Shown here piece by piece: positions 1 to 39,893 of a stretch of 39,893 nt of DNA (position 1 is its first letter; each line of letters opens with the position of its first letter). Location: IMG/VR virus record IMGVR_UViG_3300048591_000753, positions 1 to 39,893 of that record; one strand, 5' to 3'. The stretch comes from a virus. Below the pieces are notes generated by a model. The model was not told the DNA's origin. It saw only the letters and a program-made list of their open reading frames with translations, and did no database searches. Made by a program: the position numbers and the translations under genes.

Positions 1-127
1 AACGCGCAAAGCAGGAAGCAAGGCAAAAATCAAAACGCCGATGAACGAAATTATCAACCTGTTTCGGGCCGCCGTCGCGGGGCTGACTGTGCCGCCGTCG
101 TTTCGGTACGAGGCGTTCGTTTGGGAT
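1..127. repeat. Terminal direct repeat, left copy (circular closure)
   Basis: These 127 bases are identical to 39767-39893. The overlap runs through the end of the tail-chaperone extension and the start of the gene at 41, and both reading frames join correctly across it. The simplest reading is a circular or circularly permuted genome of 39,766 unique bases written with its assembly overlap, not a biological terminal repeat. Confidence 0.9.
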
Positions 128-475
128 GCCGCCTCGAACCAGTTCGTCCCCGTTCGGGGGGTGGACGTGGTATATCCTGTTGTGCGGATGTCCATCACCG
201 GAGCCGTGTCCGACCGCCCAACGGCGAACTTCACAGAGTACACGGTCGTGCTGGACTACGCGGAGACGCACCCGCTCAATTTGGAGGGCGTGCCGGACAT
301 TCAACAGCGCGGCTGGGACGTTCTCCAGTCCGTTGTGAACGCCGTTCGTGCTGGCGGGTTGAAGGCGCAACCATGGCGAACCGCCTATTTCCACAGCCTC
401 ACAAACAGCCTCGAAGCGGGGGCAACGTTAACCGGGGTCTTTGTGGACAAGACCGCGTGGAATCCGTGCTGCTAA
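41..475 (+). CDS. Small tail/virion-associated protein, unknown function
   Basis: A 144-residue protein that I do not recognise by family. It begins with a short amphipathic segment (MNEIINLFRAAVAG) followed by a mixed alpha/beta body with repeated VV/VVY strands, and ends in NPCC. Its ATG overlaps the stop of the frameshifted tail-chaperone product in an ATGA (positions 39807-39810 in the right-hand repeat copy), so it is the next gene of the tail assembly operon. A hairpin terminator follows at 509-534. Its place directly after the G/GT chaperone pair suggests a tail-tube, tail-completion or tail-terminator component, but this is inferred from position only. No signal peptide or membrane segment is visible. 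Confidence 0.8.
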   Translation: MNEIINLFRAAVAGLTVPPSFRYEAFVWDAASNQFVPVRGVDVVYPVVRMSITGAVSDRPTANFTEYTVVLDYAETHPLNLEGVPDIQQRGWDVLQSVVNAVRAGGLKAQPWRTAYFHSLTNSLEAGATLTGVFVDKTAWNPCC

Positions 476-508
476 TAATTCATTCTGTCTTTCATTGGGA
501 ATCTTTGG

Positions 509-534
509 AAGCCCGCTTAACGGCGGGCTTTTTG
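509..534 (+). terminator. Rho-independent terminator after the tail-assembly gene
   Basis: Inverted arms AAGCCCGC (509-516) and GCGGGCTT (523-530) enclose a 6-base loop, followed directly by a T run. It lies 34 bases after the stop of the gene at 41 and separates it from promoter P1. Confidence 0.85.
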
Positions 535-541
535 TGCGTAG

Positions 542-607
542 TTTCCCCTATTTTCGGAAAACATTTCCGCAAACGCTTGACACGTATTGAGCGGTGCCGT
601 ACCTTTG
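542..607 (+). promoter_or_regulatory. Promoter-operator cassette P1
   Basis: A TTGAC -33 box (TTG at 577-579) and TACCTTTG -7 box (600-607) are separated by 20 bases, the Bacteroidota housekeeping pattern. Upstream is an inverted repeat TTTCC...GGAAA (542-560), then the AAACGCTTGACAC block shared with P2, P3 and P4. It drives the gene at 633 and perhaps the tRNA-like element at 1044. The dyad is probably an operator. Confidence 0.85.
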
Positions 608-632
608 TCCTACACTTAATCACACCCACGCA

Positions 633-890
633 ATGAATAACGCAAACTTCCTGGCCGCTACGCATACGGTTGGCGGGCAAAAAATCGGAAACATAAAACA
701 GCCCGATGGTGAATGCACCATGTTCGACGGCTTCATTGTTACGAAACGAGGGAAACGGATTCGCGCTTTTTGGTACGGTTCGCCTTCTATCGCAGGAGAA
801 TTTTCCTGCGGATACTACGTCGATGGCACAGGCCGAAAAGGCAGAAGCGTTTCAGGCAATGCCAACTTCAATCTTAAACCCGTCAACTAA
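633..890 (+). CDS. Small protein of unknown function behind promoter P1
   Basis: An 85-residue protein beginning MNNANFLAATHTVGG. The ATG at 633 was chosen because it lies about 25 bases after the -7 box of P1; an in-frame ATG-like start further upstream would lie inside the promoter. It is rich in glycine, aromatic and basic residues (VTKRGKRIRAFWYG), and looks like a compact beta-rich fold. It has no membrane segment or known motif. It is the only intact gene of the P1 transcript before the tail operon at 1172, so it may be a regulator or a small host-takeover protein, but nothing in the sequence settles this. Confidence 0.7.
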   Translation: MNNANFLAATHTVGGQKIGNIKQPDGECTMFDGFIVTKRGKRIRAFWYGSPSIAGEFSCGYYVDGTGRKGRSVSGNANFNLKPVN

Positions 891-891
891 C

Positions 892-1020
892 ATGAGTACC
901 TAACAGCAAATCCAAGACGAAGCCGAACGCACTTAGAAACCCACGGCGTCAGCTTCGCACAGTTCCAAGCGTCGAATCCTAACGGTGCATGGCGCCTTAT
1001 GAATCCCCCGGTGCGGATAA
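892..1020 (+). pseudogene. Decayed small gene between P1 gene and tRNA-like element
   Basis: An ATG at 892 opens a frame that hits TAA after three codons (901-903) and TAG at 934-936, yet the codons between read sensibly (QQIQDEAERT). From 933 another frame reads a protein-like stretch, LETHGVSFAQFQ then ASNPNGAWRLMNPP. This looks like one former gene broken by a stop and a frameshift. The alternative is non-coding leader sequence for the tRNA-like element that follows. I do not recognise the family. Confidence 0.4.
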
Positions 1021-1043
1021 GGCTGTCGCCATCGTGGGGCTTT

Positions 1044-1111
1044 TGCGGGGTAGATCAGTGGCCAGATCGGCTATTTCTAGCAGGTCGTCGGTTCGAGTCC
1101 GGCTCCCGCAA
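1044..1111 (+). tRNA. tRNA-like element with shortened anticodon arm
   Basis: A 7-bp acceptor stem (TGCGGGG with TCCCGCA), a self-complementary D stem GATC/GATC, a T arm GTCGG-TTCGAGT-CCGGC and an AGGTC variable loop are all in canonical order. The discriminator A is followed by CCG. The anticodon arm is only 12 bases, a perfect GCTA-TTTC-TAGC hairpin, where 17 are expected, so the total is 68 bases. Counting from the D stem, the normal anticodon place holds CTA. It could be a decayed tRNA, an odd suppressor tRNA, or a tRNA mimic with another role. The T arm and acceptor are too good to be chance. Confidence 0.55.
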
Positions 1112-1133
1112 CCGTATAATGCAGATATAAAAT

Positions 1134-1158
1134 GGCCCTTGCCGGGGCCTTTTTTTTT
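1134..1158 (+). terminator. Terminator directly before the leaderless gene at 1172
   Basis: Arms GGCCC (1134-1138) and GGGCC (1145-1149) with loop TTGCCG, then nine T (1150-1158). Two bases later the -7 box TAGCTTTG begins, so the end of one transcript and the start of the next almost touch. The loop TTG could double as the -33 element of the next promoter (18-base spacer). Confidence 0.8.
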
Positions 1159-1159
1159 C

Positions 1160-1171
1160 TAGCTTTGCGGT
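1160..1171 (+). promoter_or_regulatory. Leaderless promoter -7 box for the tail protein at 1172
   Basis: TAGCTTTG (1160-1167) matches TAnnTTTG. The GTG start lies 4 bases after its last G, about where transcription should begin, so the mRNA should have almost no 5' leader. The same spacing recurs at 12421, 20673, 31282 and 34835. Confidence 0.6.
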
Positions 1172-3847
1172 GTGCCGATAAACGTCAACCGCCGACCGCA
1201 CCCGTTCAACGCCGCCGGGTCGCCGATCTACACAGAGATCGAAAGCAACCGCGCCGTACAAAGCCCCGGTCAACAGGAAGCGTGGGCCGTTAACGTGCTG
1301 TTGGCCCCGCCCAACGGTTCGACGTTAACAGTGGACGGATTCACATATACGTTCCGCCTTGCACCGGACGCATACAACGTTGCCGATATTGCCATCGGCA
1401 CGCCCGCCGTCACCGCTGCAAACATTCGAGACGCTATCAATCGCAACGGGAACGCGCCCCTGTTGTCGTCCGCCCTATCCGCTCCCACCGTTGCGGCCAT
1501 CGTAGCCGATCTAAGCGTCGGCGCGTTCACGGTTGTCAGTTCCACGGCGAACGTCACCGCAACTCTTCTCCTCCCATACGTTGCCGCCGTGCTGCGGGAC
1601 GGATACCGCTTGGTTGTCGAGGTGTTTGTGGAGAGCCGTTGGCACCACGACAGTCAGCGGGAAACCGCCGGGAAGGTCTACCTACCCACCACCACCACGG
1701 ATTTCGGGACGTATGAAAACCTTGTCTTTGAACTCCAAAACCTGCTTCGGCCATATGTGGAGTTCGACGTGGTGTCCCCCAATCTTCAAGTCGCACAGTT
1801 CCTTTCCCGTTGCATTCGCCGTTTTTGTTTACGGTGGGCTGAATACTTCAATCTCAACCAGACTGCCGGGCTTTGGTTCTACGATCTTGAATCGGTACCG
1901 AGCAACCCCGATCTAAGCCCCTATGCCCTGCCTGAAGCGTTCGACAACCAAGCGTTGTATCGGGCGTTGTCAGCGGTTGCCGGGCAATGGGAGGCGTTGC
2001 TTCAATTGCCGCCGTCCCCCGGCGGGTGCCTCGACTCCGATACCGAGGCTCCGTATGTTCTCTCTCCCTACTTTGAAGGTCTGAATCGGTACGCGCTGAA
2101 TAGCGGCGAACGCAAGCGGACGGCAACCGGGCTGGTGGAGTTCCTCAATTTTTGGACGGGGGAATTTAACGACCCTACGCTGTTCAACGTCCACATCTTG
2201 CCGGAGATTGATGGGGTGTACGTGTCGAACATCGCAACCGACAACTGGTTCCAACTGTGGACCCCGAACGATTGCACGGGCGTTGGGGCGGGTTGGGCGA
2301 ATCAGTTGGTCACTGTGCCGTTGCATCGGCTGTGGCATCTCCCTGTTTGGCCCAGCCTGTCCACGGTCGCTTCCGCTTTCTGTGCGTTCGTCTACGGGCC
2401 GCAAGGCTACCAAGTCGAGGCCACGGAACTGACATCCGGTCTTGAATGGACGGACGCGGCGGCGGTCGTTGGGGTTGTGTTCACGCCCCCCGTCAGCAAT
2501 TACGCCACCGTCGCGGTTGTCGCAACGCCCGTCTACGATGCGCCGGACGCGCTGCGCCTGCGTATCCTGCGGTCGTTTCCGTCGCCTTCCATCAACTACG
2601 CCGCCGCCCGATGGCTAACCGTTCCGCCTGGGACGTTTCAGGACAACGAACGGTACCGCGTCACGTTTAAGCTGTACGTTCCGAGCGCACAACCCGACTT
2701 GTTTTCAGGTTCGGGAACGATCTATATCAGCCTAGCAAGCGCGTCGTTTTTTACGGTCGTCGAACAAACCGTTTGGACGTTCGGCGTGGACGCTTACGAC
2801 ACGTGGGTAGACTTGTCGCTGACTGTGGACACGTCCACGGGAGCCGCCGCCGGAATCTCGCAACTGTACATTTTCGTGGGCAACACGGGCACCACGATAA
2901 CGCAGGAACCGGACGAACGAAACATCTACCTCGACGAACTTCGGGTTTCGCGGATGCTCATGGGAGAAGTGACGGTACCCCGTCGCTACGAACTGGAGCC
3001 GTGCGGCGACGTGGTTTCGTTCCTCTTCCAAAACCGTTTAGGCTGCCCCGAAACGATCCACCTGTTCAAAGCCCCTGACTATTCAACCGACGTGGATAGG
3101 TTAACAGCGGGGGCAACGTTGGACGGACAAAGCCTTGCCACGTTCAACGATCAGGCGGACTATCAATATAGGTCGCAAGCAGCCCTAAAAATCAAAGGCG
3201 AATCAGGCATGATGGACGGTTGGGAGTCTGCGATCTTTAGTGAGTTCGCCACCTCGAATAACGTCTACTGGCTGCGCAACCGCTGCCCGAACGTGAACCC
3301 TTGCACGGGCGTTTCGTCGTTTGGCCCCGTTGCGCCGTTGGGTTCGCCGGGGGAATGGGGATTGGTTCGACTGTCCATAACCGACGTTCCTGAAGGAGAG
3401 TCCTTTACTTTCGCTTTCGACGACTTTGAACCTTGCGGGGACTTTACACCTCCCTACGCTTTCGAACGTTTGATCGGGGAAACGTTGGACGACTTCATAG
3501 ACAACGGAGTCGTCGGACTGATCAACTTTTTCGGGACGAACTTCGCAGTCCGCGAAGGATCGCAAGTGCTGGTCTACCTCAATTTAGAGTACTATCAAAC
3601 CAACTTTGGGGCTGACATTTGCGGCACAGACGTGTCCATATGCACCACGGTCGGTATCCCCCTTGACGGTGTGACCGTCACAACCGAGGTTGAATGCGTG
3701 CCGTTCGACGGTTCCGCCTGCTTTTGGGAGTCCGTCCCCGTGTTGGTCAAGACTCAGAAATTCGATTTGCAGCAGGGCGGGGACAGTTCGTTTGTTGCCG
3801 AGTACGAAGTTGAGGAGAGCCGTAAATTCATTGTCAACACACAATGA
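1172..3847 (+). CDS. Large tail-tip / minor structural protein
   Basis: An 891-residue virion protein. The GTG start was chosen because it lies 4 bases after a -7 box. Near the N-terminus (about residues 45-125) is a segment of the type LTVDGFTYTFRL...AANIRDAIN, a pattern common in phage tail and flagellar-like beta domains. Around 440-600 a jelly-roll-like stretch (TFQDNERYRVTFKLYV ... NIYLDELRV) resembles carbohydrate-binding modules. A later region (LNGDQ-type: PRRYELEPCGDVVSF...ADYQYRSQAALKIKGESG) resembles long minor structural proteins of Bacteroidota phages. It probably belongs to the tail tip and may bind host glycans. The next gene overlaps it by 4 bases (ATGA). Family assignment is by pattern only. 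Confidence 0.75.
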   Translation: MPINVNRRPHPFNAAGSPIYTEIESNRAVQSPGQQEAWAVNVLLAPPNGSTLTVDGFTYTFRLAPDAYNVADIAIGTPAVTAANIRDAINRNGNAPLLSSALSAPTVAAIVADLSVGAFTVVSSTANVTATLLLPYVAAVLRDGYRLVVEVFVESRWHHDSQRETAGKVYLPTTTTDFGTYENLVFELQNLLRPYVEFDVVSPNLQVAQFLSRCIRRFCLRWAEYFNLNQTAGLWFYDLESVPSNPDLSPYALPEAFDNQALYRALSAVAGQWEALLQLPPSPGGCLDSDTEAPYVLSPYFEGLNRYALNSGERKRTATGLVEFLNFWTGEFNDPTLFNVHILPEIDGVYVSNIATDNWFQLWTPNDCTGVGAGWANQLVTVPLHRLWHLPVWPSLSTVASAFCAFVYGPQGYQVEATELTSGLEWTDAAAVVGVVFTPPVSNYATVAVVATPVYDAPDALRLRILRSFPSPSINYAAARWLTVPPGTFQDNERYRVTFKLYVPSAQPDLFSGSGTIYISLASASFFTVVEQTVWTFGVDAYDTWVDLSLTVDTSTGAAAGISQLYIFVGNTGTTITQEPDERNIYLDELRVSRMLMGEVTVPRRYELEPCGDVVSFLFQNRLGCPETIHLFKAPDYSTDVDRLTAGATLDGQSLATFNDQADYQYRSQAALKIKGESGMMDGWESAIFSEFATSNNVYWLRNRCPNVNPCTGVSSFGPVAPLGSPGEWGLVRLSITDVPEGESFTFAFDDFEPCGDFTPPYAFERLIGETLDDFIDNGVVGLINFFGTNFAVREGSQVLVYLNLEYYQTNFGADICGTDVSICTTVGIPLDGVTVTTEVECVPFDGSACFWESVPVLVKTQKFDLQQGGDSSFVAEYEVEESRKFIVNTQ

Positions 3848-5976
3848 TCTCCCTTTTCATAGATGCCTTGCCTGTTGACCTGTCGGACACGTCCCCGGTT
3901 CAGCTGACTTACGACGTTCGCAACGCGCAGGAATTAGGGAGCGTCACCGGGTACGGTTCGTACACAGTGAAGATTCCCACCACGCCGCGCAACGAACGGA
4001 TTTTCGGGTCGGTGTGGGATTACGACGTGGTGGACACGGAACCCAAGACAGACCCACGCCGGGAACGCCCGTGCATCTTGCTGTTGGATGGAGAAGTTAT
4101 CATACGTGGGTTTTGCCTGTTGCTTGAATGGAGCCGCCTCGAATACCAAATCCAAATTACGGGCGGCAACAAAGGCTGGGGAACGCCGTTCAAAACCCGC
4201 AAGTTAAGGGAGGTCAACTTAGACCCGACAAACTGGCGTTGGGATCGTTGGATATACGACAACAACATTTGCGAGTACGTTAAAAGTCTTGCACGCACGG
4301 GGTCGGTTGTGTCTGACTTCGATTCGCCGTCTGTGTCTGTGGACGCGCTTCATAATGATTTTCAGCTTTGTACGTTCCCGCCTGTTGACTGGGGCGGGGT
4401 CACGATAACCGATGCGACGACGGAGATAGCGTTGGAAAGCCAACGCCCGGCGTGCTATGTGAGGGCGTTGCTGCTGGCACACTTCGCCGAACTCGGATAC
4501 CGTGTCGTTAGTGAGTGGCTCACATCGGACGCGGGCGGCAAGACGCTTGCAACGCTGTTTAATGGCACGTTCCCCGACGCTACGCAGGCTTGCGACTCGA
4601 ATGTATTGTCAGTTGACCTAGGTTCGCAGGCCCCGCCACAACCGAACGGCACTATTACAAACGGCGGGCTGACATACGCGCCCGTCGCAAGCGGGTCGGA
4701 CTCATTCGATGTGCTGGCTGAATTTCGCACGAGGACGAAGGCGGGGGTCGATAGGTATTTTTTCAAACCAAGGCAACCCGATATATGCTATACAGTTCGC
4801 TACGAATTTGTATTGCCTAATAATAACGAATGGACTCTACACTTAATTTACGCCCCGGCAGGGCCGTTGCTGGGTGCGACTACATTAGATACTGAAACAT
4901 ACATCGGACAAGGCGGCGTTACAATCGTATATGAATTTTCGTTTACGCTAGACACCTCTCAGGTTTCGGTTGGCAACGCAGTTGTCAGGCCGTCGCTGGT
5001 GGAAACGTTAGGCACCGCAGCCCGCCCAACGTGGAACGACGGCAAGCTATACCGCACAGACGGCGGCACGTTCGACCTGCGGGACACGTTGCCGGACATG
5101 ACCGTTGCCGATCTTGTGAGGGCCTTAACGGCCATGTTCAACCTCTATCTGTGGACGGACGACAACGAAAAAACAGTCAGCATCGAACCCTACACTTCTT
5201 TTTTTGTTGACCGAAACCTAGACATTACCCCGTCCCTCGACACAACAAAGGCCGAAGTCCACACGAACATAACGCCCACCCAGGTCAACAGGACGTTTGC
5301 CTACCAAGACGACGACGCAGACGCTGGTCTGGCTCTCTACAAAGAAGTCAACGGCGAGACTTTTGGGACATACGAAACCCGTCCCGAACTGACACAGAAA
5401 AAGGAACTGGCCGTCCCCGTGTTTGCCCCCACCATATGCGACCGCCTCACTAGTCAGGGCATTTGGATACCGACCCTGCTAAGCGGTGAAGACCCGCCCG
5501 TTTATACCACCGACTTTGCCCCCCGTATTGTGCGGGTGGAACGCCGCACGGCACCAGAGACGGTTGACATCCGCTATCTGATTCCTATCTTAGGCTGCGG
5601 CTCGCCGCCTGTTAACTATACTGCCATAACGACTTTTTCCGGCACCATTTGGCAGAATGCGTATTTCGCCGTGTTGTCTACCTTGCCGCTGGTGGAACGG
5701 GCCAAGGGACTAACGTTCAACGCCTCCACAGACGCGGTGTTGGGCGCGTCCGACGGCCTGTTTTTTCTCTACTATGAAGACGAGGTATCCGTCTTGGAAC
5801 CCGGCAGGCAAATTAAGGCGCGTTTCGTGTTGGCCAACCGCCTCTCTATCAAGAAGTTGACCGACTTCCGAACGCTCGTTCGGATGCACGGCCACATCTT
5901 CCAAGTCGTTAAGGTGGACAAGTATCAGCCCGGCGGGGATGACCGGGTGGAAGCGACGTTGCTGCTTAGGATATAG
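3844..5976 (+). CDS. Baseplate-hub / distal tail protein
   Basis: A 710-residue protein overlapping the previous gene in an ATGA. The first 150 residues, with ISLFIDALPVDLSD, YGSYTVKIPTTPRNERIFG and an LLLDGEVIIRGF turn, match the layout of Bacteroidota phage tail proteins where a short ligand-like start is followed by a ...SYSxTFxxPxTxxNxxIFG motif. Those proteins are thought to sit at the distal tail or baseplate hub. The middle is beta-rich and the end (LSIKKLTDFRTLVRMHGHIFQVVKVDKY) looks like a small OB-like domain. No enzymatic motif is visible. Together with the gene at 1172 it forms the host-contact end of the tail. Promoter P2 starts at its stop codon. Confidence 0.75.
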   Translation: MISLFIDALPVDLSDTSPVQLTYDVRNAQELGSVTGYGSYTVKIPTTPRNERIFGSVWDYDVVDTEPKTDPRRERPCILLLDGEVIIRGFCLLLEWSRLEYQIQITGGNKGWGTPFKTRKLREVNLDPTNWRWDRWIYDNNICEYVKSLARTGSVVSDFDSPSVSVDALHNDFQLCTFPPVDWGGVTITDATTEIALESQRPACYVRALLLAHFAELGYRVVSEWLTSDAGGKTLATLFNGTFPDATQACDSNVLSVDLGSQAPPQPNGTITNGGLTYAPVASGSDSFDVLAEFRTRTKAGVDRYFFKPRQPDICYTVRYEFVLPNNNEWTLHLIYAPAGPLLGATTLDTETYIGQGGVTIVYEFSFTLDTSQVSVGNAVVRPSLVETLGTAARPTWNDGKLYRTDGGTFDLRDTLPDMTVADLVRALTAMFNLYLWTDDNEKTVSIEPYTSFFVDRNLDITPSLDTTKAEVHTNITPTQVNRTFAYQDDDADAGLALYKEVNGETFGTYETRPELTQKKELAVPVFAPTICDRLTSQGIWIPTLLSGEDPPVYTTDFAPRIVRVERRTAPETVDIRYLIPILGCGSPPVNYTAITTFSGTIWQNAYFAVLSTLPLVERAKGLTFNASTDAVLGASDGLFFLYYEDEVSVLEPGRQIKARFVLANRLSIKKLTDFRTLVRMHGHIFQVVKVDKYQPGGDDRVEATLLLRI

Positions 5977-5979
5977 GTA

Positions 5980-6046
5980 TATTCCCTCAATTCGCGGGAA
6001 TAATTTCGCAAACACTTGACACGTGTTAGGGCTTGCCGTACCTTTG
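5980..6046 (+). promoter_or_regulatory. Promoter-operator cassette P2
   Basis: Inverted repeat ATTCCC (5981-5986) / GGGAAT (5996-6001), TTGACAC -33 box (TTG 6016-6018), 20-base spacer and TACCTTTG (6039-6046). The 24 bases from TACCTTTG through the leader are identical to P3, and 18 bases around the preceding stop codon (GGATATAGGTATATTCCC) are identical to P4. It drives the gene at 6078 and those after it. Confidence 0.88.
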
Positions 6047-6077
6047 TCCCATTCACTAACGCAATCGCACCACGAAG

Positions 6078-6380
6078 ATGACCAACGCAACCCACGCCCC
6101 CGCCCGCAACCTCCAAACAGCGAACGCCGTAGCCGCCGCCGCAACCGCCGCCTATCTGCGCATCGGCGGTCAACGCCTCCGCGCCGCCGCAACCGCCGCG
6201 CAACTTTGGGCCGATTCGCTTTCCCCCCGCTACCGGGGCGGCGTGGTGCCTGCCATTGCTTGGGGCCGGGCGTTCGACCTCCTGCGGGGTGCGATTGCCC
6301 ACGAATCGACATGGACACGCTACGGCGTTCGGGATATCAAAGACGGGCTTGGCGATATGCTCGGTCGAATGACTGCCTAA
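6078..6380 (+). CDS. Alanine-rich small protein, first gene of the P2 transcript
   Basis: A 100-residue protein; the ATG at 6078 is the first after the P2 -7 box, giving a leader of about 25 bases. It is strongly alanine- and arginine-rich in the first two thirds (ANAVAAAATAAYLRIGGQRLRAAATAA) and likely a long helix followed by a helical C-terminal domain. No family recognised. Position upstream of neck/tail genes and under the repeated operator cassette makes a small regulatory or assembly role possible, but that is inference. The high alanine content comes from GCC/GCA codons typical of its neighbours, so the frame is convincing. Confidence 0.7.
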   Translation: MTNATHAPARNLQTANAVAAAATAAYLRIGGQRLRAAATAAQLWADSLSPRYRGGVVPAIAWGRAFDLLRGAIAHESTWTRYGVRDIKDGLGDMLGRMTA

Positions 6381-6394
6381 CACAACACTCGGCA

Positions 6395-6411
6395 GCCCCC
6401 CAAAAGGGGGC
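6395..6411 (+). terminator. Strong hairpin, possible attenuator
   Basis: GCCCCC (6395-6400), loop CAAAA and GGGGGC (6406-6411) form a very stable hairpin 15 bases after the stop at 6380. The following tract (ACCGTTTCTTCC) is only partly T-rich, so it may reduce rather than stop transcription into 6488. Confidence 0.5.
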
Positions 6412-6424
6412 ACCGTTTCTTCCT

Positions 6425-6472
6425 ATGCCGATCCGCCCCGAAAACAAGGCGCGATACGCAAGCCACACCTAA
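6425..6472 (+). pseudogene. Relic of an HNH endonuclease N-terminus
   Basis: A 15-codon frame encodes MPIRPENKARYASHT and then stops. The first 11 residues closely match the usual opening of phage HNH endonucleases (MPIRPENRARYP...). No cysteine pairs or HNH residues follow, so only the start of the gene remains. The rest seems to have been deleted, leaving the small gene at 6488 next to it. It could also be an unrelated micro-ORF. Confidence 0.45.
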
Positions 6473-6487
6473 CCAGTTGCCGCTGTC

Positions 6488-6655
6488 ATGATTTGGGACG
6501 AACCCGAACCGCACCCCTTCAAACGCGGCGACCGCGTGACGTGGTTCCCGCAGATCGGCACAGTCGTCGCACGGGCCGAGGGAATATGTTACGTTCTTTG
6601 GGACGGGCATACCGCCCCTGAATTAGTGCCTAACCACCACCTAACCGCCGTATGA
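6488..6655 (+). CDS. 55-residue small protein, SH3-like pattern
   Basis: A short gene encoding MIWDEPEPHPFKRGDRVTWF... ending in HLTAV. The stretch FKRGDRVTWFPQIGTVVA with a following YVLWDG gives the alternating pattern of a small five-strand SH3/KOW-like barrel. Similar small proteins in this genome (34864, 37017) share the 'G.V....G..V.V.W' type of pattern. Its stop overlaps the next ATG in an ATGA, which supports the frame and the start. Function is unknown; such barrels bind nucleic acid or proteins, but nothing here decides which. Confidence 0.7.
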   Translation: MIWDEPEPHPFKRGDRVTWFPQIGTVVARAEGICYVLWDGHTAPELVPNHHLTAV

Positions 6656-7107
6656 ATACCGAGCGACTGACTGGACAAATTGAAGCCGTCCTGCTTAACA
6701 CCGGGGCGGACTCGGTAGCCGCCCTGCGTTCGGAGTTGGAATCGGGTGGCCGCAACGCTACCCGCAAAACAACCGAGTCTATTAAGTCCCGCGTCACCGT
6801 CACCGGGTCTGTGGTGACGTTGGAAGTCACAGCCCGCAATACATGGCCGTTTACCGACACGGGACGCGGCCCCGGCAAACGGCCCCCAACCGCTGCCATT
6901 CGCGAATGGGTGGTGGCTAAGGGAATTGAGCCGGACGGCACGGCGGCGGATCGGGCCGCGTTCCTGATCGCCCGTGCCATCGGAGAGAAGGGGACGGTCA
7001 AACGCCCCTCGTTTGTTGACCCCGTTGTTTTGAAAATCAAGACCGACCTGCCGGGCCTGCTTAGGCGCGTGCTGTTGGCAACCGTTCCCGTTTCCGTTAC
7101 CAAATGA
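6652..7107 (+). CDS. HK97 gp10-like neck / head-tail joining protein
   Basis: A 151-residue protein. The central part, WPFTDTGRGPGKRPPTAAIREWVVAKGI, matches the core of the HK97-gp10/tail-completion group, where a glycine-proline loop is followed by IxxWxxxKGI. Later AAFLIARAIGEKGTVKRPSFVDP is also typical. Members sit at the head-tail interface and help close the tail. The ATG overlaps the preceding stop (ATGA), and its own stop overlaps the next gene. It lies between the baseplate genes and the tape measure, a plausible place in a rearranged tail module. Exact position in the virion is not shown by sequence. Confidence 0.7.
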   Translation: MNTERLTGQIEAVLLNTGADSVAALRSELESGGRNATRKTTESIKSRVTVTGSVVTLEVTARNTWPFTDTGRGPGKRPPTAAIREWVVAKGIEPDGTAADRAAFLIARAIGEKGTVKRPSFVDPVVLKIKTDLPGLLRRVLLATVPVSVTK

Positions 7108-7295
7108 CACACATCGAAGACGCAAAAGGGGACAAACGGAAGGCCGTTATTATGTTCCTGCCATCGTTTTCGCTTCTCTGGAATAAGGAGGAGCGAGTAG
7201 ATGCCTTGCTTAAATTAATATCTGATATTCAGCGTTACGACAATGAAGCTGAATATCAATATCGAAAGGACTCCCATTTCGACAACCACTGTTGA
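7104..7295 (+). CDS. Small charged protein of unknown function
   Basis: A 63-residue frame that starts in an ATGA overlap with the neck protein. It is rich in lysine, glutamate and aspartate, with a predicted helix (NKEERVDALLKLISDIQRYDNEAEYQYRKD). Its codons are more AT-rich than those of its neighbours, suggesting recent acquisition, or that the frame is not functional. It has no recognised motif. The next gene starts 24 bases later. I keep it because the overlap pattern matches the translational coupling used throughout this genome. Confidence 0.5.
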   Translation: MTHIEDAKGDKRKAVIMFLPSFSLLWNKEERVDALLKLISDIQRYDNEAEYQYRKDSHFDNHC

Positions 7296-7319
7296 CCACG
7301 CTTTAACCCCTTACCACAC

Positions 7320-7730
7320 ATGGAAATACTACAAATTAGGTCTGTCAGAACCCGTCAAAGGACAAATCAGAAACGGGTTTTGTTCGTCACGTCCTCAAAA
7401 GACCAAGGGCGGTTCCGATTGTCTAACGAGGCAATGGAGGAACTCAATTTGGACAAGTACGCCGGGGCGTTTATTTGCCTCGAAAACGGAGTCTATTTTT
7501 TGGGATTCCACTCACAACTTGTCCATGGCCAAACAATGCCGTTCTACAAAGATGCGGACAAAGCCCGCAGCCGATGCCGCTTTTCCTCCACCCTTTTGGC
7601 CCGTCGGATGTTGGGATTAACAGACCCATCGGTGCGGGCCGAAGCAGCCTATGAAGTGGACACGGTTCCACAAATGGGGCCGGGCGGCGCGGCTGTTTTC
7701 CGCCTCACAAAAATAGAGGCAACGCCTTAA
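7320..7730 (+). CDS. Hypothetical protein upstream of the tape measure
   Basis: A 136-residue protein beginning MEILQIRSVRTRQRTNQK. The body has FRLSNEAMEELNLDKYAGAFICLENGVYFLGFH, which looks like a small mixed fold with a beta hairpin, and ends with a strand-rich stretch (AAVFRLTKIEAT). No family is recognised. The gene closes the P2 transcript: a terminator follows 26 bases after its stop, just before the leaderless start of the tape measure. Its position suggests a tail accessory protein or a late regulator. Confidence 0.7.
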   Translation: MEILQIRSVRTRQRTNQKRVLFVTSSKDQGRFRLSNEAMEELNLDKYAGAFICLENGVYFLGFHSQLVHGQTMPFYKDADKARSRCRFSSTLLARRMLGLTDPSVRAEAAYEVDTVPQMGPGGAAVFRLTKIEATP

Positions 7731-7756
7731 CAGCTTAGCGTAGTGAACCCAGACGG

Positions 7757-7785
7757 CGGGCGTACTCAGGTGCGCCCGTTTTTTT
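7757..7785 (+). terminator. Terminator just before the tape measure gene
   Basis: CGGGCG (7757-7762) pairs with CGCCCG (7773-7778), followed by seven T. The -7-like box for the tape measure begins 3 bases after the T run ends, repeating the terminator-then-leaderless-start arrangement seen at 1172 and 20673. Confidence 0.8.
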
Positions 7786-7788
7786 GTG

Positions 7789-7796
7789 TACATTCG
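7789..7796 (+). promoter_or_regulatory. Degenerate -7 box for leaderless tape measure mRNA
   Basis: TACATTCG (7789-7796) differs from TAnnTTTG at one base. The ATG follows after 6 bases. No good -33 TTG is found at the usual distance, so activity may need an activator. Confidence 0.4.
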
Positions 7797-7802
7797 CCGC
7801 CT

Positions 7803-10800
7803 ATGGCCGCGTCTGAAACAATCGTTTTCGCAGTAGAGGTAGATGCCTCACAAGCAACCCGCACGTTAGAAGAGGTGCGGCTGGAGTTCCAACGCCTGCA
7901 AAAGGAACTGGACAAACTAACCCCCGGTACGGAGGCGTTCGGCAAGACGTTGAATGAGTTAGGCAAGACGAAAAAGGTCTTAGCCGATGTGGCAACCGAG
8001 ACTCGCAAGGCTACCGACGCGGCAACGGAGTACACAGTCGAAAATGCAAAGACCGTCGGACAACTTAAGCAGGTGCAAAAAGCCCTGCTGGCCCAAATTC
8101 AGGACGTGGAAAAGGGCAGTGAGGCTTACGAAAAACTTGCTGCCGATCTAAAGTTTGCGAATGTCCAACTGTCCAACTTTAGGAAGGACACGGCGGCTGG
8201 CCCGTTCCTGCGTGACCAGTTCGCCGAACAAACCAACGCTATTAAGGAGTTCCGAGCGGAGGTATCCAAAGGTTTCGGGGACATCGGCGGCTCAATCTCC
8301 AAAGTGGGTGCCTCCTTAGGCTCGTTTCTGGTGGCGCAAGTTGCCATAGATGCCATTATAGGCATCGGCAAAGCGGCACTTGAAACCGTTAAGGAGGTCG
8401 AGGAACTGCGAAACTCGCTGAATTTGCTGTTTACCGAAACGGGGGCGGCACAAGACGCCTTGTTAGTCGAGGCTCAAACGATTTCCAAGACGTTCGGGGT
8501 GGACGCGCAAGAAGCTATCCGTGCCGCCAACGTCCTGCAAGAACAGTTCGGAATTACGGCGGAGCAGTCATTCAAGCTGTTAAGAGACGGTTTCGTATCG
8601 GGTGCCAACGCGGGCGGGGATTTTCTGTCTACCGTAACCGAGTATTCCACCCAGTTGAAAGCCGCCGGGGTGGACGCTGACAACTTCGTTGCTCTGATTA
8701 GCAAGACCCAGACCGAGGGCGTTTTTTCGGACAAGGGGATCGACGTGGTTAAGGAGTTTGGGCTGCGTATCCGCGAACAAACGACCGGAACAAAGGACGC
8801 GCTAACCGCTGCGTTTGGCCCTGAATTTACGAACCGTATTTTGGAGGGCGTTCGTACTGGCGCCATTACCACAGAGGATGCGTTACGCGCCGTCTCAGGG
8901 CAATTACGGGACACAGAGTTAACCGCTGACAAGGCGCAAACGGTTATCGCTGACGTATTTGGCGGGGCCGGGGAAGACGCGGGCCGGGCTTTTATTGAGA
9001 CGCTGGCAGACGCCGACTTGAATCTAGGCAAGCTGGTGTCCAACGCAGAGAAAGCGCAACCGCGTTTGACCCGTTTGGAGGAAGCCAACCGTGCATTAGC
9101 CACGGCACAGGTGGAACTGTCTACGGCGTTGGGAGGCGGTGCCACCGCTTTCGAGGCCGTTGGAATTGAGGCGCAAGCGTTGGGAACCCGCTTTTTGGTT
9201 GCCGTCATCGACGCTTTGAAGGAAGCCGCAAAGCCGTTTATCGATCTCAAAAACGCATTTGTCGAGTTGGGGGATGCGTTGGGATTGACGGGCGGCAAAA
9301 TTGACTTCGTTGGTGCCATCATTGAGGCGCTTTCGACAACCCTCAAAGTTTCTTTGCTGCCTATTCAGGCGGTTATATCCGTTGGCACGGCCTTGTTTCG
9401 GATGTGGACGGCGGTCGGAGAGGTTGTATCGGAACTGGTGCCGGGGTTTGATAGCTTGTCCGTCGCTTTCAACGGCGTGAAAACAGCAGCACAGGCAACG
9501 CTGGACTTTATTACGACCATCCCCGAACGCATTAGCGCGGTTGGCAAGGCCGTTGCTGAATTTATACGCGCCGTTGGGGAGGGCGAATTTTCGGAGGCGG
9601 GGGAACGCGCCGGGAAGGCTTACGAAACGTCGTTAACGGAGGCACTCAAAGACCCAGCCGCCGCACAAGCCGCCGCCGAACAGGCCGCCGAACTGAAGAA
9701 ACAAGCGGACACACTGCAAAAGGAGCTTTCGGAGAAGCAAAAACAGGCGGCAAAGGACGCTGGCTTGCTGCGTTTGGCCTCGTTAGAAGCAACCAAGACC
9801 ATTTTGCAGGCCGAAGGTGCCGAACGTTTGAAGTTGCTGGAGGTGGATACCATGATAGCGAAGGAACGCCTTCGCCAAATTGAGGGCAACGCCGCTGCCG
9901 AAATAGCCGAACGCCGGAAAGCCGTTGCGGAAATCCGTGCTTTGGAGATTGAAGGGGACAAGATACGGCTGCAACAAATTAAGGACGGCCAAAAGGAGGT
10001 TGCCGCCCTATACGAACAGGTGCAAGCCGCACAGTTGGCACTCCAAACCGAGGGGGTGGACAAGCAAATTTCCCTGTTGGCAGCCGCAAGGGATCGGGAA
10101 ACCGCCGCCCTGAATCAAAGGCTGGCCGATAGCAAAGCCATCGGAGAACAGCGCGTGCAATTGGAGCAAGCCACGGCCCAGCGGATAGTCCAACTGCAAA
10201 CGCAGTTCTCCCAACAGTCGCAAGCCGTGCGGGACGCGGCCCTCAAAACGGAATTAGACCAGCAGAAACAAGCCGAAGCGGAGTTGCAAGCGTTGCTGTT
10301 GGGACGGCTTGACACGCAAAGGCAACTGGCTAAGATGGCGGCGGACGCGGCACCAAAAACCACGGACGCACAGATAGCCGCAATTGACACGGTGTTGGAC
10401 GCCGAAGTCGAATATGCCAACGCCTCTATTGCAAATGAGGAGTTGCGCGTTGCGACAATTAACGACCTACGGCGCAACGCATCGGAGACACAGGCGCAAT
10501 TGCAGCAACAACAAACCGAAGATGCGCTTACTACCGCACAACAAGCCTTGGATGTGGTGGGGCAAATTGCGGATTTGATCGGTCAAAAACGGATTGAGGC
10601 GGCTACTCAAAGGGAGGAAGACGCCGCCGCCGCCGTTGCCTTGGAAGAACAGACGCTTGAAACAATCAACCAAGCCCTAGAGGGGGCCGAAGGTGCCGAA
10701 AAGGAACGCCTTGAAAGGGAGAAAAAGCGTGTTGAGGCGAACGTTGCCGCCAAAAAGAAGGCAGAGGAAAAGGCTGCAGCCGACCGTATCAAGATCGAAA

Positions 10801-11402
10801 AGGAAGTTGCGGCCACACAAAAGGCTATTGCGATTGTGCAAGCGATCATTAACACGGCGTTGGGCGTATCGCAAGCCTTGGCTTCGTTGCCACCGCCAGC
10901 CTCGTATGTGACCGCCGCAATTACAGCCGCCGCCGGTGCCGTACAAATTGCAGTCATCGCAGCCCAACAGTTCGCCAAAGGCGGTTTGCTACCATCCTTC
11001 GCAGACGGCGGCGTTATGTCAGGCCCCCGGCACAGTGCGGGCGGCATCAACCTTGTCAACGGACAGACGGGCCGGGTCATGGGGCAGATCGAGGGGGGCG
11101 AACCCGTCCTCACTAGGGGCGTGGCCAACAACCCGCTGCTGCTTTCGATGGCCGGACTGATTAACCAAATGGGCGGCGGGGTCAACTTTGCCGCCGGGGG
11201 CGTGTCTTCCTCCATTATGGCAACGGGCGGGGTCGTCACATCGGCCCAACTGTTGGAGCCTGCCAACGACATGACGATCGAATTTGCCGCCTTGCGGGCG
11301 GAAATTGTAGCTTTGCAGGCCCGCCCGATCTATACCAACGTAACCGAGGTCACGGATTCGCAGGCACGGCAAGTTCAACTGGTGGAAAACCGCACGTTGT
11401 GA
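7803..11402 (+). CDS. Tail tape measure protein
   Basis: A 1,199-residue protein. It opens with a beta segment typical of this family (SETIVFAVEVDASQATRTLEEVRLEFQRLQKEL) and continues into coiled coil. Residues roughly 200-430 form the conserved tail-tape-measure region (ALETVKEVEEL...; SKTFGVDAQEAIRAANVLQE; KGIDVVKEFGLRIRE). Hydrophobic segments follow around 490-560, then a very long alanine/glutamine/glutamate coiled coil to about 1030, a hydrophobic stretch, and a glycine-rich C-terminal end. At about 1.5 angstroms per helical residue the tail would be near 180 nm. The ATG at 7803 was preferred over the upstream GTG at 7743 because it fits the -7 box and the family start. Confidence 0.93.
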   Translation: MAASETIVFAVEVDASQATRTLEEVRLEFQRLQKELDKLTPGTEAFGKTLNELGKTKKVLADVATETRKATDAATEYTVENAKTVGQLKQVQKALLAQIQDVEKGSEAYEKLAADLKFANVQLSNFRKDTAAGPFLRDQFAEQTNAIKEFRAEVSKGFGDIGGSISKVGASLGSFLVAQVAIDAIIGIGKAALETVKEVEELRNSLNLLFTETGAAQDALLVEAQTISKTFGVDAQEAIRAANVLQEQFGITAEQSFKLLRDGFVSGANAGGDFLSTVTEYSTQLKAAGVDADNFVALISKTQTEGVFSDKGIDVVKEFGLRIREQTTGTKDALTAAFGPEFTNRILEGVRTGAITTEDALRAVSGQLRDTELTADKAQTVIADVFGGAGEDAGRAFIETLADADLNLGKLVSNAEKAQPRLTRLEEANRALATAQVELSTALGGGATAFEAVGIEAQALGTRFLVAVIDALKEAAKPFIDLKNAFVELGDALGLTGGKIDFVGAIIEALSTTLKVSLLPIQAVISVGTALFRMWTAVGEVVSELVPGFDSLSVAFNGVKTAAQATLDFITTIPERISAVGKAVAEFIRAVGEGEFSEAGERAGKAYETSLTEALKDPAAAQAAAEQAAELKKQADTLQKELSEKQKQAAKDAGLLRLASLEATKTILQAEGAERLKLLEVDTMIAKERLRQIEGNAAAEIAERRKAVAEIRALEIEGDKIRLQQIKDGQKEVAALYEQVQAAQLALQTEGVDKQISLLAAARDRETAALNQRLADSKAIGEQRVQLEQATAQRIVQLQTQFSQQSQAVRDAALKTELDQQKQAEAELQALLLGRLDTQRQLAKMAADAAPKTTDAQIAAIDTVLDAEVEYANASIANEELRVATINDLRRNASETQAQLQQQQTEDALTTAQQALDVVGQIADLIGQKRIEAATQREEDAAAAVALEEQTLETINQALEGAEGAEKERLEREKKRVEANVAAKKKAEEKAAADRIKIEKEVAATQKAIAIVQAIINTALGVSQALASLPPPASYVTAAITAAAGAVQIAVIAAQQFAKGGLLPSFADGGVMSGPRHSAGGINLVNGQTGRVMGQIEGGEPVLTRGVANNPLLLSMAGLINQMGGGVNFAAGGVSSSIMATGGVVTSAQLLEPANDMTIEFAALRAEIVALQARPIYTNVTEVTDSQARQVQLVENRTL

Positions 11403-11572
11403 GACGCTTCAAACAACGGATAGTCAAGCCGAAAGAGAGAACGCCGGAAACGCCGTCTCTCTTTCCCACAGTGACGCGCAAAGGCGCAACCGACGCGCTT
11501 GCACACCGCGTCCGGCACGTGCTGTTGAACCCAAACACACCCCTAAACGAGGGAGACGACCTCCCTTTCTAA
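11399..11572 (+). CDS. Basic 57-residue protein with SSB-like acidic tip
   Basis: The GTG overlaps the tape measure stop in a GTGA. The product begins MRRFKQRIVKPKERTP, is rich in arginine and lysine, and ends GDDLPF. That tip closely resembles the C-terminal tail of single-stranded DNA-binding proteins (DDDIPF type) and the DDDLPF of the SSB-like protein at 29374. In SSB the tip is a docking peptide for many DNA-processing enzymes. Whether it serves that role here, in the middle of a tail/lysis module, is unknown. The gene is too short for many gene finders. The next ATG follows one base after its stop. Confidence 0.7.
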   Translation: MRRFKQRIVKPKERTPETPSLFPTVTRKGATDALAHRVRHVLLNPNTPLNEGDDLPF

Positions 11573-11573
11573 T

Positions 11574-11768
11574 ATGGCGTATTCATGGCAGCAAACCACA
11601 AAGGGCGCGATCCGATCAAAGGCCGCTAAGCCGCTCCTCGCAGACGCAACGGACAAATTATTACATTCCTATTGGTTGGCACCGTCCTCTAGGGGCGTGG
11701 TGCTGCAATACGAGTTCCGTTGCCGCCTCTACAAACGAACGCTGAAGTTCAACCTTTTCCAAAACTGA
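11574..11768 (+). CDS. 64-residue basic protein of unknown function
   Basis: The frame begins one base after the preceding stop (TAATATG). The product MAYSWQQTTKGAIRSKAAKP... is basic and ends with a strand-like segment VVLQYEFRCRLYKRTLKFNLF. It lies directly before the endolysin, two bases from its ATG, so the three genes 11399, 11574 and 11771 are probably translated together after the tape measure. It has no signal peptide or membrane helix, so a classical holin or antiholin role is unlikely. I do not recognise a family. Confidence 0.6.
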   Translation: MAYSWQQTTKGAIRSKAAKPLLADATDKLLHSYWLAPSSRGVVLQYEFRCRLYKRTLKFNLFQN

Positions 11769-11770
11769 AA

Positions 11771-12394
11771 ATGGACAAGCAGAAAATCTACGCCCAACGG
11801 TACGGAGCGCGGGCCGCCCTGTTTTTGGACAACGTTTTTCGGGCCGAAGGCGGGTTCTCAGACCATCCGTTGGACGCGGGCGGGCAAACCATGCGCGGCG
11901 TGACGTTTGAAACGTTCCGAAATTCGATGCACCTGTTGGGGAAGCGGTTCACAGACGAAGACGACGCACGCGCCTATCATGCCACGCTATCGGAGGACGA
12001 CGCGGCGGCTATCTATATCCATCGTTTCTGGCTGCCAACGCGGATGCACACGTTGCCGCAACCGGAACTCGCGCCTTGGGGGCCGCTTGCCGTGTCGGTG
12101 GCAGACCACCAAGTTAACTGTGGGTCGTGGGGGGTCATCGGTTTGCAGCGTTTAGTCAAGGTGAAAGAGGACGGCGCGTTTGGCCCCGTCTCCCTAGCCG
12201 CCGTTTCCAAGCGTGACCCGATGATCTTGTTTTGGGAGTACCAAAAATGGAGACGGGACTACTATCGCACCATCCGTTTACCCAACAAAACGCAGGCAGA
12301 GATGCGTGCGTGGCATGAGCGGTTCGGCAACGGGCTGCAAAACCGAGTGACCAACCTTGAAAATGACTTCCGAAAAAAAGGTTTGATCCGTTGA
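11771..12394 (+). CDS. Endolysin, glycoside hydrolase family 108
   Basis: A 207-residue cell-wall muramidase. The N-terminal EGGFSDHPLDAGGQTMRGVT (residues 26-45) is the signature of family 108 lysozymes, with Glu26 the likely catalytic acid. The second half (VADHQVNCGSWGVIGLQRLV...VKEDGAFGPVSLAAV) is the peptidoglycan-binding type 3 domain usual for the family, and the length is typical. There is no signal peptide, so release needs a holin, supplied at 19170. The ATG at 11771 was chosen over an upstream in-frame start that lies inside the preceding gene. It cleaves peptidoglycan glycan strands at lysis. Confidence 0.9.
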   Translation: MDKQKIYAQRYGARAALFLDNVFRAEGGFSDHPLDAGGQTMRGVTFETFRNSMHLLGKRFTDEDDARAYHATLSEDDAAAIYIHRFWLPTRMHTLPQPELAPWGPLAVSVADHQVNCGSWGVIGLQRLVKVKEDGAFGPVSLAAVSKRDPMILFWEYQKWRRDYYRTIRLPNKTQAEMRAWHERFGNGLQNRVTNLENDFRKKGLIR

Positions 12395-12415
12395 AACCAT
12401 TTTAGGCTATATTTG
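12383..12415 (+). promoter_or_regulatory. Promoter for leaderless capsid operon mRNA
   Basis: TTTG (TTG 12383-12385) and TATATTTG (12408-12415) are separated by 22 bases. The ATG of the capsid fusion follows after 5 bases (CGGCA). This would start a virtually leaderless transcript for the head genes. The previous gene ends at 12394 inside the promoter and no terminator hairpin is visible. Confidence 0.65.
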
Positions 12416-12420
12416 CGGCA

Positions 12421-14775
12421 ATGGAACTGACTCGCGCCTATTCCCAGCCGCACCAACGCGCAGCCTTTGCTGTCGACCGTACCGAAAAAGTCATCAAAGG
12501 CGTGGCCCTTTGTTCGACCGGGGAGGCACGCGGGCACGGCGTTTGGGCGGATGCGGAGTTTGTGCAAAAGGTTGTGCAACTTGCCAACCAACAGCCGGAC
12601 GGGCTGAAGGTTCGGTTTGGGCATCCCGGCTGGTTCGTGGATGGCATCGGTTCGGAAGTAGGGGTGGTTAAAAACGTCACCTATGTCGAGGCAAAAAAGG
12701 AATCCGCCGAACGCGGATACACAGTTGCCTATGCCATAGGTGATTTTTATGCGTTTGAACCTTCCCAAAAGAACGAGGCGGCCATTGACCACATCTTTAG
12801 CCTAGCCGAACAAGCGCACACGCTGTTCGGTATGTCGATTGTTTTCTGGTCGGACGGATTCAAAGAAGATGAAGACGGTTTGGAAGTCATCGACAACCCG
12901 AAAGGGTACCCGCATGACACCATTTCCGTTTTGTCCGCCTGCGATTTCGTTTCAGACCCGGCCCTTAACCCGTCCGGCCTGTTCCCGAAAGAGCTTTCAG
13001 CCATCCGAAAACTGACCGACCTCGTTTCTGGTCTGAAAGACAACAGCCTCGAACCGATCAAACGGTTTTTTTCCTCTCTCGTTTCACCACAGGAACCCGC
13101 TTCCCATCTCGATATGTCTAAAACCACAACCACCCCCGCCGGGCTTTCGGACTACCGAGGGAAGCGGCGGCTGCTCGAACGCAAGGGCCTCACCGCTTTC
13201 GGTGAAGGCACCGACGCGGATGGACAAACCATCCGATGGCCGGGCGATGTCCCCGTGTTGGGAGACGGCATCGTTGTCGTCGACGCGGAAGGCGTTGAAT
13301 CCGCCGCCCCCGCTGGCGAATATGTCATCGCCGGAGAAGGCGTCACGTGGACGCTGACAACCGACGCGGAGGGCTTGTTGATTGAAGTCAGCCAAAAAGC
13401 CGAAGCGATGGCCGCCGTCACTACCGACCTGTCCGCTTCGCTTGCCGCCGCACAGAAACGCGCCGCCGACGCGGACGCGCAACTGGCTAAGGCCGAAGCC
13501 GAACTGGAAAAAGCCAAAGCCGAAAGTCAAGCCGCCCAAAAACGCGCCGCCGATGCGGAGAAATTGCGGACGGTCAAAGACACCAAACCCGAATTTGTCA
13601 ACGACAAACCAGAGATGGACAAACGCCAAGTCTTCCAAGTCGGGGGAGCCACTCTCGAAAGCGAAACACGCGAAACCGTCCGCAAGGTGCTGGCGAACAA
13701 ACGCGCCACGGCATCGGCGATGAAACGCGGAGACTTTCAGGAAGTCGAAAGACTTTCCGCAATGGCTCCCAAATTCAGGGCGACCGGGGAAGGCTGGGAC
13801 ATTCAAAGCCCCGGCCCGCCCGATCTTTTGCTCCGCGCCCCGTACATCGAGGAGATCATCCGCGAGGAGCTTTTGACCGAACTGGCCTCCGATTACCTGA
13901 CTGTCAAAAACTACGACGTTCGCGGGGCCAGCACGGTGTCAGTGACGCTGCCCGTCTTGTCCGACGTGTCCGGCGGAACCTACCTCAAACCCGGTTTCCC
14001 TTGCGACCCGGAATTTGAAGGGAACTCGAAACTTGTGGCACGGTCGATGACGCTGGTGCCTTTCCACTACGCTCGACAGTACTGCGTCCGCGACGAAGAA
14101 TGGGGCAACCTGTTCAACGGCAAGTACTTTGTGGGCAACCAAGAAATCCCCCTGCAAACCGTGTTCATCGAACAGATGGTCGCGGGCATCTTGGAGGAAA
14201 TCAACCTCACAATCTTCCACGGGCGCGTCGGCCCGCACATCATGAACGGCTTGGTGACGCAAGCCATCGCTGACGGCCTCGTGCCGAAAGAGGCCTACAC
14301 TGTCGAGTACTCCGCACCAACGGCGTTGCTCAATCCGTACACGTACACCCAACGTTTGGACGCAGCCATTACCCCTGCGATGCGCCGCCGTTCGTCCCGC
14401 GAAGAACTGCAATGGATGCTGGCCGAACCGCAACTTCGCGGCTACATCGCTTGGGTGCAACAGAACAACCAGTTCCAAGTTCCGCTGAACTCCTCTGTGA
14501 ATGTTCAACCACCCGTAACCACAAACGCCAAGTGGTACCCCTCTTGGTTGATGGTGGACACGCTGAACGCGCACGCCGCCGGACAGGATATGTACCAACT
14601 GATCACGTTCAAAAAGAACTTGATTTTGGGGTTGTCGTCCCTCGAAGGCATGGGCGAAAAGCTGCTGCATTTCGAGCCGTTCAAAGGGCAGTTGCAGTTC
14701 CTGTTCAACGCGCATATCGGCACGACGTATGCGCAAAGCGAAATGGTCGTTCTCGGAACTCCCACTCCCGCCTAA
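12421..14775 (+). CDS. Fused prohead protease, scaffold and major capsid protein
   Basis: A single 784-residue frame combines three head functions. Residues 20-190 resemble phage prohead proteases of the herpesvirus-assemblin-like fold: RFGHPG (His68), FGMSIVFW (Ser139) and ACDFVSDPALNPSGLF (Asp175) are candidate catalytic positions. An in-frame ATG at 13114 (residue 232) begins a small beta domain (GDGIVVVDAEGVESAAPAGEY), then an alanine/lysine/glutamate coiled coil to about 390 that suits a scaffold. From about 470 onward the sequence (PDLLLRAPYIEEIIREELL...EQMVAGILEEINLTIF) fits an HK97-type capsid. There is no stop between the parts. The protease probably cuts itself and the scaffold away during maturation; an internal start at 13114 could make scaffold-capsid alone. 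Confidence 0.87.
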   Translation: MELTRAYSQPHQRAAFAVDRTEKVIKGVALCSTGEARGHGVWADAEFVQKVVQLANQQPDGLKVRFGHPGWFVDGIGSEVGVVKNVTYVEAKKESAERGYTVAYAIGDFYAFEPSQKNEAAIDHIFSLAEQAHTLFGMSIVFWSDGFKEDEDGLEVIDNPKGYPHDTISVLSACDFVSDPALNPSGLFPKELSAIRKLTDLVSGLKDNSLEPIKRFFSSLVSPQEPASHLDMSKTTTTPAGLSDYRGKRRLLERKGLTAFGEGTDADGQTIRWPGDVPVLGDGIVVVDAEGVESAAPAGEYVIAGEGVTWTLTTDAEGLLIEVSQKAEAMAAVTTDLSASLAAAQKRAADADAQLAKAEAELEKAKAESQAAQKRAADAEKLRTVKDTKPEFVNDKPEMDKRQVFQVGGATLESETRETVRKVLANKRATASAMKRGDFQEVERLSAMAPKFRATGEGWDIQSPGPPDLLLRAPYIEEIIREELLTELASDYLTVKNYDVRGASTVSVTLPVLSDVSGGTYLKPGFPCDPEFEGNSKLVARSMTLVPFHYARQYCVRDEEWGNLFNGKYFVGNQEIPLQTVFIEQMVAGILEEINLTIFHGRVGPHIMNGLVTQAIADGLVPKEAYTVEYSAPTALLNPYTYTQRLDAAITPAMRRRSSREELQWMLAEPQLRGYIAWVQQNNQFQVPLNSSVNVQPPVTTNAKWYPSWLMVDTLNAHAAGQDMYQLITFKKNLILGLSSLEGMGEKLLHFEPFKGQLQFLFNAHIGTTYAQSEMVVLGTPTPA

Positions 14776-14797
14776 CCACCTTTTTTGACCTACCGAA

Positions 14798-15388
14798 ATG
14801 GCTTGTTGCCCAGTTGACTATTGCATCACCCCCCCAGATTGCTACGCACCAGCAACGGGGGGCTTCAAAAAGTTTTGGATCGTCCAAAACTGTGACGTGA
14901 CCCTGGGATACTCCGCACTCGCGGGGTTGGCCAAGGGGCAGATTACGACGTTCACGCTTGCCCCCGGCGCGTTTCTTCGGGAGGTTCAACACGACCTCAT
15001 TACCGACGGCTCGCGGATGGACGGCGCGTATGATGCCACCACCGGAACCGACACGGTGACGGCGACAATCCGCCTCGACTACAAAGACCCTTTGACCCGT
15101 GCAAAAATCAAACGGCTCAAAGGGACGCAGGTCATTTTGATCGGCCTCACTGACAACGACGAATTTCTGGTCGGCGGGGACAACGTGAAGGGGATGCGCG
15201 TCACTGCCATCGAAGACAACAACGGGGACACCAACCCGTCCGCTGGCTTCTTTCTGGTGACGCTTGTCCAAAACGGACGGGGCGGCTTGGTGCCGCTCAA
15301 CCTTTCGGCTCCGTTGTCTACCGACCCCGCGACGATCTACACACAAACGCTGGTGGCCGTTCAAGCCCTCGTAACCTGCCCGGAGTAA
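14798..15388 (+). CDS. Candidate major tail (tube) protein
   Basis: A 196-residue protein beginning MACCPVDYCITPPDCYAP, with five cysteines in the first 20 residues. The rest (DTVTATIRLDYKDPLTRAKIKRLKGTQVILIGLTDNDEF, then GMRVTAIEDNN, SAGFFLVTLVQNG) has the alternating strands and the 'change of variable then new value' order of tail-tube beta sandwiches. Bacteroidota phages commonly carry a similar Cys-rich small structural protein next to the capsid gene. A major tail protein is the best guess; a head decoration protein is the alternative. The following reading frame is open through its last 235 bases, raising a possible frameshifted longer form. Confidence 0.6.
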   Translation: MACCPVDYCITPPDCYAPATGGFKKFWIVQNCDVTLGYSALAGLAKGQITTFTLAPGAFLREVQHDLITDGSRMDGAYDATTGTDTVTATIRLDYKDPLTRAKIKRLKGTQVILIGLTDNDEFLVGGDNVKGMRVTAIEDNNGDTNPSAGFFLVTLVQNGRGGLVPLNLSAPLSTDPATIYTQTLVAVQALVTCPE

Positions 15389-15435
15389 TAGGGGCGGCGT
15401 GTACGACGGGCAACGCTCAATTCCGCGTTACCCTG

Positions 15436-16935
15436 TTGGATGCGCCGCCCGGTTCGGTGTTTACACTGAATACGGGCTACGCTACGATCACGTTGCTTAA
15501 CGCACTCGATACCCCGGCAACCCTTGTGGACGCCGGGGTTTTGGTTGCACAGCGAATCAACGAAGCGCCCGAACTCATGGGAGTATTCAACGCCTCCGTA
15601 GACGTGTCCGGCCCCACGGTGCAAGTCGTCGTCACCTATCCTTTGGGAGCGGGGACGAACGCATTGATTATGGGTTCGGAGGGTTGTGAGTCCGTCTGGT
15701 CGGAATTGACGCCTCAAGCCGTTGAATTTGCGTCCGCTACGGGGATGCCTTTTGCTTGCCCGTACCCGATGCCACTTAATACGGCGGAATCGCAGGCCCG
15801 ATTTATCTGTTGTCCCATACCTTGCGCCCAGGAAGGCATGGAAACCTACGGGGAAATCCGCGTATGGATTGAGTGCATCGGAGAAAACGCAAGCGAACTG
15901 GTCATTAGTCCCGTCGGCACGTGTCCGCCCCCGACATACCCGGTTCTCGATTGCGGCGACTTCACTCCGTTGGCAGGAGGTGCGCTAACCGCCGCCGTGG
16001 ACGCTTTGATTTCGGGCTTTGCTGTTGCTAACCCAACGTGGGTCATAGCCCGCGAAGGGCTGGACGTGCTCGTTTTTCGCATCCCCATTGCGAATGAGGC
16101 AGAATGCGAGGCGGCTTTCGAGGCCTGCTATTCCGGCGAAATTGTGGCGCACGTTATCCAACAACCCGCGTGCTGCGAACCAGTGGAACCGTGTGCCCCC
16201 GGCTTGGACGAACTCCCTGCCGAAGGGTCTTTCCCTGCGTTCACAAACGGGGTGATCGAAACCAAAGACGCGGCAGTCGTCTTCTATGCTGACTGTTGCG
16301 CACCCGTTGCCGCAACCGCAACGCTCACAAACGAAGCCGCCGGCGTGACATTGGCCGTTACGCCCGTTGACGTCATCCCCTTGGGAGGCAACAAATACGT
16401 CATCGTTCAAACCGTCGAATACGACGGAACACCTGTTGCCGGCGACCCCGGCGAACAAGTGGACGGCGGGACGATCACGTTTACTGTCACTTGCGGCGGC
16501 GCGTCGGATACGGCGTTTCAGTACGCTGTTATCATAGCCGACCCGGAAGTGCCGACCCCGACGTGCGGAACGCCGTTGTCCACCGTTTGGGCCTCGCCCA
16601 GTTCATATGAGTTCATCGAACTCAATACGCAAAATAGGGGCTTTGGCATCCTGTTGGCGGTGGACTCGCTCTGCTGCGCCGAACCGTCGGTATCGCATTC
16701 GATCACTTACGAGGTCGGATACAACAGCGTGTTCGCGGTCATCGGCGTTTCCACCACCGAACCGACACCGGGACAATGGCAAATTCTGGTCATCGTACAG
16801 TACAGCGGGGCCGACGTTGGGCCTGCTGTCCCGCCTTCGCCCGGCGCATTGGTAGCCACCCTACAGGTGGTCTACACTTGCGGCGATTCGACCATCACGC
16901 GAGACATCCAACTTAGGGTTAAGTCAGCCGCATGA
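15436..16935 (+). CDS. Cys-rich virion protein, true start uncertain
   Basis: At least 499 residues, beta-rich, with cysteine clusters (FICCPIPC, CCEPVEPC, LCC). The listed start is a TTG, but good coding sequence precedes it: from 15382 the same frame reads GVIGAACTTGNAQFRVTLL. That frame is open from 15154 and contains no ATG, GTG or TTG before 15436. Either translation starts at a rare codon (ATA at 15388), or a -1 frameshift near the end of the gene at 14798 makes a fusion. The protein has several immunoglobulin-like repeats (ATLTNEAAGVTLAVTPV; VSHSITYEVGYNSV) and may decorate the tail tube or head. It overlaps the next gene in an ATGA. Confidence 0.7.
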   Translation: MDAPPGSVFTLNTGYATITLLNALDTPATLVDAGVLVAQRINEAPELMGVFNASVDVSGPTVQVVVTYPLGAGTNALIMGSEGCESVWSELTPQAVEFASATGMPFACPYPMPLNTAESQARFICCPIPCAQEGMETYGEIRVWIECIGENASELVISPVGTCPPPTYPVLDCGDFTPLAGGALTAAVDALISGFAVANPTWVIAREGLDVLVFRIPIANEAECEAAFEACYSGEIVAHVIQQPACCEPVEPCAPGLDELPAEGSFPAFTNGVIETKDAAVVFYADCCAPVAATATLTNEAAGVTLAVTPVDVIPLGGNKYVIVQTVEYDGTPVAGDPGEQVDGGTITFTVTCGGASDTAFQYAVIIADPEVPTPTCGTPLSTVWASPSSYEFIELNTQNRGFGILLAVDSLCCAEPSVSHSITYEVGYNSVFAVIGVSTTEPTPGQWQILVIVQYSGADVGPAVPPSPGALVATLQVVYTCGDSTITRDIQLRVKSAA

Positions 16936-17243
16936 TCCTGATTCAGCCCGGCCAAAACACCTACACGTACCGAGTCCCCCGCCCCCTTACGGAGGTGGGG
17001 GATTATTTGCTCGTGGAATTTTGGAACCCCAAAGACTGCGTAGCGTTCTTCTCCGTTCAACAGCCCGAACGCTGCAAACAATACACAGACGTGGTTTTTG
17101 ACCTGTCTAACAAGGAATGTGGGTACTATCTGCTCAACATTTGGCAGCAGGTATCCGACACCAACCTCGATCCGTCGCTTGCCGATTCTCATTTTGTCCG
17201 TAATTTGGGCGTTCAACTTGTATGTCCCACCTGCTCGGCGTAG
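16932..17243 (+). CDS. Small virion-module protein between tail protein and portal
   Basis: A 103-residue protein beginning MILIQPGQNTYTYRVPRPL. Alternating polar and aromatic strands (GDYLLVEFWNPKDCVAFFSV, YYLLNIWQQV) suggest an all-beta fold. It carries CPTCSA at its end and other cysteines, like its neighbours. It starts in an ATGA overlap with the preceding gene and overlaps the portal gene by 22 bases. A similar small beta protein often accompanies structural genes in Bacteroidota phages, but I cannot name its role. A neck or head-decoration part is possible. Confidence 0.7.
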   Translation: MILIQPGQNTYTYRVPRPLTEVGDYLLVEFWNPKDCVAFFSVQQPERCKQYTDVVFDLSNKECGYYLLNIWQQVSDTNLDPSLADSHFVRNLGVQLVCPTCSA

Positions 17244-18577
17244 CCGCAACCCCCAACACGCGCTCATGGGCGCAAGAAGATGACCAGCGGCACCGTTGGC
17301 AGGCCCTCCCGTGGGTGCCTTGGGGCGTTGATAAGGACTGGGGCAATTTGTACCCGGACAAAATCGAAAGTTTGTTCGTTCGTTCGTCCATCCTTAACCG
17401 CGTTGCAACCGACAACGCGGATGGCATCGTCGGACAAGGGCTTGTTTTTGAGGGGCCGGATGCTGCTTTGGCCGATCAATTGTTTGCAGCCGCCGGAATT
17501 GACATCGAATTTCTGACCCGTTGCGCTCAGGACATTTCGCTTTTCAACGGGTTCACTTGTCAAGTGACGATGGCAAACGACCCCGAACGGGGGGTTATCC
17601 CCGCTCGGTTTCGTCACCAGAAAATCTCTCGCGTGCGGGTCGAACGTCCCGGCAAGTCGCCGGAACCGACGGCTTACTACATCTCGCCGGACTGGAAAGG
17701 GGTTAACAAACATGACGGTTCCACCGTCTACGGATACGAGGAACGCAACCCAACAGCCCCGGTAGCCGGGCAGGAACCGATCCCCTTTGTGTCTGCCAAA
17801 CCCGTTCGGGTGTTGGGGTACGGGGTTCGCTTGCGGGAAAAGGTTCAACTTTATTACGGATTCTTATACAGCCCCGCCACTGACTTCTATCCCTTGCCGG
17901 ATGCCGAGTGCTGCTACGATGCGCTTGCTGCTTATATTGAGATTGTCGAATATCAGCGGAGGTACGTTGCTAACAATATGTCGCTGGGTGGTATCTTGGA
18001 GGTTCCGTTTTCCCCGGCGGCAACCAACGCCGGACAAGCCTACACAGACGAAGACCTTGCCGCACAGAAATTGATCCAAGCTGAATACACCAGCAAGCTC
18101 ACTGGGTCAATGAACGCCGGGAAAACGGCCATTGTGTTTTTGGACAGGCGCGTTACCGGGCCGGACGGTGCGTCGGAAGGGATTCGCTTTGTCCAACCCA
18201 TCCAAGACAACAACGATAAGAAGTTTTTAGAGGTGCTTAAGTCTGTCGGACAGACCTGTCTGGTTGGCTTGCGCGTCGTCGCCGGGGAACTCTATGGCCT
18301 TCAATCGCTGGGCGGCTTCACTTCGCAGAGCGAACACCTGCTGGCCGCTTATGAGTTGACTGAAAAGAAAGTCATCGCCCCCAAACGGTCTGTGCTGTTG
18401 CGGTTCCTTAATCGCATAGCCGCCGATATGGGGTTGGATGTTTTGGTTGCACTGAAACCCGCGCCGCCCGTGTCCCGCCTGTTGACGCAAGACATGGTAG
18501 CCGCCGGGGTTGTGAGTGTGGACGAACTCAGGCAGGCCATCGGGTTGGAGCCACTTCAATCTACCGTTGCCGAATGA
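17222..18577 (+). CDS. Portal protein
   Basis: A 451-residue protein with the layout of phage portals. It has a long N-terminal arm (YPDKIESLFVRSSILNRVATDNADGIVGQGL), a beta wing around residues 90-200 (FNGFTCQVTMANDPERGVIPARFRHQKISRVRVE), and a long helical stem and crown region (CYDALAAYIEIVEYQRRYVANNMSLGGILEV ... DNNDKKFLEVLKSVGQTCLVGLRVVAGELYGLQ). Twelve copies would form the ring through which DNA enters and to which terminase and the tail attach. The ATG was taken at 17222, inside the end of the previous gene. The C-terminus overlaps the connector gene in an ATGA. It is somewhat shorter than lambda-type portals. Confidence 0.87.
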   Translation: MSHLLGVAATPNTRSWAQEDDQRHRWQALPWVPWGVDKDWGNLYPDKIESLFVRSSILNRVATDNADGIVGQGLVFEGPDAALADQLFAAAGIDIEFLTRCAQDISLFNGFTCQVTMANDPERGVIPARFRHQKISRVRVERPGKSPEPTAYYISPDWKGVNKHDGSTVYGYEERNPTAPVAGQEPIPFVSAKPVRVLGYGVRLREKVQLYYGFLYSPATDFYPLPDAECCYDALAAYIEIVEYQRRYVANNMSLGGILEVPFSPAATNAGQAYTDEDLAAQKLIQAEYTSKLTGSMNAGKTAIVFLDRRVTGPDGASEGIRFVQPIQDNNDKKFLEVLKSVGQTCLVGLRVVAGELYGLQSLGGFTSQSEHLLAAYELTEKKVIAPKRSVLLRFLNRIAADMGLDVLVALKPAPPVSRLLTQDMVAAGVVSVDELRQAIGLEPLQSTVAE

Positions 18578-19173
18578 GTTGCTGCAAGTGCCTCCTAATT
18601 TCGGAAGAGTGTTTCCGAGCAACCGTCCCCAACGTGGACGACAACGTTACTTTCGCCCAGCTTCAAAGCGCGTTTCGACTTGCGCATGATCGGGACATAG
18701 CTCCCCTAATCGGACAAGACTGTGCCGACTTGTATTGCGCTTACAGGGATGCCCCGCCTGTTGACCCGTCCCCGGAGTGGGACGAGTGGGTGCTGCTGCA
18801 AATTTTGGTGGCACAGTTGCAAGACCTTGGAAGTTGGGCGATCTACGTTCGGTATTTGGAGTCCTTCCCAACAGGCCGGGCGATGGCAGCCGGAATTGCT
18901 TTTGCGCCAGACGGCGAAAATTCAAACGTTGCCAACGAATATAAGGTTGTGACCTCACTGAAAACAACGGCGTTGGACAACTACAATTTCTACGTGTCCG
19001 AGTTCAACCGCTGGCTAGGCTCCACCAACCCCGCCACCTCCGAACCGTGGCGTAACTCTTTCGACTGCCTGCCAACTGTGGACGCTTGTTCCGGCGGCGG
19101 CGTTGTCTATCGCCCCCCGGTTCTCGCTACGTTGGGCTGCAATCCACCTCCTCTTTACCCGAAATTGCCATGA
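18574..19173 (+). CDS. Head-tail connector protein
   Basis: A 199-residue protein starting MSCCKCLLISEECFRATVPNVDDNV, with four cysteines in its first 13 residues. The DIAPLIGQDCADLYCAY stretch followed by helices (WVLLQILVAQLQDLGSWAIYVRYLESF) matches the helical connectors encoded after portals in Bacteroidota phages (DUF6712-like group, by memory). These join the portal to the tail. It overlaps portal by 4 bases and the holin gene by 4 bases. The C-terminal tail (GCNPPPLYPKLP) is proline-rich. The assignment rests on position plus fold pattern, since sequence identity in this group is low. Confidence 0.65.
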   Translation: MSCCKCLLISEECFRATVPNVDDNVTFAQLQSAFRLAHDRDIAPLIGQDCADLYCAYRDAPPVDPSPEWDEWVLLQILVAQLQDLGSWAIYVRYLESFPTGRAMAAGIAFAPDGENSNVANEYKVVTSLKTTALDNYNFYVSEFNRWLGSTNPATSEPWRNSFDCLPTVDACSGGGVVYRPPVLATLGCNPPPLYPKLP

Positions 19174-19667
19174 GACTATTCGCTTACCTAATTTGGGAGT
19201 CGCTTAAACCGTTCGGCGACTACTTCAAAGCCGCAATTTTCGGAGTGACGTTGGCACCATGGATCAAAGCACTGGCCGAGACTCTCTGGGGCGACCTGCA
19301 ATTCAGCCTTTCGATGGCCATAGTCGTCGGTGCCAACGCCCTTTTGAAGTTCGCTGTTGACTTCAAATACAAACGGCTCGGATACAAGCCCTTCGTTTCG
19401 GCGTTGGGCCTTGTCTGCGTTTACGCTATCGCGCTCGTGGTTTTTCACCAAGCCGCAAAGTCAAGTAGCCTCATGTCTTGGTTGGATGCGGCCATCTATG
19501 GGGCCATTATGGCCGTCGAGTGCCTGCGTTGCATCGAGTCTTTGGCCCATTTGGGGATCGTGGTGCCGTCCTTTATTAAGGTGCGGCTTCGTTCCTTCAC
19601 TGACACGGGCGAACCCGTAGCGGTTCCCACAGAGTCCCAAAACTTCCCACCGCCGCCCGCCGCATGA
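19170..19667 (+). CDS. Holin, phage_holin_4-like
   Basis: A 165-residue membrane protein. The ATG at 19170 overlaps the connector stop and removes 28 upstream residues that would not belong. About three membrane segments are visible: residues 45-62 (LSMAIVVGANALLKFAV), 76-93 (SALGLVCVYAIALVVFH) and 102-128 (a longer hydrophobic stretch with YGAIMAVECL). An amphipathic N-terminus and a charged, proline-rich tail (NFPPPPAA) complete it. The order of segments resembles the Cph1/phage_holin_4 group. It would form the membrane hole that lets the leaderless-of-signal endolysin (11771) reach peptidoglycan. Its stop overlaps the spanin gene. Confidence 0.75.
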   Translation: MRLFAYLIWESLKPFGDYFKAAIFGVTLAPWIKALAETLWGDLQFSLSMAIVVGANALLKFAVDFKYKRLGYKPFVSALGLVCVYAIALVVFHQAAKSSSLMSWLDAAIYGAIMAVECLRCIESLAHLGIVVPSFIKVRLRSFTDTGEPVAVPTESQNFPPPPAA

Positions 19668-20164
19668 GCCTGCCAAACGTCGGACAAAAAACGGCCTTTT
19701 TTGTCGCAACTTTTGCACTCGTTTCTGTCCTGTTGGGCGCGTGTTGCGGCCCGCAAGTCGTCACCCAGGCCCGCGTGGTGGTGCGAGACACAACCGTCAC
19801 CATCCCCGCCGTCGTATCGGCGGATACTCTGTGCCATGAGGAGGCCGAGGCTATTGCACACGCTATTCTATCTGTGGACAGTGTGCGTCCCACACCATCG
19901 GCTACGCTGGTGGATACGGCAACGGGTGTGGTGGTGACGCTATCCGTCACACCGTCCGGCGGTTTGGCCGTCCGCACAGTGACGCCCAAACGCACCGCCA
20001 CCATTCGCGGTGCGATCCGAGACTCGACTGTTGTCGTCACCGTGTCCGCCAAAGGCAAGCCCCCTAACGCACGCGCCGGATGGATCGGGTTCGCCATCGG
20101 CCTTGCCGTCGGTGCCGTCCTTTCCCTTGTCGGAATCATTCTTTTCAGACGCTTAACTTCCTGA
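19664..20164 (+). CDS. One-protein spanin (u-spanin)
   Basis: A 166-residue envelope protein with both spanin anchors in one chain. The N-terminus is a lipoprotein signal with hydrophobic core TAFFVATFALVSVLLGAC and lipobox LGAC (Cys27), so it should be lipidated in the outer membrane. The middle is beta-strand-rich (TTVTIPAVV, GVVVTLSVTPSGGLAVRTV, DSTVVVTVSA). The C-terminus has a single membrane helix (GWIGFAIGLAVGAVLSLVGIIL) and a short positive tail RRLTS, fitting an inner-membrane anchor. This is the T1 gp11-type layout used to fuse inner and outer membranes at lysis, and it implies a Gram-negative host. It follows the holin with a 4-base overlap. Confidence 0.82.
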   Translation: MSLPNVGQKTAFFVATFALVSVLLGACCGPQVVTQARVVVRDTTVTIPAVVSADTLCHEEAEAIAHAILSVDSVRPTPSATLVDTATGVVVTLSVTPSGGLAVRTVTPKRTATIRGAIRDSTVVVTVSAKGKPPNARAGWIGFAIGLAVGAVLSLVGIILFRRLTS

Positions 20165-20168
20165 CTCT

Positions 20169-20321
20169 ATGGCCGAAATGATTGTGCGGGGGTTCAACAA
20201 AAAACTGTGGGGGCCACCAGACGCATCGGCACCCGCCGCCGAACCCAAAACCGAAACCACGACAAAGAAGAAATGCAAAACGTGTGGAGCAAAATCGCCG
20301 ACCCCGCCGCCGCCTGCTTGA
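20169..20321 (+). CDS. 50-residue protein with CxxC knuckle
   Basis: A short gene starting 4 bases after the spanin stop. The product begins MAEMIVRGFNKKLWG, has a low-complexity proline/alanine/threonine linker, and then KKKCKTCGAKSPTPPPP. The CKTC motif could bind zinc with a partner or form a disulfide. Its last 49 bases overlap the start of the next gene in another frame. No function is recognised. The frame is supported by tight spacing and ordinary codon use. It probably belongs to the lysis cassette or to virion assembly. Confidence 0.55.
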   Translation: MAEMIVRGFNKKLWGPPDASAPAAEPKTETTTKKKCKTCGAKSPTPPPPA

Positions 20322-20602
20322 TCGCATGGCTTGCGGCTTGCCTAACTTATTGTTTCACCTATGCCATCATGCCGGGGGAGGCGTTCGCTTTTTGGGGCCG
20401 CGTCGTTAGGCGTGCCGCCGAACGCGGGGGCTGGCGGATGCACCTTGTCAAGCCGTTGGGCGGATGCGATTTTTGCACGGCTTTCTGGGTCGGTTGCGGT
20501 TGCGCCGTTGCCGCCGGGCTTGACTGGTGGTGCGTGCCGTTAACAGGTGCCGCGTCCGCCGTCGCCGTTGTCAAGGTTAACGAGTGGCTCAGTTCGATAT
20601 GA
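20273..20602 (+). CDS. Small membrane protein with GCDFCTAFW motif
   Basis: A 109-residue integral membrane protein. Residues 12-33 form a first hydrophobic helix, and residues 65-85 carry PLGGCDFCTAFWVGCGCAV, the cysteine-centred helix known from DUF1360-like small membrane proteins (C..C..FW). A third hydrophobic segment follows (LTGAASAVAVV). The ATG at 20273 was chosen because the hydrophobic start begins there and an earlier start would lie in a basic linker of the gene at 20169, which it overlaps by 49 bases. Such proteins are common beside phage lysis genes and may modulate the holin, though no mechanism is established. A terminator follows. Confidence 0.7.
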   Translation: MQNVWSKIADPAAACLIAWLAACLTYCFTYAIMPGEAFAFWGRVVRRAAERGGWRMHLVKPLGGCDFCTAFWVGCGCAVAAGLDWWCVPLTGAASAVAVVKVNEWLSSI

Positions 20603-20629
20603 ATCGTTTTCTTGTTGTTTTTCATGTGT

Positions 20630-20659
20630 AAAAATCCGGCGTTTGTCGGATTTTTTTTG
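20630..20659 (+). terminator. Terminator of the structural/lysis operon
   Basis: AAAAATCCG (20630-20638) pairs perfectly with CGGATTTTT (20647-20655), loop GCGTTTGT, in an extended T run. With a 9-bp stem of this A-rich kind it could work from both sides. The -7 box of the next gene begins at 20660, right behind the T run. Confidence 0.85.
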
Positions 20660-20667
20660 TACGTTTG
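20660..20667 (+). promoter_or_regulatory. -7 box for leaderless regulator mRNA
   Basis: TACGTTTG (20660-20667) matches TAnnTTTG exactly. The ATG follows after 5 bases (CGGGC). A clear -33 TTG at 20 bases is lacking; the nearest, TTG at 20643-20645 inside the terminator loop, gives only 14 bases, so the promoter may be weak or factor-dependent. Confidence 0.55.
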
Positions 20668-20672
20668 CGGGC

Positions 20673-21113
20673 ATGACCAGACTCGAAATTTTAGCAATGT
20701 GGAAAGCCGCCGCACAAGCGGACGGCCTGACTGTGGAAGACGTCCACACGCATTCACAGATGCCGCTAGACCGCCTCCGCAGGGCGTGGGACGGCTCCAT
20801 TGAAGACGGCTCGCATGGAGCCACCACGGGATACATAGTGCAACTGTTTCGCGCCATCGGGCGAACGGCGACGTTTGCCGTTGCAGGCATGGAAGACGTG
20901 ACCCCTCACATAGCGGGGCCGTGCGGGCGGTTGGCAGAAGCCATATATAAGGAGCGAACCAAGAGACACTGGGGGCAAGTGGACGTATCGGCAGCGGCGG
21001 GCGTGTCGAGGGTGTCCGTCCACAACGTGGAGAGGGGCCGAACCATCGCATGGTCTACGATTGAGCGGGTGTGTGAGGCGTTGGGGCTGGAACCCGTGTG
21101 CGTCGTGGAATAG
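20673..21113 (+). CDS. Two-domain HTH transcription regulator
   Basis: A 146-residue protein. The N-terminal half (MTRLEILAMWKAAAQADGLTVEDVHTHSQMPLDRLRRAW) looks like a degenerate helix-turn-helix. The C-terminal half (AIYKERTKRHWGQVDVSAAAGVSRVSVHNVERGRTIAW) is a recognisable Cro/C1-type HTH with the usual Q/A/AGVS-x-S-V-x-x-x-E-x-G pattern. Pairing two HTH units suits binding of a dyad operator. It is coded alone between a terminator and promoter P3 and starts leaderless, so it may control P3 and the three similar cassettes P1, P2 and P4. It has no peptidase or dimerisation domain of the classical lysogeny repressors. The regulatory target is inferred. Confidence 0.75.
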   Translation: MTRLEILAMWKAAAQADGLTVEDVHTHSQMPLDRLRRAWDGSIEDGSHGATTGYIVQLFRAIGRTATFAVAGMEDVTPHIAGPCGRLAEAIYKERTKRHWGQVDVSAAAGVSRVSVHNVERGRTIAWSTIERVCEALGLEPVCVVE

Positions 21114-21116
21114 GGG

Positions 21117-21182
21117 TATTCCCCTGTTTTCGGAAATAATTTTACAAACGCTTGACACGGATTGATTAGCCCCCTACCTTTG
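21117..21182 (+). promoter_or_regulatory. Promoter-operator cassette P3 (early operon)
   Basis: A dyad TATTCC...GGAAATA (21117-21138), AAACGCTTGACAC with TTG at 21152-21154, 20-base spacer and TACCTTTG (21175-21182). The following TCCCATTCACTAACGC is identical to the P2 leader. It begins immediately after the stop codon of the HTH gene and drives 21208-30007. Confidence 0.88.
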
Positions 21183-21207
21183 TCCCATTCACTAACGCCA
21201 CCCGCTC

Positions 21208-21864
21208 ATGCGCCCCGCTCTCCTCCACCCCTCAATCTACCCCGAAACGCTGCTGGCCCAAATGGCTAGCTGCTTGTTGGAAGACTCGCTGTTTTTCACC
21301 TATGTCTGCCAGAAAGGGTACCCGTTTTCCACCCCGTCCGGCACAGTTTGCATCAGTACGTGCGACACGCCCGGCCATTGCATCGAATGGCAGCCGGGCC
21401 GGGGGTGGGAACTGGAGGTCATTCGCACTTGCACCGTGCAAGGCGCAACCGCAACGGTTGCCATCCCCGTCCCGTTCGGGGAAACAATCCACGCCGCCCG
21501 GCACCTTTGGGATGCCTTGCGAGATACGGTCATGGAAGCCGTTCGCGGTCAATGGGAGGACGTTGCAGACCGTCCCCGCGCCGATAAATGGCAGATTCAG
21601 GACATCGCTTTGGAGCGGTTCCCCGTTGCCTTAACGGGGTTCCGCGTCGAACGCAGGCCGGACAACGAGGCGGTGACGTTCTCTTTTCTGGACAAGGCCG
21701 GCGATGTGTACGCCGTGTCCGATCTCGCCATGTCCGCCTCTGTGGACAGGCTGATTGAATGTCTGGAGGGCGAACGTTACGAGGCCGAACGCGCCGCCTC
21801 TTTCGACCTGCAAAAGGAAGACTTGGAACATCGCACGCCCGTCGCTTTCGGCGGGACGCTTTAG
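21208..21864 (+). CDS. First protein of the early operon, unknown function
   Basis: A 218-residue acidic protein beginning MRPALLHPSIYPETLLAQMASC. Parts look like a mixed alpha/beta fold (VCISTCDTPGHCIEWQPGRGWELEVIRT; DNEAVTFSFLDKAGDVYAVSDLAM), but I do not recognise the family. The ATG follows the P3 -7 box by 25 bases. Its stop codon TAG supplies the first base of the first hammerhead ribozyme, so cleavage would leave this mRNA ending in a stable hairpin 22 bases after the stop. As an immediate early product it may act in host takeover or control of the operon. Confidence 0.75.
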   Translation: MRPALLHPSIYPETLLAQMASCLLEDSLFFTYVCQKGYPFSTPSGTVCISTCDTPGHCIEWQPGRGWELEVIRTCTVQGATATVAIPVPFGETIHAARHLWDALRDTVMEAVRGQWEDVADRPRADKWQIQDIALERFPVALTGFRVERRPDNEAVTFSFLDKAGDVYAVSDLAMSASVDRLIECLEGERYEAERAASFDLQKEDLEHRTPVAFGGTL

Positions 21865-21923
21865 CCGAAACGGGGGAAACCCCGTCCACCGGACATAACC
21901 CCCCGGTGCCGATGAGGCAGGTT
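21864..21923 (+). ncRNA. Hammerhead ribozyme, type II, copy 1
   Basis: The strand reads GCC-GAAA, stem III ACGGGG/CCCCGU with a GAAA tetraloop (21870-21885), cleavage base C17 at 21886, stem I CACCGG/CCGGUG (21887-21892 with 21903-21908), core CCGAUGA (21909-21915) and GGC (21916-21918), which closes a 3-bp stem II with GCC (21864-21866). Loop I AACC (21897-21900) can pair with GGUU (21920-21923) as a pseudoknot. All core positions match the hammerhead consensus except C for U at position 4 of CUGAUGA, which should lower activity. Predicted cut is after 21886, between the gene at 21208 and that at 21937. Confidence 0.87.
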
Positions 21924-21936
21924 CGCCGATTGTTTT

Positions 21937-22464
21937 ATGGAGACACCACTACCAACAATGCAAGATATTTTCAAGCTGTGGGACTTGAGAATTTGGGCAC
22001 CTTTCATCATATCGCAGATCGAAAAAAGGGACAACACCAAAAAACATATGCACGGTTTCCGTGAAGGATACCGTGCTTGCCTTGTGAAAGTGCAAGAGGT
22101 TTTGATTACCGCATCCTTTGGATACGAGAACGCTATCCAGACACTCATGGAAAGCGACGAGAACTATATGGACTTTGATGACTATGCCTCCACTTATGAC
22201 GTTGAACAATCCGATGACATGGAAGAAAATGACTTCGCTATTTTCCCCCCTATTTGGTACACTTCTGCGAATGGGATACACATCATGGAAGATAACGGGG
22301 ACGTTGCCGTTCTTGTCTATTGCATTGATGGCATGATATTCAGGATATGGGCGGTTAACCAATTGTTTAACGACATTCATGACAAATGCTTCCTCACTCT
22401 ATCCGATGCTATGGGATGTGCAAACGGTCATCCTAATCTCTTGCAATGGAGAGATGACGCATAA
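21937..22464 (+). CDS. Unknown gene flanked by two hammerhead ribozymes
   Basis: A 175-residue acidic protein (METPLPTMQDIFKLWDLRIWAP...). Its middle is very acidic (ESDENYMDFDDYASTYDVEQ then SDDMEENDFAIF), followed by a beta-like segment with NGIHIMEDNGDVAVLVYCI. I recognise no family. Its codons are visibly more AT-rich than those of the genes around it, which suggests separate arrival. It lies exactly between two ribozymes that would cut it out of the operon mRNA as a 606-base RNA (21887-22492). An alternative start is the ATG seven codons downstream. Charge resembles DNA-mimic or anti-defence proteins, but that is speculation. Confidence 0.75.
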   Translation: METPLPTMQDIFKLWDLRIWAPFIISQIEKRDNTKKHMHGFREGYRACLVKVQEVLITASFGYENAIQTLMESDENYMDFDDYASTYDVEQSDDMEENDFAIFPPIWYTSANGIHIMEDNGDVAVLVYCIDGMIFRIWAVNQLFNDIHDKCFLTLSDAMGCANGHPNLLQWRDDA

Positions 22465-22468
22465 CTAA

Positions 22469-22530
22469 GCCGAAACGGGGGGGAACCCCGTCGGTTGGGA
22501 GCGACCGCCCCAGCCCTGATGAGGCAGGTC
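22469..22530 (+). ncRNA. Hammerhead ribozyme, type II, copy 2
   Basis: GCC (22469-22471) and GAAA are followed by stem III ACGGGG/CCCCGU (22475-22480 with 22486-22491), C17 at 22492, stem I GGUUGGG/CCCAGCC (22493-22499 with 22509-22515), the exact core CUGAUGA (22516-22522) and GGC closing stem II. Loop I GACC (22503-22506) pairs with GGUC (22527-22530). Every conserved core base of the hammerhead is present. Stem I and the pseudoknot differ in sequence from copy 1 but keep pairing. Predicted cut after 22492 would leave the recT mRNA with a 5'-OH and a hairpin 43 bases before its ATG. Confidence 0.93.
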
Positions 22531-22535
22531 ACAAA

Positions 22536-23351
22536 ATGGAAATTGAGGAACTGTTAAAACTTACCGCCGAACGCTGCCAGACGGCGGACGGTGCGTTACC
22601 GCCGCCTTATTTGGTGCGGCAAGTTGTCGAGATGTGCGAACGCGCAGGCGTTAGCCCTCTCGAAAAATGGATTTACCTAATCTTGCGAGGCGGTAAATGG
22701 TCGGTCGAACCGTCCATCAATTGGGTTCGCTTGGTTGCCGAAAGAACAGGCCGATATATGGGGGTCACAGAGACGCTCTGGCTCGACGAAAACGGCAACT
22801 GGCTAGACTATTGGATCGCGAATTACCCCCCGCTAGCGGCAAAGAAAGGGGTCTATATCGCAGGCAACGCCAAGCCTAGCTACGGCACCGCAAACAAAGA
22901 AATGGCAGGGTCGGGGCCGATGTGGAAGAAGTACTCGGCCCATATGCTGGCCAAAGTTGCCGAACGCATCGCGCTGCAAACCGCGTTCCCCGCCGAAGTT
23001 GGGGCGGACGTTTCGGAGATCGAAATGGACGCGGCGCATGAAAGCAAGCCCGAAGTGCAAGCCCCCCCGAAAAAGGAAATCGTCCTGCCAACGGCGGCAC
23101 AGTGGGACGAACTGAGAAATATCCTTGCCCATCCGTGCATATCGGACGCGGCACGGGAACAGGCACTGCAAGTTGCGGGCAAGGCTATGTCCAAATCCGA
23201 AATGCAAAAGGTCGTCAAACAGACCGAGCTTTGGGCCGCTGACAAGGTGGCCAAATACGAAGCCGCCCAACAGGCACCGCCCGCTCCCGAAGTTCAACAA
23301 CCCGAAACCGACGACGACGAAGTCGTGATGCACCATGAAGTGCCCCGCTGA
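22536..23351 (+). CDS. recT: RecT/Bet-type single-strand annealing protein
   Basis: A 271-residue recombinase. SVEPSINWVRLVAERTGRYMG and SYGTANKEMAGSGPMWKKYSAHMLAKVAERIALQTAFP are the conserved core of phage RecT/Bet annealases, which pair homologous single strands produced by the partner exonuclease. A linker follows about residue 165, then a helical C-terminal part rich in alanine and glutamine. The last 13 residues, DDDEVVMHHEVPR, recur almost exactly at the end of the unrelated protein at 31282. The ATG lies 5 bases after the ribozyme pseudoknot strand, and the end overlaps the exonuclease gene by 17 bases. Confidence 0.88.
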   Translation: MEIEELLKLTAERCQTADGALPPPYLVRQVVEMCERAGVSPLEKWIYLILRGGKWSVEPSINWVRLVAERTGRYMGVTETLWLDENGNWLDYWIANYPPLAAKKGVYIAGNAKPSYGTANKEMAGSGPMWKKYSAHMLAKVAERIALQTAFPAEVGADVSEIEMDAAHESKPEVQAPPKKEIVLPTAAQWDELRNILAHPCISDAAREQALQVAGKAMSKSEMQKVVKQTELWAADKVAKYEAAQQAPPAPEVQQPETDDDEVVMHHEVPR

Positions 23352-24087
23352 AGTTTGGGCTGCCGTCGAATCATGGTCGCCCGAAATTACCTACACTCCC
23401 GACCCGCACGGCGCAACCGATGCACAGGGCCGTCCCTTTATGGGGGTCAATCGAATGATCAAAGCCTATACGGAACCGTTTGACCCGGTGCGTATCAGCA
23501 ACATGATTGTCAAGCGGCACTTCTCTTATCTTTCGGAGCAGGAGCAAGAGGCAAAGGCCGCCGGATACCGAGCCGATTGGGACAACAGGCGGCAACGCGG
23601 TATCGACTTCTCGAATGCGATGGAAGCCGCTTGGAAGGGGCAACCTTTCGATCCACAGTGGCAAGCCCACGTCGAAGACTCCCTTTCGTGGATTCAGGAT
23701 CGGTACCCGATGGACAAGGTGCGGCCCGAACTCATGTTATGGCATACCGCCGCCCGTATTTGGGGGTTCGCCGATGTGGTTGTTTTCGATGGGGCGAAAG
23801 TCCACGTATACGATTACAAGCTAGTCAAAGAGATACGGTCGAAGGGGATGTTCGGGCTTATGATGGCCCCGCCTTTCGAGCGGTTCCCCGATGCCAACGG
23901 TTCCCATTACGCCCTGCAAATTTCGGCCTATGCCTACTTTCTCGAATTGCAGGGGTACGAAATCGGCACGCTCGCTATCTTGCACGTCAACGAACTGGGG
24001 CAAGCGAAGGAAATCCCCGTGCCATACGAGCGGGAAGCCGTGGAACAAATGTTATATATGCGAATCGTAAGCCTCGAAAACGAATGA
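23335..24087 (+). CDS. PD-(D/E)XK exonuclease, partner of the annealase
   Basis: A 250-residue nuclease of the Cas4/RecB/lambda-Exo type. The catalytic run is visible as ELMLWHTAARIWGFADVVVF (Glu and Asp) followed by VHVYDYKLVK (the DxK pair), and LQISAYAYFLEL is the family's QxxxY helix. It should chew one strand of double-stranded ends to feed RecT. The start ATG lies inside the end of recT, in a different frame, an arrangement that couples their translation. The N-terminus (MKCPAEVWAAVESWSPEITYTPDPHG) resembles the small lead-in seen in Bacteroidota phage exonucleases. Its stop overlaps the next ATG. Confidence 0.85.
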   Translation: MKCPAEVWAAVESWSPEITYTPDPHGATDAQGRPFMGVNRMIKAYTEPFDPVRISNMIVKRHFSYLSEQEQEAKAAGYRADWDNRRQRGIDFSNAMEAAWKGQPFDPQWQAHVEDSLSWIQDRYPMDKVRPELMLWHTAARIWGFADVVVFDGAKVHVYDYKLVKEIRSKGMFGLMMAPPFERFPDANGSHYALQISAYAYFLELQGYEIGTLAILHVNELGQAKEIPVPYEREAVEQMLYMRIVSLENE

Positions 24088-24413
24088 GAACGCTTGCTTT
24101 GCATAAGCCCGGCGATAGGGTTATCGAACTGTCTACCGGGTACAGAGGTATAGTCGAATATAATGCAGAGACAGGCCCAACCGATGCCGTGTTTGTTCGT
24201 TGGCAGTATGGAAATGCGTGCTGGTTTCCATGTTCTCGCATGAGATTTGAAGACCCCGCCGTTCATTCCATGAGGGCATGGGAATTGTTTGTCGATACGC
24301 TACCGACAACAGATCAGAAGGTCGGATTTATATACGACGGATGGCCGTGGTATGAAGCGTTGGACGCGCTGACACTTATTCATTCGATCCCAAAGCCCAC
24401 CCCCTGCGAATGA
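24084..24413 (+). CDS. Small protein between exonuclease and primase
   Basis: A 109-residue protein starting in an ATGA overlap with the exonuclease. The opening MRTLALHKPGDRVIELSTGYRGIVEYNAETGPTDAVFVRW has the pattern of a small SH3-like or KOW-like barrel (GDRV...G.V....A.VRW), and the rest is helical (YEALDALTLIHSI). Proteins with this barrel occur several times in this genome. No family is recognised. It is in the replication/recombination block, so a role as a DNA-binding accessory is possible, but not shown. An ATGA overlap leads into the primase. Confidence 0.65.
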   Translation: MRTLALHKPGDRVIELSTGYRGIVEYNAETGPTDAVFVRWQYGNACWFPCSRMRFEDPAVHSMRAWELFVDTLPTTDQKVGFIYDGWPWYEALDALTLIHSIPKPTPCE

Positions 24414-26824
24414 AAGACTTGCTCATTAGCTTCTATGTAAACGTCCTTGACTCCGATAGTCAACGGACGTTTACATTGAAGTCTATCCTTGACAATATCA
24501 AAGCCTGTTACTGGGGCGAACGGGTAGACGCGCTGCGGGCCGAACCGGACAAGGCCAAACAAGACGCGCTTAAAAAACAGATGCCCGGCGTGACGTTCGC
24601 GGGCGTGTTCGCCCGCCGCAACAAGATCGCTTGCACCGCGTTCACTGGACTGGTGACGCTTGACTTCGATAGTATATCCAACCCCGCACAGATAGTCCGA
24701 GCGGCGCGTGCCCATACGTCTACGGTTGCCGCTTTCATATCCCCTCGTGGTGAGGGAGCAAAGATAATAGTCCTAACGGATGCGACTATTGACACGTACC
24801 CGGCGGCTTATCAATATGTGAAGGCTGAATATGAAAGACATACGGGTTGCATAGCCGACAAAAGCGGTGCGGATATTAGCCGTCTGTGCTTCGTATCGGC
24901 GGACGCTAACGCATATATCAATTACAATGCAACGGCCTTGCACATCCCCCCGGCGGAATCGGCCCCGGCGTTGCCCGTCCGACAGTCAACCGCACCCGTT
25001 GCCGCCGCCAAATTGCCGGGGGACGCACGCCCTACAGAGGACGCGCCCGTCGCGGAACGCCTCGCATGGGCGGAACGGTGCGCCAACAAAGACTATCGTT
25101 TCGTAGCCGGGCAGAGAAACAATTTCGTCAACCAACTGGCCTTCTATGCCCATCGGTTGGGGTGCGATTATAGCGACATCATGTCATATATTGACTCCAA
25201 TCATTTCGTTTCCGACGATTTCCCACGTGTCGAAATTGAGCGAACCGTTTATTCAGCTACCGAAAACCTAGCGGCTAAGGGCGAATTTTACAAGGCAGAC
25301 CGCCCCGCCGTGGCACGCGCCCGCAACCGAGAGACTAAGCAGGCCGCCGCCCCGTCTGGTGGTGGTGACACAGACGCCCCCGCCGATGGTTCGTTCCGCT
25401 TTTGGGACGTTAACCAAAATGGTGTTATTAGATTTGACCATATGAAGGTCATCGAATGGCTGGAAAACGAGGGCTTTTGCAGATACCAATATGCGAACAA
25501 GGCGTTTGATTTTATACGTGTCCAAAGAAACGTTGTCCATGTGGTGACTGTGGCAGAGATCAAACAACACTGCCGGGAAGCACTTGAATCTATGGCCGAA
25601 ACGAACGTACTTTCCAAGCTAATTAAAGAGGAAGACAAACATCTAAGCAAATCCAAGCTCGAATGGCTCCCTATTTTGGACGACATATTTGTACGTGACA
25701 CGTCCGAGTATGTGCATATCTTCTATGCCGATGCGTGCATTCGCATAGATATGTTCTCATGCGCAACCGTCTCATACGACCGGGTTGGTGGGTACGTTTG
25801 GCGCGACTGGATTCTCAATCGGCCCGCGCCGATCTACAAACCGGGGTACGTGGATGGGGACTTTTGGGACTTCCTTACCTGCGTATCTGGAGAGAAAGCC
25901 ACGTCCTTTCGCCCTCGTAAGGAGGCGTTGGCTGCCCTCTTTGGCTACCTTGTGAGCCGTCACAAAGACGCGGCGAACGCTAAGGCCGTTGTCTTGTGTG
26001 ACTCTGCGATGCCCGAAATGAAAGGGGAGGCAAACGGCGGTACGGGCAAGTCCCTGTTTGGCGTGGCCGTTTCCCACATCCGACCCGTCATTAGGTTGGG
26101 GGGCCACGAACTGCAAAAGTATGTCAAGGGCGACACTCAGTTCGCCTTGCAAAGGGTGACGACTTCAACGTGCGTGCTGGACTTCAACGACCTGCCTCCA
26201 AAGTTCCCGTTTCAGGCTCTCTTTAACGCAATTACGGACGACCTAATTGTTGAACGGAAACAGCAGTCTGCGGTCATGATTCCGTTTGAAACGTCCCCGA
26301 AAATCCTGATCGCCACGAACGAAACGGTGCCGGACAAAGGGAACAGCTACGAACGCCGGAAGGTAGAGTTTGAATTTTCGCCGTACTTCAATCGGTCGCA
26401 CGTACCTAAGGACGAGTTCAAACGGCTGTTTTTCAGCGAGTGGGATACGCCGGAATGGGGACGGTTCGACTGTGCGGTCATCGCTTGCGTTCAAACGTTC
26501 CTAAGGGAAGGTTTGGCCCCGCCGAAACCAGTCAACCTGCAACGCCGCAAACTCATGGACGCGACCTGTTTGGAGTTTAGCGAGTTCGCCTATGGGATTT
26601 ACGACAACGAAAACGGGAACGAGAAGATACTCCGTTGCGATGTTCGGTACAACGTCGCCGATCTTTTGGCCACGTTTAATCAGTACTTTGAATTGAAGGA
26701 AACGCCGGACGTTCAAACCTTTGGCAAGTGGCTGGCCATCCTGGCGCAGGTCAAAAGGTGGAACATGAAACGCGAACGCGCCGGAAAGAACAAACCGTCT
26801 TACGTGCTGTTTGAATCGAAATGA
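24410..26824 (+). CDS. Primase-helicase replication protein
   Basis: An 804-residue replication protein. Residues about 30-180 (RVDALRAEPDKAKQDALKKQMPGVTFAG ... TGLVTLDFDSI ... ISPRGEGAKIIV) match the BT4734/VirE-type N-terminal domain, a primase-related module common in Bacteroidota. A winged linker follows. Around residue 540 a Walker A GEANGGTGKSLFG and further downstream VLDFNDLPPKF (Walker B-like) and LIATNETVPDKGNSYERRKVEFEF (sensor and arginine finger) show a superfamily 3-like helicase of the DUF5906 type. It probably opens the origin, unwinds and primes. No DNA polymerase gene is visible, so the phage would use the host polymerase. ATGA overlaps join it on both sides. Confidence 0.85.
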   Translation: MKDLLISFYVNVLDSDSQRTFTLKSILDNIKACYWGERVDALRAEPDKAKQDALKKQMPGVTFAGVFARRNKIACTAFTGLVTLDFDSISNPAQIVRAARAHTSTVAAFISPRGEGAKIIVLTDATIDTYPAAYQYVKAEYERHTGCIADKSGADISRLCFVSADANAYINYNATALHIPPAESAPALPVRQSTAPVAAAKLPGDARPTEDAPVAERLAWAERCANKDYRFVAGQRNNFVNQLAFYAHRLGCDYSDIMSYIDSNHFVSDDFPRVEIERTVYSATENLAAKGEFYKADRPAVARARNRETKQAAAPSGGGDTDAPADGSFRFWDVNQNGVIRFDHMKVIEWLENEGFCRYQYANKAFDFIRVQRNVVHVVTVAEIKQHCREALESMAETNVLSKLIKEEDKHLSKSKLEWLPILDDIFVRDTSEYVHIFYADACIRIDMFSCATVSYDRVGGYVWRDWILNRPAPIYKPGYVDGDFWDFLTCVSGEKATSFRPRKEALAALFGYLVSRHKDAANAKAVVLCDSAMPEMKGEANGGTGKSLFGVAVSHIRPVIRLGGHELQKYVKGDTQFALQRVTTSTCVLDFNDLPPKFPFQALFNAITDDLIVERKQQSAVMIPFETSPKILIATNETVPDKGNSYERRKVEFEFSPYFNRSHVPKDEFKRLFFSEWDTPEWGRFDCAVIACVQTFLREGLAPPKPVNLQRRKLMDATCLEFSEFAYGIYDNENGNEKILRCDVRYNVADLLATFNQYFELKETPDVQTFGKWLAILAQVKRWNMKRERAGKNKPSYVLFESK

Positions 26825-27576
26825 ACATGACGCATGGCTCCCTCTTTTCAGGCATCGGCGGCTTCGATCTTGCCGCTCACTGGGCGGGTTTTACGAACCT
26901 ATGGGCCTGCGAAATTGACCCGTTCAACCAAGACATACTCCAAAAACGATTCCCTGAAACCGTAGTTTATGGAGACATTAGAACCGCTGACTGGCAGTCA
27001 GCCCCCGCCGTCGACATCCTTTCTGGAGGCTTTCCCTGCCAAGCCTTTTCAACAGCCGGGCAACGCGAAGGCAGCGAGTCCGAAAAAAACCTGTGGCCCG
27101 ATATGCACCGCGTCGCCGGGATCGTTCGACCGACTTGGATCGTTGCCGAGAACGTCCCCGGTCTTGTGTACGGGAAAAACGCCCCTTATTTCGAGCAAAT
27201 ATGCGCCGACCTGGAGGCTCTCGGTTACGAAGTTTGGCCGCACCTTATACCTGCTTGCGCATTCGGGACGCAGCATGAAAGGTACCGACTGTGGATTGTT
27301 GCCAACGCCCGTAGCGCACGATGCGAAGACGACAGGATCGCCGGGAGAATTTCGGCGCAAGACACCCCGGTTGCGGGCAGTCGTTGCCCCGTTGGTTGGC
27401 TTTCCCCATGGGAAGACGTTGCCAGCCTCGTTCGTGGAATTTGTCATGGGGTATCCCGAAGGTTGGACAGACCCAGCGAACAACTCAACCGCCAGCGACT
27501 TCGATCTTTAGGTAATGCCATAGTCCCCCAAGTGGCTCACTATATTTTCGATCGCATTAGACAATGCGAGGCATGA
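26821..27576 (+). CDS. Cytosine-5 DNA methyltransferase with unusual recognition segment
   Basis: A 251-residue enzyme that adds a methyl group to C5 of cytosine, using S-adenosylmethionine. Motif I SLFSGIGGFD (residues 7-16), motif IV GGFPCQAFS with catalytic Cys73, motif VI ENV (110-112), motif VIII QHERYRLW (151-158) and motif X LRSLGNAIVPQ (228-237) are all present. The segment between VIII and X is only about 65 residues and reads poorly, while the +1 frame of the same DNA (27296-27472) encodes LLPTPVAHDAKTTGSPGEFR ... FVEFVMGYPEGWTD, a classic recognition-region pattern of phage enzymes. Two frame changes seem to have occurred. It likely masks restriction sites, if still active. Confidence 0.82.
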   Translation: MNMTHGSLFSGIGGFDLAAHWAGFTNLWACEIDPFNQDILQKRFPETVVYGDIRTADWQSAPAVDILSGGFPCQAFSTAGQREGSESEKNLWPDMHRVAGIVRPTWIVAENVPGLVYGKNAPYFEQICADLEALGYEVWPHLIPACAFGTQHERYRLWIVANARSARCEDDRIAGRISAQDTPVAGSRCPVGWLSPWEDVASLVRGICHGVSRRLDRPSEQLNRQRLRSLGNAIVPQVAHYIFDRIRQCEA

Positions 27577-27749
27577 GAACGCAACGCCGACACAACCTCA
27601 TGGGCAAGCGCAAGACGCGGCCCTATTGCAGACGCGGCAAATACGACCCGTGGCTGCGTTGGTATTTTCGACGACCCAAATGGGACAACACCCCCGAACG
27701 GATGTTCTGGCGGGCGGCTGTTCGGAAAGGAGCTTACGACCTGTTATGA
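27573..27749 (+). CDS. Very basic 58-residue protein
   Basis: An ATGA overlap with the methyltransferase gives the start. The protein (MRTQRRHNLMGKRKTRPYCRRGKYDPWLRWYFRRPKWDNTPERMFWRAAVRK) is extremely rich in arginine, lysine and tryptophan. That composition suggests nucleic-acid binding. Its stop overlaps the next gene, so it is the first of two small linkers between the two methyltransferases. No family is recognised. The many aromatic residues make chance coding less likely than a random arginine-rich frame would be, but the confidence is moderate. Confidence 0.55.
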   Translation: MRTQRRHNLMGKRKTRPYCRRGKYDPWLRWYFRRPKWDNTPERMFWRAAVRKGAYDLL

Positions 27750-27934
27750 CATACCACTGCGAACCGACCGGGTGCAATTCAGCCACATTCCATATCAATG
27801 GTAAACGTATTTGCGAATGGACTAAAACCGCAGACGGATATGAGGCCGTCTATGGGTATCGTATATACCACTTCCATTTTTTACGGCAAGCCATACAGCA
27901 CGCTCTGGCCGTTACGGAGGGGTGGATCGTATGA
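27746..27934 (+). CDS. 62-residue small protein between methyltransferases
   Basis: Starts in an ATGA overlap (27746-27749). The sequence MTYHCEPTGCNSATFHINGKRICEWTKTADGYEAVYGYRIYHFHFL has a beta-hairpin-like pattern with three cysteines and many aromatic residues. The remainder (RQAIQHALAVTEGW) is a helix. It overlaps the adenine/cytosine methyltransferase start in another ATGA. No function is recognised. It might act with one of the neighbouring methyltransferases, but no evidence beyond the position supports this. Confidence 0.6.
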   Translation: MTYHCEPTGCNSATFHINGKRICEWTKTADGYEAVYGYRIYHFHFLRQAIQHALAVTEGWIV

Positions 27935-29364
27935 CACTCCATTGCGGCGACTCTTTCGCCTACCTTCAAACACTACCGGACAACTCGGTAGACGCGGTTG
28001 TGACCGACCCCCCGTATGGACTAGGCACCCCGCCCGATCCTGCCACCGTGCTGGCGGCGTGGCTCGACACGGGCCACCACGAAGTCAAGGGCGCAGGATT
28101 CATGGGCAAGGCGTGGGATAGCTTTGTGCCGCAACCCGCGTTTTGGCGGGAGGTCTACCGGGTGCTGAAACCGGGCGGGCACGTGGCTGCTTTCTTTGGC
28201 ACCCGAACTTACGACTGGGGGGCTATGGCCATCCGGCTTGCGGGGTTTGAAATTAGAACTTCCTTGTCATGGAATTTTGCCACGGGATTTCCGAAGGGGT
28301 GCGACATAGGCCGGGCGATTGACCTAAGCAGGGGGGGCGTTGGGCAGTGGAATGTTTCTGAGGACGATATAGATTGGTTAGGCACGCCGAACGAACATAT
28401 CCAACAGCACAGAGCGTCTGTTAAGGATCGCGGCACGTCGAACCCCGTTATCTACACACCCGCCGACCCCGAAGCCGCACAGTGGAAAGGCTGGAACACC
28501 CAACTAAAGCCCGCCCACGAACCGATCTGCCTAGCGAGAAAGCCGTGTTCCGAACCGACCGTAGCGGCGAACGTATTGAAGTGGCGCACGGGCGCGTTGA
28601 ACATCGGGGCGTGTCGGATCGGGACAAACGATAAGGTAGCCCTAGGCTACGAAAGAATGCAAGGGAATGAATGGAATGAACGATACGGAAATAGAGGCGT
28701 TGAATACTCAATGCCTGCCGATGGCCGCTACCCTGCGACGCTGATCCACGACGGGAGCGACGCGGTGACGGCGGAGTTCCCGGAGACGGGAGGGGCGTTG
28801 ATATCTAAACCCTATCTCGTCAAAACAGATTCTCCGAACGGTCATCTTGCGGGACTAAAGTCCAGATTCCGCGATCCTAATTACCATCCCAACAGCGGCG
28901 GTTCCGCCGCCCGCTACTTCACATCCGCGCCCTACGAACCCGGCGAACTCGACTCGCTGGTGCCGTTCCTCTACTGTGCGAAGGCAAGCACCAGCGAACG
29001 TAACGCGGGGCTGACGGGTGAAGGTCAAAGTACGCGGCACGTTTCCGGCGGTGTGAATCGAGGCGGGGAGCAGACCGTATCTCGCAACTTCCATCCGACT
29101 TGCAAACCGATCCGCCTCATGGAGTGGCTTTGCAAGCTCCTTACACCACCCGGCGGTATCATCCTCGACCCGTTTATGGGCAGCGGCACCACCGGAATTG
29201 CGGCAGGCCGAAACGGGTTCGACTTCATAGGCTGCGAACTCGACCCCGGTTACTTTGAACTGTGCCCGCAACGCATCGCTCACTGGACTCACTACCGACC
29301 CGAAATCCCAAAGGTCTCGAATCCGATACCTTTGGGAACCACCAATACACCAACCCTCTTTTAA
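27931..29364 (+). CDS. DNA methyltransferase, N6-adenine or N4-cytosine type
   Basis: A 477-residue amino-methyltransferase. Motif IV is DPPYG at residues 26-30, near the N-terminus, and motif I is DPFMGSGTTGIAA near residue 425 in front of FIGCELD, so the catalytic half comes first and the methionine-binding half last (beta-type order). Between them lies a long recognition region of about 300 residues with FATGFPKGCDIGRAID and ALNIGACRIG, a pattern frequent in phage orphan enzymes. It should protect the phage genome from host restriction. The DPPY tetrad is compatible with either adenine or cytosine as target. ATGA starts it; the SSB-like gene follows after 9 bases. Confidence 0.88.
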   Translation: MTLHCGDSFAYLQTLPDNSVDAVVTDPPYGLGTPPDPATVLAAWLDTGHHEVKGAGFMGKAWDSFVPQPAFWREVYRVLKPGGHVAAFFGTRTYDWGAMAIRLAGFEIRTSLSWNFATGFPKGCDIGRAIDLSRGGVGQWNVSEDDIDWLGTPNEHIQQHRASVKDRGTSNPVIYTPADPEAAQWKGWNTQLKPAHEPICLARKPCSEPTVAANVLKWRTGALNIGACRIGTNDKVALGYERMQGNEWNERYGNRGVEYSMPADGRYPATLIHDGSDAVTAEFPETGGALISKPYLVKTDSPNGHLAGLKSRFRDPNYHPNSGGSAARYFTSAPYEPGELDSLVPFLYCAKASTSERNAGLTGEGQSTRHVSGGVNRGGEQTVSRNFHPTCKPIRLMEWLCKLLTPPGGIILDPFMGSGTTGIAAGRNGFDFIGCELDPGYFELCPQRIAHWTHYRPEIPKVSNPIPLGTTNTPTLF

Positions 29365-29373
29365 CTCCACCTC

Positions 29374-29793
29374 ATGGACAGTTCCGTTAAACTCGAAGGA
29401 GTCGTCTGCACAGCACTCTACTCCGAAACCTCCACCTCCAAAAAGGACGGCAAGTCCTACACCAACCACTTCGCAGTTTTCGAGTGGTCGAACTATTCAA
29501 ACGACGGACGCGAATTTCCGAACGGATGCGCCGTCACCGCACAGGAAGAGAAGCTGGCCGGACTCGTTAAGGGCAACGAATACGACATTACGGTCGGACT
29601 CGGCGGATACCCCTACGATTCCAAAGACAAGGTGACGGGCGCACCCACAGGCCGCCGCGTCTTTGCGAAAAACGTCCTCTTCCGTTGGGCACCAGCCGGA
29701 ACTGAAACCGCCCCCGCCCAAAAACAGAAAGCGCAGCCCGCGCAATACAGCAACCCCCAACCCGCCGAACCCGACGACGACCTGCCGTTCTAA
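29374..29793 (+). CDS. SSB-like single-strand DNA-binding protein
   Basis: A 139-residue protein. The first 105 residues (MDSSVKLEGVVCTALYSETSTSKKDGKSYTNHFAVFEWSNYS) form an OB-fold-like barrel of the DUF3127 type, which is found as a phage SSB substitute in Bacteroidota. A proline/alanine/glutamine linker follows, and the end is DDDLPF. That tip is the usual SSB C-terminal docking peptide for replication and recombination enzymes. It would coat single strands for RecT and the primase-helicase. The start lies 9 bases after the methyltransferase stop. The short protein at 11399 carries a closely similar tip. Confidence 0.8.
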   Translation: MDSSVKLEGVVCTALYSETSTSKKDGKSYTNHFAVFEWSNYSNDGREFPNGCAVTAQEEKLAGLVKGNEYDITVGLGGYPYDSKDKVTGAPTGRRVFAKNVLFRWAPAGTETAPAQKQKAQPAQYSNPQPAEPDDDLPF

Positions 29794-29794
29794 C

Positions 29795-30007
29795 ATGGAA
29801 CCCACCCTTCTCTGGTACGAGTCCGCCGCCGGAATCCACACGCTGACTGTGGACGGCGTGGGTCATGCGTTCGTTGAACCGCACCTCGACCGATGGCATA
29901 CCCGCGTCATTAGAGGCGGTATCCAGACGGCAACTTCCGCCACCTTGGAACTCGCTAAGGCCGAAGCCGAAAGGCAGGCCCGCGCATACCACCAGACGCT
30001 CCGCTAA
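29795..30007 (+). CDS. Last small protein of the early operon
   Basis: A 70-residue protein starting one base after the SSB-like stop (TAACATG). The sequence MEPTLLWYESAAGIHTLTVDGVGHAFVEPHLDRWHTRVI looks like a small beta sheet, and the tail (ELAKAEAERQARAYHQTL) is a helix. It contains a 'ESA-x-G-x-HTLTVDG' pattern that I cannot assign. A terminator follows 35 bases after its stop, closing the transcript that began at P3. It may be an accessory of the SSB-like protein. Confidence 0.65.
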   Translation: MEPTLLWYESAAGIHTLTVDGVGHAFVEPHLDRWHTRVIRGGIQTATSATLELAKAEAERQARAYHQTLR

Positions 30008-30042
30008 CCTCTCATTCCTGCCTCAATTCCAGCACCTGAAAG

Positions 30043-30065
30043 CACCCCGAAAGGGGTGTTTTTTT
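30043..30065 (+). terminator. Terminator of the early operon
   Basis: CACCCC (30043-30048), a GAAA tetraloop and GGGGTG (30053-30058), followed by seven T (30059-30065). It marks the end of the P3 transcript and the start of the long non-coding region. Confidence 0.9.
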
Positions 30066-30405
30066 ATGCACCCCCCGTTTCATCACGAGGGGTCACTTGA
30101 ATGTCAGCGGATTTCTGACGCCCTGTTTGGCCTCCAAAATCCACGAATGGCACCCCCGTAAAACGTTGCCGTAGAGACATCGAAAATGGCAAGACGTGTA
30201 TTTGTTCCACTTGCCTATGGAAAGGCCGTCACGGGGCAAGGAAATAGGCAAATACGGGACGCTAGCGGTTTGTCTCGACTGCGCACTCGCAGGATTGGCC
30301 AAAACATAGTGAGCATAAAAATATCCTTCGCCGTGCCACGCCTAAGCCCATTACGTGTAACGGTTTGAATGTTCGATTGCACCCCTTTCTTTGCCCCGAA
30401 AACGC

Positions 30406-30432
30406 TGTAACGCATTGACAGTCACTGTTTTA
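30406..30432. repeat. Palindromic repeat 1 of the candidate origin
   Basis: TGTAACGCATTGACAGTCACTGTTTTA. The left half matches the consensus TGTAAYGCRTTGAYRGTCA seen at 30744; the right half is degenerate. AT-rich DNA follows immediately. Confidence 0.6.
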
Positions 30433-30618
30433 TATATGGACGTTCCTGCATTTGTTCCGACCCGACCCTGAAAATCATTTTTATTTTTTCTAGTGTGTAT
30501 ATAAGAATAATGAACATTAGTATTACTTAAGAAATGTAGGACCGCATAACGTCTTTTTGACACAAAGTTTTCTTCATATGTTCGGTTTTGAGAGTCTAAA
30601 GAAATCCTAAGGCCCCCC

Positions 30619-30646
30619 TAAATGTGTTGATGGTCAACGAGTTACG
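30619..30646. repeat. Palindromic repeat 2 of the candidate origin
   Basis: TAAATGTGTTGATGGTCAA followed by CGAGTTACG. TTGA and TCAA arms surround TGG, and the right arm GTTACG repeats that of copy 3, so copies 2 and 3 share both half-sites. Confidence 0.65.
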
Positions 30647-30699
30647 AGATTTGAGAATGAAACTTTCGACGAAAAGTTAAGGCTACCCCCCCTGTTTTC

Positions 30700-30736
30700 G
30701 ACCAGTACACGATCTGACATTTCCATTAGACTGGTC
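30700..30736. repeat. Stem-loop in the candidate origin
   Basis: GACCAGT (30700-30706) and ACTGGTC (30730-30736) are perfect inverted repeats around 23 bases. It lies between palindromes 2 and 3. Confidence 0.6.
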
Positions 30737-30743
30737 TAAATTC

Positions 30744-30772
30744 TGTAATGCGTTGATAGTCAGGCGGTTACG
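30744..30772. repeat. Palindromic repeat 3 of the candidate origin
   Basis: GTAATGCGTTGA, TAG, then TCAGGCGGTTACG: an imperfect palindrome with arms GTAA..GC.TTGA and TCA..C..TTAC. It is the most complete copy. Confidence 0.65.
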
Positions 30773-31023
30773 CCCTTCGATGCGTTGGACGGTGTGTGTT
30801 TTTCAGACAGTGAGGGGGCCTGTTTTGGGTACGTAAATATACGTATTTTTGTAATTCTTAGACCGCCCCCCATCTTCAAGCCGTGGTATGAGTTTATATT
30901 AGGGCAGCCCTGCCTAAGTCTGAATTACGGCTAACCTTAATGTGGTCACTGTGAACGTGTTAGCGTTTTCAGTAAACGCTTGACGCGGCAAAAGGGCCTC
31001 TGGCATATACGGTTTTATTCAAG

Positions 31024-31049
31024 TCGCTTTGCACTTGCAAGCGATTTTT
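31024..31049 (+). terminator. Terminator-like hairpin behind a promoter-like TTGACG
   Basis: TCGCTT (31024-31029) pairs with AAGCGA (31039-31044), followed by five T. It lies about 40 bases after AAACGCTTGACGCGG (30974-30988), a fifth partial copy of the P-cassette -33 region. No good -7 box is found between them, so a tiny transcript is possible but weakly supported. Confidence 0.5.
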
Positions 31050-31247
31050 ATATATGCGAACCGAAACAAAGTGAGGCAAGCGAAACGCCTGCAAATACGG
31101 CACAGTTGAACGGGGACGCGCCTACTTTGGACGCGGTGTGCTTCGATCCGAACGCAACAGCAAGCGGATTAGGCAGGCGGCACGCCGTATATATATGGCA
31201 GGCCGCCGCCCTTGTGAAAAAAAATCCATCGGTTTCGCTGCAATCGC

Positions 31248-31277
31248 TTGGATGTTCGGAATTTATCCGTTCCTTTG
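31248..31277 (+). promoter_or_regulatory. Promoter for leaderless mRNA at 31282
   Basis: CGCTTGG with TTG at 31248-31250, a 19-base spacer and TTCCTTTG (31270-31277), one base off TAnnTTTG. ATG follows after 4 bases (TGGC), as at 1172 and 34835. Confidence 0.6.
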
Positions 31278-31281
31278 TGGC

Positions 31282-31497
31282 ATGGAAAGAAAGGCTAACA
31301 TGACAATTCGCCTCGAAGTCAGTGCAATTGAGGCATTAGAGCGAATCGCTTCGGAGGATAAGCGCAGCGTTTCCAATCTAGTTGCCGTCTGGATTACGCA
31401 GAAGCTGGCGGATTACCGCAACGGAGCGAAGCCCCCGTACCACCCCGTATATCAGGACGACGACGCCGTTGTCATGCACCACGAAGTACCCCGATGA
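31282..31497 (+). CDS. Ribbon-helix-helix protein with shared C-terminal tail
   Basis: A 71-residue protein. MTIRLEVSAIEALERIASEDKRSVSNLVAVWITQKL is a ribbon-helix-helix fold: one strand, then two helices with a turn, as in small phage and plasmid repressors. The ATG at 31282 was preferred over starts upstream because a -7 box precedes it by 4 bases; a second ATG at 31300 begins the domain itself. The last 13 residues are DDDAVVMHHEVPR, almost the same as those of the RecT protein. The gene starts a run of small DNA-binding proteins beside the candidate origin and may regulate packaging genes or bind the palindromes. An ATGA overlap leads on. Confidence 0.75.
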   Translation: MERKANMTIRLEVSAIEALERIASEDKRSVSNLVAVWITQKLADYRNGAKPPYHPVYQDDDAVVMHHEVPR

Positions 31498-31763
31498 CGC
31501 TGAAACCACCCAACGCCATGTACCACCATTCGCCCAGTTGGGCGTCGAAAACGTGGTACGAAGTCGAGGCACCCGGATGCAATCTGCTGCCGGATGCAGT
31601 CGAACAAAACGCCGATTACGGCAAGCAGCCGTACCGCTTTTCGCGGATGTTCCGAGCGCAGGAGTGGATGGACACGCTGGGAATTGAAGATTACCGTATC
31701 TTTCACCACGCCTTCGGCGAGCGTTCGCTTGTCTGCGCCGCTGGTCACTGCGTTAACCCATAA
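31494..31763 (+). CDS. 89-residue protein of unknown function
   Basis: Starts in an ATGA overlap with the ribbon-helix-helix gene. The sequence (MTLKPPNAMYHHSPSWASKTWYEVEAPGCN ... RFSRMFRAQEWMDTLGIEDYRIFHHAFGE) has many aromatic and histidine residues and probably a compact alpha/beta fold. I recognise no family. It is followed by another small DNA-binding gene after 4 bases. The overlap and normal codon use support it being real. Confidence 0.6.
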   Translation: MTLKPPNAMYHHSPSWASKTWYEVEAPGCNLLPDAVEQNADYGKQPYRFSRMFRAQEWMDTLGIEDYRIFHHAFGERSLVCAAGHCVNP

Positions 31764-31767
31764 CCAC

Positions 31768-32013
31768 ATGAGAGACAACAATCCTTTCGGCGTGCCTAAC
31801 CCCAGTAACCGACCCGGCAACCGAACCCCCGGACCGCGAGCAGGCCGCCCGCGAATCGAAAACCCACGGAGCGAAGTTCTGAGTTTCGCCGTGTCGAAAG
31901 CCGAAAAAGAGGCTTTGATCAAAGAGGTGGCCCGCACTGGCCAAACAATGGGCGCGTTGCTTCACTATTACTTTGCCCCCTTTCTGGAAAAACTCAACAC
32001 ACCACCCCGATGA
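31768..32013 (+). CDS. Small basic protein, probable DNA binding
   Basis: An 81-residue protein whose first 35 residues are a basic, proline/asparagine/arginine-rich tail (NRTPGPRAGRPRIENPRS). It is followed by SEVLSFAVSKAEKEALIKEVARTGQTMGALLHYYFAPFL, which has the strand-helix-turn-helix order of the ribbon-helix-helix or MobC-like group. The ATG at 31768 follows the previous stop after 4 bases, and the stop overlaps the next gene in an ATGA. With its neighbours it may organise DNA at the adjacent origin or packaging region. Confidence 0.6.
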   Translation: MRDNNPFGVPNPSNRPGNRTPGPRAGRPRIENPRSEVLSFAVSKAEKEALIKEVARTGQTMGALLHYYFAPFLEKLNTPPR

Positions 32014-32216
32014 CCCTAACCCCAGAGTCCATCAAAGGAATGAGCGCGCCCCTGTTGGCCGATGCCATACTAGGCACGTGCGAAGCCATGCGCGTCGAAT
32101 TGAAGGCCGCACACGGCGGCGAACGGTTCAACCAAGCCGCCGCCCAACGCGCCCGCGTTGCGAGCAGGCAACTGGAGAAACTCTGTAAAGCCTACCGCAA
32201 AGCGTCCGTCAAATGA
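32010..32216 (+). CDS. Histone H1-like (Hc1-type) small protein
   Basis: A 68-residue protein. FNQAAAQRARVASRQLEKLCKAYRKASVK closely follows the helical core NKAAGxRARKASLxIEKLLKEFRKxSV typical of Bacteroidota histone H1-like Hc1 proteins, which bind DNA non-specifically and condense it. It lacks the long lysine/alanine tail some relatives have. ATGA overlaps on both sides place it within the DNA-binding gene cluster. A phage copy could shape the phage DNA before packaging or alter host nucleoid. Recognition is by eye and would need profile confirmation. Confidence 0.6.
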   Translation: MTLTPESIKGMSAPLLADAILGTCEAMRVELKAAHGGERFNQAAAQRARVASRQLEKLCKAYRKASVK

Positions 32217-32425
32217 AAGACACCATTCAACCCCGCCTATCAAAAGGTGAGACTTGCCCTACGCTCGGTTTCAGGATGCCGAAAGAAGAGAAAGACGCAC
32301 TGTTTGCTAGGGCAAAAGCCGAAGGCGTTTCCCCGTCCGCACTCCTTCGGCGGATCATTCGCAAGCTCGTATTAAGCCCCCCCACCCCCGATGCCAACAC
32401 CACATACCCCAGACCCCGGCGATGA
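32213..32425 (+). CDS. Ribbon-helix-helix-like small protein
   Basis: A 70-residue protein. CPTLGFRMPKEEKDALFARAKAEGVSPSALLRRIIRKLV has a strand followed by two helices with the usual SPSALLRRII second helix of ribbon-helix-helix proteins. The rest is a short proline-rich, basic tail (NTTYPRPRR). It starts in an ATGA overlap with the histone-like gene. A terminator follows 37 bases after the stop. With 31282 and 31768 it makes three related small regulators beside the origin candidate. Confidence 0.65.
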   Translation: MKDTIQPRLSKGETCPTLGFRMPKEEKDALFARAKAEGVSPSALLRRIIRKLVLSPPTPDANTTYPRPRR

Positions 32426-32462
32426 ACAGCCGGAAGCGTAACAATTCTTTCACCCATAGTTG

Positions 32463-32491
32463 GGGCCGTCTCTACGGGGACGGCCCTTTTT
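32463..32491 (+). terminator. Terminator before the resolvase gene
   Basis: GGGCCGTC (32463-32470) pairs with GACGGCCC (32479-32486), then five T. TGAATTTC (32491-32498), a degenerate -7 box, lies right behind it and 4 bases before the ATG at 32503, the same layout as at 1172, 7803 and 20673. Confidence 0.85.
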
Positions 32492-32502
32492 GAATTTCGA
32501 CC

Positions 32503-33030
32503 ATGCGAATACTTGCCTTAGACATAGCCACGCATTGCGGTTGGGCTGCGTACCCCGACGGTTCCGGCGTGTGGGACTTGTCCCCAGTGACCGCAACCAA
32601 AAAGCGGGCGGCGTCCGACGCGCTCCATAGGGAGCGGACGCTCTGGTTGCGCCTTGCGACTCACTACGGTACGCCCTTGCCGGGGGACGCGCTGGTTATT
32701 GAAGACAGTGAGGGATTCAATTACAAAGGCAAGCGGGCGCATGAGGTAGCAGCCAACCTACGGGGCGTTTGCAAGGCATTCTGTGCCCTCCATTCCATCG
32801 GGTACTATGAAGTCCACCCCGTCACTCTTAAGAAAGCGACGACGGGCAAAGGCAACGCGGGCAAGGACAAGATGCTGGCCTATGCGAAAAATAACCTAGG
32901 TTTGCAGTCAGACAACGAAGACGAAGCCGACGCGCTTTGTTTGCTCGACTACTTTACAAGTATCCACGCGCCCGATATACATGAAAGCTGGAGAAATCTT
33001 CTTCGATCCTGCGAATCGTTTACACCTTAA
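32503..33030 (+). CDS. RuvC-like Holliday junction resolvase
   Basis: A 175-residue nuclease of the RNase H fold. MRILALDIATHCGWAAY carries the first Asp (Asp7), ALVIEDSEGFNYKGKRAHEVAANLRG the central Glu, VHPVTLKKATTGKGNAGKDKM the conserved lysine/glycine loop, and DNEDEADALCLL the last acidic pair. Such phage RuvC homologues cut branched DNA so that it can be packaged. It is next to the terminase genes, as in other phages. The ATG follows a terminator and a weak -7 box; the C-terminus overlaps the small terminase by 50 bases in another frame. Confidence 0.85.
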   Translation: MRILALDIATHCGWAAYPDGSGVWDLSPVTATKKRAASDALHRERTLWLRLATHYGTPLPGDALVIEDSEGFNYKGKRAHEVAANLRGVCKAFCALHSIGYYEVHPVTLKKATTGKGNAGKDKMLAYAKNNLGLQSDNEDEADALCLLDYFTSIHAPDIHESWRNLLRSCESFTP

Positions 33031-33556
33031 CGTCGAACGTTCCAAGGGGCAAACGCAGCGGGATGCACATCTCATAACAGAATTGCTTTATGAAGGACAC
33101 CCGCTTGCACGTATCCCCGAACTGTTAAGGAAGAAGACGGGCGAGAACTATACCCTGTTGTATTCGCAGGTTGCTAGTGTTGTGCAAGACGCTTTCCGTA
33201 TTTGGTGGGACGCAAGCACAAAGGACACGGCAGCGCACTTGATAGACGAAATTGCGCGTATTGAGATGGTCGAACAGGAAGCGTGGAAATGCCACTATGA
33301 AGCGAAGTCAGGCGTTCGCATTAGCACAACTGATTGGGCGTTCTTAGATGAGGAAACCACGTTTCGAGAGAACCCCAAGCACAAGACAAGCGGCAAAGTC
33401 AAGCGTATAACAGGCATCGGCAAAGACACGTTCTTAAGTCTGGTGCTTAAGTGCATCGATATGCGTTGCAAGTTGTATCTGGAGATAGCGAAGTTGGGCG
33501 ATACAGACGGGTTCGCTGATGTTATCCAAGTGGAGTTTATCCGTGCCAACCGATGA
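32981..33556 (+). CDS. Probable small terminase subunit
   Basis: A 191-residue protein lying directly before terL and overlapping it in an ATGA. SKGQTQRDAHLITELLYEGHPLARIPELLRKKTGENYTLLYSQVASVVQDAF reads as an N-terminal helix-turn-helix that may bind the packaging site. A helical oligomerisation region follows (DTAAHLIDEIARIEMVEQEAWKCHY), then a beta-like C-terminus that could contact the large subunit. Sequence identity within small terminases is always low, so the call rests on position, size and fold order. The start overlaps the resolvase end by 50 bases. Confidence 0.7.
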   Translation: MKAGEIFFDPANRLHLNVERSKGQTQRDAHLITELLYEGHPLARIPELLRKKTGENYTLLYSQVASVVQDAFRIWWDASTKDTAAHLIDEIARIEMVEQEAWKCHYEAKSGVRISTTDWAFLDEETTFRENPKHKTSGKVKRITGIGKDTFLSLVLKCIDMRCKLYLEIAKLGDTDGFADVIQVEFIRANR

Positions 33557-34758
33557 AAGTCCAGACGTTGGACGTATACTATCCGCTGTTTACAAATACA
33601 AAGCGGGTGCTGTTGTCATATGGCGGTGCGGGTGCGGGCAAGTCGGACGCGGCGGCGTTGAACGTGGTACGCCGATGTATCAGCGAGCAAGGCCCGGCGG
33701 GACAGACGCACAAATATCTGGTCATTCGCAAGGTGGCTAAGTCACTTAAGGAGAGCTGTGTTGACGAAATAGAAAAGCAATTAAGGAAAATGAACGTGCC
33801 ATACTTCAGGCGGCACGGTCACAATATCTATTTTCGCAATGGAGCAAGTATCATATTTAGGGGGATTGACGACCCTGAAAAGCTCAAGTCCATATCTGCC
33901 ATTTCCTCCATATGGATTGAGGAAGGGACCGAGTTAAATAAGGACGACTTCGACCAACTTAACCTAAGGCTAAGGGATGACAACGGATTGAGGCCAGAAA
34001 TACTTATGACCTTCAATCCGACGACTACTCAGTCTTGGATATATAAGGACTTTTTCCAGGAACCAAGCCCAGAGATATTGGAGGATACGGCGTTTATCCA
34101 CGCTACGTATTTGGACAATCCATTTCTAGCAGACGATTATAGAGCGTTGCTAGATAGAAACCGCGTTGTCAACCCTGAGTTTTACGAAGTCTACACACTA
34201 GGCAACTGGGGATCGCTTAAGGGAGCGATATACAACAGCTTCAAACAAACGGTCGACTTTCCGCCGGACGGCGTGGGACATATCTGCTATGGGTTGGACT
34301 TTGGATACAACAACCCGTCCGCACTTGTCAAGATTCAAACTGTGGACGGTATCCATTACTTGCGGGAACTGTTGTATCAGACGGGGCTAACGTCTAACGA
34401 CCTCATACAACGGATGGCGAATATGGGGATCAAGGGATGGGAACCAATCTATTGCGACAGTGCCGATCCTGCGAAGATTGAGGACTTGTATCGGGCCGGG
34501 TTCAACGCCAAACCAGCAGATAAGGACGTTAAGGCAGGTATTGATTTCGTGCTGAAACGCAAACCGTTTATCCGTACCCACCCGTCTAACCACAACCTAA
34601 ACAGCGAGGCCACGGCGTACCGTTGGGAGCTGGACAAGAACAAACAACCCCTGGATAGGCCGGAAAAGAAGCACGACCATATCATGGACGCGCTCCGCTA
34701 CGGCCTCTATACGCAGCACAAGGCTCCGGCATCGGGCGGTCGGGCACTTTGGATATAG
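33553..34758 (+). CDS. terL: Terminase large subunit (PBSX-type)
   Basis: A 401-residue DNA-packaging motor. The ATPase has Walker A GGAGAGKS (residues 24-31), Walker B SSIWIEEGTEL near 118-128, and a coupling segment LMTFNPTTTQSW. The RNase H-like nuclease follows: ICYGLDFGYNNPS near 245-257 with the first Asp, YCDSADPAKIEDL near 297, and HDHIMDALRYGLY near 380 with the last acidic pair. These are in canonical order. It translocates DNA into the prohead through the portal and cuts it. Codon use here and in the small terminase is slightly more AT-rich than in the tail genes. P4 starts at its stop codon. Confidence 0.95.
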   Translation: MKVQTLDVYYPLFTNTKRVLLSYGGAGAGKSDAAALNVVRRCISEQGPAGQTHKYLVIRKVAKSLKESCVDEIEKQLRKMNVPYFRRHGHNIYFRNGASIIFRGIDDPEKLKSISAISSIWIEEGTELNKDDFDQLNLRLRDDNGLRPEILMTFNPTTTQSWIYKDFFQEPSPEILEDTAFIHATYLDNPFLADDYRALLDRNRVVNPEFYEVYTLGNWGSLKGAIYNSFKQTVDFPPDGVGHICYGLDFGYNNPSALVKIQTVDGIHYLRELLYQTGLTSNDLIQRMANMGIKGWEPIYCDSADPAKIEDLYRAGFNAKPADKDVKAGIDFVLKRKPFIRTHPSNHNLNSEATAYRWELDKNKQPLDRPEKKHDHIMDALRYGLYTQHKAPASGGRALWI

Positions 34759-34760
34759 GT

Positions 34761-34830
34761 ATATTCCCCTAAATTAGGGAAATAATTTCGTAAAACGCTT
34801 GACACGTGTTGCATTCGCGCCGTACCTTTG
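34761..34830 (+). promoter_or_regulatory. Promoter-operator cassette P4
   Basis: TTCCCCTAAATTAGGGAA contains a perfect palindrome CCCTAA-A-TTAGGG (34767-34779), followed by AAACGCTTGACACG (TTG 34799-34801), a 21-base spacer and TACCTTTG (34823-34830). An ATG for a 10-codon leader peptide lies 4 bases later. Eighteen bases around the terL stop and dyad are identical to P2. Confidence 0.87.
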
Positions 34831-34834
34831 GGAC

Positions 34835-34867
34835 ATGGAAACGCAACAGGAGGGAGGCAAGCCATGA
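34835..34867 (+). CDS. Leaderless 10-residue upstream peptide
   Basis: ATG at 34835 lies 4 bases after the P4 -7 box, so it should be at the 5' end of the mRNA. It encodes METQQEGGKP and its stop overlaps the ATG of the next gene (34864) in an ATGA. It probably lets ribosomes load on the leaderless end and reinitiate at 34864, or acts as a translational control peptide. It is very short, so it may merely be fortuitous. Confidence 0.5.
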   Translation: METQQEGGKP

Positions 34868-35085
34868 TCACCGACCCATACGTACCCCAAGTCGGGCACT
34901 TGGTTAAGACACCTTACGGGCCGACGGTGTGGGTGGTTAGCTGGTGCAACCCAGATTCCGAGTTCTGTTCCGTATTGCCACGAAACGGCGGCGAAGTCTT
35001 GACTCGAAAGGACAACCTAACCTTCCTCGCCGACCGCTCCGCCGAGTGGGAGGCGTTGTTTCAACTTGACAACACAACGCCATGA
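34864..35085 (+). CDS. 73-residue protein with SH3-like barrel pattern
   Basis: First full gene of the P4 transcript. MITDPYVPQVGHLVKTPYGPTVWVVSWCNPDSEFCSVLPRNGGEVLTRKDNLTFL has alternating strands with the VGHLVKTPYG.TVWVV...C.V opening of small SH3/KOW-like folds, followed by a short helix. It starts at the ATG embedded in the stop of the leader peptide. Similar barrels occur at 6488 and 24084. Its stop overlaps the next gene in an ATGA. Function is unknown. Confidence 0.7.
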   Translation: MITDPYVPQVGHLVKTPYGPTVWVVSWCNPDSEFCSVLPRNGGEVLTRKDNLTFLADRSAEWEALFQLDNTTP

Positions 35086-35240
35086 GCCTCTACAAATACC
35101 GACAAACCGTCCGACAATTCATACCGGACAAAGACTTTACAAATTTATCTCGCACCTACTGGCTCGCCGAAACGCTTTATTATTGGCGAAACGACAAGTC
35201 GGTAGAACAATGCGTTGAATCCATCTTGCTCCCGTTTTGA
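35082..35240 (+). CDS. 52-residue basic protein, unknown
   Basis: A small gene starting in an ATGA overlap. MSLYKYRQTVRQFIPDKDFTNLSRTYWLAETLYYWRNDKSVEQCVESILLPF is helical with many aromatic residues. Two predicted helices (DFTNLSRTYWLAETLYYWR and SVEQCVESILL) might form a small bundle. It is shorter than the common gene-finder cut-off. The next gene begins 10 bases after its stop. No family is recognised. Confidence 0.6.
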   Translation: MSLYKYRQTVRQFIPDKDFTNLSRTYWLAETLYYWRNDKSVEQCVESILLPF

Positions 35241-35250
35241 TACTGACACT

Positions 35251-35454
35251 ATGGCACATGAAGTCAACACCCCATTGCCTGATAGCATAACCGAGGCGGA
35301 CAAAGAGCGCATGGGCCTTCTAATAAGAAGGGCCGTACAAAACTCTTACAGAACAGTCAAACTTCAATTTGGCTTTGAAGATGAAGAGTTTGACCCGGCG
35401 GCTTGTTACGAAAGAGTTGCTCGTATCATTTCTGAAAACACACCAACACCATGA
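35251..35454 (+). CDS. 67-residue acidic protein, unknown
   Basis: MAHEVNTPLPDSITEADKERMGLLIRRAVQNSYRTVKLQFGFEDEEFDPAACYERVARIISENTPTP. The acidic stretch FGFEDEEFDP and flanking helices suggest a small alpha/beta protein. Its codons are more AT-rich than those of the structural genes. The ATG was taken at 35251 because earlier in-frame sequence overlaps the previous gene. It overlaps the next gene in an ATGA. No function is recognised. Confidence 0.6.
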   Translation: MAHEVNTPLPDSITEADKERMGLLIRRAVQNSYRTVKLQFGFEDEEFDPAACYERVARIISENTPTP

Positions 35455-35690
35455 ATGAAGTATGGATTCCCCGCAGCTACCGGGACTGGGCTAGTCTTCC
35501 TATCGGCACAAAAGCAAAAGCATTGATGGGCGGCTGGTGGATCAAATGCCCCTGTGGCTGGGCTTGGAATAAGGCAGGCGGCGGATTCTCCACACCGGGG
35601 GGAGATGCCACTGGTGAGATTTGTCTGCCCGATCCAAACGACCCGGACGTTATAGCAGCCCTGGCAATTGTACCTCGCAAACCACTTTAA
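35451..35690 (+). CDS. 79-residue protein with a CPCG knuckle
   Basis: Starts in an ATGA overlap. The product has PRSYRDWASLPIGTKAKALMGGWWIKCPCGWAWNKAGGGFSTPGG, in which the CPCGWAWNK stretch could form a metal-binding hairpin. Many glycines and tryptophans give a beta-rich look. The end (LPDPNDPDVIAALAIV) is a short helix. I recognise no family. A 44-base gap separates it from the next gene, where nothing but a spacer is visible. Confidence 0.6.
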   Translation: MNEVWIPRSYRDWASLPIGTKAKALMGGWWIKCPCGWAWNKAGGGFSTPGGDATGEICLPDPNDPDVIAALAIVPRKPL

Positions 35691-35734
35691 CCCACCAACC
35701 CACTCATATCCATCATGTTTAATTCCGATACACT

Positions 35735-36451
35735 ATGACCACATTCAACGAAGCCCTAGCCGAACACGGGTCGGCGGAAGAGGCTGTCCGCCATACTTTA
35801 CAAAATGTGTACGAAGACGCCATCGGAGATATGTATGCGTCGTTCGTTCCGGTTGCCCAGTGGGTACTCGACAACGCCCCCGCCATCCACCAGCACCAAA
35901 GCGGGCTAGACCGATCTAACGATTCCATGATTAACGCGCTAGGCAGGGAGGTAGACGAACTGGCCGAACGTGTGCAAGCGTTGGAAGACGCACCCGGCCC
36001 GCGTCCGAACGCAGCCGAAGTATCCGCCTTGCGGCAACGCATGGACTCGCTTACCGAGACGCTGAATAAGATGCAAGCCCTCGACACGTCCGACGTGTTG
36101 ACCGCGCTGGTGCGGGATGTCGCGCTGTTGAAGGATGACCGTATCATACGCTCGCACCCCGCCGCCAAAATGGACCATATCAGCGCACTTATGAAAATGT
36201 TTGGCGCCGAACCCCAAACCCCCGAAGCCCGAAAGCTGCTGGGGTTGGATGTGCAACCCGTGGCAACGCCCGAACCCGATTTTAACTGGGTCGAAACAGC
36301 CTGCTATGTGGACGGCGAACGATGGGGGGAGGCAGGCAAAACGTTAGGCCAGTGGGTCGGTGTTGTGAAGGGAGCGACTTGTATTTGCGAAACGCAAGCC
36401 GAAGCCCGCGCATGGGTGGAGGCGCAATTCAACAACCCGAAAAACCAATGA
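35735..36451 (+). CDS. Coiled-coil protein upstream of DHFR
   Basis: A 238-residue acidic protein. The centre (REVDELAERVQALEDA then EVSALRQRMDSLTETLNKMQALDTSDVLTALVRDVALLKDD) is a strong coiled coil. The C-terminal end (WVETACYVDGERWGEAGKTLGQWVGVVKGATCICET) looks like a small separate domain. No catalytic motif is visible. It could be a scaffold or an adaptor. It overlaps the DHFR gene by 4 bases. Family unknown. Confidence 0.65.
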   Translation: MTTFNEALAEHGSAEEAVRHTLQNVYEDAIGDMYASFVPVAQWVLDNAPAIHQHQSGLDRSNDSMINALGREVDELAERVQALEDAPGPRPNAAEVSALRQRMDSLTETLNKMQALDTSDVLTALVRDVALLKDDRIIRSHPAAKMDHISALMKMFGAEPQTPEARKLLGLDVQPVATPEPDFNWVETACYVDGERWGEAGKTLGQWVGVVKGATCICETQAEARAWVEAQFNNPKNQ

Positions 36452-37020
36452 CCAACGAACTGGACACCCTGCGCACAATAGCCATCATAGCCGCCGTAGC
36501 GGCAAACGGAGCAATCGGCTTCAAAGGCCAGATGCCGCCCGAAATGGTCAACCCCGAAGACCGCGCCATCTTCGCTCGCAAGACGGCGGGCGGGGTACTG
36601 GTGTGCGGACGACATACGGCGGCGGCCCTACTAAATCCTATTACGGACAAGCCGAATGGACGAACACTTGTCTGTATTGAAAACGGGCGGTTTGAAGAAT
36701 TTGCACCTGGCTTTGATGCTTGGGGGTCTTCATGGATAGAGATCGCCCCCTATTCCATCGAAGCCGTGGGCGCCCACTACCCCGACCGAAACATCTGGGT
36801 CTGCGGCGGGAGCCGCCTCTACGCAGAAGCCATGCGCAACCCGCTGGTCACGGAAATGCACATTACCCACATGGACGGACACCCCGACGCTGATACATTC
36901 TTTCCCCGTTTCGACACGTCCGGCGGCCTGCGTGGCATCGTCGCTGGTGGTTCGCGGTGGGATGTGGTATCCACTGTTGACGGCAAAGGATTTTCCCACC
37001 GCGTCTACCGACGGATATGA
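36448..37020 (+). CDS. Dihydrofolate reductase
   Basis: A 190-residue enzyme that reduces dihydrofolate with NADPH to keep thymidylate synthesis running during phage replication. IAIIAAVAANGAIGFKGQMPPEM is the usual start (AxxxNxxIGxxGxLP), ARKTAGGVLVCGRHT corresponds to the NADPH-binding MGRxT segment, and NIWVCGGSRLYAEAM is the GG-x-x-x-Y/A motif near the C-terminal half. VTEMHITHMDGHPDADTFFP closes the fold. No thymidylate synthase gene is seen in the window, so the host enzyme would be used. It begins in an ATGA overlap and its stop overlaps the next gene. Confidence 0.87.
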   Translation: MTNELDTLRTIAIIAAVAANGAIGFKGQMPPEMVNPEDRAIFARKTAGGVLVCGRHTAAALLNPITDKPNGRTLVCIENGRFEEFAPGFDAWGSSWIEIAPYSIEAVGAHYPDRNIWVCGGSRLYAEAMRNPLVTEMHITHMDGHPDADTFFPRFDTSGGLRGIVAGGSRWDVVSTVDGKGFSHRVYRRI

Positions 37021-37238
37021 GCAAGTATCCACGCCCCGATCCCACAACAGCCACCCGCACCCGTTGCGGCAACCGCGTAGGCAGGCTAACGCAAGCCACG
37101 CCCAACGACCTGATATACGGTATCATGGTCTTGCGAGAGACGGACCGGGGCGGTGACGTTGTGAAGATGTGCTGGCTTCACAACGGACGCATAGAAGCAA
37201 GCGGAATAGACAACCCGTATGATCTTGTCGTCGAATGA
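37017..37238 (+). CDS. Small paralogous protein A
   Basis: A 73-residue protein starting in an ATGA overlap with DHFR. It begins MSKYPRPDPTTATRTRCG and ends IDNPYDLVVE. The gene just downstream (37235) shares the opening MSKY...ATRTRCG and, in one frame, the ending PYDLVLE, so the two are tandem relatives. The centre VGRLTQATPNDLIYGIMVLRETDRGGDVVKMCW is beta-rich. Function is unknown. Its stop overlaps the relative in an ATGA. Confidence 0.65.
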   Translation: MSKYPRPDPTTATRTRCGNRVGRLTQATPNDLIYGIMVLRETDRGGDVVKMCWLHNGRIEASGIDNPYDLVVE

Positions 37239-37516
37239 GCAAGTACCTAGAAGCCACCCGCACGCGGTGCGGATACGCCGCGTCACCAGCGCAATGGCGC
37301 AACGGCACAATTACGGGCGTGTTCGACGTGCCGCCAAAGAAACGCGGCAGGATGGGCCTATGCGTCGGTAGCGAGTGGGATAGCGAGACGGGCGCACTCA
37401 TTCTGTGCGGACTGACTTTGCCTCGTGACGAAAGCGACACCGAACCCCCCCCCCATACGACCTCGTACTCGAATGACCCCATACCGACCCCTATCCGAGT
37501 GGCAGGCCGATCTTAA
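37235..37516 (+). CDS. Small paralogous protein B, frameshifted at a C10 tract
   Basis: A frame of 93 residues as written, starting MSKYLEATRTRCGYAASPAQWRNGTITGVFDV. At 37445-37454 there are ten cytosines. Read straight through, the end becomes the poor HTTSYSNDPIPTPIRVAGRS. If the run held 8 or 11 cytosines, the protein would end PYDLVLE at a stop at 37474-37476, matching its neighbour's PYDLVVE and restoring the ATGA overlap with the next gene at 37473. So the gene is either phase-variable, slippery, or carries a sequencing or assembly error. Function is unknown. Confidence 0.6.
   Translation: MSKYLEATRTRCGYAASPAQWRNGTITGVFDVPPKKRGRMGLCVGSEWDSETGALILCGLTLPRDESDTEPPPHTTSYSNDPIPTPIRVAGRS
37445..37454 (+). 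repeat. Homopolymer C10 tract inside gene B
   Basis: Ten consecutive C within the coding frame, the junction where the paralogous ending changes frame. A length of 8 or 11 would restore the expected product. Confidence 0.9.
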
Positions 37517-37724
37517 GCGGTACGCAAAATGGGAAGCGTCCAGATTGCGATGGATGCAAGAATCGGCTGCCAATTTACTCCATGCGAAAAGCAGGAAACG
37601 GCGGCGGGAAATTAGGTCTTTCATCCGAAAGATGTACCGCCAGTACGCCGACTACCGTTCCCGCGTCCAAAATTGTGAAGCCGCCATCCTATTACATGAG
37701 GCTATGTTAAACAACAGACCATGA
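37473..37724 (+). CDS. 83-residue basic helical protein
   Basis: The ATG at 37473 overlaps the restored stop of the preceding gene (ATGA at 37473-37476), supporting both that stop and this start. The product MTPYRPLSEWQADLKRYAKWEASRLRWMQESAANLLHAKSRKRRREIRSFIRKMYRQYADYRSR is a long basic helix pair rich in arginine and aromatic residues. It could bind nucleic acid. No known family. Its stop overlaps the next gene in an ATGA. Confidence 0.65.
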   Translation: MTPYRPLSEWQADLKRYAKWEASRLRWMQESAANLLHAKSRKRRREIRSFIRKMYRQYADYRSRVQNCEAAILLHEAMLNNRP

Positions 37725-38056
37725 CCTACGAAAACCTATTCGCGCATATCCCATACGTCACCCCGTTCCGCCTGTTGGATACGTATGGCATGGACGTAAC
37801 AATTGCCTGCCTCTGTTGCGGCGAACCCTACGACTATGAATCGCTCCAGCACGATTGTCGGTTCGACCCGAACGCGGGGCTGTTGTGCTGGCCGTGTGAC
37901 CAAGCGATACGCCTGCAAATGCCCGTCTTCAACCGCTATCTAAAGCAGGAAAGCGAAGCCAACCCGAACATCAACCCGGTTAAGGCGGCGTTCGTGCGGC
38001 TGTTGGCAGTCGAGCGGCCTAGAAAAGAAGACCCCAGAGAACTGAAAATGTTCTAA
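37721..38056 (+). CDS. Zinc-finger-like protein with two CxxC pairs
   Basis: A 111-residue protein. CLCCGEPYDY and, 25 residues later, LLCWPCDQ give two CxxC pairs that could hold a zinc ion in a small treble-clef or ribbon. A helical C-terminus (YLKQESEANPNINPVKAAFVRLLAVERPRK) follows. The gene ends the P4 run, and a tRNA-like element starts 12 bases after its stop. It starts in an ATGA overlap. Function is unknown. Confidence 0.65.
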   Translation: MTYENLFAHIPYVTPFRLLDTYGMDVTIACLCCGEPYDYESLQHDCRFDPNAGLLCWPCDQAIRLQMPVFNRYLKQESEANPNINPVKAAFVRLLAVERPRKEDPRELKMF

Positions 38057-38067
38057 TTTCGCAGACA

Positions 38068-38147
38068 TGAGGGGAAAGAAGGCAGGCAACGCCGATCTCT
38101 GCGTAATTGCACAAAGCGTCGTTCCGGTTCGACTCCGGCCCCCTCAC
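38068..38147 (+). tRNA. Second tRNA-like element, degenerate
   Basis: A perfect 7-bp acceptor stem TGAGGGG (38068-38074) with CCCCTCA (38140-38146) and a T arm TCCGG-TTCGACT-CCGGC (four of five pairs) are present. A short D-arm-like GGC-AGGCAAC-GCC follows the acceptor. The anticodon arm (CTCTG...CAAAG) has a mismatch and a 10-base loop, and no reliable anticodon can be read. It lies between two genes, 12 bases before the ATG at 38160. It may be a decayed tRNA or a tRNA mimic like that at 1044. Confidence 0.5.
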
Positions 38148-38159
38148 AAATAACCGACC

Positions 38160-38696
38160 ATGGACTCCACCCACACCCTAGCGGAAATCAACGCCGCCAC
38201 GAAAGGCAAGCTCCGAAACGAGTTGGCCGCCGAACGTTGCGACATTGAAACGTATGCCAACGAATTGAAGTACCAAGCCGCCGTACTTCATTTTTCGGTT
38301 GGGCGAAGTTCGCATCCGGCAACGTCCGCTAACCGCTTTGCGAAGGGCCGCGAATCGGAGTTCCTGACTGCCATCGGATCGGGTGCGGCAACCATGCAAG
38401 ACGCGGAACGTCTGCGTGCGCTTGCCGATTCCGCGTTCGGCGCGTCCGCGCCGCCGCACCGCTTGAAAGCGTTTTGCCCCGATGGAAAAAGGAAAGGCAT
38501 CCCATTGCTGAAAAAAGGATGCGGTTCGTCTTGCATCCAAAATTTGACCAGTTGGGTGTTGCGTGCCGTCATCGCTTGGGAGGCGTTGGACACAGAAAAC
38601 GCCCGCAAGCGTGCCGCCGCTCCGAAAGTTGCGCCCGTCGAACCCGTCACCACGCCGGAACCCGAACCTGAAACCGATGGCACTCTACTCGTCTAA
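38160..38696 (+). CDS. Hypothetical protein upstream of tail genes
   Basis: A 178-residue protein beginning MDSTHTLAEINAATKGKLRNELAAERC. A basic helical N-terminus is followed by KGRESEFLTAIGSGAATMQDAERLRALADSAFG and a C-terminal acidic, proline-rich tail (VAPVEPVTTPEPEPETDGTLLV). Cysteines cluster in KKGCGSSCIQN. No family is recognised. The ATG lies 12 bases after the tRNA-like element, and its stop lies 20 bases inside the next gene, which shows tight packing. Confidence 0.65.
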   Translation: MDSTHTLAEINAATKGKLRNELAAERCDIETYANELKYQAAVLHFSVGRSSHPATSANRFAKGRESEFLTAIGSGAATMQDAERLRALADSAFGASAPPHRLKAFCPDGKRKGIPLLKKGCGSSCIQNLTSWVLRAVIAWEALDTENARKRAAAPKVAPVEPVTTPEPEPETDGTLLV

Positions 38697-38982
38697 TACC
38701 GGGTCGGTTCGCCTGATTCTTTCGGGCGACCGAATCATTTTACAGTCAGGGCGGACGGTCACGGGTGCGTTCGCCCGAACGGCGGCGGGCGTGTTGCTCG
38801 GTTCCTTCGGCCCTCGGAACGTCCGTGCCACTTTGCTGGTGCGTGCGGTTGAAACAATCGAGGGTGTGACTCACGTTGTTTGCTGGGCGGACGCTGACAA
38901 GTTGGTCTATCTGCCGATCTCTGCGTTAACCCAGTCGGAAATCTACACTACCCCACCGCCGCCCGATGTTTCGCCGACTTAA
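38677..38982 (+). CDS. 101-residue beta-rich protein of the tail module
   Basis: Starts 20 bases inside the end of the previous gene. MALYSSNTGSVRLILSGDRIILQSGRTVTGAFARTAAGVLLGSFGPRNVRATLLVRAVET is strand-rich throughout, and resembles small tail or connector proteins in size and layout. It lies directly before the tail assembly chaperone (17 bases overlap). It may therefore be a tail-tube accessory or head-tail joining part. I have no specific family match. Confidence 0.65.
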   Translation: MALYSSNTGSVRLILSGDRIILQSGRTVTGAFARTAAGVLLGSFGPRNVRATLLVRAVETIEGVTHVVCWADADKLVYLPISALTQSEIYTTPPPPDVSPT

Positions 38983-39685
38983 AACATGGATTCAAGACAA
39001 GACGCAACGTCGCCCGTTCAGTTGGGCGGACCTTACACTGGCGCAATACCAGCAGATTTGCGCCGTACAGCGGATATTCCAAGTGCCCGCCGGGGCAAAA
39101 GAAGAAAGTACGAACGAGAGCCAAAGTATTTTGGCCGTGCGTATCCTTTCGATCCTCCTAAACAAGTCGTTCGACCAGTTGACGAAACGGACGACCCCGT
39201 ACCGTCTGGGTCAACTGGCGGCTAGGCATACCAAATTTCTGGGTACGCCGCCGCCGATGAGGCTAGTCAGCGCGTTTCGGATGGGGGCCGAACTGTTCTC
39301 CATCCCTTCGACGTATGACCACGTGCCATTTTACCATTGGTTGCAAATAGACACGCAGATACTCAAAGGCAATAATTCGCCGGACAGTGCGGACGACTTA
39401 GCGACGTTCCTAGCCGTGGCTTGCGTGCAACCCGTTACCGCTTTTTCGACCGAACGAATCCCCAAACTGGCGGCAAAGTTTCGGAACGTCAAATTTCTAA
39501 CCGCCATCGGGATGCGTGCTTTTTTTTTGCTCGCATTGAAGAACTCCAGTCGAAATACAAACCCCTTTTTACCGACGACGGCGACAGCGGACCTCTCAAA
39601 AAGCACGCCCAAAGTTACGGGTGGGTGGCTATCGTCGCTGATTTGGCCCGGTCGGGGGAAACGGGTTTCGGCCTCTCAAAATTGA
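38966..39685 (+). CDS. Tail assembly chaperone G, unshifted product
   Basis: A 239-residue protein in the zero frame. The centre (WADLTLAQYQQICAVQRIFQVPAGAKEESTNES) resembles the N-terminal part of Bacteroidota phage tail chaperones. After the T9 run at 39520-39528 the zero frame gives a poor sequence (LLALKNSSRNTNPFL...), while the -1 frame gives a good extension. This is the G/GT layout of siphovirus tails, in which a short and a frameshifted long chaperone coat the tape measure before tube assembly. Confidence 0.75.
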   Translation: MFRRLKTWIQDKTQRRPFSWADLTLAQYQQICAVQRIFQVPAGAKEESTNESQSILAVRILSILLNKSFDQLTKRTTPYRLGQLAARHTKFLGTPPPMRLVSAFRMGAELFSIPSTYDHVPFYHWLQIDTQILKGNNSPDSADDLATFLAVACVQPVTAFSTERIPKLAAKFRNVKFLTAIGMRAFFLLALKNSSRNTNPFLPTTATADLSKSTPKVTGGWLSSLIWPGRGKRVSASQN

Positions 39686-39810
39686 CCGACGTTTACGAGG
39701 CTCCTACGGGGGCCGTGTTCACCGAACTCATGCGCCGAAAGGCACTTAACCGAGTCTTGTCCGCCGAACGCGCAAAGCAGGAAGCAAGGCAAAAATCAAA
39801 ACGCCGATGA
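38966..39810 (+). CDS. Tail assembly chaperone GT, -1 frameshifted product
   Basis: At 39519-39528 the sequence is C followed by nine T; in the zero frame it reads GCT TTT TTT TTG, so T-TTT-TTT is a perfect slippery heptamer. A -1 shift leads to ARIEELQSKYKPLFTDDG and onward through YGWVAIVADLARSGETGFGLSKLTDVYE to a stop at 39808-39810. That extension has the aromatic YGW...VYEA pattern of phage T-type extensions, and its stop overlaps the next ATG (gene at 41 across the circle junction) in an ATGA. RNA polymerase slippage on T9 is an alternative mechanism. Confidence 0.75.
39519..39528 (+). promoter_or_regulatory. Slippery site for tail chaperone frameshift
   Basis: C at 39519 and T at 39520-39528. 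The -1 frame after it is the one that carries the conserved-looking extension ending at 39810. No strong downstream pseudoknot was identified by eye. Confidence 0.7.
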
Positions 39811-39893
39811 ACGAAATTATCAACCTGTTTCGGGCCGCCGTCGCGGGGCTGACTGTGCCGCCGTCGTTTCGGTACGAGGCGTTCGTTTGGGAT
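39767..39893. repeat. Terminal direct repeat, right copy
   Basis: Identical to 1-127. It includes the end of the frameshifted chaperone and the first 87 bases of the gene at 41. Confidence 0.9.

Follow-up and report, generated by a model that had tools for sequence, protein, structure and literature searches.

Clusters of hammerhead ribozymes around small genes have been known in phages since 2011, when Perreault et al. described prophage clusters in Clostridium scindens, Azorhizobium caulinodans and Agrobacterium tumefaciens (the last with ardA) and inferred transcript processing for these multiple gene-flanking elements (PMC3088659). Three tandem arrays cleave in vitro, that of A. tumefaciens also in E. 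coli, and mutants of the pseudoknot are inactive until compensation restores activity (PMC3088659). A 2017 review reports the same placement around "small and non-conserved" ORFs and still calls the function of phage hammerheads an open question (PMC6155905). The hammerhead-like HHphage ribozyme of haloviruses HF1 and HF2, a single-copy element of an archaeal virus, has a transcript end mapped at its cut and carries an altered core of its own, thought to suit high salt (PMC3088659). Finally, a viroid hammerhead with U4C is reported to cleave considerably more slowly in vitro and yet to suffice in vivo (ref. 30, cited in PMC3088659).

Here we describe a clean pair of hammerheads in a predicted Bacteroidota phage. 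The window, that is, the whole stretch of DNA analysed, is a 39,893-base IMG/VR virus record with tape measure, endolysin, portal and terminase genes. Family profile searches showed that it also encodes DNA methyltransferases and a RecT-exonuclease-primase block.

Two type II hammerheads in consecutive intergenic gaps

A cmscan search of the whole record with all Rfam families (E up to 5) matched RF02276 (Hammerhead_II) exactly twice and no other credible family (Table 1). The two matches occupy consecutive intergenic gaps (21865-21936 and 22465-22535) on the same sense strand, where a sequence-only reading had placed two type II hammerheads around the gene at 21937. When RF02276 alone was searched over the 39.9-kb record, the E-values were 1.8e-9 for copy 2 and 1.3e-6 for copy 1. 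The gathering score of the family is 37 bits; copy 2 lies above it, and copy 1 falls short by 4 bits, yet matches the full length of the model. By score, copy 1 can be filed only as a core variant beside a full member. Weak RF02276 matches (E up to 1) were found in five of 14 control genomes, none of them above the cut-off.

Table 1. Positions of the genes, ribozymes and ribozyme parts in the window.
Feature	Position	Strand	Evidence or sequence
Predicted Bacteroidota-type promoter, heads the transcript	21152..21182	+	TTGACACGGATTGATTAGCCCCCTACCTTTG; scan for TTG-N18-23-TAnnTTTG
ORF, 218 aa, 5' of copy 1	21208..21864	+	ORF list; no family match
Type II hammerhead, copy 1	21863..21926	+	RF02276, 32.8 bits; E 0.0053, all Rfam
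Copy 1, stem II	21864-66 / 21916-18	+	GCC / GGC, 3 bp
Copy 1, stem III	21870-75 / 21880-85	+	
Copy 1, predicted cut	after 21886	+	script-derived helices
Copy 1, stem I	21887-92 / 21903-08	+	CACCGG / CCGGTG
Copy 1, pseudoknot	21897-900 (loop I) / 21920-23	+	AACC / GGTT
Copy 1, core	21909-15	+	CCGAUGA
Orphan ORF, 175 aa, between the ribozymes	21937..22464	+	ORF list; no family match
Type II hammerhead, copy 2	22468..22533	+	RF02276, 43.7 bits; E 7.8e-6, all Rfam
Copy 2, stem II	22469-71 / 22523-25	+	GCC / GGC, 3 bp
Copy 2, predicted cut	after 22492	+	script-derived helices
Copy 2, stem I	22493-99 / 22509-15	+	GGTTGGG / CCCAGCC
Copy 2, pseudoknot	22503-06 (loop I) / 22527-30	+	GACC / GGTC
Copy 2, core	22516-22	+	CUGAUGA
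RecT/Bet-like single-strand annealing protein	22536..23351	+	PF03837, 2.9e-8; phrog_2780, 4e-25; TIGR01913, 5.3e-9, below its cut-off
Exonuclease gene, overlaps recT end	23335..24087	+	phrog_298, 1.2e-8; weak Cas4-like match
Primase-like protein, further downstream	24410..26824	+	PF08800 BT4734-like_N, 5.2e-22; phrog_28855, 2.8e-72

Helices re-derived by script have the type II layout in both copies, with loops closing stems I and III and an open-ended stem II, and they reproduce exactly the two cut sites read earlier from the letters. Stem I differs in sequence between the copies and is paired in both, as had been claimed. The pseudoknot pairings of loop I reported by the sequence-only reading also exist, except that their partner strand lies in the single-stranded 3' tail, past stem II and not within it, as in the published type II consensus (PMC3088659). 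Model score, covariation and pseudoknot together confirm both elements as real type II hammerheads.

Folding energy alone would have let these hammerheads escape detection. Fold-energy z-scores are only -1.5 for copy 1 and -1.1 for copy 2, and, with the pseudoknot ignored, the isolated strands have minimum-energy folds about 1.4 and 0.2 kcal/mol lower, respectively, than the best folds that contain the hammerhead helices. Such unexceptional values would suit GC-rich intergenic hairpins that resemble hammerheads by chance. We give this explanation a very small likelihood, as the sequence-only reading did, since two Rfam matches with the above E-values fall within 40 kb, both on the sense strand and in consecutive gaps, with stems and pseudoknots that differ and yet pair. 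We rejected a terminator role for stem III, which is not followed by a T run; nor is either ribozyme among the terminator-like sites.

Neither the 218-aa ORF nor the 175-aa orphan matched pfam, phrogs, padloc or ncbifam, and the orphan also had no match among phage records and viral contigs; its single-sequence AlphaFold model was uninformative (pLDDT 35). With a GC content of 43.6 percent, the orphan falls in the lowest 1 percent of the phage's 528-nt windows and is likely a recent acquisition. The TAG stop codon of the 218-aa ORF (21862-21864) shares A21863 and G21864 with copy 1, copy 2 begins three bases after a stop codon, and the recT start codon lies 5 nt past the pseudoknot strand of copy 2. 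Within the primase-like ORF, 20 nt from its start, is a 17-nt inverted repeat (24430-24481; 94 percent complementary; fold z -6.3) with a below-cut-off Rfam mir-30 match, which may be an operator, part of an origin or a translational hairpin.

The promoter scan found seven sites in the record, all on the + strand, compared with 1.7 expected on both strands and a maximum of five in 50 resamplings. Four of these promoter-like sites, at 577, 6016, 21152 and 34799 on the + strand, are near-identical (TTGACACG...TACCTTTG), and each possibly heads a gene block. A hairpin, AAAAATCCGGCGTTTGTCGGATTTTTTTT, at 20630-20658, just 5' of an HTH regulator gene, is likely an intrinsic terminator (fold z -3.3). 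The ribozymes had been assigned to an early operon. This assignment is a reasonable inference from the promoter at 21152 and the downstream RecT, exonuclease and primase-like genes, but early timing is unsupported, as the near-identical promoters at 577, 6016 and 34799 lie in other parts of the genome, the structural region included. Because of the promoter-like sites and the BT4734-like primase, the sequence points to Bacteroidota as the probable host. Region 20500-24500 had no blastn match in 50,697 phage records, and scans with the terminase and primase yielded no near relative of the phage.

Recurrence of C at core position 4

Both cores are as the sequence-only reading had described them: copy 2 has every base of CUGANGA ... 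GAAA and the U16.1-H17 cut site, and copy 1 has C in place of U at position 4, with all other core bases present. That reading had also named a covariance model score below threshold as grounds for refutation. Copy 2 scores above the threshold, while copy 1, taken alone, falls on the refuting side. Its core, however, differs only at U4, a change that recurs in natural type II hammerheads.

A canonical-core pattern scan of viral contigs returned 76 stretches, or 75 after removal of a false match (L017), and a second scan, which admitted A, C or G at position 4, returned eight. Position 4 is thus U in 75 stretches, C in eight and A or G in none. We discarded L017, and likewise the C4 matches in genome contigs that lacked structure, as chance resemblances. 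The equivalent scan of viral contigs with G5 changed returned no stretch, and that with A6 changed returned one, with weak stems. As a transition, U-to-C has a raised base rate, but the G5 and A6 scans covered transitions as well. Among structurally intact matches in genome contigs, five of 25 have C4, some of these being elements already counted among the viral stretches. When 11 C4 hammerheads including copy 1 were aligned, 98 percent of cells were paired, and both partners had changed in 11 of the 19 pairs, including two of the four in the pseudoknot. Covariation in this alignment was 0.525, versus 0.142 for shuffled and at most 0.119 for slid controls. These patterns are evidence that C4 forms are maintained by selection.

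The C4 loci with intact stems and pseudoknot are L086, L087, L088, L089, L090, L091, L092, L093, L180, L181 and L191. C4 and U4 copies coexist in at least two records (L091/G073 and L092/G074).

Alternatively, the core of copy 1 may be broken and the element a relic in decay, leaving copy 2 as the only active ribozyme and a single cut ahead of recT. The C4 core and sub-cut-off score of copy 1 fit such decay, and U4C reportedly lowers cleavage considerably in vitro (PMC3088659). Against this, C4 accounts for eight of 83 viral stretches of the motif class, A4 and G4 for none; the C4 copies retain covarying stems and the pseudoknot; and a relic should carry other core damage, of which copy 1 has none. 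We therefore consider decay unlikely, though it keeps an appreciable share of our credence. Because C4 recurs with covarying stems and the pseudoknot kept, and because the U4C viroid hammerhead suffices in vivo, copy 1 is probably a slow ribozyme and not a dead one.

Hammerhead arrays in other viral records

We searched 75 other viral records whole with RF02276 (E 1e-4); these came from the canonical-core and position-4 scans and so had been chosen for a type II motif, and the counts thus describe usage in such phages, not prevalence. At least two hammerheads were present in 31 of the 75, the largest sets comprising ten (G074), nine (G043) and eight (G034, G053 and G060). Together with the clusters published in 2011 (PMC3088659) and reviewed in 2017 (PMC6155905), this count leaves unsupported the earlier view that paired intercistronic hammerheads acting as mRNA processors in an early phage operon are unusual. 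No record had hammerheads on both strands, among 174 hammerheads. Rows of eight to ten type II hammerheads on one strand (L164, G074:1500-14500; L152, G043:61500-69916; L155; L158; L148), often with one small gene per interval, exceed the three-ribozyme arrays of the PMC3088659 text.

In 148 of 164 parsed hammerheads, at least four bases of loop I pair with the 3' tail of the same motif; when tails were swapped among the 164 motifs, a mean of 65 and a maximum of 77 paired in 200 trials. As judged by this comparison, the loop I/3'-tail pseudoknot is real across the class.

In 60 of 92 intervals shorter than 1500 nt, one ORF (median 102 aa) fills at least 80 percent of the interval, and start codons lie a median of 15 nt past the motif. 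On the upstream side, 57 of 163 ORF ends are a TAG whose A and G open the motif, as in copy 1, and another 29 are a TAA or TGA finishing one base earlier. TAG makes up 76 of 163 stop codons beside a ribozyme, compared with 101 of the 556 other stop codons in these loci. As a control for the chance long frames that GC-rich DNA gives, we counted fused TAG codons in the 60 intervals filled to at least 80 percent by an ORF, and found them in 27. The fusion partly follows from compact genomes and from the AG that opens the consensus. The overlap suggests a tie between translation and self-cleavage. The ribozyme might be a translation-coupled switch in which termination at the upstream frame competes with cleavage: a terminating ribosome would mask the GAAA core and the 5' strand of stem II, and only incompletely translated messages would be cut; core variants such as C4 would then set the speed, and copy 1 would be a slow, ribosome-gated junction. 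We regard this switch as a speculative and rather improbable mechanism.

The 142 proteins encoded next to a ribozyme include eight Mu-type transposases and a few regulators; the majority belong to no named family, and the only RecT among them is that of the present record. The ribozymes thus lack a constant companion gene, a point also made by Perreault et al. (PMC3088659). No type II hammerhead could be detected in RecT relatives or in the nearest phage with the primase, and no relative of this phage with the same ribozyme pair was found. A blastn search with copy 2 gave a weak match to Streptomyces phages (best E 0.02).

Small, mostly unrelated genes beside the ribozymes would also be expected if the motifs were homologous linkers for swapping gene cassettes by recombination, with cleavage incidental and the orphan, far more AT-rich than the rest, swapped in; the 88 percent stem III identity between the two copies of this phage fits such use. 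However, copies within one genome diverge in stems and loops nearly as far as copies from different genomes: median identity within and between genomes is 0.69 and 0.61 for stem III and 0.62 and 0.59 for stem I. Such divergence ill suits homologous recombination, yet the pairing is maintained. Moreover, the GC content of flanked segments is close to that of their surroundings in 30 records (median difference -0.002), and we rejected the insulation of foreign cassettes as a general rule on the same measurement. A linker role is decidedly unlikely in our judgement.

Probable transcript processing and comparison with known systems

From the motifs, covariation, sense orientation and junction positions, which are established, we infer that the two hammerheads probably cut the polycistronic phage transcript in cis and co-transcriptionally into three messages. 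The first would carry the first gene and end at 21886; the second would be a 606-nt RNA (21887-22492) encoding the orphan, with the stem I hairpin at its 5' end and the stem III hairpin at its 3' end; and the third, starting at 22493, would carry the recT-exonuclease-replication genes. Upstream products would have the stem III hairpin and a 2',3'-cyclic phosphate at their 3' ends, and downstream products would open with a 5'-OH directly before the stem I hairpin. Such hairpin ends would be expected to shield the pieces from exonucleases and so permit independent decay and translation. Copy 2 would cut fast and copy 1, with C4, more slowly, so that part of the message would stay joined. Counting against cleavage, four of 18 consensus-conforming candidates were inactive in vitro (Perreault et al., PMC3088659).

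Two same-orientation hammerheads that flank one segment could conceivably make circles or religated RNA of the flanked gene instead of simple linear messages. Hammerheads are able to ligate in principle. But the flanked segment holds an ordinary ORF, and spliced or circular products of clustered hammerheads were sought and none were found (Perreault et al., PMC3088659), and we consider such products highly improbable here.

Cleavage into linear messages is also the role proposed for the prophage clusters of 2011, in which, as here, at least two sense-strand hammerheads lie on either side of one small gene within a phage operon; the difference lies in the genes, here the orphan and then recT. 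The present pair is thus a new, well-formed example of a known arrangement. In the literature searched, we found no description of a frequent and seemingly tolerated C4 variant of type II hammerheads or of ribozymes starting in the upstream stop codon. The recurrence of C4 and the stop-codon fusion make the question of function more testable, and arrays of up to ten ribozymes per phage are good systems for direct tests of mRNA processing. At the level of the family, both copies share with Hammerhead_II (RF02276) the order of elements, all helices, the GUC triplet, the 3-bp stem II and the pseudoknot of loop I with the 3' tail. The core is complete in copy 2, whereas copy 1 differs by C4 and its sub-cut-off score. 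The C4 change is the same core substitution as in the U4C viroid hammerhead, which serves plant viroid replication and not mRNA processing. With HHphage of HF1 and HF2, the locus shares a hammerhead-like ribozyme a few nucleotides 5' of a replication gene, an early one in the haloviruses (PMC3088659).
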